Below, piece after piece: positions 1-64,000 of a stretch of 64,000 nucleotides of DNA (positions are counted from its first letter, which is position 1; each line of letters begins with the position of its first letter). The translations under genes and the position numbers were made by a program. This stretch comes from Argopecten irradians (lineage: Eukaryota; Mollusca; Bivalvia; Pectinida; Pectinidae): the NCBI RefSeq assembly GCF_041381155.1, contig NC_091144.1, positions 19,539,544 through 19,603,543 of the forward strand, in the 5' to 3' direction. The notes under the pieces were generated by a model that saw only the letters and a program-made list of their open reading frames with translations, made no database searches and had not been told where the DNA came from.

Positions 1-351
1 ACTCAAACTATCTTTGATTTAGATCCTTGAATCGGATAAACAACAAAAATGTGGCTAAAATTAGTTTTGGTGATATTTTACGCTTTGGTGCTATTCGTGC
101 TAGCCCGAATTCTAGAGACCGTGACATGGGTTGAGTCTGGCAACATATCCCGTCGACTCTTGGATCCGATGACAATGTCTGTACTGAAGCTGAAGGCCCT
201 GTTAGAACAAAGAGGTATTAGTTATGAAGGTGCAGTTGAGAAGAGGGAGCTGTCCGACCTGGTGGAAGCCACTGGTCAGTTCATAAATATTCTCTAACTT
301 ATGATAAATCTGTAACAATGGATAACCATTTTCTTCCATGCAATGTCCCAA

Positions 352-688
352 TCGCCCCATCCTCGATACCACAGGGGTTATCGCTGTCATTACCGACCGG
401 TATATACACCCATGGACTTGTTGTCATTCTGTAGTAAAACTGAAGGTTCTTGTGTTTTACAACAAATGAGCAGGTAGTTTGGTCATTTTATGTATGGACA
501 TCAAATGAATCGAATAAAATATATGAATTGAAAAAAAGATACAATGGATGTGGTTGACAATCTTCAAAGGCCTGTGATATGGTCAGTATTTTCTCCTGAA
601 CTGCTTCAGTTTTTACTATGAGAGAGTTAGATAGTCCAAGGATGGACATAGAGACAGTGAAAGTAACTCTTGGAGTATTGAGGATGCA
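352..688. mobile_element. MITE family C copy in RNF103 intron 1 (duplicate)
   Basis: Long inverted arms: the left arm begins CATCCTCGATAC, and the right arm ends GAGTATTGAGGATG. Between them are the paired strings TAGTAAAACTG and CAGTTTTTACTA. The same arms recur at 9292-9628, 25505-25842, 19025-19135 and 25308-25420, and part of one at 6490-6580. No coding capacity. Confidence 0.65.
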
Positions 689-1084
689 ATCAACCAAGCT
701 ATTGTACTTGTTAATCTTTTCTGCTACAACAGTTATCAATCAATCCATGTTAATAAATACTGGAAATCCATGCACAGACTCCTTGCATATAAATTTTAAG
801 GCATATTTTCATCCAACCTGACCGCAATTATGACACAGGACAAATATATTCAATATGCTTTGTATGTAGTTACCAAAATAGGGATGTGTAATGGAAATGT
901 AATTTATCGGCTTGATTTCTTTAGAGACATGTATCATATCATATGATTGCATGATCTCATCATGAATACAGAATAATAAATAATTGCCCCAACAGAAATA
1001 AAAAGAAATCACCTGAAGTGAATGAGAATGGAAAAAATAATTGATCTACTTGTTTTGTCACCCATGTTTTAATTGACAGACTTT

Positions 1085-1330
1085 ACACTGGTTCGCCTGT
1101 TGTCAGTATATTGTGACCGGGTGGAGTGTGTTGCTTGGTGTCTTCAGTGGCGCACCTCAGTGATATAACACTTTGAAAAGGGCAATAGTTCCACTATACA
1201 AGACACAACACAAATATACCAAATCTACACCGTGCGCTTAATAACATACATGCTACACGCCGCATACATGAGTGGCCGTGCTTACATAACCCTGGCTGTT
1301 AATAGGACGTTTATTAATCAATCAAACAAA
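1085..1330 (+). repeat. SINE-like interspersed repeat (duplicate copy)
   Basis: A unit of about 245 bp ending in GGCTGTTAATAGGACG followed by an AAAC-rich tail (ATCAATCAAACAAACAAAT). I recognise this text style as a common bivalve short repeat, but cannot search for it. It is repeated at 10025-10270 only because the host locus is duplicated. Confidence 0.5.
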
Positions 1331-1815
1331 CAAATAAGCATTGACATAATTTTCAGGTATGTTGAAATATTTTGAGAAATGATACCTTCTTGTAAATGGC
1401 TTTAGTTGATAATCTAATGTTAATTATGAAGTCTATAATTTGCATAATATTGACCAGGTTGCAATAAGTTATTTTCCTCGTCTTTAAGGTCCTGTCATGG
1501 AAGAAACAAGTTGTGAGACAGCCAGTGAGGAGAACGCCAGCATGACAAACTTTACGGGGGAAGCTCATTTCCTAGAGCAGGTGGAAGACTCTAAAGACAG
1601 TGTATGGCTAGTAGAAGTTCTCTCCAAAGGTCGTCAAATCAGTGCCCTTTCTGACACCAGTTGGCTAGAATTTCGAAAAAAGATGTCCAGATTTGGAGTA
1701 AATGTGGGCATTTTTGACTGCAATCTTGATAGAAAGTAAGTTTTATTGTGAAATGCTTCAGGAAAGTCAGTTTTACTCTTGTCTATGTTTATGTTGCCTC
1801 TGCACATTACCTAAT

Positions 1816-4117
1816 ATTTACAGTCAGTGGTGAATTGATAGTATAAACCCCGTTGATTTCAACCAAAGGCTACTCAACTTTATTTCTCGATAGATTGAGT
1901 ATGTCACGCGCAATTTGGAGCCGTGCGGATGAATTTATGATGGTCCAAATCAGAAACTTTTGGTGTTTTCAGTACCGAACGTACGTTCGATGAACATGTA
2001 CATGTATCAAAATAGGTTTTAACACATATACATGTACGTGTGTAAATACAAATGTAGAAAAGCTACATTGTTTATGTTACTACCGTACCTCTTTGAGCAA
2101 TGCTTCCGTGAGTATTATAAATAAACACTGTTGTACAATGTACACTTTTGCACATTCCGATGACGTCGCAATGTTTACATGTTGTGTGTCGGTGCAATGA
2201 GTCTGTGTTTTTCGCTACAACACATGTAGATCTACATCCTATTTGTATTTTTAACATCTTTGGTTGTACGCAAATGGATAAAATATGTTAGGACAACATC
2301 AGTCTTTGAGTTGCATAAGTTTAACCAAAACGACCTAGCACGATAATGCACTTTTTTGTTCGCCTCTGGGGACAGACAAGTCCTGTACGTTATCTACTTT
2401 GAATCGGCGAGAGTTGGCCTTACATACACAATGTACGTTTGGGTAAAATGTTCTCTACAGTTGCTTTCCAGACTTGGCAAAGAGGGAAACTCACAGCAGT
2501 CCTAAATCTATGACCTCAATAGATCCCCTGTGCCACCTATGGTTCGGTGGTTCACACGGATATGTAGGATTTGTGCTTCTTACGAATTAAGGAGAACTAA
2601 CCCAACCTCCGCAGAATGTGGATCTGGTGTCTTTTCCATAATGCCGGGGAAGTCTGGAACATCTTATACGATACTGTGAATTAGTGAAATTTGATATGAA
2701 ACGAGGAAAGCAGCTCTGGCATCCCTGAATACGATGTTTCTGATGTTATATCATGGACGGTTGACAAGTTAGAACCTCGATGGTAATACACGATAATGTA
2801 ATGTCACATCAGGGTCATCGAGGTCGAAGACGAACACTCTGGCGAGAAGCTGCACACACGAAAATGATTATCATTAAGAACTAGGGAAAGAAATATGTGA
2901 CATGTAGTAACCATCTCATATTTCCTATGTGTATACACAGGAAGTAAATATGGATGTGCTCCATTCTAAAAGACACAAACACGTTTCGAAAAGTGTCGTG
3001 GTATTTGCGGAATTCTTATTTGATTCCTCTAAGCTATTAGTTGGCGGTTTGCTGTAATAATTCAGTTTGAGATGATACTAGTCTACAAATATTTCGATCA
3101 TGAAATATGAATGGAATTAGTTTTAGTCCTACATGTTATTACATTACAATACTTGTTAGATATAAATCTTCTAATGTTATTTCAGGTAAATTCAAAGACA
3201 CCAGGAAACTGAAGTGTTTGAAACAACATTATAAAATATAAGCATTTCTATATTATGTGTTGTTTTAACTGAGCAGAGGTACAGAGTTACGATTTATTAA
3301 TTTTGTTGGTAGGGTAAACATTATTTGCTGCGTCTACAAATATGAAAAAATGTGTAAAAATTACTTTTTTATGAGCTTAAAATCTCGGTATTATTTATCA
3401 TTTCCTTCGTTCAGATTCACTATACATAAATTGGATTATTATTGGTCCTGACATGTATTATGTTGTTCTATTGTGGTTCATTTTGATACATCATTTGTCT
3501 ACTTCAGTCGAAAAAATGTCAACGTTATGACTATTTTTCATTTATTCAGTGAATTTTCGAGATTGGTGGCCCTCGTGATGAAGTCATAACCGGATTTTAT
3601 ACTGATGTTATACATTGGTTTATTGTATTGTTTTCGTTTGCTTAAACGAATAGATAAGTGGTCAAAAAAAACTATTTAAAAAAAAAGTATGCTGAATGGG
3701 AAACATTTTTGCTTCGTCAAGCCCAAATGATGAGAAAAATTTGCTGAAAAAATCCCTCCATTTTTGAGCTTAGAATCAGTTTTTTTTCATTCATTCTTTG
3801 CGTTATATTGATTAAGGTCTGTATGTCAATGTTATACTATTTTGATTTTTTTTCGAGTTTTTAAATTGGGAAATTCTATACCTTTTGGTTCTTGCTTGCA
3901 ATACATAATATACTTTAGATTTTTTTTCTTTATTTACGAAAATGTTCACATAGGCCTATATACAAATACATAAAAAATGTATACATGTACATATACTAAG
4001 AATCTACATGTATAAAAAAATCTTTGGAAGGGACGTTACAGCTTTATTCGGCCACAAATGCACCGAAGCTATATATAGCTACTCTACTACTATACTGTTA
4101 CTTACAAAAACTTAATT
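1816..4117. other. No gene seen
   Basis: AT-rich sequence following the end of the RNF103 duplicate. I see no credible exon, RNA gene or repeat with defined ends; open frames are all short. Confidence 0.5.
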
Positions 4118-4298
4118 TGTGGATTGCAAGATCCCAAAGCGACGTGGGTAACGTACAATTTACTGCCGAATAGTCCCACCTTCCCGTGATTATGACATCA
4201 TGAAACTCACATCAAATAATTAGGTCAAAATTCATTGGATGGTGGGACAGTAAAGTGTACTTTACCCACGTCGTTTTGGGATTTTGAAACACCTGTAT
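4118..4298. mobile_element. MITE family D, copy 1
   Basis: Inverted arms. On the left are CCCAAAGCGACGTGGGTAA, GTACAATTTAC and TAGTCCCACC. On the right are GGTGGGACAGTAAAG, TACTTTACCCACGTCG and TTTTGGGA. The same arm words occur at 32780-32931 in BNIP1 intron 5. Ends here are approximate. Confidence 0.65.
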
Positions 4299-4362
4299 AC
4301 AAAGTACCTGTATCTGTATTTTTCTGAGCTGCCTTCAATTCTGAAGATTGTGCTCAGGAGTA

Positions 4363-4702
4363 CAGTGTTTTTCCTGCCTATATATTTGGGGCCAAAATAA
4401 GGCCCCATTCCCAATTGTATTTCTTGTTATTTTTTCCCAAATCTATGCCTAAATTTCCCAAATCAATGAGTTGACGCGTATTTTGTGCGACGAAACTAAA
4501 AAATTCAGGAAATCCCAAGTCTGAATGTGGTATTTTAGTAACCATTCTTACACTTGATTCTTAGAGAAGCATAATTATCTATTCTACCTTTTCCAAAATT
4601 TCCATAAACACCGTTCAAATTTTTCATTTCCTACTTATATCACACAAAATTTCCCAATTTTCATCACGTGGCAATTTCCCAAAATACCCAGGAAAAACAC
4701 TT
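4363..4702. mobile_element. hAT-like non-autonomous element
   Basis: Begins CAGTGTTTTTCCTG and ends CAGGAAAAACACTT, a typical hAT-style terminal repeat. The flanking octamers CAGGAGTA and GAGAAGTA agree at 6 of 8 positions, consistent with an aged 8-bp target duplication. No transposase frame inside. Confidence 0.55.
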
Positions 4703-5104
4703 GAGAAGTAGTGGCTAAGTAAGGGCCATGTATAGTCTCTATATGATTCATTCTAAAAAATCATGCCAGAAATACAATGCAGCAGCTTACATAAGTGTTA
4801 GCCCTCTTTAGTTTTGCGGGGAAAGGAGGACTACAGATTTCTGGCTATTTTTTTTCCTACACTCTTGGCTAGGCAAATGACATCTCCCCCACTTCATCCC
4901 CGCAAGACATTTATACATGGCCCTGGTGACGTACAACGCCCGGGGACTGGTCTACATTGAATTAATTTCAAAAACAGGCCTTACACCAGTTTTTGGAGAT
5001 GTAATCAAAATTCCTCCACATCTGCAGCTACAGATAACAGCGGCGATGAAAACAGTTCATTGTCGCAGAATTATCAAGAGCTTATCACGTGGCAATTTCC
5101 CAAA

Positions 5105-5330
5105 ACGGTAGGGCCATTATCTTTTTTACAGCCGCTCGAAAATACAACAACAGGCCCTTTTCAGGGCCATTATTTTTTCATTACTAGCACACGTTCTACG
5201 CATCAAACGGCGCCCTTTTAGGGCCATTATTTTTTTCCATTTTCAGGCAACAAAACGAAAATACGCCACCATTTCTCTTCATTAACAAATACAACTCTAA
5301 AATACGCCACAAAGGCCCTTTCATGACCAT
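5105..5330 (+). other. Histone-type 3' stem-loop and two decayed neighbours
   Basis: Positions 5153-5168 read GGCCCTTTTCAGGGCC: a 6-bp stem with a TTTC loop, the form of the metazoan replication-dependent histone mRNA 3' end. It is preceded by an AACAACA run as usual. A weaker version (GCCCTTTTAGGGCC) lies near 5211-5224 and a poor one near 5312. The string AGGGCCATTAT occurs three times (about 5110, 5163, 5220). No histone reading frame is present upstream; the open frame at 4917-5111 has no histone similarity. It may be the leftover 3' end of a histone repeat or a chance hairpin. Confidence 0.45.
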
Positions 5331-5339
5331 TTAATAATT

Positions 5340-8250
5340 AAGTACGGAATTGATGATAATTAGAATAATAATTATAGCATAAATATAAAAATAAAAATAT
5401 AAATAAAAAATCTTATAATATTATTATAAAATCATATTACAAACAGTTATGTTTTGCATCGTTAGAAAGGATATATTTACGTATATATGCTTTATTTCTG
5501 ATAAAAGTTTTGAGTGTTGGGGTTGATGGGGAAAGTAGTGGGGTAAGTGAGATAAAACGAAATTACAGAATGTGTGGTCTACAGAATTTCATCTTAAAAT
5601 CAGCTTTCAGCTAGCTGTGGAAAATCAGAGAAATTACAATGTACGAGAATTTCATCAAAACATTTCGAATAAAAAAAGTCTCGAATAATATTGAAAGATA
5701 AGGATTTATATGTAATTATACTTACATTTTTGTTTCATTCTTTTTAGTTCAATATGAAACAAACACCGCGAAGTTGTCTTTTATCACGATATCGGCTGGT
5801 AACAGTCTTTCCACGTGCGGTGTCCAGTTCGTAAACATTAGAGAAGTAAAATCTAAAACGAATACCGGATAATAATTCCGGTTTCATATTTTAAAAGCGA
5901 AAATAAATGTGAATATAAACAAAGCTTTCGACATAATAATTTTTAATGATGAACACAAAATGTTTCTATATCAAAATAATACCTATATTAAAAAAATCAG
6001 ATATTTATCAATAGTTGTGACGAAATGTTAATTTCCGGATAAAAAGAGAGGTGCTTTTAATTGGTTAGGTTATTTCAACGCTTAAAAGGCACGAAGATGT
6101 TATGCATACTATATATTTCCTATGTGGGTAAAACGCTTTAAATACACTAATGCGGAAAATATTATGACACTTTGCGGAAATTAAGTTTAAGAAATAATTA
6201 ATTTGATCCTCTATTTTAACAACGCATGTAAAATTCTTGTCATGTCTTCCGCGACATAAATAACACAATGAAATGCGTACAAGGTCGTTCGAGTAACTTC
6301 CCTTGGATAGTCGCTCGAGTAGCTTCCCTTGGATACTAAGGCGCGAAGTGTTCGAGTGGATTTCATTTTCAAGAACACTGATAATCAGTGTTTTCCTATA
6401 GCATACTCCAACCTGGATAACCCAATCTTTACGCTATCGTTGTTACCCACGGGATGAAAAATACATCTGACATCGGGTTTTCCATGGTGCCACAGGGACC
6501 CATCTTCGATACTCCAGGGGTTCCGATCACTTACGATCTATACACCCCTGGACTGTTTCATAGTAAAACTGCTTCCAATAACCAATTGCTTCATGATATT
6601 TAAGCATTAAATTGCCTTCTTCAGACTTGGGGGATATATGGTCCTATAATTTCCCCAGGATTACAGACAAATTGAATAACGAGCAAATGGAAATATATTA
6701 GATTAAAAGATTGAAATACCATGCCGCTTGTCAAGGAATTATATGGCAAATCGAAAAAAAAGTCTGAAAAATGGCTGACAATGTGGCGTATTTATGATGG
6801 CGCAACCTCTCATATATAATGGCACGAGGATTTTGCCCGCCAAATTTGAGTCATCACGATTTATTCAGTGAGTAACCATTTTGCTCATCACCTGGCGCAT
6901 TGTTTTCGCAACAATTATTTTCGATAGTATATGTTATATTTCGATATATCAGATATATCGATTTTCAACGAACTTTAGTACATACTATATGAAAAAATTG
7001 ACGTGAACGAGATTTTTCGATATCGTAAAAAATATCATTGCGTGTGATGTCCGCAGCGGGTGAAATATATATTCTCGGAAATCAAGTTCTGGGTCAATTT
7101 GTCCATGGAACAAATTTCAAGATTAAGATGTTTTATATTACATTTTATCATCTTCGCAGATGGAATTCGATTTTGATTTAATTGCGTTGAACATATTTTA
7201 TTTTGAACATTACATGTATATACAAATAAAGAAATTAGACACAAGTCGTTAAACATAAATACTTATAATCCGTCTTCTTCATCCGAAAAAAATAATGATG
7301 ATATATACATATGACCCGAAATATTGAACAAAATGATGATTGAATAATGTATCAAAACTAGCCAAATTTACAATGTAGTTCAAGCACGATGAAATTTCTC
7401 TGTACCCTCCTGTCTATATAAAATAAAATAACTGTAAAATACAGAATCAATTTGTAAATAACATCATTCAATGAATAAAATGACAGATATTAGAAATACG
7501 CTTTTGTTCAAAGTACAAGAAAATGTAGTAAAGACACATTCAACGGTAAATTTATATAGGATCCGTTGAGTACATGTATATGTATCAGAAATAAAAAAAA
7601 AATACGAACTGTTGGCTAGTAAGTTATCAATGCCGATGGAATTACGTGTATGAAGTAAAAACGAAGAATAAATCGACGTCAAAGTTTTACCACATTACGT
7701 GTAATAATATGTTTCACAAAAACCAAATAAAGGAAAATAATTGCAAACATATCTGAAAAATATGAAAGCACCTTTCTACACTTTTGCAACTTTTGCAATA
7801 TCAAGAAGATAGACGATTTTGGTTGAATGGCTTCAGTGGCGATTGGGGGAAACAAAAATCCTGATAAATCATAAATTGAAAACATTGATAGTGTTTTTGT
7901 AGCTGTTGCAACAGGGAGGTGAGATTCAGTATGTGATGGATGTGGGGAAAAAAGGAGTATAAACGTATCCATTAGTGGACGGCGATGTGTCTTTATGCAA
8001 GGGGATGTGTGTGCATGAAATCTGGCAACGAGATGGTGTGTGAAAAAAAATATTGCGTACTGAGACTGTAAGTGTTTTGTAACATATCAATTTCTGCCAT
8101 TGTCAATTATATAATCGCTATTAAAAATGCGTGGTTCATTAAAAATTTGTGAGGTTTCCGATTTTTACAATAGTTTTACATTGGAGGTTGTTTTTGTGTA
8201 TTACTGTGGTTTGACGGTTTATTAAGAGTTGTAGTGTGGTGGATTTTGTT
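5340..8250. other. No gene seen
   Basis: Very AT-rich. Apart from a partial family C MITE arm at about 6490-6580 (CTTCGATACTCCAGGGG then CATAGTAAAACTG) and a short doubled string CGAGTARCTTCCCTTGGATA near 6288-6340, nothing can be assigned. Confidence 0.45.
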
Positions 8251-8289
8251 GCGTTTTTATTTCGATCTATATTTAATTGTATTAATAGC

Positions 8290-8440
8290 CGGAACAGAAA
8301 TACCACTGTTCTGGGTGCGATGTGAAAGAAAATCTTGTTATCCATGGCATCGTGTGTTATGCCTGAGTTTGTAACATGAAGGCGTTTTGATGCTGGTACT
8401 TTGTCAAAGGCCTTTTGCAAAGTCACGCTCTAGTCCGCTA
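8290..8440 (-). mobile_element. LINE reverse transcriptase scrap
   Basis: On the minus strand the translation contains KAFDKVPASKRLHVTNSGI followed at the right spacing by a worn equivalent of the RTQ-type strand (PRTVVFL). This resembles the region around RT motif A in jockey/CR1-like LINEs (consensus DFSKAFDKVPHxxLLxKL). Only about 45 residues are recognisable, with no ends. Confidence 0.4.
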
Positions 8441-8746
8441 CATGTAAATCTTTTTGTAACGGATTGGTAGCTCGGGATGTCTTTGAGTTCCTTTCAATAT
8501 TCAGCCAAGGGATAGTTTTGTCGGGCCCAGTTGCTTATTATGCGTGGTTATATTGTTCAGTATCGATCCGGATCCGTCTTTGATGGCAGAAAACGAGTTA
8601 TCATTTTTTCTAGGTAAATTTAGATCCAGAGTCGACGGCTGTGTGGAAAATTGCATCAGCATGTCGTTTTATAGAAAGGACATGGGTCCGAATATGTGAA
8701 CATCATCATCTGAGTGTCAATTCTTTACGAAGATGTCGTTTAAACA

Positions 8747-8892
8747 TGAAAGATCGCTTCTATGCATGTGCATTTGCAGGCATTTTCTGTTTGACAGTTG
8801 GCGCCCCTTGTCGGGTTGTTTTTGTTGACACGTCAAACAACAAGTTAACTAGAACGTGCAAACGGAAGGGAGACCGTTGCAGTAGCTGTTAA
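8747..8892 (+). CDS. Small cysteine-containing reading frame upstream of RNF103
   Basis: An ATG-started frame of 48 codons begins with a hydrophobic stretch (FYACAFAGIFCLTVGA) that looks like a signal peptide. It continues with a short basic tail carrying four cysteines. It ends 96 bp before the RNF103 start codon, so it may simply be an upstream frame in the RNF103 5' leader. No family recognised. Chance occurrence is quite possible. Confidence 0.2.
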
Positions 8893-8988
8893 CCCATGCT
8901 TACGGATTCGCCACCTTTAGACTAACTATCACCCACTTTTACTCAAACTATCTTTGATTTAGATCCTTGAATCAGATAAACAACAAAA

Positions 8989-11900
8989 ATGTGGCTAAAA
9001 TTAGTTTTGGTGATATTTTACGCTTTGGTGCTATTCGTGCTAGCCCGAATTCTAGAGACCGTGACATGGGTTGAGTCTGGCAACATATCCCGTCGACTCT
9101 TGGATCCGATGACAATGTCTGTACTGAAGCTGAAGGCCCTGTTAGAACAAAGAGGTATTAGTTATGAAGGTGCAGTTGAGAAGAGGGAGCTGTCCGACCT
9201 GGTGGAAGCCACTGGTCAGTTCATAAATATTCTCTAACTTAAGATAAATCTGTAACAATGGATAACCATTTTCTTCCATGCAATGTCCCAATCGCCCCAT
9301 CCTCGATACCACAGGGGTTATCGCTGTCATTACCGACCGGTATATACACCCATGGATTTGTTGTCATTCTGTAGTAAAACTGAAGGTTCTTGTGTTTTAC
9401 AACAAATGAGCAGGTAGTTTGGTCATTTTATGTATGGACATCAAATGAATCGAATAAAATATATGAATTGAAAAAAAAGATGTAATAGATGTGGTTGACA
9501 GTCTTCAAAGGCCTGTGATATGGTCAGTATTTTTATCTTGAACTACCTTCAGTTTTACTATGAGAGTTAGATAGTCCAAGGATGTACATAGAGACAGTGA
9601 AAGTAACTCTTGGAGTATTGAGGATGCAATCAACCAAGCTATTGTACTTGTTAATCTTTTCTGCTACAACAGTTATCAATCAACCCATGTTAATAAATAC
9701 TGGAAATCCATGCACAGACTCCTTGCATATAAATTTTAAGGCATATTTTCATCCAACCTGACCGCAATTATGACACAGGACAAATATATTCAATATGCTT
9801 TGTATGTAGTTACCAAAATAGGGATGTGTAATGGAAATGCAATTTATCGGCTTGATTTCTTTAGATACATGTATCATATCATATGATTGCATGATCTCAT
9901 CATGAATACAGAATAATAAATAATTGCCCCAACAGAAATAAAAAGAAATCACCTGAAGTGAATGAGAATGGAAAAAATAATTGATCTACTTGTTTTGTCA
10001 CCCATGTTTTAATTGACAGACTTTACACTGGTTCGCCTGTTGTCAGTATATTGTGACCGGGTGGAGTGTGTTGCTTGGTGTCTTCAGTGGCGCACCTCAG
10101 TGATATAACACTTTAAAAAGGGCAACAGTTCCACTATACAAGACACAACACAAATATACCAAATCTACACTGTGCGCTTAATAACATACATGCTACACGC
10201 CGCATACATGAGTGGCCGTGCTTACATAACCCTGGCTGTTAATAGGACGTTTATTAATCAATCAAACAAACAAATAAGCATTGACATAATTTTCAGGTAT
10301 GTTGAAATATTTTGAGAAATGATACCTTCTTGTAAATGGCTTTAGTTGATAATCTAATGTTAATTATGAAGTCTATAAGTTGCATAATATTGACCAGGTT
10401 GCAATAAGTTATTTTCCTCGTCTTTAAGGTCCTGTCATGGAAGAAACAAGTTGTGAGACAGCCAGTGAGGAGAACGCCAGCATGACAAACTTTACGGGGG
10501 AAGCTCATTTCCTAGAGCAGGTGGAAGACTCTAAAGACAGTGTATGGCTAGTAGAAGTTCTCTCCAAAGGTCGTCAAATCAGTGCCCTTTCTGACACCAG
10601 TTGGCTAGAATTTCGAAAAAAGATGTCCAGATTTGGAGTAAATGTGGGCATTTTTGACTGCAATCTTGATAGAAAGTAAGTTTTATTGTGAAATGCTTCA
10701 GGAAAGTCAGTTTTACTCTTGTCTTTGTTTATGTTGCCTCTGCACATTACCTAATGTTACTACTAAACCCAATGTATGACAATTTCCAATACTTAATTAC
10801 ATTGACAGATTGGCTCTGGCATATCAATTCCTTCATCAGAGTTCAAGAGGTTAAAGATGTAAATATAAGCATTGGTTGTCATATTTTAACATGCATTAGT
10901 GTGTAACATACATTCATTGGGTGTTCAAGTACATCATGGGCCATGACACTCTAACCATGATAGATATACTAGAACATTGCTATATACTGATTTGTTACAC
11001 GCCAGTGCATGTCAAAAATATGACAACCAATGGTTAAATAAGAAAACACTATTGATCATCTACATGTAAACCTTAGTATGGGTACGGTAAACCTCCGGTG
11101 AGTTCGAACAGAATTAAATAAATATTGATTGATCAGTTCGAACTATCCGAAATTGTTGTCTGAAAAGATAATTCAGTGTTCGAACTAACCGAAAGTTCGA
11201 AAAAATACCTAAAATTTACCAGAGTTCGAACTACCCGCATCATCATACTCATGTAGGCTACTGGCATGCGACCAGTTCTCGTCGCCATTGCATATGTATC
11301 TGTACAAATTCCACGCAAATTTAGTCAATAAAGCCTTCTTCTGATAGAAGACACTACCATGCTGATTTTCACAAAAAATGTCACAAAATTCGTCTGTGAT
11401 CATACTTGTACATATGCGATGGCGAGAATTGGTACCCGGCGAGAACTGGTCGCTTGCCAGTAACTGTTACACAAGCTTACGTTGTCAAACATAGCGTTAA
11501 TGCATGAAGCTTAACACAAATTGTATGTAAGATAAAACTCAAAATATTCTATGAATTAAAATTTAGATAACTGTTGATTTTCCTTACAATGCTTACATGT
11601 TACTGTCGACGATTTAATAAGTATAGCATAAACCTTAAAATAGCTACTGACGGCCCCAAAACAGAACATTTTATCACTGAATTAATCAAATCTAATTAAG
11701 CATATATTTTTCGAGAGTTATAGAGCTTTTCTGGGTTTTTGTTCAGTATGAGTAAGATTAAACATAGTTGGGGCCTAAACGTGTTCCGTTTCCCATACGA
11801 TGTTTTGACGGCATGTTTTGACAGCATCAGTGTGTGATGTTTGTAAAGAATTGAAGCCAGATCAAGTAGACGTCTATAACCTGTAAATTTTGAAGTTTAT

Positions 11901-13981
11901 TTTTATTGGTTTGTAGCGGGTGTCCATGTGTTATAGCATTGTACAGATCGCTTAGACCAACCCGACTCGGGGCTGTCGTCACCGTAACAAGGTCCCCGAA
12001 AACGACATATTCAGTGGTGATTTTATAAAAAATCTGCGGTGTTCGAACTATCTGAAATTGAAATTGTACAGGAAAGTCAGTGTTCGAACTATCACTAGCT
12101 GAAAAATTATCGTTTTTCATGGAAAATATCCGTGTTCCAACTATCCGGTGTTTGAATTAACCGGAGGTTTACCGTATATTAAAAGTTAGGGTACTTGTGG
12201 TGGATAAGCTTTCTCTTCATCAAAGCATGAAATTTAAATGAAAATTAATAGATTTTGTGAAGTTTAACAAGTGAAATAAAATAAATTGAATGAAAAAGAC
12301 TGTCACTATATCACTTTTAATCCTTTTCAGATTTTGTTCCAAGAAACATTGGCACGATTCTCATCTTATTCTCGGTCTTCCACAAGAATTCAAAAGCAAG
12401 GCTGTTGTTAAGTTATACAGTTACCAAGGCCAGTATCGCCAACAGAATATTTTCAACTGGATAAAAGAAACAATGTCTAAAAAAGTATATCAAATCAGTT
12501 CATATGAAGAGCTCAAAAGGAAATGGCTGAAATTTAATCACACAGACTCCACTGCAGAGATCCGCATGGTTTTGTTTTCTGATATAAAAAATCCACCATT
12601 GTTTTACTCAGCTGTAAGCATAAAGTTTCCAGGGAGAGTAAAATTTGGTATCATGAACAATAACAGTTTAATCCAGAAAGACATTTTAAAGGAGTTTGAC
12701 TGGGGAATACCCCCAAGATATGTTATAATTACCGCCGAAAAAGTCACTGTGTATGGTAAAAAGCCCACAGAAAACTCAACATACAAATCAATGGAAGTTT
12801 TTCTAAAAACACTCTACCCCAGTTTGAATGACATTTTTGTATTGAGTTTAGGAATTTGTAATTTCACAAGCTTATTTGAACCATTTCTTGTGCAAGGATC
12901 AGTGTTTAAGAGACTCTTTAAGTTTATTTGTTGTGTCTTGAAAAATAACACTGTTCTTTTGTTATCTTGGATCATATTGCTGACAGTTTTCCAACTCAAT
13001 ACAATTTCATTTATGATAGAGTTTGGACTGAAATGCATACGTATCCTAGGACTTTCTGAATTTGGTTCCTACATGCGGCAAGATTATTGTTTCTATACGG
13101 CCCATAATTATTTCAGTGGATTTTCGTTTGTACTGTACGTTTCCATTGTGGGAATTTTGGCATATAGATTTAAAGATCATGAAGCTGAGCAATTCAATCC
13201 AAATGAGTGGAACTTTGCTCAATTTCGAACTTTGGAACATTTATTTTATCCAACAGCAAGTCTTTTCTTGGCATCACAAAGAAGGTTTATAGATTACGAG
13301 GATGCCCCTGATGCTACAGTCTTGGGTTTGCTTCACGGTGCCATGATTTCGACTGATTACATCCGTAATCTTCCTGTGTGGAACCACAAACCACTTCCCA
13401 TTGTAAGATATGGGAAAGAACCTTTTCATAGTGAACATTTGGACAAAGGATATGCTATGAAATCATCTCAAGAAGATTCAAGCAACAGTGATAATAATAT
13501 TTGCTTCCATGAGGAAAATGATAAAGAAGATAATCCTAAGGATGAGCAGAGTAGTGGTGCTTGTGGTATGGACAGCAAGAAAGAACATGATTTGAAGTCG
13601 GTTGTGCAAATGAAGAATAAGTTAGGCACAGAGAGAACAAACAATCAGAAATCCAAGCAAAACACTGACAATGCTCATGGTGCATTAATGGACCAATCAA
13701 TGTACGTGAATCCCAAGCATATCTGTGATGGTGACATGAAGCAACATGGGGCGCTGTGTGGGGCTCCCGAGGGGATGCTGGTGGAGACTGGTTGTGGCAT
13801 ATGTCTGGAGGAGTACGAGATGGACACAAAACTGTGTGGACTGCCCTGTGGTCACTGTTTCCATCACACCTGTATTCTGACATGGCTGGTCAAGGATACG
13901 GGCAGTGATAACCATTTCTGTCCCTTCTGTCGCTGGCCATCATACAAACAGAAGCAATCAGTACATCTTCACCAGGAGTAG
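8989..13981 (+). CDS. RNF103: E3 ubiquitin-protein ligase RNF103 (KF-1), complete
   Basis: Three coding exons: 8989-9214, 10429-10675 and 12331-13981, phases 1 and 2, all GT-AG. The joined product is 707 residues; the human protein is 685. Similarity to vertebrate RNF103 is plain along its length: the start MWLKLVLVIFYALVLF, the exon 2 stretch NFTGEAHFLEQVEDSKD, FSAxSIKFPGRVKF-like text in exon 3, and the C-terminal RING-H2 at about residues 646-691 (CGIC, LPCGHCFHHTC, CPFCRWPSYK). Hydrophobic segments at the N-terminus and at about residues 360-385 and 418-438 fit a multipass ER membrane protein. A Ser/Asp/Lys-rich linker precedes the RING. The family acts in ER-associated degradation; that role is known from vertebrates, not shown here. 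Exons 1-2 have a second copy 8.9 kb upstream. Confidence 0.95.
9292..9628. mobile_element. MITE family C copy in RNF103 intron 1
   Basis: Same inverted-arm element as at 352-688, inherited through the locus duplication. The two copies differ most in the middle of this element (around 9470-9590), suggesting an indel or conversion event there. Confidence 0.65.
10025..10270 (+). repeat. SINE-like interspersed repeat in RNF103 intron 1
   Basis: Duplicate of 1085-1330, ending GGCTGTTAATAGGACG and an AAAC-rich tail. Confidence 0.5.
10862..11037. mobile_element. Foldback MITE in RNF103 intron 2
   Basis: Arms pair as ATTGGTTGTCATATTTTA with AAAATATGACAACCAAT, followed inward by CATGCATTAGTGTGTAACA pairing with TGTTACACGCCAGTGCATG. 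The copy 1 locus lacks it because the duplication ends before this point. Confidence 0.6.
11085..12174. mobile_element. pogo/Tigger-like non-autonomous element in RNF103 intron 2
   Basis: Ends CGGTAAACCTCCGGT and ACCGGAGGTTTACCG are exact inverted repeats flanked on both sides by TA, the target of Tc1/mariner/pogo elements. Inside both ends the word GTTCGAACTA (with CCG following) is repeated, a likely transposase-binding subterminal repeat. No transposase frame survives in 1.09 kb. Confidence 0.7.
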
Positions 13982-14231
13982 CATCAAAAGTCAAAACTCG
14001 CTCTTTTCTTTCAATGTCAGCAACTCTTCTTGTTCAGAATCAATTTTTCTTTTACTTTGGATTATACATGTTACAGTAAAATTCCAATTTAGTTTAGATT
14101 ATGATCATAAAATTCCAATTGAGTTTAGCTACTGGTATAAGTAATTACAAATACATATGTACAGGTATCGTCTACACTTGTATGTCACTTTGTTACATTG
14201 TTGATGTAAGTGGTGACATACGTATATGGTC

Positions 14232-14721
14232 TAGGGCTGGGTATTGGAAGGTCTAAAACGATACGATACGTATTAACAATACACTGAAACAATACACGAT
14301 ACGTATTGACGATACAGTGGACCTCTTTTTCAAATTCATATGACCAATAAGTTTTGAATATTGTGACAATAAAAGACAATTTTGATAAAACATTTTATAA
14401 CCAGGAAAAAATATACCAAACATTTGATTCGGTTTATCATCTGTGTTAATTAATTTATGTCAATTTGTACTCTTAGTTATGAAAAGGCATTTCTAATCCA
14501 TCTAGGTGACACAGATGCCTTAAACACTTCATATTGATTGAAATGCTCTTACTTGAATGATGTTTTAGAATAAATTGTTTGGAATTTCCTATTTCTATAA
14601 CAAAAACAGTAGGGTGAGATGTAAAACGATACAGCGATTTACAGCATGTTTGCATATCGATATTCGATACACCGGTGAAAACCGATGCATATCGGTATAT
14701 CGATATATTGATCCAGCCCTA
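14232..14721. mobile_element. hAT non-autonomous element with 8-bp target duplication
   Basis: Starts TAGGGCTGGG and ends CCAGCCCTA, with the octamer ATATGGTC directly repeated at 14224-14231 and 14722-14729. Subterminal regions are rich in CGATACG and ATCGATA words. It sits about 250 bp after the RNF103 stop codon, possibly in its 3' untranslated region. Confidence 0.85.
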
Positions 14722-14838
14722 ATATGGTCCACTTGGTTAGAGATCTGAGGTGTGTAGTGATGTTCTTTATAATTTGTTTCTTGGAAAGCTTCAAAGTCAG
14801 CTGGCCCTGATTTCTGGATACAAAAAGCGTTGACTTAA

Positions 14839-15190
14839 AGATGCTCCACTGCCGACAGAGCATACCATAAATGATACTCATCATTTGAACACTAATTAAT
14901 GTTTTCTCATGTAAATGTTTATCTAATTAACACAAAAAATAATATAAAATAAATTGTTTTACTTTTGGTGGATGCACAATCAGTATTCCATATAGGGCAT
15001 AGTGACATGGACATTTTTTGGGACGCAATTAATTATTTTCAATAGTTTTATTTTGAAGTAAAATAAGCTGAAACTTTTCTATTGTGGCAATGGTGTAAAG
15101 TAAGTAACTTTTGCAACTGAAGAAAAATACTAATTTGTCTGCTCTTGTATTTGATAGACGAAAAACTATTTGTCAGCGGTGTAGCATCTT
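14839..15190. mobile_element. TTAA-flanked MITE family A, copy 1
   Basis: About 350 bp, beginning AGATGCTCCACTGCCGACAG and ending TGTCAGCGGTGTAGCATCT, with TTAA on both sides. Related copies lie at 43273-43628 and 61814-62163, and a partial one at about 57888-58020. TTAA targets are typical of piggyBac-mobilised elements. Confidence 0.75.
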
Positions 15191-15194
15191 TTAA

Positions 15195-17130
15195 TAAAAA
15201 CATTCTTTCCATAACATAATTTCCTTTATGTAACTTTTGAATATTAAAGTAAATTTTTGCTTACCAGTTTATTTTGATAATTTGGGGACTTTGTGTTAGT
15301 GTTTCTAAGTAACGTGCTTTGTGTTAATTGCTATAAATCAAACATAAAAGATCTTGAGTATACAGACAAGTCTCTAACAGATGCTAAAAGGGCTTAAGAC
15401 TACCGGTATATGTATATAACATATTGCTGTTTAGCTTGGCAGTTTTGTGATAAAACATGTTTTTTTGGCATTGAAAACCAAGTAGCTTGGATGTTGATAG
15501 TCAATTCATATTCATGTTCTGGAAACCAATCCGTACCTGATCTAATAAATATTTCCTGAATCGGTCTCCAAACAGCTGTACCTGATCTTATAAATATTAA
15601 CGTAATTTAATTTTCAGTTCAGACATGTTATTTATCTACTCTTGTTTTAAAAAGGGGATTTAGTTAAAACTTATTTTCATTTGCAATTTGAAGTAATTGA
15701 TATTACTTACGTTTGACATAGAGTCGTCAAAGCTTGTCATATTCCAGGGACCACATGAATGTTACATATGATTTATAAATTTTATCATTTCAAAATTGCA
15801 ATTTTCTAGTGATATTATTTGTAATTAACATGCCCAATAGATCATGGATTATGTGAGATTATAATACTTTACACCCTGAATCCTTTATAGTTAAAGAAAT
15901 CATGTTTTTTTCTTTCACATTTATCACTAGAAAAAGTGAAAAGAATCTGTAATTGTATATGGTTGTTGTGTTTGAAAGATTATGTAGTAATGTTTTTCAC
16001 TTTAAATTCATTAGTTTTAAAGTTTTATCTTGATTATTTCTTTTATTTAAGCAGATATTTAGATTTATATCTCTGATTTGATATATTGCATAAAATGTGT
16101 CACACTTCTCATGCTTTTTTGTTAAGAAATGATTTGAAAGAACAGTCTGTATTTTTATTTCATTTTTGTTTAATTAACCTTAGTGACTTATTGGTTGTTT
16201 AATTTTCATAGTTTGAAATAAAACAAAATGACTGGTTTTTTAAATTTTGAAGTGCTATAAGTTAGAACTGTTTTTTCATTTATTACTGATGACTAGTAAT
16301 TTGCAATCTAATTTCAAGTGTTTTGATGTTATGATATGTTTACCGTTAATTACTAACAAGCTTTTATGTGATCTCATTGTTCCAAAACTTGTGATGGGAT
16401 GTAAATATTTGAAGCCACTTTTATTTTTTTGGTTTCAAATGTCTGCAGATTTACACTTCATCCATTTTGTTGGCTAATTAGGTTTATATATTTATGTAAA
16501 TGACTCCATTACTGTGAAACATACTCAGCTGAAATTGTGTCATTTAAAACAAGGTGTTATTTGAATATCATTTGAATGAGCGGGCCAACAGAAGGGTTGA
16601 AATTTGGTATACCAGTACAAAAGAAGCCCAGTCTTTATAGCCAAGACTTGTAATGCAGATTTAGCAGCTGCTATATGTTTTATGTTGTCAAATGGAATGT
16701 TAGAAAAAATCAAATTTCTAACAATATTGAATATTTGAGATTCCTCTGACAACTAGTTGTATTATTGAGGACGGGACAGATTTACATTTTCAGATCTACT
16801 TCATTACTATAAAAACCCTTAAGTGACTATAAGTGACTATTAACCAAGTCGTAAATTGTTATTAATGCTATTTCTTATTTTTTCCCATGTTCTGTTTATA
16901 ATTTTCATTCGATTGTTAACGTTTTATGTTGAACATCACTTACTAGATTCATATATCTTTCTGAAATATACATGTAGATTATGCCATGAAAATTATTTAT
17001 AGTTTTACTGTCATATACGCAGTGCTTTTTTCGTTAATAAATGTGTTGCATTTAGCAAGAATGTATTCATTGTCTTTAAAACCTATATGCCTGCACAATC
17101 CATAGTGACACAGGAATTTGTTCTTTTTTT
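15195..17130. other. No gene seen
   Basis: AT-rich intergenic sequence with many short open frames but no exon-like conservation or repeat with clear ends. Confidence 0.5.
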
Positions 17131-17137
17131 GCATCCT

Positions 17138-17310
17138 ATTAACAGCCAGGGTCATCAAAGGACATACCAGGTTTAGGAAAGCAGGTTATCCCATAGAAAT
17201 AAAACACTTATTTATGATCACAAACTGGCAACTGGCACATCTGGTTCAAACTCAAAACTCTGAGGTCGAGCACTTGACAAATGTAGATCCAAGCAAAGTA
17301 GTAAAATGGA
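17138..17310 (+). repeat. CAGCCAGGGTCAT-type interspersed repeat, worn
   Basis: Contains TTAACAGCCAGGGTCATC, AAAGGACATACCAGGTTTAG, GAAAGCAGG and later ACTGGCAACTGGCAC. The same word order occurs at about 23833-23955, 34252-34345 and 36911-37010, so it is a dispersed family. Class unknown; possibly SINE-like. Confidence 0.5.
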
Positions 17311-17463
17311 AATCACTAATTGTAAGCAGTATTAATATTCATAACCTTTTACGTATACATCATGACTGAAGATCCAAACAATTATTTTTCACTGTAATTC
17401 ATTTTGAATTGATACAAGCACAATAGTACATCTTTTTATTTACATTTTCACTGCAGTCCCACT

Positions 17464-17553
17464 CATAGGTATTTAACTCGCCTGACAATACATGTCGATA
17501 TATAATCATAATTATATATTGACATGTATTGTCAGACGAGTTTAATACCTATG
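17464..17553. mobile_element. 90-bp foldback MITE with 8-bp target duplication
   Basis: An almost perfect hairpin: left arm CATAGGTATTTAACTCG, right arm CGAGTTTAATACCTATG, centre ATCATAAT. GTCCCACT is directly repeated at 17456-17463 and 17554-17561, which suggests hAT mobilisation. Confidence 0.8.
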
Positions 17554-17564
17554 GTCCCACTATG

Positions 17565-19020
17565 TAACCTTACCAAACGCAGTTGGCAGTCATATAGACA
17601 ATGAACTTTAAGCACTTATCATGTCATTATCATTGTGACATCACAATTGTCGTGCCAGCGATCACGGAAGACGGCTGTTCAAATGACTGTTCCATCCATG
17701 ACGATAACAAATGATTATTTCATTATAGATGCATAATTCCTTGGGATTTCATCATAAAATTGTAACCAAATGTAAATATAAGCGCGCTTCATGGAGTTTG
17801 CCTCTGTCCAGTTTGCATACATACTGGCTATGAATGCCAACTGAAAGACTTTCAATGCTTAAATGATTCCTGACTATGGCTATTTAGCTGTTGCCATATT
17901 TAACCAAGACCTTTTTGAGGATCTAGAAAAATTGGTGTACCAGTAAACTCCATTGATTTCTTTAATGTTGTGAATGGTTTTTTTAAACATTGGGTCTCTG
18001 GATATCTTGGTTAAAGTCTAGGTATATTTGACCCTTACGACCTTGACAAGATAAAAATAACCGACCTGGCTGTCTTGAGTGCATCGTGGTCAATTTCTCA
18101 TGCTGTAATCTTGGCTTCATTATTAGTGAAAGGCAATTAATCTCCTAAGAACATGAAAAATAAGGCAAGAAATCTAAATCAAATTTATTTTTAATGGGGA
18201 ATAACTGAATCAACCCTCCACACCACTTAATGCAGACTGGATTAAAATCCAACATGTACTTACAATTACAAACTTCTTTTCCTGAATTTACCTTCCACAA
18301 CAAATAGGCATACCAGTACATACTGAAATTAATTGAGCATTTGTAATATAAAATCATTACATACAAGATAAAACTTTAAAACATGTTGGTCCCTCAATAA
18401 ATATATATAAACAATATGGAATCAAATTAATTACAATTAGAAGTATGTTAAGTGTTGGTTAAATAAGGAAAAAAATCCTTTGAATTCCTAAGTGTATGGA
18501 TCTGTAACTGCTCTTTCACCAAGAATAATTGCTCATCTAGAGTTCCCCCCTACTACCAATATTGTATCAAAATTAAATAAGTTAAATATACAATTCTGTA
18601 GCACTATATTTAGGTATTGTGATAAAATTACGAATTCACATATTGCACTTTACATGAAATAATGCTTCAGATGTTAAATGCCATTACCACCTGGGGTTAT
18701 TATCACTACTATTATATCTACCCTTGGACTATGTTTATTATAAACATGAGAAAAAAATACCAAGCACAGGCCTGCAGAGAATTCTTTTGAAAATTACAAA
18801 GGAGCAATACTGGTATCTAACTTCACTGTCAGTACAGTGTATGCTATTCAATACGCCAAGTTCTTTTGATTTACATCAAAGAACCATACTATCTGTCTTG
18901 TCTTATACACAAGTTGTTGTACATATATATATGATAATAGTCCAGGTATGGGTATATTAATAGTGATAGTAAGGCCTGGAGATCAAGGATGCTTTAGAAT
19001 CATAGGTTTGGTATAGACCT
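17565..19020. other. No gene seen; 3' flank of NRBF2
   Basis: Nothing recognisable. Some of the right-hand part may be NRBF2 3' untranslated sequence (minus strand), but I could not fix a poly(A) site. Confidence 0.4.
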
Positions 19021-19024
19021 AGGT

Positions 19025-19135
19025 GAAGCCATCCTCCATACTCCAGAGGTTACTATTACTGATAATTTAGTTTTACTATGAGATAGTACAGGGGTGAATA
19101 TGATGTCAGTGACAGTAACCCCTGGAATATTGAAA
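19025..19135. mobile_element. Short MITE family C derivative
   Basis: Arms CATCCTCCATACTCCAGAGG and CCCCTGGAATATTGAAAATG with the internal string TAGTTTTACTATGAGATAG. It is an internally deleted relative of the copies at 352 and 25505. Confidence 0.5.
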
Positions 19136-19555
19136 ATGAGGTGAAGCAGACCATTTGTATTAAACATTGCTGGCAGTGTAGATGAATCCCAATACATATA
19201 TGTGAACATAAATGAAGCATAATAAAACATGGTGACAAATGACAAGACATGGAAAGCCAATATGAACAAACTGAGGTAAAGCATACAGATGGATCAAAAT
19301 GGCCCTTAACTTATGTCAAATAAAGTTCTAAACATTATGGAAATAAAAATTACTGCATGGTATTTATGCCTGTAATGTTAACAAGTTTTACTAAAGAATA
19401 ATTCTTTCACATTTGTTGCAGTTATTGCAAGGAAATGAAAAGTTACTGACAGACTTAACAGACAGAAAGATATTTCAACAAACCAAAATTACATGTAATA
19501 TCCTCTTGGGGTATTGTTAGTACATGCACCAATACAATACAACGCGTTGCTAACA

Positions 19556-22500
19556 TCAATCATTAAAAAATATGCTTTTTTCCTCTACACTATGCTCCAA
19601 AGCTTCTACCGGAATGCCAATTGAGTCAAAGTCAAAATGAGGTTGTTCTAGGGGAGGTAACTCAAAGTTTGGTGACTTCTCATCGTCAATTGTTCGACCA
19701 AATAAATCTTTGTTATCAGAGCCTCTATCTGGTCTGTCGGCAGTCAGCACCCTTTGTAGTAAGAACTCATTGTCTCCCTTGCATTCATCCAAGTCTTTTA
19801 TAAGTACATGAACATGTTTCCGTAACTCAGCATTTTGAAGTGTCAATTCCTCGATTACTGTTTTATCATCTCTTGGATGGGTTTTTGCTATTTTCTGTTT
19901 TTCTGGTTGAATTGGTGATAACAGGCCACGCTCCTGTTTCTCGCGGTTGATTAGGTATTCCAGCACAGAGTCAGTGTCCGATAAAGCTTGGGATGCAGCA
20001 TCCAGACAGTTCCGTGAGTCATCAAGGTTCAAAAGGTCAGTCTGTGTTCCTTGACTCTGTGTTAAATCTTTCTTGTTTGATTTCTTTTCCTGTTATATTT
20101 AAAAAAGTAAGAATGATTTTAATAAAAATTTATTTATAAAACTATTAAACTTTTATACATAATGGATGAGTTAAGATGGTATGTGTATTTTAAAATCTAA
20201 TGACTTCTCATACTTTCAACATTTAAATATGTAAGGGTCATCTTTAATACATTTAAAGTCATGTTTCCTTTTTTGACCTTGAGTTCGTGCTTCCAAAATG
20301 ACATCGACAATTAAACCCCATACTTTGTCACCAGGTGAATTCATCTTGCATTGCCAAAAAAACATTGCACTCAGATACATAAAATAAAGTTCAAACAAAT
20401 CAAGCAACAGCTGCAATCTTTAGTCAGCCAGTCATAAAACTATAAGCATGACAAGATATTATTAGAAAATTTCACATACCAGGTATAATGAACCATCAAT
20501 CTTATTAAAATTAGACTTGTAATTCTGCTCCCACAACGATACTCTATGTTACGCTTCACTTGTATTGAAGTGTAACTTAGAGTATCGTAGTGGAAGCGGA
20601 ATTGTAAGTCTAATTTTAATTATATTGAATGAACCATCTGACCAAGAGGTCACGAATGCATTTGTAAGGGGAGATAACCACCATCAGAACTACCTACCTG
20701 GAGAACCTGTAACTTGGTTACCCGCTCCTGAATCAGGTCCTGCTGGCGGAGATGGAATTTATGTTGAAGACTTATGGAATCTTTAGCTTTCATACACGTG
20801 GATAACTGCATCGCTTGTAGAAGGTATTCTACAAAAGATTTACAAACAATTCAATTCTGAACACTAGAGCAAAATAAAGATGTAAATTATCTTAAACTAA
20901 ACATTCTATAAACAACAAGGAACCTAGGCCAACAGTACAGTTGAAAAGATCATAACAATTTTACACTATGTACTACAAGCATATCTGATGATCAATGACA
21001 ATGTTTTGATTATATAACACAAATAACATAACACATATAACAAGGAGTCAAAATGCCTGCAATGCTCATAAATGCTATCTGGTGATCACATGTTACAGGC
21101 CAATGTAAGATCAGCAGGCCTCCTGGTTTGTAATATTTAGTTTTAAGATTTCTGCCTCAAAGTGGTGTGTAGGTGTCTTAGTCCTTATATGGAATCAATG
21201 TAAAACTAATCATTCATTTGAACAAACTACCGCATTCGACCCAATAAGCGCCACTATCCCTATGATCTGACCATCACTACAGATACCCATGTTCAGGCAA
21301 GATGGATACTGACGGCCCTAGAGGAAACAGCAACTTGGGCAAGAATGACCTTCAAGCCAAGGAAGTCAAGATCTCTTATCATAAAGAAGGGAAGAGTAAC
21401 CAGGCAATTCCAACTAAAGATCCAAGGGGAGGAGATACCAACAATAATCGGAAACCCCATCAAATGCCTAGGAAAATGGTTTGATGAATCACTAGGGGAC
21501 AAAGGCAACATCAGGAGAATAGAACAACAGGTCCAAGAAGGGATGAGACGTATAGACAAAACAGGTCTCCCAGGGAAGTTCAAAGCCTGGATGTACCAGC
21601 ACGGTCTCTTGCCACGCCTAGCCTGGCCCCTCATGCTATATGAGATATCAACTTCAACGGTGGAGAAGATGGAGCGAATTATCAATCGGCACCTAAGGAG
21701 GTGGTTGGGAGTCCCTCCAAGCTTTACTGCAGTAGGTTTATACAGCAGAACGGCAAAACTCCAACTTCCTCTCTCTTCATTAGTTGAAGAATTCAAGACA
21801 GGCAAGGCAAGACTCATCATGACCTTAAAAGAGTCGAAGGATGACAAGGTGCGGCTAGCAGGTGTAGAAGTACGCACTGGCAGAAAATGGTCAGCATCCA
21901 AGGCAGTCGATGAAGCGGAGAGCCAGTTGCGACACAAAGATATTTGTGGGAACAACCGCAGTAGGAAGGCAGGGCCTAGGGACATCAAAAACACACTCTC
22001 TGGAAGAAAGCTGATGTCACAGAGAGGCGATCATTGGTACAGAAGGAGATAAGAAGTCGGGAAGAAGAAAGAAGACAGACCAAAGCAGTGGAACTAGGTT
22101 TTCAGGGGGCCTGGACAAGGTGGGACACAGAACCACGTGTTCTATCCTGGACAGAAATCTGGAAGTACCCGCAGTTCCAACTGTATTTTCTCCTCCGATC
22201 TGTGTATGATGTGCTACCAACACCAGCAAATCTCCATAGATGGGACCTTGTGGAAACACCAGACTGCCCTCTGTGTGGACAGAGAGGAACTCTCCAGCAC
22301 ATACTCACCTCCTGTCAGGTGGCCTTATCACAGGGGAGATATACGTGGCGCCACAACCAAGTCCTTAGGGAGCTGGCTGATGTTTTGGAGAAAGAACGGA
22401 AGAGCGGCAGGTCAAGTCAACCAAGGTCTAAGCATACGCAGATTAGGTTTGTGAGGGAAGGTGAAACAAGGACATCCAGATCTGAGAGGTCATCCGGAAT

Positions 22501-24766
22501 TATCGGCCAGGCAGGAGACTGGAGGCTGGAGGTAGATCTCAATCAGAGATTAACTTTTCCGGATATTGTTCCCACCAACCTCAGACCGGATATGGTTCTA
22601 TGGTCACCAGGAACAAAGAAAGTCATCATTATCGAACTAACAGTCCCATGGGAGGAAAGGCGCAGTGAAGCACATGAAAGGAAGAGGGCGAAGTACGAGG
22701 CACTGCTGACGGAATGCAGGGAGCAGGGCTGGCATACATGGAACTACCCTGTTGAGGTTGGATGTAGAGGCTTCCCTGCACAGTCTGTGTGGAGAATGCT
22801 ATCTGCATTAGGGTTGTCGGGCAGGACCAGAAGGACAGCAGTGCAGAGGATGGCTAAGGCAGCAGAACGATCTTCATGCTGGGTGTGGATGAAGAAGGAC
22901 ACCAGTAGCTGGACACCCACCACCGACGCGCAGTGACTGATCATCACTGTGGACCCCCCATCCTGAGAGTGTACCGAGTAAGGGGTCGAAACACGCAATG
23001 AGGGATGGCCTCGGCTGAGGACGTCGGCGGTGCTGCAGCATACCATCACAGCTGTATTTAGGTAATTAGCATCCCCTCCTTTTTTTAGATATTAATTTTA
23101 TTTACATTGAATTAATTGCAGACTGAAAATATCAAAAGTATGTAGGTTTCTTACTGATTTCTTTTGCATATTGATTTATGTCTTATTTTGTACAATAATT
23201 TTATGAAAGGCTAGTCCAAATTGGTTCTAATAAGTGTCCCTGTAGTGTCTAACGAATCTAATCGACGAATTTAATCGGACAAACCACAGAAACGTCCTCT
23301 TCAAAGATGGCGCTTTATTAGAGAGCGAACTAGGGGCAGTAACTCTAACATGTAAACTCGACTAGTCACATTTAAGGTCGCACACCACTAAAGTATAATA
23401 CACATGATACTACAGTCCCCTTATTTGTTTCAATTTTCAATTGCCTTTGGTGCTTATTGGGTTCCATTTGGTAATTGGTCTTTCACCTGAGCATGATACA
23501 CGCCAAGTATCAGGGGTCTAGGATTCTTGATTATTCAGAAGAATTGGTTGTAAAGGTACATTGTATAATGATCCAATACTACCCAATTAACCCTGAATGA
23601 AATCAAGGTATTAATTTACACATCTTTGAAGTCCTTTGACCTTATCACTCTTGTGGTTCTTAATAGAAGTTGTTAAACAATTTAAGTGGACTTGACGGAA
23701 GCATGGAAGAAGATCAATGCCTTTTTATCGAAGACTTGCTAGTCATTTATTCAAGTATACTCTAGGTCAAATATGTAATAAATTAATGAGAAAAACTTAT
23801 CTAAAGAAGCTTGGTTTACTTTGATTGTAATTGGTTTAATGTACTATAAACAGCCACCATCATTTAAGGATGTGATATAGGTTTAAGTGGAGGAAAGCAA
23901 CAGTATCCAGAGAAAAACAGCCAAGTAGTGATCAGCACCTGGCAACTGGTTATTGATATTTTATATTCTTTATAATTATAAATGAATAAAAAGCAAAATA
24001 CTGTATGTAATGGAACCCAAAATAACTAAATGTAATCTTAATCAAAAGTAAAAAAAAGAAATCAAACAACCCAACAATATACCTGCAGCTCTTCTATGAC
24101 AAAATATGGCTTCCTCTGGTTTCCCTGATTTTAGCATCATGTCTGCTTTCCTACCTTGTTGGTGTGCCTATGTGGAAGGGAAAGAAATGGGCGGATCAGA
24201 CATACCTAGCATTCTTTGAATACTGGCAGTGAAACAATATTTTAGATCCAAAAATAATATTATTTTTGTGCACGTTCATTCAGTCAACAGTAACATAAAA
24301 TTTCAAAATGTCATGAATATGTTTTCATACAAAGGTATTCTGAATTTGCATATTACAGAGTAATCTGCCTTTTCAGCCCTTTCAGCCCCTCATCCAGCAT
24401 GTTACAAGCCTAATAATTAAAGTTTCTGACAAGTTGTTTAAGATTTTATCCTTCCAGGGTATTTGCCACTTAGGACAAACAAGGTTATTCATTTGAACAA
24501 ATTTTGAAGCCCTTCATCCCAACATATATACATACCTATCAAGTTATCAACAACGACAATATTTTCTGTTTCTAAATTTAGTTTTTACAGACATCTTATC
24601 GGATCTACGATTGTCAAAGTATATGTATTTTAAATAATGGTAAAATATTGATAAACTGTATATCAATATGAAGTTATAGTAACTTCTGTAATCAACACAT
24701 TTGTGATATTTGTAGGTTTTATAGCTTGGATAACAGATTATTTACCGAATTTAAAGCGGAATCCAT
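19556..24766 (-). CDS. NRBF2: Nuclear receptor-binding factor 2 (autophagy PI3KC3 cofactor)
   Basis: Four coding exons on the minus strand: 24766-24746 (MDSALNS), 24167-24083, 20828-20698 and 20089-19556, joined through good GT-AG sites with matching phases. The product is 256 residues; the human one is 287. The N-terminal MIT domain is clear (AHQQGRKADMMLKSGKPEEA, then FCHRRAAEYLLQAMQL). The C-terminal coiled coil shows DDKTVIEELTLQNAELRKHV, close to human DDKTIIEEQATKIADLKRHV. The tail contains FELPPLEQP, like the human NLPPLDFP region. In vertebrates NRBF2 binds ATG14/Beclin-1 and stimulates VPS34 complex I; that function is carried over by homology. Intron 2 (20829-24082) holds a LINE fragment in the opposite orientation, and intron 3 holds a small MITE. 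It shares a promoter region with BNIP1. Confidence 0.93.
20497..20627. mobile_element. 131-bp foldback MITE with 10-bp target duplication
   Basis: Arms run from CAATCTTATTAAAATTAG to CTAATTTTAATTATATTG, pairing over nearly the whole length through ACGATACTCTATGTTACG and its complement. AATGAACCAT is directly repeated at 20487-20496 and 20628-20637. A 10-bp duplication points towards a MULE-type enzyme. Located in NRBF2 intron 3. Confidence 0.8.
21250..23065 (+). mobile_element. 5'-truncated LINE with restriction-like endonuclease (R2/NeSL/Hero-like)
   Basis: The translation starts at the RT catalytic region (DLTITTDTHVQARW) and continues through KPRKSRSLIIKKG, GLPGKFKAWMYQHGLLPRL and the RT thumb. 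Then comes a zinc-knuckle-like CPLCGQRGTLQHILTSC and a C-terminal endonuclease region with RPDMVLWSPG, IIIELTVPWEE and KRAKYEALL, matching the PD-(D/E)xK style of restriction-like endonuclease LINEs. The N-terminal part and most of the RT are absent, as usual for 5' truncation. The frame shifts twice between about 21945 and 22020, where GTTAVGRQGLGTSK and WKKADVTERRSLVQ read in successive frames, so this copy is dead. The stop is at 22934-22936, followed by a GC-rich 3' UTR to about 23065. It lies antisense in NRBF2 intron 2. Confidence 0.8.
23070..24080. other. NRBF2 intron 2 remainder with one worn repeat
   Basis: No exon seen. About 23833-23955 is a worn copy of the CAGCCAGGGTCAT-type repeat (ATTTAAGGATGTGATATAGG, GTGGAGGAAAGC, CACCTGGCAACTGG). 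Confidence 0.5.
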
Positions 24767-24889
24767 CTGTCAAGTTTTTTTCACCGGAAAAACAATATCG
24801 GTGTCTAATACTAAACATGGTTGCGTACTCCAGTTCCGTAACTTCACTTCCGGTTTCATTTTCATTTTCATTGATGTGGCAAAATAGAC
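24767..24889. promoter_or_regulatory. Head-to-head NRBF2/BNIP1 promoter region
   Basis: Only 123 bp separate the two start codons, so both 5' leaders and the core promoters must lie within or very near this interval (unless upstream non-coding exons exist). ACTTCCGG at 24846-24853 (CCGGAAGT on the minus strand) is an ETS/GABP-type site, a common element of bidirectional housekeeping promoters. TTTTTTCACCGG lies nearby. No TATA box is evident in either direction. Confidence 0.7.
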
Positions 24890-27800
24890 ATGGCTGCAGA
24901 AGACATCCACGTGCGCCTGTGTTTACAAGAAATCGTTAGGCTAGATCTTGAAGTAAAAGCTCTCATTCAGGTAAAGAATGATGATTTTTATCGTCGAACT
25001 ATTTTAATCTTGATCATTAGCAGATCTAAATGAGAAGGCCTAAAATTTCTCAAGCTCTCCAATATTGTTGATAATATGTATGTTAATGCCTTCATTAGAT
25101 CATATCTAGACGAAAATATTTAACACTTTCATGATGCATGGGTATACAATATTGATTTTTGCACAGTAAAATAATAAATATGGTAATTGTTATTATACTT
25201 ATTAATAGTAACAGGTTTTAGTTGTAAATAATTGTGTACATGTTCACTTTCTATACATTGTATGTGCTCTTGGAAGCCCCTTCAACTAAGTTGTAGATTG
25301 GCATACCATGCAGCCATTATACTCCAGGGGTTACTATCACTGTCATTATGATTACATTTTTGTTGTTGTATATCCAAATGTCAGTGATAGTATTCCCTGG
25401 ATCATTGACAATAATCCAGGTGTTGCGGGCCCAATGTCCCTAACTGGTGGCACACACAAAATATATACTAAACTACATTGAATTTGTATTGCATATACTA
25501 GACCAGAGATATCCTCGATACTCCATACTCCAGGGTTTCCGATCACTTATGATCTCTACATCCCTGGACTATCTCATAGTAAAACTTGAGGCAACAGAAC
25601 AGAACAGGTAATTTAGTCCTTTGCTCTACATCAAAAGAGCCGCATAACCGTATACACTGTGGTTGACTGTGTGGCTTTGAAGTTGGGAGTCACTCTCATT
25701 GTAGTCTTCAAAGGAAATTTTTGCTGACCTGTGTTTGGTTAAGATTTTTTTCCTCTGAGCTGCCTCCAGTTTTACTATGATATATTCCAGTGATGTAGAG
25801 ATCGTAAGTGATTGGAACCCTTGGAGTATCGAGGATGGTCCAGAGAATACTTTTCTTTATCACAACCGGTTAAATATTGTATTAGTAACCCAGTTAACCA
25901 ATTGCAAAACTCTATTTGAAAGTTTACAGAATAAAAGGGAATTAATTCATCCGGAGCAATTATTGACTTACCTGTTACTTTTTAGGTCACCTATGACGAA
26001 GTCTCAAATGACCTATTCGAATCGCCTTTTGTCTGTCGTCGTGCGTCGTCCTTCGTCTGTCGTATGGCGATAAACAATTTACTTTTTCGACTTCTTCTCC
26101 AAAACTATCGAACCAAATTTGTTGAAATTTTGCAGAAACCTTCCATAGCCAAAGGTCAACCAGAATTGTGAATTATATGGTCCCAGCCCCCCAGGGGCCT
26201 GAGGGGTGGGGCCAAAAGGGGTCAAATAGGCTAAAACTTCAAAAACCTTCTTCTGAAATTCCAGAAATGGCAGAATCAAATACTCTTCATAGATTGAAAG
26301 GTCTTGAGATCCTTTACAAAAATCGTGAATTATATGACCCTGTGGTCTCATGTTTCCCCCTGAGGAGGGGGTCAAGTTTACTATAGTTAATATAGGAAAA
26401 ACATATTTATGAATGTTATTTGCTTATTTTTCATAGGAAATTAGTCAAACTGGGTTAGAATTATTAGCCTGAGATAGCATTTTCAAAAAGTGAAATTTAT
26501 GAAATCACTGACACTGACTGACTTCTTTATTGGTTTTGTTGTTTTAACGTTGGCAAAGCAAATTGGAATAGCATTTTATCGTCATATCCATATTTGTCCT
26601 GGCCGACCCCCAGGGGCCTTAGTGGCAGGGCCAAAAGGGGTCAAAGAGGCTAAAACTTCAAAAATCTTCTTCTGAATTCACAGAATTGATGGAACCAAAT
26701 ACTCTTCATAGATTGAAACGTCTTAAGGCCCTTTTAAAAATGTTTGAATTTTATGGCCCTGGGATCTCAGATTTTCCCCTGGGGAGGGAGTAAAATTTAC
26801 TATAGTTTATATAGGAAAAACACATTGATGAATATTATTTGCTTAGTTTTAACAGGAAATGAGTCAAACTGGGTTATAATTATTAGCCTGAAATAGCATT
26901 TTAACACCATATCCATATTGGTCCTGGCCGACCCCCAGGGACCAGAGGGGCGGGGCCAAAATGGGTCAAAATGGCTAAAATTTCAAAAATCTTCTTCTGA
27001 ATCACTGATTTGATGAAACCAAATAATCTTCATAGATTAAAAAGTGAAATTTATAAAATCACTGACACTGACTGACTAGTTTGGTTTTGTTGTGTAACGT
27101 TAGCAAAGCAAATTGGAATTTTAAGCATAAGGTTTGGTAACATAATAAACTAACTATCAAAATGAAAAACAAAAAATAAAAATTTTAATACATGTACGAA
27201 GGTTCAAACTTTAATATTTATTCTAATACGTACATACTTTTTACAGATTTAAACCAACTTTGCAATTTTCTTTCTGTATGAGCACTCAGGTGACCTCTTG
27301 GGCCTCTTGTTTATTTTGAGAATACCAGTGGTAAAACTTTGCCCCCCAACCAGTCTTCACTGCATATATACTTCTGTGATAAGTCCTTTAGATATTTTAG
27401 TACTTTTCTGGTCATATCTGTCACTAGCCCAAGAAACTGGTGTGGGCATCTATCAGTTATAATGTCTATAAGTCTGGTGTCAGGGCCAGAGTATCTCAGG
27501 CTACACCAGACATCTATCTATTATAATGTCTATAATGGTGTCAGGGCCAGAGTATCTCGAGCTAAACCAGACATCTATCTGTCATAATGTCTATAAGTCT
27601 GGTGTCAGGGCTAGAGTATCTCGGGCTACACCAGACATCTATCTGTTATAATGTCTATAAGTCTGGTGTCAGGGCCAGAGTATCTCAGGCTAAACCAGAC
27701 ATCTATCAGTTATAATGTCTATAAGTCTGGTGTCAGGGCCAGAGTATCTCAGGCTACACCAGACATCTATCTATTATAATGTCTATAAGTCTGGTGTCAG

Positions 27801-30800
27801 GGCCAGAGTATCTCGAGCTAAACCAGACATCTATCTGTCATAATGTCTATAAGTCTGGTGTCAGGGCTAGAGTATCTCGGGCTACACCAGACATCTATCT
27901 GTTATAATGTCTATAAGTCTGGTGTCAGGACCAGAGTATCTCAGGCAACACCAGACATCTATCTATTATAATGTCTATAAGTCTGGTGTCAGGGCCAGAG
28001 TATCTCGGGCTACACCACACATCTATCTGTTATAATGTCTATAAGTCTGGTGTCAGGGCCAGAGTATCTCAGGCTACACCAGACATCTATCTGTTATAAT
28101 GTCTATAAGTCTGGTGTCAGGGCCAGAGTATCTCAGGCTACACCAGATATATATCTGTTATAATGTCTATAATGGTGTCAGGGCCAGAGTATCTCGAGCT
28201 ACACCAGACATCTATCTGTCATAATGTCTATAAGTCTGGTGTCAGGGCCAGAGTATCTCGGGCTACACCAGACATCTATCTGTTATAATGTCTATAAGTC
28301 TGGTGTCAGGGCCAGAGTATCTCAGGCTACACCAGACATCTATCTGTTATAATGTCTATAAGTCTGGTGTCAGGGCCAGAGTATCTCGGGCTACACCAGA
28401 CATCTATCTGTTTATAATGTCTATAAGTCTGGTGTGCAGGGCCAGAGTATCTCAGGCTACACCAGACATCTATCTGTTATAATGTCTATAAGTCTGGTGT
28501 CAGGGCCAGAGTATCTCAGGCTACACCAGACATCTATCAGTTATAATGTCTATAAGTCTGGTGTCAGGGCTAGAGTATCTCGGGCTACACCAGACATCTA
28601 TCTGTTATAATGTCTATAAGTCTGGTGTCAGGACCAGAGTATCTCAGGCAACACCAGACATCTATCTGTTATAATGTCTATAAGTCTGGTGTCAGGACCA
28701 GAGTATCTCAGGCTACACCAGACATCTATCGATTATAATGTCTATAAGACTGGTGTCAGGGCCAGAGTATCTCGGGCTACACCAGACATCTATCTGTCAT
28801 AATATATCTATAAGTCTGGTGTCAGGGCTAGAGTATCTCGGGCTACACCAGACATCTATCTGTTATAATGTCTATAAGTCTGGTGTCAGGACCAGAGTAT
28901 CTCAGGCAACACCAGACATCTATCTATTATAATGTCTATAAGTCTGGTGTCAGGGCCAGAGTATCTCGGGCAACACCACACATCTATCTGTTATAATGTC
29001 TATAATGGTGTCAGGGCCAGAGTATCTCAGGCTACACCAGACATCTATCAGTTATAATGTCTATAAGTCTGGTGTCAGGGCCAGAGTATCTCAGGCTACA
29101 CCAGATATATATCTGTTATAATGTCTATAATGGTGTCAGGGCCAGAGTATCTCGAGCTACACCAGACATCTATCTGTCATAATGTCTATAAGTCTGGTGT
29201 CAGGGCTAGAGTATCTCGGGCTACTCCAGACATCTATCTGTTATAATGTCTATAAGTCTGGTGTCAGGACCAGAGTATCTCAGGCTACACCAGACATCTA
29301 TCGATTATAATGTCTATAAGACTGGTGTCAGGGCCAGAGTATCTCGGGCTACACCAGACATCTATCTGTTATAATGTCTATAAGTCTGGTGTGCAGGGCC
29401 AGAGTATCTCAGGCTACACCAGACATCTATCTGTTATAATGTCTATAAGTCTGGTGTCAGGGCCAGAGTATCTCGGGCTACACCAGACATCTATCTGTTA
29501 TAATGTCTTTAAGTCTGTTGTCAGGGCCAGAGTTTCTCGGGCTACACCAGACATCTATCTGTTATAATGTCTATAAGTCTGGTGTCATGGCCAGAGTATC
29601 TCAGGCTACACCACACATCTATCTGTTATAATGTCTATAAGTCTGGTGTCAGGGCTAGAGTATCTCAGGCTACACCAGACATCTATCTGTTATAATGTCT
29701 ATAATGGTGTCAGGGCCAGAGTATCTCGAGCTAAACCAGACATCTATCAGTTATAATGTCTATAAGTCTGGTGTCAGGGCCAGAGTATCTCAGGCTACAC
29801 CAGACATCTATCTGTTATAATGTCTATAATGGTGTCAGGGCCAGAGTATCTCGAGCTAAACCAGACATCTATCTGTCATAATGTCTATAAGTCTGGTGTC
29901 AGGGCTAGAGTATCTCGGGCTACACCAGACATCTATCTGTTATAATGTCTATAAGTCTGGTGTCAGGACCAGAGTATATCAGGCAACACCAGACATCTAT
30001 CTATTATAATGTCTATAAGTCTGGTGTCAGGGCCAGAGTATCTCAGGCTACACCAGACATCTATCAGTTATAATGTCTATAAGTCTGGTGTCAGGGCCAG
30101 AGTATCTCAGGCTACACCAGATATTTATCTGTTATAATGTCTATAATGGTGTCAGGGCCAGAGTATCTCGAGCTACACCAGACATCTATCTGTCATAATG
30201 TCTATAAGTCTGGTGTCAGGGCTAGAGTATCTCGGCTACTCCAGACATCTATCTGTTATAATGTCTATAAGTCTGGTGTCAGGACCAGAGTATCTCAGGC
30301 TACACCAGACATCTATCGATTATAATGTCTATAAGTCTGGTGTCAGGGCCAGAGTATCTCGGGCTACACCAGACATCTATCTGTTATAATGTCTATAAGT
30401 CTGGTGTGCAGGGCCAGAGTATCTCGGGCTACTCCAGACATCTATCTGTTATAATGTCTATAAGTCTGGTGTCAGGGCCAGAGTATCTCGGGCTACACCA
30501 GACATCTATCTGTTATAATGTCTATAAGTCTGGTGTCAGGGCCAGAGTATCTCAGGCTACACCAGACATCTATCTGTTATAATGTCTATAAGTCTGGTGT
30601 CAGGGCCAGAGTATCTCAGGCTACACCAGACATCTATCTGTTATAATGTCTATAAGTCTGGTGTCAGGACCAGATTATCTTGGGCTAATCTGACACAAAC
30701 ACAAATGTATTTAGTAGAGCAGATTGTCAGAACCCTTTAAATTGTGGTTAAGTAATTATATAAACCTCTGTGGATTTGTATAAGATGAATTGTTTTGTGT

Positions 30801-33800
30801 TTTACAGGACATTAGGGAGTGTGCTGATACCAAGGAGGTGCTGGAAGACATCAATGTTGAGGCGAGAGGGAAAGTCAACAAGCTCCGTAAGAAAATTGAG
30901 GTCAATATGTTATACATGTACTTATCAAAGCATTTCTCTGGATATTAGAAAGGAAAACTAGTTTTTGTGATCATTTGATTGTATTGGCACATTTTGAAAA
31001 AGAAAGTTGTACGTAATTTTGATTAGTTTTGATAAAAAGTAAATGAGGCTTATTGCTAAGACTAGGCTTATTGCTAGTGAATTATAATAATGTTGTGACT
31101 TTAAAGTCTCAACTTGAGATGGATCTAAGGTCCATTTATCTGAGAGTAATACAATTCATTTTTATTTGTTTTCATAGTAATCTGACATTCTTTTTCTTCA
31201 TATACTATGAAGCATATAAGCATTGATGTAACTATCTTTTAACTTCATTGGGTTATGAAATGAATTTTTGTTTGCAAACTTTTGTGAGCTTACGCAGATT
31301 CACACACTTTGCAAACAAAATTTCTTTTATACCCCAATGAAGTTAAAACATAATGACATCAATGCTTAAATGATATCATGGTTAAGTATTTTGGTAAAAT
31401 AATTTTCCTGATTTATTTTAAACCTTCCCTAGGAATTGGAAACTTTAGGCTTTGAACAAGATAAGGAGGAGGACAGACAAATAATACACAAGGATGTTGA
31501 GAATCAAAAACAGAGACTTGCCAGGTAACTCACTCACCCCTGTAGACACGTTTGTACTCTTCTAAATTTAAAGCTAGGACAGTCTTTATCAATATTTTAG
31601 GGGACTGCGACTTCAGCTGACCTCTTATTGTTATACCAGTTGTGAATATTGTTCTCATGATTTAAAGGAAAAAAGTTCTGCGAAGCGTCAACTTCTGTTC
31701 ATCATTATGAAATTGAAGTATAATCTCTCAATTTTTAGATTGAAAAAAATTGTTTAGTACGAGTAGAAGACCTAGATTTGTATAAGAACCACATTGATTT
31801 ATGATGGATTTGTTTGAAAGATATTTTTTGTTCATTGTAGTACTGTCAGCAGCCTTAGAAAAACTAATGTTTCTGTGCAACTTAGAATTGATAAATGTGA
31901 AAAGGACTTGCTACTGAAGGGAGGAAATACTGTGAGAAAACGGTAGAGGTAAGTTATCGGTAACATAATGATATACACAAATATACACAATATATTAACT
32001 ACAAAAATCAAAGGGAAGTAACCACAGTGAGAAAACGGTAAGTTATCGGTGACAGAATGATGTATGTATACCAATGAAAATTATAGTGTATTAATTTATT
32101 AAAGGAAGGTAATCAACTAATCCTAAGGTATATACAATACATAGTTACAAAGTAACATTTCCACTGTAAAACTGATTGTAGAATGCAGAGAATATAACAA
32201 ACAAGTCCATCAGCTACAGGGAAGCTGGAAAACAATATTAAAGGGAGATAATTCAAATGAGAAAACGAAGAAGTATAGAGTCTTATAAATTATGATAACC
32301 CACCCGGCCCAAAAAGTATGTTTTAGATGACTTTGGGTTAATGGATTTAAGATTTAATTTGCATATACGTACCTTGGGGTCAAAGGGTCACCAGGTTATA
32401 CAGGTAGAATAGAAGTTCTTTAAATTGCTAATTATCATTAAGTACATTTATATTTATTAATATCAGCAAAAGTCTTGTTGTTTATACATGTTTATAACTA
32501 TTTTGTGTTTGAAAAGGACTGCAAACTCCAAGGAAATATTAGCAAAGAGAGGAGGTGATATATCTGAAAGTCTGATGAGTTTGAATAGAACAATGGCTGC
32601 ACAGGTCCAGAAAAGTGAACTCACAAAGTCTACACTTAGTAAGTTGCTGTATATATTTTGTGTTTATCTAAATAAAAATTGTTATCAAACTACAGCAAGG
32701 TCGTCTCTCTGGGTAAAGATGAGGTTACAAATATTCTGTCTTTGCGTATTACATAGCTATCTCCCTTGCGAGTAGGTATCAATACGGGGTTTCAAGATAC
32801 ATTGGTAAAGTACAATTTACTGTTGGTTAGTCCCACCATCCAGTGACGTAATAGTCACCTGAAGGTGGGACTAATCAACGGTAAATTTTACTTTACCCAT
32901 GTCATTTTTGGATCTTGACACCCCCGTATTGTGACACCATTACTTTGTGAGCAAAATTATGTTGTTTTTTCTTAACAATACTCTGCTAATCTTCTTCAAT
33001 ATAATGTAAATATCAGTACCTACCTGCAATGACCAATAACTCTGTAATATGCAAATACAGAATACCAGTACTTATATGATATTAGCTGTTTTCTCATGCA
33101 GTTTTCACTCCATATGGACCTTTGCTGCCTGTATGGAGAAAACTTTGTAACATTCTGTTTTAAGTGATAATCTTATATACTATATACATCATTTTATTTA
33201 AAAAATATATCTTTCCTACAACAAGAAATATTGGTAGGCCAATTTATTATAATCTTTTATAATTTTGTTATGCACTAGGTACGACTACTGTAAACTAACT
33301 TCCTTTCATGGCTACTAAATTTCACAATTTCCGCTTCAAAACAATTTTGTTGAGATTAAGTTTCACAGATTTAAAATTGAATGGAGATATTTTTTAAATG
33401 TGTAAGAATTGTCATAGATATTAATTTGCAAAGATAAATTTTCTTGAATTTACTATGATCGCAAAATTCAACAAAGATAAATTGCACGCGAAAGAAAGTT
33501 TGTTAAGTGTTAACAGTACGGAGGACTTCACCTAATTGTATAACGGTTTTTGGTATAAAATTCTGTGGTCCCGATTTTTTCCTTCTTTATCTTTGTTTTT
33601 CAACTCCGTGTATTTGCATCAACTTTTTACATGACCTTAAGTTATTTGAATGAAATATCTGGGAAATTCTAAAAATCAAATAGAATATTTTTCAATTTTG
33701 CAATGCATTTCCAGCGAAATTTGTCGATATATGTTTCAAGATACTTTGCTTTTACTAGAAATTGGTGTGGTGACAGATTAACATTATCATATGGCTTGTT

Positions 33801-36687
33801 ATTTTAAGCCGTGAGATCTGCAAAAGTATTTGACACCTGAGTACCGATTCTCAATCAGCAAGGTAAATTACTTTCTTATAGTAGTCATTACTGGAACTTT
33901 AACATCTGTAATACCAACATATGGACTTTCAATAATGTTTAAGTTATTAAATAATGTATTGTATACATTGTTATTTTAATATGTTTTTTCAACTGTACTC
34001 TATATAGTGAAAAAACGAATATGGTAGCAATTTGTGTTTAATTCAATTTTATGTTGTGAACTATTTGTTAATTGTTGAAATAAAAAGGCTTATGGTATAT
34101 ATTTGCTGCTTTTTATTTTACATTTTTATATTGTGTAATTGTTATACAGCTGCATGAAATTCAACAGGAGCCATAATTACATTTTACTATGAGGTCATCT
34201 GACCCGATAGGGTCAGGATTTTGATATATATATATATGTTTCCAAATATCGATAACAGTTAGGGTCATTAAGGATATGCCATGGAAAGCTGGAGTACCCA
34301 GATTAAAACCACCAACAAGCCGTCATTACCATGCAACTGCACATTTTGATTTCAACCAAAATTGGTACATGCGATTTATGAAATGAGATCTCGGATGAGT
34401 TCGATACATGGTCAAAAAGTGTTGTTGATTTTTTGCAAGGTCGATCCGGGACATTAAATGGCCGCCACAGCCGCCATGGATATTTCTAAAACAATCATTT
34501 TATTAACTTCTTCTCAAGTTCTACCGGTGCGATTTGGCTGAAACTTGCATGAAATGATCCTGACATGGTCCCGACAAAGTGTTGTTATTTTTCGGGTCGA
34601 TCCGAAATCCAAGATGGCCGCCACAGCCGCCATCTTGAAAACACATTTTGAACTTCTTCTCAAGTTCTACTGGTGCGATTTGGCTGAAACTTGCATGAAA
34701 TGATCCTGACATGGTCCCGACAAAGTGTTGTTATTTTTTCGGGTCGATCCGAAATCCAAGATGGCCGCCACAGCCGCCATCTTGAAAACACATTTTGAAC
34801 TTCTTCTCAAGTTCTACCGGTGCGATTTGGCTGAAACTTGCGTGAAATGATCCTGACATGGTCCCGACAAAGTGTTGTTATTTTTCGGGTCGATCCGAAA
34901 TCCAAGATGGCCGCCACAGCCGCCATCTTGAAAACACATTTTGAACTTCTTCTCAAGTTCTACTGGTGCGATTTGGCTGAAACTTGCATGAAAAGATCCT
35001 GACATGGTCCCGACAAAGTGTTGTTATTTTTCGGGTCGATCCGAAATCCAAGATGGCCGCCACAGCCGCCATCTTGAAAACACATTTTGAACTTCTTCTC
35101 AAGTTCTACTGGTGCAATTTTGGCTGAAACTTGCATGAAATGATCCTGACATGGTCCCGACAAAGTGTTGTTATTTTTTCGGGTCGATCCGAAATCCAAG
35201 ATGGCCGCCACAGCCGCCATCTTGAAAACACATTTTGAACTTCTTCTCAAGTTCTACCGGTGCGATTTGGCTGAAACTTGCGTGAAATGATCCTGACATG
35301 GTCCCGACAAAGTGTTGTTATTTTTCGGGTCGATCCGAAATCCAAGATGGCCGCCACAGCCGCCATCTTGAAAACACATTTTGAACTTCTTCTCGAGTTC
35401 TACCGGTGCGATTTGGCTGAAACTTGAGTGAAATGATCCTGACATGGTCCCGACAAAGTGTTGTTATTTTTCGGGTTGATCCAAAATCCAAGATGGCCGC
35501 CACAGCCGCCATCTTGAAAACACATTTTGAACTTCTTCTCAAGTTTTACTGGTGCGATTTGGCTGAAACTTGCATGAAATGATCCTGACATGGTCCCGAC
35601 AAAGTGTTGTTATTTTTTCGGGTCGATCCGAAATCCAAGATGGCCGCCACAGCCGCCATCTTGAAAACACATTTTGAACTTCTTCTCAAGTTCTACCGGT
35701 GCGATTTGGCTGAAACTTGCATGAAATGATCCTGACATGGTCCCGACAAAGTGTTGTTATTTTTCGGGTCGATCCGAAATCCAAGATGGCCGCCACAACC
35801 GCCATCTTGAAAACACATTTTGAACTTCTTCTCAAGTTCTACCGCTGCGATTTCGCTGAAACTTGCATGAAATGATCCTGACATGGTCCCGACAAAGTGT
35901 TGTTATTTTTCGGGTTGATCCAAAATCCAAGATGGCCGCCACAGCCGCCATCTTGAAAACACATTTTGAACTTCTTCTCAAGTTCTACCGGTGCGATTTG
36001 GCTGAAACTTGAGTGAAATGATCCTGACATGGTCCCGACAAAGTGTTGTTATTTTTCGGGTTGATCCAAAATCCAAGATGGCCGCCACAGCCGCCATCTT
36101 GAAAACACATTTTGAACTTCTTCTCAAGTTCTGCCGGTGCGATTTGGCTGAAACTTGCATGAAATGATCCTGATATGGTCCAGACAAAGTATTGTTACAT
36201 CTAGATCTGGTTGATCCCAAATCGAAGATGACTACCATGACACTATATATATCTAATTAATTTCCTATATGTTAAGGCCCTTGGGCCTCTTGTTTGAAAT
36301 AAAATTTGTTGAAAGAAATTGAAAATGATCCTGACATGGTCCTGACAAAGGGACACCATATATAATTAATTTTACTATGGCCAAGGTAGTCAGATGACCG
36401 TTAAGGCCCTTTGGGCCTCTTGTTTTTTAATCTTATTTTTTTTTTTTTAATTTTATTAATATTGACCATAGTTTTAAAAATTTGTCTTTTTTAATTCAGT
36501 TCAGTCATCATCTACCCTGCATGGTACACACGAGGAAATGAAAAGTATGGGTGGACATCTAGTCAGCTCCCGAAAACTTATCACCAAATATGGGCGCCGG
36601 CAATTAACTGATAGACTTCTAATATTTCTAGCTGTGGTGTTCTTCTTTGCAACTGTACTGTATATAGTGAAAAAACGAATATGGTAG
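24890..36687 (+). CDS. BNIP1: Vesicle transport protein Sec20 / BNIP1
   Basis: Six coding exons: 24890-24970, 30808-30900, 31433-31524, 31841-31942, 32517-32638 and 36500-36687. Joined in phase they give 225 residues; human BNIP1 has 228. The start MAAEDIHVRLCLQEIVRLDL matches human MAAPQDVHVRICNQEIVKFD. Exon 2 gives ALIQ-DIRECAD, exon 4 LLLKGGNTVRKR, exon 5 ESLMSLNRTMAAQVQ, and exon 6 SRKLITKYGRRQLTDRLLIF with a C-terminal transmembrane anchor ending VLYIVKKRIW. The protein is a Qb-type SNARE of the ER syntaxin-18 complex used in Golgi-to-ER retrograde traffic; that role is known from the family. Exon 4 uses an unusual GTAGAG donor. Intron 1 holds the 64-bp satellite and intron 5 the 146-bp array. 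ATTAAA at 36740-36745 is a likely poly(A) signal. Confidence 0.95.
25308..25420. mobile_element. Short MITE family C derivative in BNIP1 intron 1
   Basis: Arms ACTCCAGGGGTTACTATCACTG and CAGTGATAGTATTCCCTGG around a short centre; an internally deleted relative of the 25505 copy. Confidence 0.5.
25505..25842. mobile_element. MITE family C, long-armed copy
   Basis: Left arm TATCCTCGATACTCC with CGATCACTTATGATCTC; right arm GAGATCGTAAGTGATTGG with GGAGTATCGAGGATGG. Arms pair over about 80 bp. CCAGAGA flanks both sides and may be the target duplication. Confidence 0.7.
25985..27312 (+). mobile_element. Helentron/pearl-like non-autonomous element A
   Basis: Starts GGTCACCT and ends AGGTGACCTCTTGGGCCTCTTGTTT-like text (split here: AGGTGACC, then a short CTTGGG pairing, then CTCTTGTTT). 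The 5' word GGTCACCT is the complement of the subterminal 3' word AGGTGACC. Such asymmetric inverted repeats plus a 3' hairpin fit the Helitron2/Helentron pattern. Inside are three imperfect direct repeats (near 26180, 26600 and 26925), each containing CCCCAGGGGCC and GGGGCCAAAA. Confidence 0.55.
27440..30688 (+). repeat. 64-bp satellite array, about 51 units, BNIP1 intron 1
   Basis: Unit words in order: TCTATAAGTCTGGTGTCAGG, GCCAGAGTATCTC, GGCTACACCAGACATC, TATCTGTTATAATG. Most units are 64 bp, some are 61 bp (TATAATGGTGTC in place of TATAAGTCTGGTGTC) and a few carry a 1-bp insert (GGTGTGCAGG). Each unit holds an inverted repeat, GTCTGGTGT and ACACCAGAC, separated by about 24 bases. Blocks of variants recur in the same order (for example around 27440-28010 and 29740-30060), showing higher-order duplication. 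Frames through the array are by-products of the repeat. Confidence 0.95.
31213..31367. mobile_element. Foldback MITE in BNIP1 intron 2
   Basis: Arms AAGCATTGATGT, TTTTAACTTCATTGGG and TTTGTTTGCAAA on the left. TTTGCAAACAAAA, CCCAATGAAGTTAAAA and ACATCAATGCTT on the right. Confidence 0.7.
32780..32931. mobile_element. MITE family D, copy 2
   Basis: Ends CAATACGGGG and CCCCGTATTG, then inverted arms GGTAAAGTACAATTTAC with GTAAATTTTACTTTACC and TTAGTCCCACC with GGTGGGACTAA. Related to 4118-4298. Confidence 0.75.
33000..33985. other. BNIP1 intron 5, nothing recognised
   Basis: AT-rich intron sequence without visible repeats or exons. Confidence 0.5.
33990..34500 (+). repeat. Copy of BNIP1 last-exon tail and 3' flank inside intron 5
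   Basis: From CAACTGTACT at 33991 the sequence follows the end of exon 6 (coding for TVLYIVKKRIW and the stop), then the 3' untranslated sequence (AATAAA here, ATTAAA in the real exon) and a worn interspersed repeat up to CATGGATATTT. It matches about 36647-37150. The copied piece has no splice acceptor and starts in mid-exon. It is interrupted by a 35-bp insert bearing GGTCATCTGACCC, the left end of a Helentron-like element. Confidence 0.85.
34193..36295 (+). mobile_element. Helentron/pearl-like element B with tandem core
   Basis: Left end GGTCATCTGACCC with a CTGACCC-GATA-GGGTCAG hairpin. Right end AAGGCCCTTGGGCCTCTTGTTT-like hairpin (AAGGCCC then TTGGGCCT then CTTGTTT) at about 36273-36295. 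Between them lie about 12 tandem 146-bp units. Left flank, tandem core and right flank with a hairpin is the layout described for pearl elements of bivalves. Confidence 0.5.
34505..36240. repeat. 146/147-bp tandem repeat, about 12 units
   Basis: Units start AACTTCTTCTCAAGTTCTAC and contain GGCTGAAACTTGCATGAAAT, GATCCTGACATGGTCCCGAC, AAAGTGTTGTTATTTTTCGG and AAGATGGCCGCCACAGCC followed by GCCATCTTGAAAAC. Units are 95-99% alike. Each carries GCCGCCATCTTG, which equals the YY1 consensus. Minus-strand frames repeating MCFQDGGCGGHLGF are by-products; the period is not a multiple of three in most units. Confidence 0.95.
36300..36425 (+). mobile_element. 3' end fragment of a Helentron-like element
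   Basis: Contains GATCCTGACATGGTCCTGAC, then GTCAGATGACC (complement of the left-end word GGTCATCTGAC of element B), and ends AAGGCCCTTTGGGCCT followed by CTTGTTT. It lies 75 bp before BNIP1 exon 6. Confidence 0.55.
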
Positions 36688-36861
36688 CAATTTGTGTTTA
36701 ATTCAATTTTATGTTGTGAACTATTTGTTAATTGTTGAAATTAAAAGGCTTATGGTATATAATATATGCTTTTTTATTTACATTTCTACATTGTGTAATT
36801 GTTTATACAGCTATCTGAAATTCAACAGGAGCCACGAATTACTACAGTTTGGTTTGTTTTG

Positions 36862-36867
<6 letters not shown>

Positions 36868-36900
<33 letters not shown>
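36868..36900. repeat. (TA)n microsatellite
   Basis: An uninterrupted TA run of about 30 bases after the BNIP1 stop codon; a shorter run occupies the same place in the upstream copy (about 34219-34229). Confidence 0.95.
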
Positions 36901-36902
<2 letters not shown>

Positions 36903-37399
36903 CCTAATATAATTAACAGTTAGGGTCATTAAGGATATGCCATGGAAAGCTGGAGTACCCAGATTAAAACCACCAACAGGCAGTCATTACCATGCAACTG
37001 CACTCGATTTCAACCAAAATTGGTACATTGTTTTATATCAATGAGATCTCGGATGAGTTCGATAATGGTCAAAACTCGTCAATATTTGCAAGAGTTACGG
37101 GACATTAAAATCGTCAAAACAGATAAATCCATGGATATTTACTTATAATCTAATATTAATAATTTTATTAGTAAATATTCCGATTAACAAATAATTTTTC
37201 AAATCTTGTATTTTCTGAAAAAAATCACGTGACTGTTAGGTGTACATTTTTCTATTCATCAGTCCATCCACCAAATACAAAAAAAACGTATGACAACATC
37301 CATTTTCCAATGCTTCAATAAATCAAAGCACCCATTGGATTATTGCTTATTTTTCCTAGTTTTTCAATAGATGGTGAGCTATTCAAATCACTTTTGGTC

Positions 37400-37841
37400 T
37401 GTGGTCCATGGTCAGTCGTTCCGCCAGGCAGCCATCTTGGATATTGATAGTTAAAGTTGTTATTGCTATTTCTCAGATAGTATTAAGGATCGTTCTTAAA
37501 TTTCATATGTAGGTTGCCTAGGGCCCTAGTTTGGCATATTGCGTTTTGAGACTGATTAGTCAACAAGATGGCCTCCAGACTGCCATCTTGGATTTTGATA
37601 GTTAAAGTTTGTTATTGTTATGTCTCAGAAAGTACTTAAGTGATCTATCTCAAATTTCATATCCATTTTGGGACTTGTATTTTGATAGTTGACATTTGTT
37701 ACAGCTATTTCTAAAAAAGTACTGAAGCGATCTGTCTCAAATTTTATATTTAGCATGTTTGAAAATGTTTGATCCCTCTTTCCATTGTCAGACATAGATC
37801 ATTCTTTTGTGGGCACCAAGATCCCTCTGGGATCTCTTGTT
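37400..37841 (+). mobile_element. Helentron-like element, hairpin variant
   Basis: Contains two GCCATCTTGGAT blocks (37434 and 37585) and ends with GATCCC-TCT-GGGATC followed by TCTTGTT at 37820-37841. The hairpin stem differs from the GGCCC/GGGCC form of its relatives by matched changes on both arms. Left end not fixed. Confidence 0.45.
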
Positions 37842-37871
37842 GATATAACTTATTTTTCATTCAGTTTTTAA

Positions 37872-38404
37872 CTCACCTGGTCCAAAGGACAAAGGTGAGC
37901 TTATGCCATACCGTGGCGTCCAGCGTCCATCGTCCATCATCTGTCCTCCGTGGTCCGTCCGTCTGTTCGTCAACAATCGACTTCTTCTCCATAACCGATG
38001 GTCGGAATTCAACAAAATTTGACTGGTAGCATCCTTATGGGTTACTGACTGAAAATTGTACAAATAATGGTAGCATCCTTATAGGGTGATGATTCAAAAT
38101 TGTACAAATGATGGGGCTGACCCCCGGGGCCTTAGACGCGGGGTCTAAAAGGTTAATAAGGCTACTATTTTTATATAAATTACTTCCTCTCTGAAACTAT
38201 GTATTGGATAGCATATTCGTATGGTATCTATAGCATCATTATATGATGAGATTCAAAATTAAACAAATCATGGAGTCAATTTTGCTATTTTTTCTAATTG
38301 TAAGAGTCTTTGTGATGTTTGAATCACTAATTACGTAATTACAGAATTACTCAAAAAAAGAAAAAAAAAAGTTGAGCGATACAGGCCCTCTGGGCCTCTT
38401 GTTT
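37872..38404 (+). mobile_element. Helentron-like element E
   Basis: Begins CTCACCTGGTCC AAA GGAC AA AGGTGAG (a hairpin) and ends GTTGAGCGATACAGGCCC, TCTGGGCCT, CTTGTTT. Internal text (CTTCTTCTCCATAACCGATGG, CCCCCGGGGCC) is of the common bivalve non-autonomous type. CTCACC at the left is complementary to a worn GTTGAG at the right. Confidence 0.55.
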
Positions 38405-38409
38405 ATTTA

Positions 38410-39134
38410 TATACAATACACATTACATAATCATTTCCTTATTATCATTCTCACTACATTCTCATCCCCCTCTAAATTATCAACCATGCATACCGTGAAA
38501 ACTTGAAGTTTGGGGTGTGCAAGTTACATTGATAGGGGAGGCTTAAAAAATTCATGGGAGAAAATCTATTCATTCTCAGGGGCTGACGATCTATGAATGA
38601 TGAAGTACCGCTCTGTTTTTGATAGCCTTTTTAATTCATTTAATAAAAAGTATTGATGAATTATAAAAGCAATGCCTCACCTACTACAGTTGATCAAATA
38701 AGGCTAGCTAGTTACAGTGTTAAGTTCACCATATTTCTGAGTCACAGGAACTAGCCTACCACATGTGGATCCTGGATGCCAACCATCTCTATACATAGAA
38801 CAGATTTGAGATTTGAATTTTCAAATTAACTGCACTATGTAGTATGCATTACTAAAAATTACCCAGCACATTGAATTTACCACCCGCAGCAAGGAACCAC
38901 CAATGACGTCTATCGTCAATATTCAAAATTCAGGTTATAATACCAATTTCCATGAACTTGTGTTATCCCGTTAAGAACTAGTACTAGAGAATAACAGGAA
39001 TTGTCTTACTCTATGTGTATAAGTACCCCGAAGGGCATCATCTTTAAAACTATTTCTAATACAAGATACATGTATATACACGGGCAACTTCGAATTCGCT
39101 AGCTAAGGGTTTTAGGGGGGAGAGTATCGGAATT
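38410..39134. other. No gene; one dispersed repeat
   Basis: About 38765-38960 resembles 51790-52010 (TTTGAGATTTG, TTACCCAGCACATTGAATTT, CCGCAGCAA, GTCTATCGTCAAT). Otherwise nothing is recognised. Confidence 0.5.
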
Positions 39135-39394
39135 TACAGGATGCCCCAAAAACGTGTCCCGTCTTTCAGGTAAAAACTTTTTAATTCAAAATGCCTTTGA
39201 GAGCAGGAGTATCTTAATTTAACTTAATTCGGTACACATGTACTGATTACATCATCATTTCGTGTGATGACGTCATAATAGAAATTATGGCGTCATTTAT
39301 GTTGTTACGATTCAGCGACTTTCCATCAACATGAAGATTCAGGCTGAAATTATTGAACTCTACTATGCGACCAGAGAATCCGTTATCTTACATA

Positions 39395-39646
39395 AATTTC
39401 ACCCAATATGCATCTGTCTCTCTCTTGAAAATCATTACTTTTCTTATGGTACGAGGGTGATTCCAATATTAAACAACATAATGCGTAACTTGTATTTCAT
39501 CGAATCATATCATATATTTAAATTTCACCCAATATGCATCTGTCTCTCTCTTGAAAATCATTACTTTTCTTATGGTACGAGGGTGATTCCAATATTAAAC
39601 AACATAATGCGTAACTTGTATTTCATCGAATCATATCATATATTTA
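39395..39646 (+). repeat. 126-bp perfect tandem duplication across the transposon junction
   Basis: Positions 39395-39520 and 39521-39646 appear identical. Each contains 60 bp of flank (ending TTATGGTACGA) plus the first 66 bp of the inserted transposon (GGGTGATTCC onward). Therefore the duplication happened after the insertion, and recently. Confidence 0.9.
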
Positions 39647-39933
39647 AGGTTATTTTGTCGAAATATCAATAAATAAGCAACAAGAATGTATCTAAATCAT
39701 ATAAAATGACTCCATGGACTTTTAAAAGCATATTTAGGACCCAAATCGACTTGTAACCAAGCAGGAATGTTATATTGATCAGTTAATTATAACATCAAAC
39801 ATTTGAATATTGTAAACATTTAGCAGTCAAATAAAACCATTTTTACATAAGTTTTTAAAGTGTTTGTTCATTTCTTTAATGTTTAACTCTTAAATGATGA
39901 TTTTTCAACAAATTTTCTGTGTAACCAACACTG

Positions 39934-40515
39934 CGTCATTACCGTAACGATGATTTAAAATTGAAAATTATCTAAGAGTTATCGCCCTTTAAGCATGTTT
40001 CCTCTTCCTATCTGAGAGTTAGCGGCGGGAAAAATTTGACACGCCAATGTCTGCTGACCAGCGGTTTTCAGGAGAAGAAGGATTAGTCTGTAAGTTTCAA
40101 ATTTACTTAAGAATGTTTTTTACTAGTCATTACCGTACATTGGATATCTTACACCATACAACTGATTAAACTCTAGCAAGTATCTAACTGCTATACACAA
40201 TATCGTATGCAGCGTGGGAACAGATTGATTTTCTCCTTGTACTGTTAAGGGGCTCCATTCGGGGTTTTTTATAATAAAAAGTCATTACCATAACTGTCAT
40301 TACCAAAACGAGTACTCCAGTAACGGTAATGACCACACCGTTACGGAAATGACTTTCAATATGAAAATGAATTATTGACCATTATACAAATCAAAAATAA
40401 ATCATTATTAATAGTAAAATTATCAAATAAAATATAGAATGATACATGAATAGCAAATAACTGAGAAGTAAAACTTCAGTAACGGTTATAACAACAACGT
40501 TACGGAAATGACATT
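39934..40515. repeat. Left subterminal GTCATTACCGTAACG repeats
   Basis: Direct or inverted copies near 39936, 40126, 40282, 40298, 40321 (GTAACGGTAATGAC), 40339 (CCGTTACGGAAATGAC), 40480 and 40498 (CGTTACGGAAATGAC). Related words occur to the right of the gene at 46774-46826 and near 47142. They surround the first exon, so they may act in transposase binding, in promoter control, or both. Confidence 0.65.
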
Positions 40516-43500
40516 CATTATGAAAATGAATGATTTACCAATATACACATTAAAGATAAACCATTAAATGGTAAAATCATAAAAAACACGAAAGGAGATA
40601 TTAGCAAATAAATGAAATGTACCAAATTGAAATAAAGAAAATAACAAGTTTACTTTATCATAATAAATTATTTATAAATAGGGAGTACTGATTTATTTAT
40701 TTATATTTATTGCAGTGTACAAAACAATCCTTAATGAAACGGATAAAGGCTTAGCGGCCACAGAAAAACATTTCTTTGAACTTTTATCTGAAACTGGCGA
40801 AAAACCGCCAAATTGGGCCACAAGGGTTTGTGATCTGTACGATGATATAACCAACGCTAAAGACAAAATAGAACTAAGGAAAAGACAAAAAAGAATGGTT
40901 TTGTCAGGAGCAGAAAGAGCTGCGTTATGGCGGCAAAGACAGAGAGAAAATACAAATAAACATGATGAATATAAACGGAAAGAAAGAGAAAGATATCAAA
41001 TGCGAAAGAAAAAGGGTCAAATAAAAATGGTGGAAGATATGTCACACAGAGAACAAAGAAGCGCTAGAAAAAACTGGCGAAAGAATCAAAGAAACAAAAG
41101 GACCAAAGACAAAACAATTTCAAAGGCCATGAAAGAAACTTTGACGCCCCCGATGTCTCCAGATAATGAGAGAACGGTAGAGCACCTTAGTCGCAGAGAC
41201 TCAACAATGAAGAAAATTGGTCGTAAACGTGTCCGCCGTGACAGATCAAAAGCTTATAGAAAGATAGGAAAGTTAGAGGTAGCTCTGTTTAAGCAGAAAA
41301 GATTAGTAAACAAATATAAAGTTAGAAACTTTCGCTTAAAGGGACTAAATCGTTAAAAAATCATGTAATAAAAGATAAAACGAGTTATAGAACTGAAAAT
41401 AATGGTAAAAGTTATGTACTTTGTGTTTATAACAAAATTTAAAAGTCTGTATAACCATTTTGTTCAAAATGAAGAAAAAACTAAAAATAAATAGGAACGA
41501 CCTAGTCACTATTTCATATCATTATCTTTCGGCGAGGTAAACAATCCCTGTGTGCATGCGCGATGTGGGAACATTTACCGAAAGGAAATCTCATCTGTCT
41601 GATGGACATTATCTGCTGTCGACTGAAAACACCAATTTATCGACTACAAGTACCTTATTACTGTGTTAAATCTAATAAACGTTGAAACGTATGCAGAAGT
41701 TTTGTGAAGAGTTTCTAAGTGTAAATATCATATAGTGTACTGGTTTTTTGCAGCTTTAAGGAAGAGTTTTCATTATATTATAAGGTTTTATACTTGCTTC
41801 TTACATTATTTTATTTTCATTTGTCATATTAGGTACTAGATCGTTAAACCTGCCAATATTATTAGGTTTTAAAAAAAATGGCCTAATATATCAACTTTCT
41901 AATAAGGAAAAACTAATAATATAGGCATATTTAGCGGGCTAATGAGGTACATGTATTTCTTTTATCTTTATATCAATATTTGACATTCCCTATATATCCT
42001 TAGTTATAATGTCTATCCGTCTAATGGACATTCCCTATAGCCCTATAGTATACCCGTCTAATGGACATTCCTTTATATAGCCCTAGTTATAATATATATC
42101 CGTCTAATGGACATTCCTTATATAGCCATAGTTATAATATAAATCCGTCTAATTGCCATTCCCTATATATCGTTAGTTATATTATATATCCGTCTAATGG
42201 ATATTCCTTATATAGCCCTAGTTATAATATATATCCGTCAAATGGATATTCCTTATATAGCCCTAGTTATAATATATATCCGTCTAATGGACATTCCTTA
42301 TATAGCCCTAGTTATAATATATATCCGTCTAATTTGCCATTCCCTATATATCGTTAGTTATAGTCTCTATCCGTCTAATGGACATTCCCTACATAGCCCT
42401 AGTTATAATATAATATCCGTCTAATGGATATTCCTTATATAGCCCTAGTTATAATATATATCCGTCTAATGGACATTCCTTATATAGCCCTAGTTATAAT
42501 ATATATCCGTCTAATGGACATTCCCTATAAATACGTAGTTATAGTCTATCTGTCTAATGGAAATTCCCTATTATGCAAATATTTCATGGGTTACTGTGCT
42601 CTAGTTCATAATATAATGTATTAACCCGAGGTTCGACCTCGTGCAATATGATATTTGTTGATTACTACCACCGAGGGGTAAATATTATGAATTAGTGCAC
42701 AGAAACTCATGAAATATTTGTTTTATTATATAATCACTATTTTGTTTAGTTGAATATTTTATAAAACGAATACGACAATCACTTTAAATAAAACAAAATC
42801 AACAGCACCCTACCGTACGGAGAAGCTTCAAGTCCTATTGAAGATTGACGTATTACCTACGTACGTCACGTTCAAACTCCGGTTTGAATGTCTTATTTTC
42901 TTCGTTAACATTATTAGACCTGCATGCAGCCTTTTAATCTAATACATCGCCGTGTCCGTCCTCTATTCGATAAACGTCTACATGACGTGCTTGATTCGAG
43001 ATCTATAAAGCTAGCGCGAAATTGAGCGTGAACCTTTGTGACGTCATAATAACGTAACTCACTGTTACGCGCGATTCCTCGGAAGTTTATATTAATTAAA
43101 AAATCGTTGAAAATATTGTATTTTCTCGAATATGAATTGGTGTAAACAAATTATGTAATAAATATACCTATATATATATCCCTAGTTAATAATGTCTATC
43201 CGTCTAATGGACACTCCCCTATATAGCTACATGTCACTAGTTATATAACCTTTTTCCATCTGATTTACTTAAGATGTTCCACCGCCGACAGAGCATAAAT
43301 GATATTTATCATTTGAACAATAATTGGTGTTTTAATCGTGTACATATGCCTAATTAACACAAAAAATAGTATAAAATAATTTCTTTTGCCTTTGGTGCAT
43401 GCGCAAACAGTACTTAATTCCATATAAGATATAGTGCCACGGGGTTTTTTCGGGATGTAATTAATTATTTTTCATATTTTTTAACTTGAAGTAAAATTAG

Positions 43501-46500
43501 AAGCTCATTCAATGGTGGTAATTGTGTAAAGTAAGTAACTTTTGTTTTGTAACTGAAGAAAAACATTAAATCCTCTGCTCCTGTTTTTTGATAGTGAAAA
43601 AATACCATTTGTCAGCGATAGGGCGTCTTTAAAAAATCTACCGAACTATATATCTAAATTGTATGTGTATTTTCATGTATTCAAAGCAAAAAAATACCTT
43701 ACATATACATTTTAGACCTATGTAAAATGTATATGTTTGCTTTAATAAAGTACATGTACACCTGTATGATATATACATAATTAACGGGTGAAAATACCTC
43801 TCACTTCTTGTCATATTTTCATCACATACTCTAAAGCTTCATAGAACGTATGCTGATTTACTTATCGATGTATGTATCGGCTGTTTCACTGAATCAGGCC
43901 AATATAACTGATAGAATACAAGTGGCTTCTTATAGTGGTGTTATTACATCTATATCCATTAGCCGGATGAGATTTTCAGTGATCCCGATTTTGAACTCAA
44001 AGCTGCACTCGGGTCTTTCCGTGATAAACAGCCAATGTCGACAGATACAGTTTCTTGTTGAAAACATTTGTAAGGAAGTCAAAACCCCTAAGAAAATGTA
44101 AATCTAATGATTTAGTAACTTTAATTAAAACAAAAGTCAAAAGACACAAGCAGTTTGGAACAGAAGGTAAATGATATCATTAACAAACAGGAAACAAAGA
44201 AAGCTCTTCTAGTCTTTCAGTCAATCATAATCGAATGAGAAATAGTAACAAAACGAAGAGTGTAGACGAGAAAAGTAAAATTTCAAGTTTGATCTGCTCT
44301 TCAAAGGTACTGAAAAGGTTCCGTCTTGGCAGTTATGCAAGAGGTTTGCTAGGCTTTACTCGAGCACACATGACAGGAACGGCAAGGACTAGGGAAATAA
44401 GGACACCCAGATCGAAGAAACACGTACAAGATTTCTTAGAAAGAGATGACAATTCAAGAGTAAAAGCTGGGAAAAAATCCACTTCTTTGCGACAACATGA
44501 AGACGCTCCATAAAAAGTTTTTGACCGAAACTGATATGAAGGTATCTTACAGTTTATTTTGTTATTTCAAGCCCTTCTACATACTCAAAGCTACCGAAAA
44601 GGACAGGGAGACATGCCTATGCAAAACACACGAAAATCTGTGTTTCAAATTAAATAAATGCTTCCAAGAACAAATCATCAAATCAAATAACATTGAAACT
44701 TTCTTGAAAGATGTCACATGCAACATCGAAAACAAAGACTGCATGTATCGAGATTGCAGTAATTGTAAAGACCGCTGTATCACATTGAGCGATGATGTAG
44801 ATTCAGGAAAACAAACATGGTGGTTTGTATGGAAGAACAGGAGAGAAGAAAGAGAAAAACAAAAGAATGGACAAGGCACCACTACGGTCAACATAACAGT
44901 GAAAGAAAAAGAGTATGGCTCTAGGCAAATTCTGACGGAAGAACTAAACAAAGATATCTCGAAAGCTTCCAGGCACATTTTTAACATCCAGCATCAATAC
45001 AAGACGATTCGGTATCTTCGCCAGAGATTGACCCACGAGGAGATCATGATGCAAATTGACTTTTCCGAAAATTACAACTGCAAATATGCTTCTGAAATAC
45101 AGAGCATGCATTTTGGTTGTTCTCAACGGCAAATTTCTCTTCACACTGGTGTAGCCTACACAAAGAACACACTGTATTCTTTCTGTACAGTATCGGATTG
45201 TCTCAAACACGGCCCCGCTGCTATTTGGGCACACTTACATCCCATCCTGGAAGAACTTCGCTCAAAGACCCAAGCAACAAAAATCCATTTCATAAGTGAT
45301 GGCCCTACGACTCAGTACAGAAACAAACACAATTTCTACCTGTTTTCTACAAAATTGTTCAGGTATGGGTTCACTGAGGCAACATGGAATCTACTGGAAG
45401 CAGGACATGGCAAAGGGGCGGCTGATGGCATCGGAGGAGCGATAAAACGGACCGCTGATAATTACGTCAACAAAGGAGGTGATATCAAGGATGCATCTGA
45501 CTTGGTTGATGCCCTAACTTCAGCTGGATCGTCAATTATAATTCATAAAGTCGTCGAGGATGAAGTGACCGCAATCGAAGCGACGTTACCAACAACACTT
45601 AAACCTTTGTTGAAAACAATGCAAATTCACCAGGTGAGTAAAATCAATTAAACAATTAAAACTGCCGATAACACATTTTTTTATAACGTCTAACTTTTAT
45701 TCACAAGAAAATTTAATTAAGGATACATATTATCCAACTTAAGTAAGTTCAATGTTTACTTTATGCAGTATGTAAATTACGTAGATTTCGTCACCATGTC
45801 TTGTGTTGTGTACTTGACAAAAATAACGCAAAATAATTTAATCCTTATAGGTACTTGTAAGCTCACCAGGAGAAGTAAGACACCGTGTACTATCCTGCTT
45901 CTGCCAAAAACCTACTTTCTGCAACTGCTACGACCCTGTTGTGACAACGTTTCCAATCGAGGTACTTAGAATCACTTTATGTATCTAAATAATTATCAAA
46001 TACCAGGTAAAGTTTGTAAGTTTATGGACAGAACACCCTCTCTCATTTTCTAATCTTGCACTTCAGTCGGTTCCTTCGGACACTCTACCTACAGACGTCG
46101 TAACTGGAAGTTGTACTGCTGAGACTGAAAGGGAACCTGGAGATTTAGTCAAAGGGACCGAAAGAGATGTTCCTGTAAGGATCAACAGAGCGGTAAGATT
46201 GTGTAATAAAAAAATTGTTAACACAAAAAGAGTAGAAGAGATATTGTAATTACTAATATGCCCTTTTAATTTTCAGCTGGATCCAGCTACGAGTGCTGTC
46301 GGCGATGTAACTGATGCCAACGCCAGTTCACCATTAGTTAACCATAAAGATATACCAAATCTCGTCAAGGTGGATGTCGTCGATAACAGCATTGTCAACA
46401 AGTACTGTGTGGTCAAGTATGATGATCAAGCGTACCCCGGTATCATCCATGATGTAGACGATGATGAAGAGGTCGAGGTGCAGGTTATGCATAGGATTGG

Positions 46501-46657
46501 CAGGAACCGTTTCTTCTGGCCACTTATGCAAGACATCCTTTGGTACCCTAAGGAAAACATCATCACGATGTTAGCAGATCCTCCACAACTGGTGACAAAA
46601 AGGCACCACGAAATCACTCCAAAAATCTGGGCTCTTATCGAGAAAGAGCTAAATTAA
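40047..46657 (+). CDS. Orphan transposase-like protein (DDE-like triad), multi-exon, damaged
   Basis: Supported exons: 40047-40089 (MSADQRFSGEEGLV), 40716-41353, about 44137-45633, 45851-45961, 46067-46192 and 46277-46657. The junction after 41353 is not resolved. Parts in order: a Lys/Arg-rich region (ALWRQRQRENTNKHDEYKRK), a LTPPMSP motif, a basic helix, and a FLERDDNSR block. Next are DRETCLCKTHENLCFKL and the core with IDFSENY, EIQSMHFG, ISDGPTTQYRN and EAGHGKGAADGIGG. Then follow a CFCQKPTFCNCYDP knuckle and a C-terminal YCVVKYDDQAYPG domain. D in IDFSENY, D in ISDGP (79 residues on) and E in EAGHGKG (32 further) fit DDE spacing. I recall this as an unnamed family in cnidarians, fish and molluscs. 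Two 1-bp losses in A-runs (about 44234 and 44475) break the frame; they may be decay or assembly errors. AATAAA lies near 46752. Confidence 0.65.
41988..42566. repeat. 45-bp minisatellite, about 13 units
   Basis: Unit words: ATGGACATTCCTTATATAGC, CCTAGTTATAATATATATCC, GTCTA. Because 45 is a multiple of three, all frames stay open over several units (MDIPYIALVIIYIRL). A single further unit at about 43180-43235 shows the array was split by insertion of 42576-43170. It lies in the long intron of the orphan gene. Confidence 0.9.
42576..42720. mobile_element. Foldback in the minisatellite
   Basis: Arms CAAATATTTCATGGGTTACTG and its complement side CAGAAACTCATGAAATATTTG, further paired by CTAGTTCATAATA with TATTATGAATTAG. 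The unplaced sequence to 43170 may be part of the same insertion. Confidence 0.6.
43273..43628. mobile_element. TTAA-flanked MITE family A, copy 2
   Basis: Starts GATGTTCCACCGCCGACAG and ends TTTGTCAGCGATAGGGCGTCT, with TTAA at 43269-43272 and 43629-43632. Inserted in an intron of the transposon gene, so it is younger than that transposon. Confidence 0.7.
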
Positions 46658-46773
46658 ATCATGTGTTATCTGTTTAATGAAATTTTACAAGTTTTTCAAC
46701 AAATTTGACATTCGTGTCGTTGTTTGGTGTTTGAGAATTAGTTGTTTAATATGAATAAAAAAGTAAGTGGTGT

Positions 46774-47165
46774 CATCTCCGTAACACTTTGTCATTACCG
46801 GAACATGAAGTCACTTCCGTAACGTGGCCTTTAAAGACAAATGACGCATGAATAAATGATAAAATTGTCAAATAAATATTGAAATTGCAATTACCAATGA
46901 AATATACGTATGTTCAAATCCAAAATATAATTCAGTTAATTTCATAAGTTGTGTTATAATAAAAATCAAATTACATTTTGCTGTAGTTGTAAATAAGCAA
47001 ACATTAAACACTACACAGATATTATATTTCGTCTCCCGTTACATACACATGTGTTCAGTATTGTGAAATGAATTTTTTGTGGATGTATAACGAAAAGAAA
47101 TATCATTTTAAGTTCTAAAATAAATGTTCCAGCTATGTTTTCTTACGTTATGGTAATGACATTGA
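46774..47165. repeat. Right subterminal repeats of the 7.8 kb transposon
   Basis: GTCATCTCCGTAAC, GTCATTACCGGAAC and GTCACTTCCGTAACG lie close together at 46774-46826, and TTACGTTATGGTAATGAC near 47142-47160. They are the counterparts of the left-hand set. Confidence 0.6.
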
Positions 47166-47445
47166 GATCAGAGTTATGTTAAAAAAAATGTTACTGTGTA
47201 TATTCAACATTGATTGACTCACTGCAAAATAATGAAATAACAACTTTTCGTTTTGTACTTTGTGTCAATAAAGATTTTTTTCTCAAAATGGCATTTTTTA
47301 TTTTTAAAATCCAAAGGTGCAAAATGTCGTTTAATTTTGGAATCACCCACGAACATTATCAAATTCTTCTGTCTATTGAAACACTTTTTTCTGGGACCCC
47401 CTGTATATACTGTATATGATAAACATGTAGTGTATTATGTATAGG

Positions 47446-47581
47446 ATAAACCCCGAGTTGGTGTTGAATAGGCCAGAGAAAACACATTTATCGAGGCCAA
47501 TCAATTTTATTGATTTATCGAATCAAAGCCCGATATAGGGTGTTTTCTCTGGTCTTTTCTACACCAACGAGTGGTTTATCC
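47446..47581. mobile_element. Foldback MITE, copy in segment a
   Basis: Arms GGATAAACCCCGAGTTGGTG and CACCAACGAGTGGTTTATCC with internal GCCAGAGAAAACAC pairing GTGTTTTCTCTGG. The duplicate segment holds a shorter-looped copy at about 61248-61368. Confidence 0.7.
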
Positions 47582-49064
47582 AACTTAAAACATTCTCATC
47601 CCCTTATGACCCCCATCAAACATTGCAACAATTCAACTATCCAACTGTTGGATAGTTGAATAAAACTTAATTGGTTACATAGGTAAATCAGGTTTATTAA
47701 ATGGTCTAATAAACACAACCAGGAAAGGTTAATACTATTCGCCATATCACGGTTACATGGTCATTGATTAGGAATGGATTTAACATGGCATTGCTGTTTA
47801 TAGTGAAAATTCAATCATTAACTACACCCAACGATCCAAAAAAGTTTCTGTGAATTTTATTCTTGTGCCGATATCAAATGAAGATTTATATATCGAAATA
47901 CCATATATTCAGTGATATTTTTTCCGAAAGAGCAAAAGTGTTCTTGAAATCCAATTCATGATTGGGAACAAAACGCACCTTACAGAAGAGTTGCGTAAAA
48001 GATACCTCTAATATAGGATATAATTTGACACCTTTATCACTTCCCTTCTGGAGAGGTGAAGTGTCATGCAAACAAAGGACATTGTGTAAGGATTGTAAAA
48101 CCAGGATTGTTTTAAATAGAAATCGAACGTAACTTCATATTAAAATCATTCAGTGTATCTTTTCATTTGGGAAAACACTACATTGTATCTTTCTTGAAAC
48201 ATGCATATTTTTAGAGATTTTTTTGAGAAAATATTAATATAAAATTGGGAAAATACAGCAAAATTTTTCAAGGTGAAGTGGCCTTTATTCGGCTCCAAAT
48301 GCACCTAAAAATCATTGTCGTTGATTTTATACTAAGTGTTCGTTGTGCTTGAAGAATCATTTAGAACACATACACAAGATGAAGGAATATTTATTAATTG
48401 ATTTTTTCGCAAATATTTTTTTTCTTACACAATATCTATACGCACATGTACAAGTATTGTATATTTTACCTACATGTCTACCACAGTAAAATGGACCTTT
48501 GTTCGCAAGTCTTAAAATTCATGTGTATTTATCACTAGATTAGAACTGTTGGATATTTGACTATCCAACGGTAATACTGTTGGTCCACCTGACCATAATT
48601 GGATAGTGAAACTATACATCTGTTGTACACAATGAATGATTTATTAATTTATACTTATAAAACTGACTCACTATTGTAACGTAATATATTTTCTTTGAAA
48701 GTACATTCCTTTTAAAAGACAGATGGTACATACATATTTTATGCTTGCATGGCCCTCAGATTACACGTAATAGAATAGAGATAATTGTTGACGCTAAAAA
48801 TCCAATATCAAAAGTGAATTCAAAATGTCAGCGTTTCTTCTCAAAATTACAACATATCAGTTTCGACAGTGTTGAGCCCTATCAGCACAAAAACCATGAT
48901 GTTTTGCACATTCATTATAATGTTATTAATTTACTTTCGTTGTGTTCATGTTTCTGGTGGACACTGTCAATGACCACTCTTGTCGAGTAACATTTCATTT
49001 GTCACATACATTAGCAATATCACTTATAGTTTAGATTAACAGTATTTTGCGTCATTGTTTGAGA

Positions 49065-49590
49065 CATTTTTACCAGCGAGTTTAAAAACTGTCATCACTA
49101 TTTGCCTTCGAAAAGAATGTTAAAACTTATTTTTTAACAATGTATTTATCAAACTGAAATTTCTTTGCATTCTCGTTTACATGTAATTTTTATCTATATA
49201 CATGTATATTATTAACACCACATAGGCTGCTGTCTCCCTATATATATATAGCTAGTAGATACAATATCGTGTTTTAGTTTTTGTAAATGTGTGATAAATC
49301 ATTTTTATGTTTCAATGCAATGGAAATACCGGGTATGTTTGGTATTAATCAACAAAAGTTTATTTGTTTCAAAACAAAATCTGTATTTGAATAAATGTGA
49401 ATTTGAGTGAAAAAAAATGACTGAAAGTTTACAATATAGTAATGTTTATTCCTGTCAATATGAATGTATTACATGTTTGTTCTTGTTTTCGTCGTAATGT
49501 TGTGAGGGCCATATGTAAGATTAGTACTGTACTAAATATGTAACCCTCGTGAAATAAAGTTTTTATTATTATCATTATATTATTATTATT
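49065..49590 (+). mobile_element. Insertion with retroposon-like 3' tail
   Basis: Copies b and c run straight from GTTTGAGA into the GTCTAAGTTACT sequence. Copy a has about 525 extra bp here, ending GTAACCCTCGTG, AAATAAAG, then (ATT)n. An AATAAA box with an ATT microsatellite tail is typical of LINE/SINE 3' ends. No coding region recognised. Confidence 0.55.
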
Positions 49591-49997
49591 ATAGTGTGTC
49601 TAAGTTACTGGATGCAGTTTTCAGGATAACCAACCTGAGAATAACTCAGTCTTTAGGTCAATTATTCTGTGAAATTAATTTAGTCTCCACCAGTATCAAG
49701 GTCAGCCATTTTGTGATATTGCTCCAAACTCAAAGTTATTTGTTCTGTGGCATCGACATTGTTTCAGGACACTTATTCATTTACATCGATTTAGTTTCTA
49801 AAACAGTTGTTTCAGTCTTAAGGAGCCATTTTGTGATCTCGCTCTAGTCTCAAATCAGTTGTTCCCTTATATATCGCTCTAGTCTCAAGGCTGTTCTGTG
49901 AAATCTCTCCAGTTTCAAGGTCATTTGTTCTGTGACATTTCTGTGCTTCCATTGTTGCTGTTTCTTCTGGTTGCAATTGAGACAAAGAAACACAAAC

Positions 49998-50223
49998 ATG
50001 TGGAAAATGACATACAGATGTATTATTTCGATAACAATGCTATCCTTGAATGCTACTTCAAGTCAATTTGTAAAACAATCAGATATTCTACCCCAGAAAG
50101 GAAGTGAGATAGAACAGAATTTTTTTCTGGAATGAAAGTTTCAACAATTTTATTGGTGATTCTACCACCGAAAGCAAGAAACAGCTGATTACAACGCAGC
50201 TGCCAGATGGAATCCGAGCAAGT
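49998..50223 (+). pseudogene. Damaged extra copy of receptor exon 1
   Basis: Starts MWKMTYRCIISITML and follows exon 1 of the receptor at 53132 almost residue for residue up to GSEIEQN. A longer T-run (7 T against 5 T) then throws the frame. The donor GTAAGT is kept. No other receptor exon follows before copy b. Confidence 0.7.
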
Positions 50224-50339
50224 AAGTATACATATTTTACTATTGTAACGCAAATTTTCATTAGTCGAGTAATTTTGTCTATCAAGTCTGAAACCAAAAG
50301 GCTGAAACAGGAACTTTCAGTTTTTGCATCGAATTAAGG

Positions 50340-52140
50340 TTTCTTCATCAATTTTACAGAAAGTACACAGGCCATTTAATTATTCATTTGTTTAGGTTTC
50401 TTTGTATTAATTTCTATTGAAAATCCTTACCTTTTGTATCAGTTACTGAATATTTGATTGTTTACTATTGTTTACCAAATAAGTTCCTAATTGATATCCT
50501 CAATATTAAAATAGTGCTCCAGTTTATTTCTTTGTTTAGTTTTTGAGTTATTTTTATGCAAAAAAGTTTAAAAACTTTTGAGGTCCCAAGTGTGATTAAT
50601 AATTTATAATTTTCTCATTCGATATTATACATAGTCATCAGTGATCTAAGTTATTCCTTGGCCATCTTCTTGTTCTTTTTAAGATATGGAACTAATTACT
50701 GTGTATTGCCTTTTTATTTAAAAAAAATTATGTTATCCAGTTAAGTTTATTGATTAATTTATTCTGAAGTGCTTCGGAGTTAATAAATTTCATCAGTACT
50801 ATTATTCCATATATGTTTACTTTTGCACATTCCGCTTTTACACCATTGTTTAAAGAAAAATGGTTTGTGCTTAAATAATATTTCACTATTGCCAAAAAGA
50901 TTTATACTCAATATGCCTTGCTGGATGTGATTAGAAGATTTTTGGATAATAAACTGCCATTGTTATAGCCTGCTGAAATTTAGCTGATGTTTTTCGGATG
51001 TCTACCCTTTTGTGGTGCTACACGCGTACACTTGATATACTGCATTAAATATCTGTAATGATGCGATCAGGCACCGATTTCTCAAAACAATTCTAAAACT
51101 GACTAAGCCTTAAGTTTTCATATGAGTTACATATGGAGAAAAACTTACGCTTTGACTTAATTTTGTACTTTTGTTTCAAGAAATCAGTGTCTGTTGTATA
51201 GATAAGACGTGACGTGACGGTACGTTTCATTCAACCGCCGTCTACTATGTTGTGTACATGTTTTGGCCTGTGCTTACCTCCGTCTATATAGGCTTGTAAT
51301 TTGGAAAAAACGGTAACTGAAAATTTGTGAAGTTCTCACACAATACATAAAGAACCAGCCGATTATAATCTTCACCAGTAGCCATACTTGTGGTGATTTT
51401 GGCTGTCAGAAAGTATTCCACGAGTTAAGAAAGCTATATCCCTGGATGCTGCTGTATTAAGCAATATTTAAATAACTGATTGTGTACCAGAACATTTTGA
51501 GGACATGTATGTGTGTATTTATGACTACGTGCCACACAAGGAGAGAATTTAAACCGATGTAAAAATTTCTCATTAAACCTGTCATTTTCCTTAATCTAAT
51601 GACGTCTGCAATCATGAAGTGTTTGTGACAGAATTGAAAGTTTCCCTGTGGATTTTTAAAACTGGCTTACATAAAGACTGTCATATAAATTATCGATGAT
51701 TGCATAATTCAATATTAATCAATACTGAAAACTGTTACTTTCTCAAACTATACAAATAGGTAAATAGAGTGGCGAAATAGCGAATTAAGAAGATCCTCGA
51801 TGCCGACCATCTTTACACATCAGAAGAGATTTGAGATTTGTATGTTCTAACTTTCTACATGTATGTATTATGCAACGCTAAAAGTTACCCAGCACATTGA
51901 ATTTACTATCCGCAGCAAAGAATGTCTACAAATGATTCACCACCAACAGCGTCTATCGTCAATTTATAAATCTGAATAGACAGACGGAATTACCGTTACT
52001 TGTACACTTTAAAAAAGACAATGAATACGCTCATTTTATTATTCAGAAAAATCAGGTTATAGTTTGTTTTATTCCTTTTTGAACTAGTGAATAACAGGGA
52101 TGTTGTTTCTCTATTTAAAAAAATATATATATATACTGTA
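50340..52140. other. Duplicate of receptor intron 1 and flank; no gene
   Basis: About 51046-51680 matches 53848-54530 at reduced identity (ATATCTGTAATGATG, GATCAGGCA, ACGTCTGCA). 51790-52010 is the dispersed repeat also seen at 38765. No exon seen. Confidence 0.5.
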
Positions 52141-52724
52141 TATGATTTTATACTTAACTCGCTATTGTAACATAAGCCTAATAGTTTTTTATCGAAAGTT
52201 AATTCCTTTTAAAAAACAGATGGTACATACATATTTGATGATTGCATGGACCACAGATTGCACGTAATAAAATAAAGATAATTGTTGACGCTAAAAATCC
52301 AATATACCAAAAGTGAATTTAAAATGTCAGCGTTACTTCTAAACATTACATCATATCACTTTCGACAGCGTTGAGCCCTATTAGCACAAAAGTCATAATG
52401 TTTGGCATGTTCATTATAAAATGTTATTGATTTACTTGACTTTCGTTGTGTTAATATATCTGGTGGACACTGCCAATGATCACTCTTGTCGAGCTGAGTA
52501 GCATTTAATTTGTCATATACATTAGCAGTATCACATATGGCATAAATTCACAGTTTTTGCGTCATTGTTTGAGAGTTGGTCTAAGTTACTTGATGCAGTT
52601 AGGGCAACCAACCTGTGAAAAGCTCAGTCTTTAGAACAGTTATTCTGTGAGATTGCTTTAGTCTCCACCAGTCTCAAGGTCAGCTACTTTATTATATTGC
52701 TCTAGACTCAGGGTCATCTGTTCT

Positions 52725-53062
52725 GTGACATCGCTCCAATGATAAGGTGATCTATTCTGTGACATCGCTCCAATGACAAGGTGATCTGTTCTGTGAACAT
52801 CGCTCCAATGATAAGGTGATCTGTTCTGTGACATCGCTCCAATGACAAGGTGATCTGTTCTGTGACATCGCTCCAATGATAAGGTGACCTGTTCTGTGAC
52901 ATCGCTCCAATGACAAGGTGATCTGTTCTGTGACATCGCTCCAATGATAAGGTGATCTGTTCTGTGACATCGCTCCAATGATAAGGTGATCTGTTCTGTG
53001 ACATCGCTCCAATGACAAGGTGATCTGTTCTGTGACATCGCTCCAATGATAAGGTGATCTGT
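52725..53062. repeat. 34-bp minisatellite, about 10 units (copy b)
   Basis: Unit GTGATCTGTTCTGTGACATC then GCTCCAATGATAAG. It shares the core TTCTGTGACATCGCTCCA with the 30-bp array at the right edge of the window. Confidence 0.9.
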
Positions 53063-53131
53063 TTTGTGACATTGCTGTACTTTTGTTGTTGCTGATTCTT
53101 ATGGTTACAATTAAGACAAAGAAATACAAGC

Positions 53132-56100
53132 ATGTGGAAAATGACATACAGTTGTATTATTGCTATAACAATGCTATCCATGAAAGCTACTTCAAGTCAA
53201 TTTGTAAAACAATCAGATATTCTACCCCAGAAAGGAAGTGAGATAGAACAGAACTTTTTCTGGAATGAAAGTTTCAACAATTTTATTGGTGATTCTACCA
53301 CTGAAAGCAAGAAACAGCTGATTACAACGCAGCTGCCAGATGGAATCCGAGCAAGTAAGTATACATATTTTACTATTGTAACGCAAAATTTTCATTTTTC
53401 GAGTAATTTTATCTATCAAATCTGAGACCAAAAGGTTGAAACAGGAATTTTCAGTTCTTGTATCGAAAGGCTAAATAACCATTGCGTTCAATCCAAATAA
53501 ATATTTTGTTATTTAATGGTTTAAAGATTACTTCTGTCGTTTAGTCAGTATGAAATGACAAACTGCCAACAAACCATGAGGGGGAATTGCTTCACGTATT
53601 AATTTCTAGTTACAATGTACTACACCAAACACTTTCGAATGAGTTAAAACTGTTGCATATTTCAATCCGTTTTGAATCTATCAACCAAACTGGAATGACG
53701 GGGCAGCAGCTGCGAGTATGAACTGTTAGCTACAGCTATAAGTCAATCAAAAAGGAGATGTCATAGTTAAAATACTAACATGCCAAGCTTATATACTTAA
53801 TACTGATATATACAGTGTATTCACTATGCTGCATTGGATATCTGTAATGATGTGATCAGGCATCGATTTTTCGAAACAATTTGCAAAACTGACTTAAGTT
53901 TTCATTTTAGTTACCTATGGAGAAAAAAACCGCCAGTTTAGTCTGCACTTTTGTTTCGGGATATCGGAGTCTGTTGTATAATTTAGACGTCCATAGCTTT
54001 ATCTTTATACTATTAGAGTACACGTTTGGCTACGCTTCCTTTTTTAATCATTATTTGTTGTAAGAGAAACCAATGCCAAGGTTTTTCTCGAAACTCACAT
54101 GCATTGAGAATTTAATTAAATGATTGGTTTTAATCTGAAAAGTAGCTATGTCTTGGGAGAACTATGATGTAGCAGCAAAGTACTACTCAGATATTACACA
54201 CACATACTAGATGAACTATCTTGTATTAAACAACCAGTACCAGTTATATTCTTCATCATTGCCATAGTTGCGGTGGATTTTGTTAACAGATTAAGATTAT
54301 CTAAAAATAGTATATTATCTATGTGTGATATGTTTATCTTTATTTATGTCCTTGTCCACTCGAGGAGTGGAATGACTCTTTCTTTCTCTATCATTAGTAT
54401 CAACAAAGAAGACCATAAATCAATGTAAATTTCTTATTAATCTGTTATTTTCTTTAAGTCTATAACGTCTGCATCCATTTAAGTGTTCGTGACGGAATTG
54501 AAAATTTTCCTGTGAATTTTTATCATTTTAGGACATTGTTTTAAGGGTAGATCAAATGGCTTTCATCGATTTTCAGGTACACTACAGGATAACGTGCAGA
54601 CCTCGTGTCCACCAGAAGCCAAACAACGACTGGTCAATTACGAATGTCTTTTTTATTGTTCAGATTTGAAAAACGGCGATAACTGTGGTAAGTGCGACGA
54701 AATAATTGCATCACCGTCATTAGTAATGTTTGAAATGTGATATTTGAGTGCAAGTTTTACTAGAATTCCCATTTTCGTCTTCTTCTGAAAAGATGCATTT
54801 TCCACGCACAAGTTCTCTTGTATTTGGCCAAACTATCTAATATCATTTAATTACAAACTACGATTAACGAATTACTAATTTGACTGTTATCAGAGGTTTT
54901 AAAGAAAACTGAAACTCTCGTTGTCAGTAGACTAAGACATGCAGGATTTCTTGTGTAGTTTTTAATCCCAAACATTTGATACTATGTACTGGTTATTATC
55001 GATTACGATTTTTTTCCGGAGCAACAATAAAAAAAAACATTCTGAGCAACACGAGTTCAGATATTAAATCAAAAATGAATTGCATAGATAGTCAAGCAGA
55101 ATATAAATATTCTCATCTTATTGCTGTGATTATCTTTCAGAACCCTATAATTGTTCAACCTTGGTTTCATCATGTGTGTCTGAATATATCTTCAGTGCCA
55201 AGTTTTTATGTAGTGAGTTCGACATATGTATGGAAATCACCCAGCTCAACATTTCTAGCAGGAACATTACCATTCTACCCGACAACGCATTTGCTGGGTT
55301 ATCGGAGCTGCTGTTTTTACATCTGGGCTTCAACAAGATACGTGTTCTCCCTCTCAGAGTCTTCTACGGACTGGATAATCTTGTTTATCTTAATCTAGCA
55401 TCAAACGACATTGTAAATATACCCTACGACATCTTCTGCGGACTGGATAATTTTTCTTGCATCAACGAATTGAATCTTAACCTTTGCGACTGATAACTTA
55501 AATCTAGCATCAAAGCATTGTAGATAACCTACGACACTTCGCGAGGACATTGTAGATATACACAGACATCTTCTGCGGACTGTCGAATCTGGTGTATCTT
55601 GACCTACACCGTAACAAAATAAAACGCTTACCACGCGATGTTTTCCATCATCTCTCTGCACTGTTCGTTCTTAACATGAGCAGCAATAATATTGTAGATC
55701 TGCCAAACAAGTTGTTCCAAGGATTGCATGATTTGTCCAATCTTGATATATCTAATAATTACATAACGGAAATACCATTGGATTTGTTCTTAGGATTAGT
55801 AAATCTCAATGTACTTTTTATAAACAATAACAAAATATCTGCTCTGTCTGATAATGTGTTCAAAGGAATCATCGTTGATGAACAGGGCTCTCCACAGTAT
55901 AATAAATCCACAGTGTCCTCTACCAAACAGTTGAAAATAGAACATTTAAACTTGTCATACAATAACTTGACACATTTGCCAACTCTACCAAGTACGATAC
56001 AGAACTTGAATATCATGGGAAATAAATTAATAGTAAAAGAACATATGTTTGACAGATTAGAAAATTTAACAAAATTACTTACGGACACCCCTTTCATGTG

Positions 56101-57352
56101 TTGCGTAAAGCCACTGTCGGTAGCGGACAATAACTGCATTCAAACAAAATTATCGTTTATAGAATGTGTCTTTCTAAACTGTAAATCTGAAGTTGATGCT
56201 ATATCCTCATGTTTTGCCTTGGTTGGTTCTACTGTTCTCAGAGTTTGTCTTTGGATGATTGGAACTTCTGCTTTCATTGGAAATCTATTTGTCATCGTGT
56301 ACAGATTGTCCCTGGATAGGCATAACATTAAAAATAATTATTCACTTTTCACACTGAATTTGGCTATTTCTGATTTACTGATGGCAATCTACCTGTTGAT
56401 AATAGGTGTGATTGATATGTATTATGACGGTGTGTACGCCTGGAATGACCAGAAATGGAGAAACAGTATTTTATGTACCACAGCAGGTGTAATGTCGACT
56501 GTATCCAGTGAGATGTCGACGTTTCTCATTTTACTGGTGACGATAGACAGACTTATTGTTGTTATGTTCCCGCTGTCTCGTCTGTCTCGGGGAGACATAT
56601 CCTGGAGGTTAGCTGTGACTGCCTCTGTGTTGTTGTGGATTGTTTCAATCACACTTGCCGTAATCCCTATTGTGACCATGCAGTCATACTTCAATGGTGA
56701 ATTCTACTCCCAATCAGGCGTGTGTCTGGCACTACCACTTACAGGAGTTGAACAACCAGGTACTGAATATTCCTTTGCTGTGTTCGTTTGCCTCAACAGC
56801 TTATTGTTTGCTGTTATATTCTTGGGACAAATTTGTATTTGTAAAAGTTTGAGGAAAGGTGGTTGCCACATCACCTTGTCTCAGAATCGTCAGAGAGAGA
56901 GGAGCGTAGCGACGACTCTGTTCTTTGTGGTGATGACAGACTTCTGCTGTTGGTTCCCGATTGGTGTCATGGGTACGTTTCTCGTCACGATTGGCCAATT
57001 TCCATTTAACGCATTGATATGTGGTTAAACATACAAAGACAAATATTTACAAATGTAGATAATATACTAATTGTCGGTTTATGTTCTTTGTTTGTTTTTG
57101 TCAGTGTTAAAGTCATATTGTCATATTGCATTGTTTTCTTATATACAGTTCAATATCAGGTTTGGTGAATTTTCAATAGTTTTGATAGTGATATGTTTGT
57201 TCTGTTGTAGGAGTTTTATCACGGTATGGAATCCAAATCCCGGACGAGGTGTACGCCTGGGTGATGGTGTTTGTGTTGCCCGTTAATGCAGCAATCAACC
57301 CGTTCTTGTACACGGCTTCAGCTGTGTGGAGGAAGCGAAGATATAGAGTTAG
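53132..57352 (+). CDS. LRR-containing 7TM receptor (GRL101/relaxin-receptor-like), LRR region broken
   Basis: Exons: 53132-53354 (signal peptide MWKMTYSCIIAITML), 54577-54687 (Cys-rich), 55141-56972 and 57211-57352, phases consistent. Exon 3 encodes leucine-rich repeats (FAGLSELLFLHLGFNKIRVL and onward), a Cys-rich hinge, and TM1-TM6. Key text: LNLAISDLLMAIYL (TM2), SSEMSTFLILLVTIDRLIVV (TM3) and DFCCWFPIGVMG (TM6). Exon 4 gives VLPVNAAINPFLYTASA (TM7, NPxxY-like). This is the LGR type C pattern seen in snail GRL101. LRR units at 55428 and 55567 lie 139 bp apart instead of 144, with stops between, so the LRR frame is broken around 55490-55590. The natural stop would be at 57354, or a further exon at about 59273 (reading ETENTSPSHYRC) whose phase does not fit. 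Probably a decaying tandem paralogue, or an allele with an indel. Confidence 0.75.
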
Positions 57353-57689
57353 GTAATAATGAGGATGTATTTATGTGAATGAAATGGTGTCACCCTTGGG
57401 AAACTGACGAGTCCTTTTCAAGCCTTACATCATGTTGCGAAACAACATTGCAATATTCTGTTAATCTTTATTTGAAAAGACACATACACCATTAGACTAA
57501 ATTACATGAATTGCTAAAGACACAACAGATTACTCATTGCCTTATCTTTGAATCCGTGTGTATCTTTTACGTCTCGGCATTATCGGAACGGCTGATTTAT
57601 TTATTTTTTTTGTCCAAACGCTGATCTAAAGAAGTGGGTCGCAAAAATCTCCATATTTCGCATATATACAGGATTTGTCACGAGTTTCC

Positions 57690-58372
57690 TGATTAGTGCC
57701 ATTTCGTCATTCTGTATCTCGTGTTTTCAAGGAGTAAAGACGAAATGACAAAAAATAAAACACGAAAAGACAAAATTGATAAACGCTTATTAACGACTAA
57801 ATTCTTCGCCTTTTCGCTTCAAAATACGCCCCGAAAAGACGAAAAATAACCAATGTTAAATGTCGTCTTTTCGTTTTCGATGTTACACCGCTGACAAATG
57901 GCATTTTTTTCTACCAAAAACAGGAGTAGACGAATTAGTATTTTTCTTCAGTTACAAAAGTTACTTACTTTACACCACCCCCCCCCCCCCCCCCCCCCCC
58001 CCCATTGAAAAGTTTGAGCGTATTTGACTTTTTGAAATTTAAGATTTGTTAATTTTCGTGGAATAAAAGACGAGTTTTTTGAAGCGAAAAGACGAAGAAT
58101 TAGGTTTTTTTCGTCTTTTATGTACGAAAAGACGAAATTTCAGGTTTAATTTTTGTCTTTTCGGATCGAAAAAAAATCGAGATAAAAAGACGAGATTTTT
58201 GATGGCGCTAAGTAGCGTACATCAATTTCGTCTTTTTTTTGTGTTTGACTTTTCTTCTTTTCGTCCAAGAATGACGAAGTTAAGAATTGTTAATTAGGGG
58301 AAGAGACCAAAAAACGAGAATTATGATCATTTTGGGCCAAAAGACAAACAGATAAAAATGGCACAAATCAGT
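57690..58372. mobile_element. Element with ends CTGATTAGTGCCATTT and AAATGGCACAAATCAG, rich in TCGTCTTTTCG
   Basis: The ends are inverted repeats. Between them the word CGTCTTTTCG or its complement CGAAAAGACG occurs about a dozen times in both orientations. A family A MITE piece and a poly-C run are embedded. No coding region recognised. Confidence 0.5.
57888..58020 (-). mobile_element. Partial MITE family A with poly-C expansion
   Basis: GATGTTACACCGCTGACAAATG, TTTTTCTTCAGTTACAAAAG and ATTGAAAAGTTTGAGC match the right half of 61814-62163 in reverse. The normal CACCACCATT is replaced by a run of about 33 C (57980-58012). Confidence 0.65.
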
Positions 58373-58625
58373 CACCGTAGTGTCTTTTTATATTAGGCGA
58401 GCAAAAAAAATGAAAGTTCGATCAAAATCAATCTCAAATGAAGGGAAACGAATAACAGATTTTTTTATATAAATTAAGTGTGCCTTCTTTTCTTACCGTT
58501 TGGAGTTTTCCGGAAGATGATCAATTAATCGGTCGGTTGCGATTCGGACCATATCACTAAAAACCAAAAGTCGCTCAAGTATCAATATGTCTTAAAAATA
58601 GTGCTAAAATAATTAGCTTATTTAA

Positions 58626-59013
58626 AGGCCCACTACCTTTCCGGAGGAAAACATAAAGGTTTCTTAAAATCATTAATAACATCAGAAAATATATACCAAT
58701 GGCCTAAGATGAGGTTACAACACCAAACTTCCTGCGTAATGTTTGATAACAGTGGAGAGTTATTTCGCTGTTTTGCCGTCTGGCGCAGTGATAGTCAACT
58801 ACCGCGCGGTATTTAGGACGACGGCGGGAAACATAAGACGACCCGCGTTATGAAAATTAACATTTTATTTATTTTAATCAAATTGTTCAGAATGTGATGA
58901 CACGTGTAGTATTAACGGTAAGTTAATAACTTTAGCGAATATACAAAAATATCGCTCTCGTTTTACTTTCCCATTTTAGAAACTAAAAGCCGTTTCGGAA
59001 AGGTAGTGAGCCT
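58626..59013. mobile_element. TTAA-flanked MITE family B, copy 1
   Basis: Ends AAGGCCCACTACCTTTCCGG and TTCGGAAAGGTAGTGAGCCT with TTAA on both sides. Internal GGCCTAAGATGAGGTTACAA is shared with the copy at 60071. Confidence 0.75.
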
Positions 59014-59409
59014 TTAAAATATTAATCTAATTTCATCTTGTAAATTATTTCAAAATAAAGCTGCGAATTTAATGCAAGGAAAAAAGTTGAAATCTATCAA
59101 TTACCTGTAGCGAAAACTGAAAGAAACCAATATTAATTCGTGTTCCAAAATTTCATGGATCCAAAATAATTACAAAAAACGTCATTTTATATGTAAAATA
59201 ATAATTATATACTTTAAATATTAGTTATCATATTATCATCATCATTATTTTATTACTATTATTTTTTACAGAAACTGAGAATACATCGCCTTCACACTAC
59301 AGATGTTTTGGTCACCGGTGGTCAAAGAATGTTCAGTTGTCACGACTATTATACAGGACGAATAGTTTAATGTATGTCAGTGTGTTCTTGTATATTGGAT
59401 TGTTAGTTC

Positions 59410-60060
59410 TATACCATGTGACCGTGTGTGGATTTTTATGTGTGTCTTGTTAAAGGGACAAATTACCTTGAATGGTTGGAATTACTTCCTTATCGGCTCA
59501 TGTCTATTTTTATCGCAATAAAAACTTCTGCTTGTTTTAAGTGTCATTTTTTGTATAAAATATACTCATTAACATTGAGATCATTTCACATGATAAATCT
59601 TTTGGTCTATTTCAGATTATATATATATATCTGAATAAGAAATTCAGGTTAATTCCAGGCGGAATTCCGCAGTATCTTGTGAAATGCAAGTAAATGTCTG
59701 GGCAAATTAACATTTGTCCTCTTTTGAGAAAATTTTAACTTAAATTTACTTGAGATTGACCTGAATATATACTTGAATGTACATGTACATGAAGATATTC
59801 TGCATGTGTACGGTTGCCATTGAATAAGTTATGGCAAAAAGTCAAATTTGTCGATTTGTAATTATATCAGAAAGGACAATTACTGTTCATGTAAATGGAT
59901 TCCAATTGAATTGAAATAAGATTGATAGCTTAATAAATGCTTAAAACATTTAAAATCGAGTTTACATTAAATCGGAAAAACTTAAAACTGATCAAATTAT
60001 GGAGGCCTAACATGGTCAATGTGGCATTGAAACATGATGTTTCAAAATGTAAATCAGAAG
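59410..60060. other. No gene seen
   Basis: AT-rich sequence after the possible receptor tail exon; nothing recognised. Confidence 0.45.
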
Positions 60061-60070
60061 AGAAACTTAA

Positions 60071-60625
60071 AGATGCTCTACCTTTTCGAAACAAAGATTC
60101 TTAACGCAATAATAACAAAATTAATATGGCCTAAAGACGAGGTTACAACACTAAACCACAGGGACCTGGCACGATTTTTTTATACTAACAGTATACAGAT
60201 ATATATATATTATAGTATCAAGGGTATGAACTCGGCGGTCGAGAAAAACGGACCTATTTTTTTTTAAAACCGTAATTATTTTAATAATTATACCCTTGAT
60301 ACTATAATATATATATATATGTACAGTATACTATTGGTTAAAATTTTTCGTGCCAGGTCCCTGTGCACTAAACACATATAAGATATCCTATATAATCTTT
60401 GTTAACAGCGCAGATTCATTTCGATACTACGACCTGTTTCAATGAAAATTAATATTTGATTGATTTTAATTAAAATGCGCAGAAGGTGATAATAAGTATT
60501 GTAATACATATAATTAATTAATGGTTATTAAGCTAATAACTATTGCGACTCAACATTTTTTCAATCTCGTTTTAATACATAAACATTAAAAATGAAAGAT
60601 CATTTTGGAAAGGTATAGTGGGTTT
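60071..60625. mobile_element. TTAA-flanked MITE family B, copy 2, carrying a nested hAT MITE
   Basis: Starts AGATGCTCTACCTTTTCG and ends TTTTGGAAAGGTATAGTGGG, with TTAA at 60067-60070 and 60626-60629. Internal GGCCTAAAGACGAGGTTACAA matches copy 1. The insertion 60157-60365 interrupts it. Confidence 0.7.
60157..60365. mobile_element. 209-bp hAT-like foldback MITE with 8-bp target duplication
   Basis: Ends CACAGGGACCTGGCACGA and TCGTGCCAGGTCCCTGTG are exact inverted repeats. The arms continue through TACTAACAGTATAC and ATAGTATCAAGGGTAT. CACTAAAC is directly repeated at 60149-60156 and 60366-60373. Confidence 0.85.
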
Positions 60626-60629
60626 TTAA

Positions 60630-61107
60630 CCAGGAAATCTTGTCTGATCACAAATTTACGGCGCGCATTTTTTTTTGTGCGTCGTAAACCTGTGGTCTAA
60701 TTACAGGTAAATGACATCAAAAGAATAACCCTGTATAGAAATTGGCACACAACACAAAGAACTACAGAAACATGACATCAAAGGAACGACAACTCTCGGT
60801 AAAAATAGGTAGGCCTACATGGTATCAAATCAATAGATGAATTTAAACAACGATAACTTATGGAAGCGTTTTAGACTCAAATATACTGAAGGAAAATATT
60901 TTTCAGGACAGCGATATTTTTTTTATTTACGGTCACCAGAAAATAAGGCCGCCAAAATATTTTCGTTAACAGTTACACCGAAATATTTAGTGTAGTGCAC
61001 TAGTGTAATATGCTTAGGCATTTTTATAAAGGAACATTTACTCCAGATTCTCATGAATTTTAATACACGTTTTATGAAACAGATATTTTGACAAGTTGTT
61101 ATTATAA
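60630..61107. other. No gene seen
   Basis: AT-rich; no exon or bounded repeat recognised. Confidence 0.45.
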
Positions 61108-63270
61108 GCAAATCATTACTTTTCTCATGGTACAAACATTATCAAATTCTTCCGTCTATTGAAACATTTTTTATAAAGTGTCAAACTTGTTTGTTTTTGG
61201 GACACCCTGTTTACACTGTACGTGATAAACATTTAGTGTATTATGTATAGGACAAACCTCGAGTTGGTGTTGAATAGGCAAGAGAAAACACACCTATCGA
61301 GATCGAAGGCCCGAGATAGGGTGTTTTCTCTGGTCTTTTCTACACCAACGAGTGGTTTATCCAACTTAAAACATTCTCATTCCCTTTTGACCCCCATCAA
61401 ACATTGCAACAATTCAACTATCCAACTGTTGGATAGTTGAATAGAACTTAATTGGTTACATAGGTAAATCAAGTTTATTCAATGGTCTAATGAACACAAC
61501 CAGGAAAGGTTAATATATACTAGGTTCACTAGTACTGTACACGTGCATTCTATTCGCCATATCACTGTTACACGGTCGTTGATTAAGAATGGATTAAACA
61601 TGGCATTGCTGTTTATAGTGATAATTCAATCATTAATTACACACAACGATCAAAAAAAAATCTGTGAATTTTATTCTTGTTGATATCAAATGAAGATTTT
61701 AATATTGAAATAACCTATTTTCAGCGATATTTATGATAAGGAAATTGTAAATTCCGAAGGAGCAAAAGTGTTCTTGGAATCCAATTCATGACTGGAAACA
61801 AAACACACCTTAAAGATGCTCCATCGCCGACAGAGCATAAATGATATTCATCATTTAAACAATAACTGGCGTGTAATCGTGTATATATCTGTCTAATTAA
61901 CACAAAAACTAATATAAAATAATTTATTTTGCCTTTGGTGCATGCACAATTAGTACTTCATTCCATATAGGATATAGTGCCACGGAATTTTTTCGGGATG
62001 CAATTAATTATTTTTTATATTTTTACTTTTAAGTAAAATTAGAAGCTCAAACTTTTCAATGGTGGTAATTGTGTAAAGTACGTAATTTTTGTAACTGAAG
62101 AAAAATACTAAATCGTCTGCTTTTGATAGTGAAAAAACATCATTTGTCAGCGATGGAGCATCTTTAAAGAAGAGTTGTGGAAAATATACCTCTAACATAG
62201 GATATAATTTGACACCTAAGTTATCACTTCTCTTGTGTAGAGGTGATGTGTCATGCAAACAAAGGACATTGTGTAAGGATTGTAAAACCAGGATTGTTCT
62301 AAATAGAAATCGAACGTAACTTCATATTAAAATCACGCAGTGGTTTTTTCCTCAATAATTTCAGGGCCTGCATCTTTTCATTTGGGAAAACACTACATTG
62401 TATCTTTCTTGAAACATGCATATTTTTAGAGATTTTTGGAGAAAATTTTAACATAAAATTGGGAAAATACAGCAAAATTTTTCAAGGTGAAATGGCCTTT
62501 ATTCGGCTCCAAATGCACCTAAAACTCACTGTCATTGATTTTGTACTAAGTGTTCGTTGTGCTTGAAGAATCATTTATAACACATATACAGGATGAAGGA
62601 ATATTTATTAATTGATTTTTTCGCAAAAGTTTTTTTTTCTTACACAATATCTATACGCACATGTACAAGTATTGTGTATTTTACTTACATGTCTACCACA
62701 GTAAAATGGACCTTTGTTTCAAAGTTTTTTTTATTGTTCCCAAGGCTTAAAAATCATGTGTATTTATCACTAGATTAGAACTGTTGGATATTTGACTATC
62801 CAACGGTAATACTGTTGGTCCACCTGACCATAATTGGATAGTGAAACTATACATCAATGGGTGATTTTTTAATTTATACTTATAAAACTGACTCACTATT
62901 TTAATGTAATATATTTTCTTTGAAAGTGCATTCCTTTTAAAAGACAGATGGTACATACATATTTTATGCTTGCATGACCCTCAGATAAAACGTAATAGAT
63001 AATTGTTGACGCTAAAAATCCAATATCAAAAGTGAATTCAAAATGTCAGCGTTTCTTCTCAAAATTACAACATATCAGTTTCGACAGCGTTGAGCCCTAT
63101 CAGCACAAAAACCATAATGTTTTGCACATGTTATTAATTTACTTTCGTTGTGTTCATGTTTCTGGTGGACACTGTCAATGACCACTCTTGTCGAGTAACA
63201 TTTCATTTGTCACATAAATTAGCAATATCACATATAGTTTAGATTAACAGTATTTTGCGTCATTGTTTGA
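61108..63270. repeat. Segmental duplication, copy c
   Basis: Matches the flank of the 7.8 kb transposon and then 47404-49060. It differs by a family A MITE (61814-62163) absent from copy a, by absence of the big transposon, and by absence of the 49065-49590 insertion. It runs on past 63270 matching 49594 onward. Confidence 0.8.
61814..62163. mobile_element. TTAA-flanked MITE family A, copy 3
   Basis: Ends AGATGCTCCATCGCCGACAG and TGTCAGCGATGGAGCATCT; TTAA at 61810-61813 and 62164-62167. The paralogous empty site is in copy a near 47979 (CACCTTACAGAAGAG), so this insertion postdates the segmental duplication. Confidence 0.85.
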
Positions 63271-63533
63271 GAGTGTGTCTAAGTTACTGGATGCAGTTTT
63301 CAGGGTAACCAACCTGAGAATAACTCAGTCTTTAGGTCAATTATTCTGTGAAATTGATTTAGTCTCCACCAGTCTCAAGGTCTGCCATTTTGTGATATTG
63401 CTCCAAACTCAAAGTCATTTGTTCTGTGGCATCGACATTGTTTCAGGACACTTGTTCATTTACATCGATTAAGTTTCTAAAACAGTTGTTTCAGTCTTAA
63501 GGAGCCATTTTGTGATCTCGCTCTAGTTGTTCT

Positions 63534-64000
63534 CTTATATATCGCTCCAGTCTCAAGGCTGTTCTGTGACATCGCTCCAGTCTCAAGGCTGTTCTGTGAC
63601 ATCGCTCCAGTCTCAAGGCTGTTCTGTGACATCGCTCCAGTCTCAAGGCTGTTCTGTGACATCGCTCCAGTTTCAAGGCTGTTCTGTGACATCGCTCCAG
63701 TCTCAATGTTGTTCTGTGACATCGCTCCAGTCTCAAGGCTGTTCTGTGACATCGCCCCAGTCTCAAGGCTGTTCTGTGACATCGCTCCAGTCTCAAGGCT
63801 GTTCTGTGACATCGCCCCAGTCTCAAGGCTGTTCTGTGACATCGCTCCAGTCTCAAGGCTGTTCTGTGACATCGCCAAAGTCTCAAGGCTGTTCTGTGAC
63901 ATCGCTCCAGTCTCAAGGCTGTTCTGTGACATCGCCCCAGTCTAAAGGCTGTTCTGTGACATCGCCCCAGTCTCAAGGCTGTTCTGTGACATCGCCCCAG
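63534..64000. repeat. 30-bp minisatellite, at least 15 units (copy c), runs off the window
   Basis: Unit GCTGTTCTGTGACATCGCTC then CAGTCTCAAG. The period is a multiple of three, so several frames stay open on both strands (MSQNSLETGA repeated on the minus strand). It occupies the same relative place as the 34-bp array of copy b upstream of the receptor exon 1. Confidence 0.9.

Follow-up and report, generated by a model that had tools for sequence, protein, structure and literature searches.

The stretch of Argopecten irradians DNA analysed here, a window of 64,000 nucleotides on NC_091144.1, contains a real but broken DNA transposon of approximately 7.8 kb at positions 39581-47348 (7768 bp with an extra segment included), which can be read, with a probability of about 0.85, as an old and broken copy of an autonomous cut-and-paste element. 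The ends of the element, empty sites and a collinear gene bear out the original prediction of a DNA transposon that has defined boundaries, a 4-bp target duplication and a transposase gene of its own. Most likely, the element represents a family that is new but of a known kind, and that is old and low in copy number.

The predicted inverted ends are present, with the sequence from 39581 and the reverse complement from 47348 agreeing in all of the first 10 bases, in 19 of the first 20 and in 26 of the first 30. The left terminal inverted repeat, beginning with GGGTGATTCC, occupies 39581-39610 on the forward strand, where homology to a second genomic copy (C9) starts as well, and the right one, identified by comparison with the left end, occupies 47319-47348 on the reverse strand. 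Equally, the 4-bp ACGA target duplication can be read directly on both sides, at 39577-39580 and at 47349-47352. A chance test for an exact 12-bp inverted end with a spacing of 1-12 kb and identical 4-bp flanks gave three pairs in the 64 kb window, two of which are this element, with its outer and its inner left end, while the third match is accounted for by a palindromic TTAA inside its own inverted repeat. A perfect tandem duplication with two copies of 126 bp (39393-39647), which spans the junction of flank and element, later gave the left end an equal outer copy at 39455. Either 39455 or 39581 may therefore be the start of the element.

A related empty site, also anticipated from the window alone, can be recognized at 61110-61816 on the forward strand, where left flank, a single 4-bp target (ACAA) and right flank follow each other with the element absent; the joined flanks align to this site with 79% identity over 735 columns and the alignment crosses the junction. 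When the joined flanks were used as a query against the whole genome, 12 of the 15 scored matches crossed the junction (five of them on C7), with the remaining three being the window's own flank pieces, which gives good support to the boundaries of the element and to its 4-bp duplication. At the junction-crossing sites, of which the one in the window was inspected in detail, the common left flank is short (query 35-60 at most).

Matching repeat sets on both sides of the element had equally been described, and a count of the pattern GTCATTACCGTAAC with up to three mismatches confirms them: 17 matches occur in the window versus a mean of 5.24 in the shuffled window, with none of 100 shuffles reaching 17. 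Twelve matches lie within the element, in both orientations, eight in the left subterminal region (39935-40512) and four in the right one (46772-47160). The left subterminal repeats are likely transposase-binding sites.

The coding pieces of the element, all on the forward strand, are collinear with an uninterrupted frame of 872 amino acids found elsewhere in the genome. An open frame for the transposase N-terminus, which is basic (40682-41353), shows homology to this relative at 40880-41338, and is followed by a middle part with frame breaks (44043-44492; a weak match of 25%), the first bases of which also belong to the extra segment and probably do not represent true homology. The catalytic core (44482-45636; 46% identical) precedes a cysteine-rich stretch, LSCFCQKPTFCNC, with the region after it (45884-46183; a weak match of 22.5%), and a conserved C-terminal domain (CVVKYDDQAYPGII...FFWP...ILWYP; 46157-46648; 37% identical). 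Candidate catalytic acids in the core are D at 45058-45060, D at 45298-45300, E at 45397-45399 and D at 45424-45426. In an alignment of nine proteins D199, E312 and D321 are invariant, and the second D is kept in eight of them as judged by eye; a DDD triad is possible, yet the invariant E312 leaves a DDE triad compatible with the sequence. A single-sequence structure model of the 395-amino-acid core had a mean pLDDT of 36 and gave no usable fold. Across the core, the motif DF(S/A)EN ... (S/T)D(G/S)xxxQY ... ExxHGKGxxD can be written for the group as a whole.

The gene copy in the window is interrupted by frame breaks and by the extra segment of approximately 2.76 kb at 41342-44099 (right edge 44099 to about 44137), which is absent from the C9 copy, the best relative at the DNA level, and contains a dispersed repeat (43264-43636) as well as a 45-bp tandem array with no apparent role in transposition. 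Its reading as an intron within an intact gene was rejected, because the C9 copy is without it and the 872-amino-acid relative reads through. The segment is probably a nested insertion; it may be a spliced intron, and a further copy, C16, also carries approximately 1.5 kb at the corresponding place, seen as a gap between its matches. Of the multi-exon gene initially proposed, the collinear pieces thus stand, but the large 'intron' is more likely an insertion.

In the mechanism that we propose, one gene would encode a transposase of roughly 870 amino acids, in which a basic N-terminal DNA-binding part is followed by a presumably RNase H-like core with three acidic residues, probably D, D and D, and by the cysteine-rich stretch and the conserved C-terminal domain. 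The enzyme would bind the ends of the element, together with the GTCATTACCGTAAC repeats internal to them, and excise it at GGGTGATTCC/GGAATCACCC; insertion into a target whose strands are cut four bases apart, followed by repair, would produce the ACGA duplication. Later damage to this copy comprised the extra segment, the frame breaks and the tandem duplication of the left end.

Four loci of the window family were found in the genome (C11, C9, C16 and C3). The C9 copy has the left end and the gene in common with the window, its homology starting at this end and running at 83-84% identity through the gene pieces, but its right end was not found within the 6.1 kb searched, and in the C16 copy homology is lost 59 bp before the right end. 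The expected sharing of ends and gene is thus seen in C9 for the left end and the gene, while both ends together were seen at the window only. With up to three mismatches, the full end pattern of 29-31 bases matched only the window (three) and C9 (one), and a 20-base pattern gave 176 matches versus 79 for the reversed control; among 27 of these places that were read, C9 alone continued into the element and two matched only the dispersed repeat of the extra segment.

Protein matches to the gene number 96 and, once adjacent fragments are joined by eye, correspond to very roughly 55-60 places; the relatives include uninterrupted frames of 872, 879 and 865 amino acids. A relative on C1, the one member of its lineage read at both ends, is a complete element of 4638 bp with GGGTCAATATCTC ends (GGGT), ATTT on both sides and a core that is 45% identical. 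The anticipated 4-bp duplications thus recur with a relative of the gene in a separate, GGGT-ended element. ATTT, ATCT and AATT were found outside C1-type ends, which were used at known loci only because their pattern with up to two mismatches is unselective (536 matches versus 286 for the reversed control). A remote relative (24% identical) belongs to the amplified GACGTAACGCGCGATG family, which has an inverted end of 23 bp and for which 61 ends lie within two mismatches versus none for the reversed control pattern; its candidate target duplications are ATG/ATG at C14 and AAT/ATT at C4. In the 5.2 kb block shared by two young relatives (C15 and C471; 99.7%), neither an inverted repeat nor a target duplication was found at the edges.

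Pfam is not known to hold a model for Sola, and the absence of a Pfam match is compatible with this group. The five pieces from the window gave only weak Pfam matches to unrelated families, and the nine aligned proteins matched, at E up to 1, 13 families without any transposase or integrase among them (best E 0.0023, a centrosomin motif). On the basis of published descriptions, the element looks most like Sola. Sola elements are outlined as mostly 2-9 kb long, with 4-bp target duplications, a DDD transposase and variable ends whose terminal inverted repeats span 11-1124 bp (PMC10741241). The duplications of ACGA and, in the C1 relative, ATTT, the 30-bp inverted repeat (26/30) and the lengths of 7768 and 4638 bp fit within this outline, as would the possible DDD triad. 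Dictyostelid Sola2 has AT-rich 4-bp AWWT duplications and an 888-amino-acid transposase (PMC3627910); the ATTT, ATCT and AATT outside C1-type ends are comparable, whereas ACGA, like ACAA at the empty site, is not AT-rich. PMC10741241 states that bacteria contain Sola too, yet no bacterial relative was found in the GTDB scan.

Alternatively, the element could belong to an undescribed animal superfamily, with a transposase of approximately 870 amino acids, a conserved C-terminal domain and many diverged lineages within one genome, which would use the same cut-and-paste mechanism and have its 4-bp duplications in common with Sola by coincidence; we consider this unlikely, though not negligible. 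In its favour are the searches of Pfam, PDB, GTDB and IMG/VR, which found no relative: profile scans gave 45 pattern matches in GTDB contigs and 51 in IMG/VR contigs with zero confirmed relatives, a PDB profile search gave no relative (two matches, E 0.13 and 0.98, were disregarded), and the literature searched contained none of the motif strings tried, among them DFSENF, EAGHGKG and HGKGPCDG. Duplications across the wider group may also not all be 4 bp; those of 4 bp come from the window and C1 lineages. On the other hand, the anatomy fits the Sola outline, which weakens the original call of an unrecognised superfamily, and Sola has already been reported from bivalves (PMC10294476).

Duplication length alone would suggest Ginger, Kolobok, piggyBac or Academ, other known superfamilies that duplicate about 4 bp, and membership in one of them is very improbable given that no transposase or integrase is among the Pfam matches. 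Ginger produces a 4-bp duplication, as do Kolobok and piggyBac, which move by cut-and-paste with a DDE/D enzyme. However, Kolobok and piggyBac duplicate TTAA (PMC9587614), not the ACGA and ATTT seen here, and Ginger carries a Gypsy-like integrase (PMC10741241), while none of the nine proteins matched a Pfam integrase family at E up to 1. Least credible of all is a host gene with ends that are accidental or derived from a non-autonomous element that captured it, since, despite the low copy number of the window family and the young C15/C471 pair in a block without recognisable ends, gene and left end occur together in C9, relatives sit in two separate kinds of inverted-end element and the protein matches are spread over so many places.

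Read as an old copy of a cut-and-paste transposon, the element illustrates that a transposase family without a matching Pfam model can occupy dozens of loci in one genome, and domain-based annotation would therefore miss such loci or call them host genes. With the three uninterrupted frames and the complete C1 element, curation of the group and its placement relative to Sola can begin.

The mobile element stands where the original prediction had placed it, at window positions 39581-47348, with inverted repeats as ends, the first 30 bases of which match at 26 positions, and the ACGA target duplication directly outside both ends. At the left junction 126 bp are tandemly duplicated (39393-39647) and, being without a single mismatch, this duplication across the junction looks recent; 39455 is therefore as good a start as 39581. 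For the same reason, two of the three pairs in the window with an exact 12-bp inverted end, a distance of 1-12 kb and the same 4 bp outside represent this element with its two left ends, and the third rests on the palindromic TTAA. An AT-rich short inverted pair at 16021-18375, 2.36 kb apart with TTAA outside and no open frame of 90 aa found inside, is a weak candidate because TTAA is palindromic. A query joining both flanks of the element with a single ACGA copy aligns across the junction at 79% identity to window 61110-61816, which reads ...CTCATGGTACAAACATTATC... without the element, so that the predicted related empty site in the window has been recovered. In the genome (846 Mb, 1508 contigs), 15 scored places matched the 140-base sequence of joined flanks and 12 of them crossed the junction, with five on one contig (C7) that may lack independence; the remaining three are the window's own pieces. 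As the joined flanks cross the junction at other sites, the element had inserted into one copy of a dispersed repeat, with a target duplication of 4 bp. Window 47353-48352 and 61125-62566 are paralogous at 79-87%, the target being a dispersed repeat or a segmental duplication. The window element is a real, bounded and decayed DNA transposon.

Pieces of its transposase gene within 40880-46648 are collinear with a frame of 872 aa that runs uninterrupted on contig C526 (locus L004), matching in order residues 2-150, 146-285, 294-686, 698-817 and 714-870, with 46% identity in the core piece (294-686) and 25% and 22.5% in the weak pieces 146-285 and 698-817. The 872-aa frame runs on where the window carries a 2.76 kb segment containing a 45-bp tandem array and a dispersed repeat (43264-43636) with further window copies, and the closest DNA relative, on contig C9, equally does not possess the segment, with 41341 adjoining 44100 at about 30 bases of ambiguous overlap. 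In the predicted multi-exon gene, we read the 2.76 kb 'intron' as more likely an insertion. GT-AG borders seen on inspection of the 3' part, such as GTGAGT at 45634, suggest small true introns there. The middle of the gene shifts frame, and stops occur in all three forward frames at 44140-44520. The tandem array inside the extra segment extends over 41982-42571 in about 12 copies; the copy on contig C16 has another array, built of units of some 150 bp, in roughly the equivalent position (L016 3097-3984).

Searching the genome at the protein level yielded 96 matches at some 55-60 places, a very rough figure merged by eye. The family of the window copy consists of four loci found by DNA, on the window's contig C11 and on C9, C16 and C3, the latter three being 75-92% identical to the window copy in matched pieces. 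That copies share ends and gene holds in part: homology in C9 begins at the start of the window copy, with TGGTGAATCCAAAATTAAAC and a flank unlike the window flank, but its right end was not found in 6.1 kb, and C16 homology is lost 59 bp short of the right end. Genome-wide, the full end pattern with up to three mismatches occurs nowhere beyond the window and C9. A 20-base end pattern gave 176 matches versus 79 for the reversed control, about twofold; among 27 such places read, only C9 runs on into the element and two others match the dispersed repeat only. In the stretches compared, the C9 copy (L011, L044; C9:20738378-20742013) differs from the window mostly by single-base insertions; these are many and may be an assembly artefact.

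Further lineages populate the genome. A second lineage (C1 type), 45% identical in the core, includes a complete element of 4638 bp (C1:65314922-65319559) with GGGTCAATATCTC ends between two copies of ATTT. In other copies, single ends are bordered outside by ATCT (C8, C1149) or AATT (C444, C169, C15); similar flanks at the three AATT loci indicate that these are probably one event. In a remote third lineage (24% identity in an alignment of nine proteins), 61 ends carry a 23-bp inverted repeat at up to two mismatches, the reversed pattern giving none. Its facing ends form five pairs at about 4.3 kb and eight at 1.6-2.4 kb, which look like shorter derivatives, and the two copies read gave no clear target duplication. 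Copies of the fourth lineage (C15, C471, C9:19.6M) share 99.4-99.8% identity across the 3.7 kb fetched, and two of the three have uninterrupted frames, of 879 and 865 aa; no inverted repeat or duplication was found at the edges of the 5.2 kb block common to C15 and C471. Many of the fetched transposase relatives (L009, L013, L014, L020, L028, L032, L036 and others) contain or adjoin a repeat of some 280-440 bp. Near a relative element on C14, a 354-aa open frame (L077, minus strand, ~142-1203) is, by eye, what we take to be piggyBac-transposase-like.

With respect to affinity, a review characterises Sola elements as DDD transposons, for the most part 2-9 kb long, that make 4-bp duplications and have inverted ends ranging from 11 to 1124 bp (PMC10741241); in dictyostelids, Sola2 makes AWWT duplications and encodes a transposase of 888 aa (PMC3627910). 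Sola1, 2 and 3 are reported in bivalves (PMC10294476), and Sola has been placed among RNase H-like enzymes (PMC3985635). The window element, with a possible DDD transposase, fits these published descriptions, and we assign a Sola or Sola-like position a probability of about 0.7. The originally proposed unknown superfamily has not been established; no transposase family of Pfam matched, and an undescribed superfamily is the less likely reading. Kolobok and piggyBac are ruled out by target sequence, theirs being TTAA (PMC9587614).

D199, E312, H315, GKG and D321 are invariant in the nine aligned proteins; eight of these also retain the second D (window codon 45298-45300), all except L030, a copy whose frame is short, at 407 aa. 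This arrangement is the one expected of a DDE/D transposase core; we favour D321 as the third acid, since its position would be the start of the last helix. A single-sequence structure model (mean pLDDT 36) was useless for the fold. The matching repeat sets predicted on both sides correspond to 12 GTCATTACCGTAAC-like sites about 190-930 bp inside both ends, in both orientations, and visual inspection of the C9 copy shows similar ones. It is plausible that the transposase of this family would bind these putative subterminal sites.
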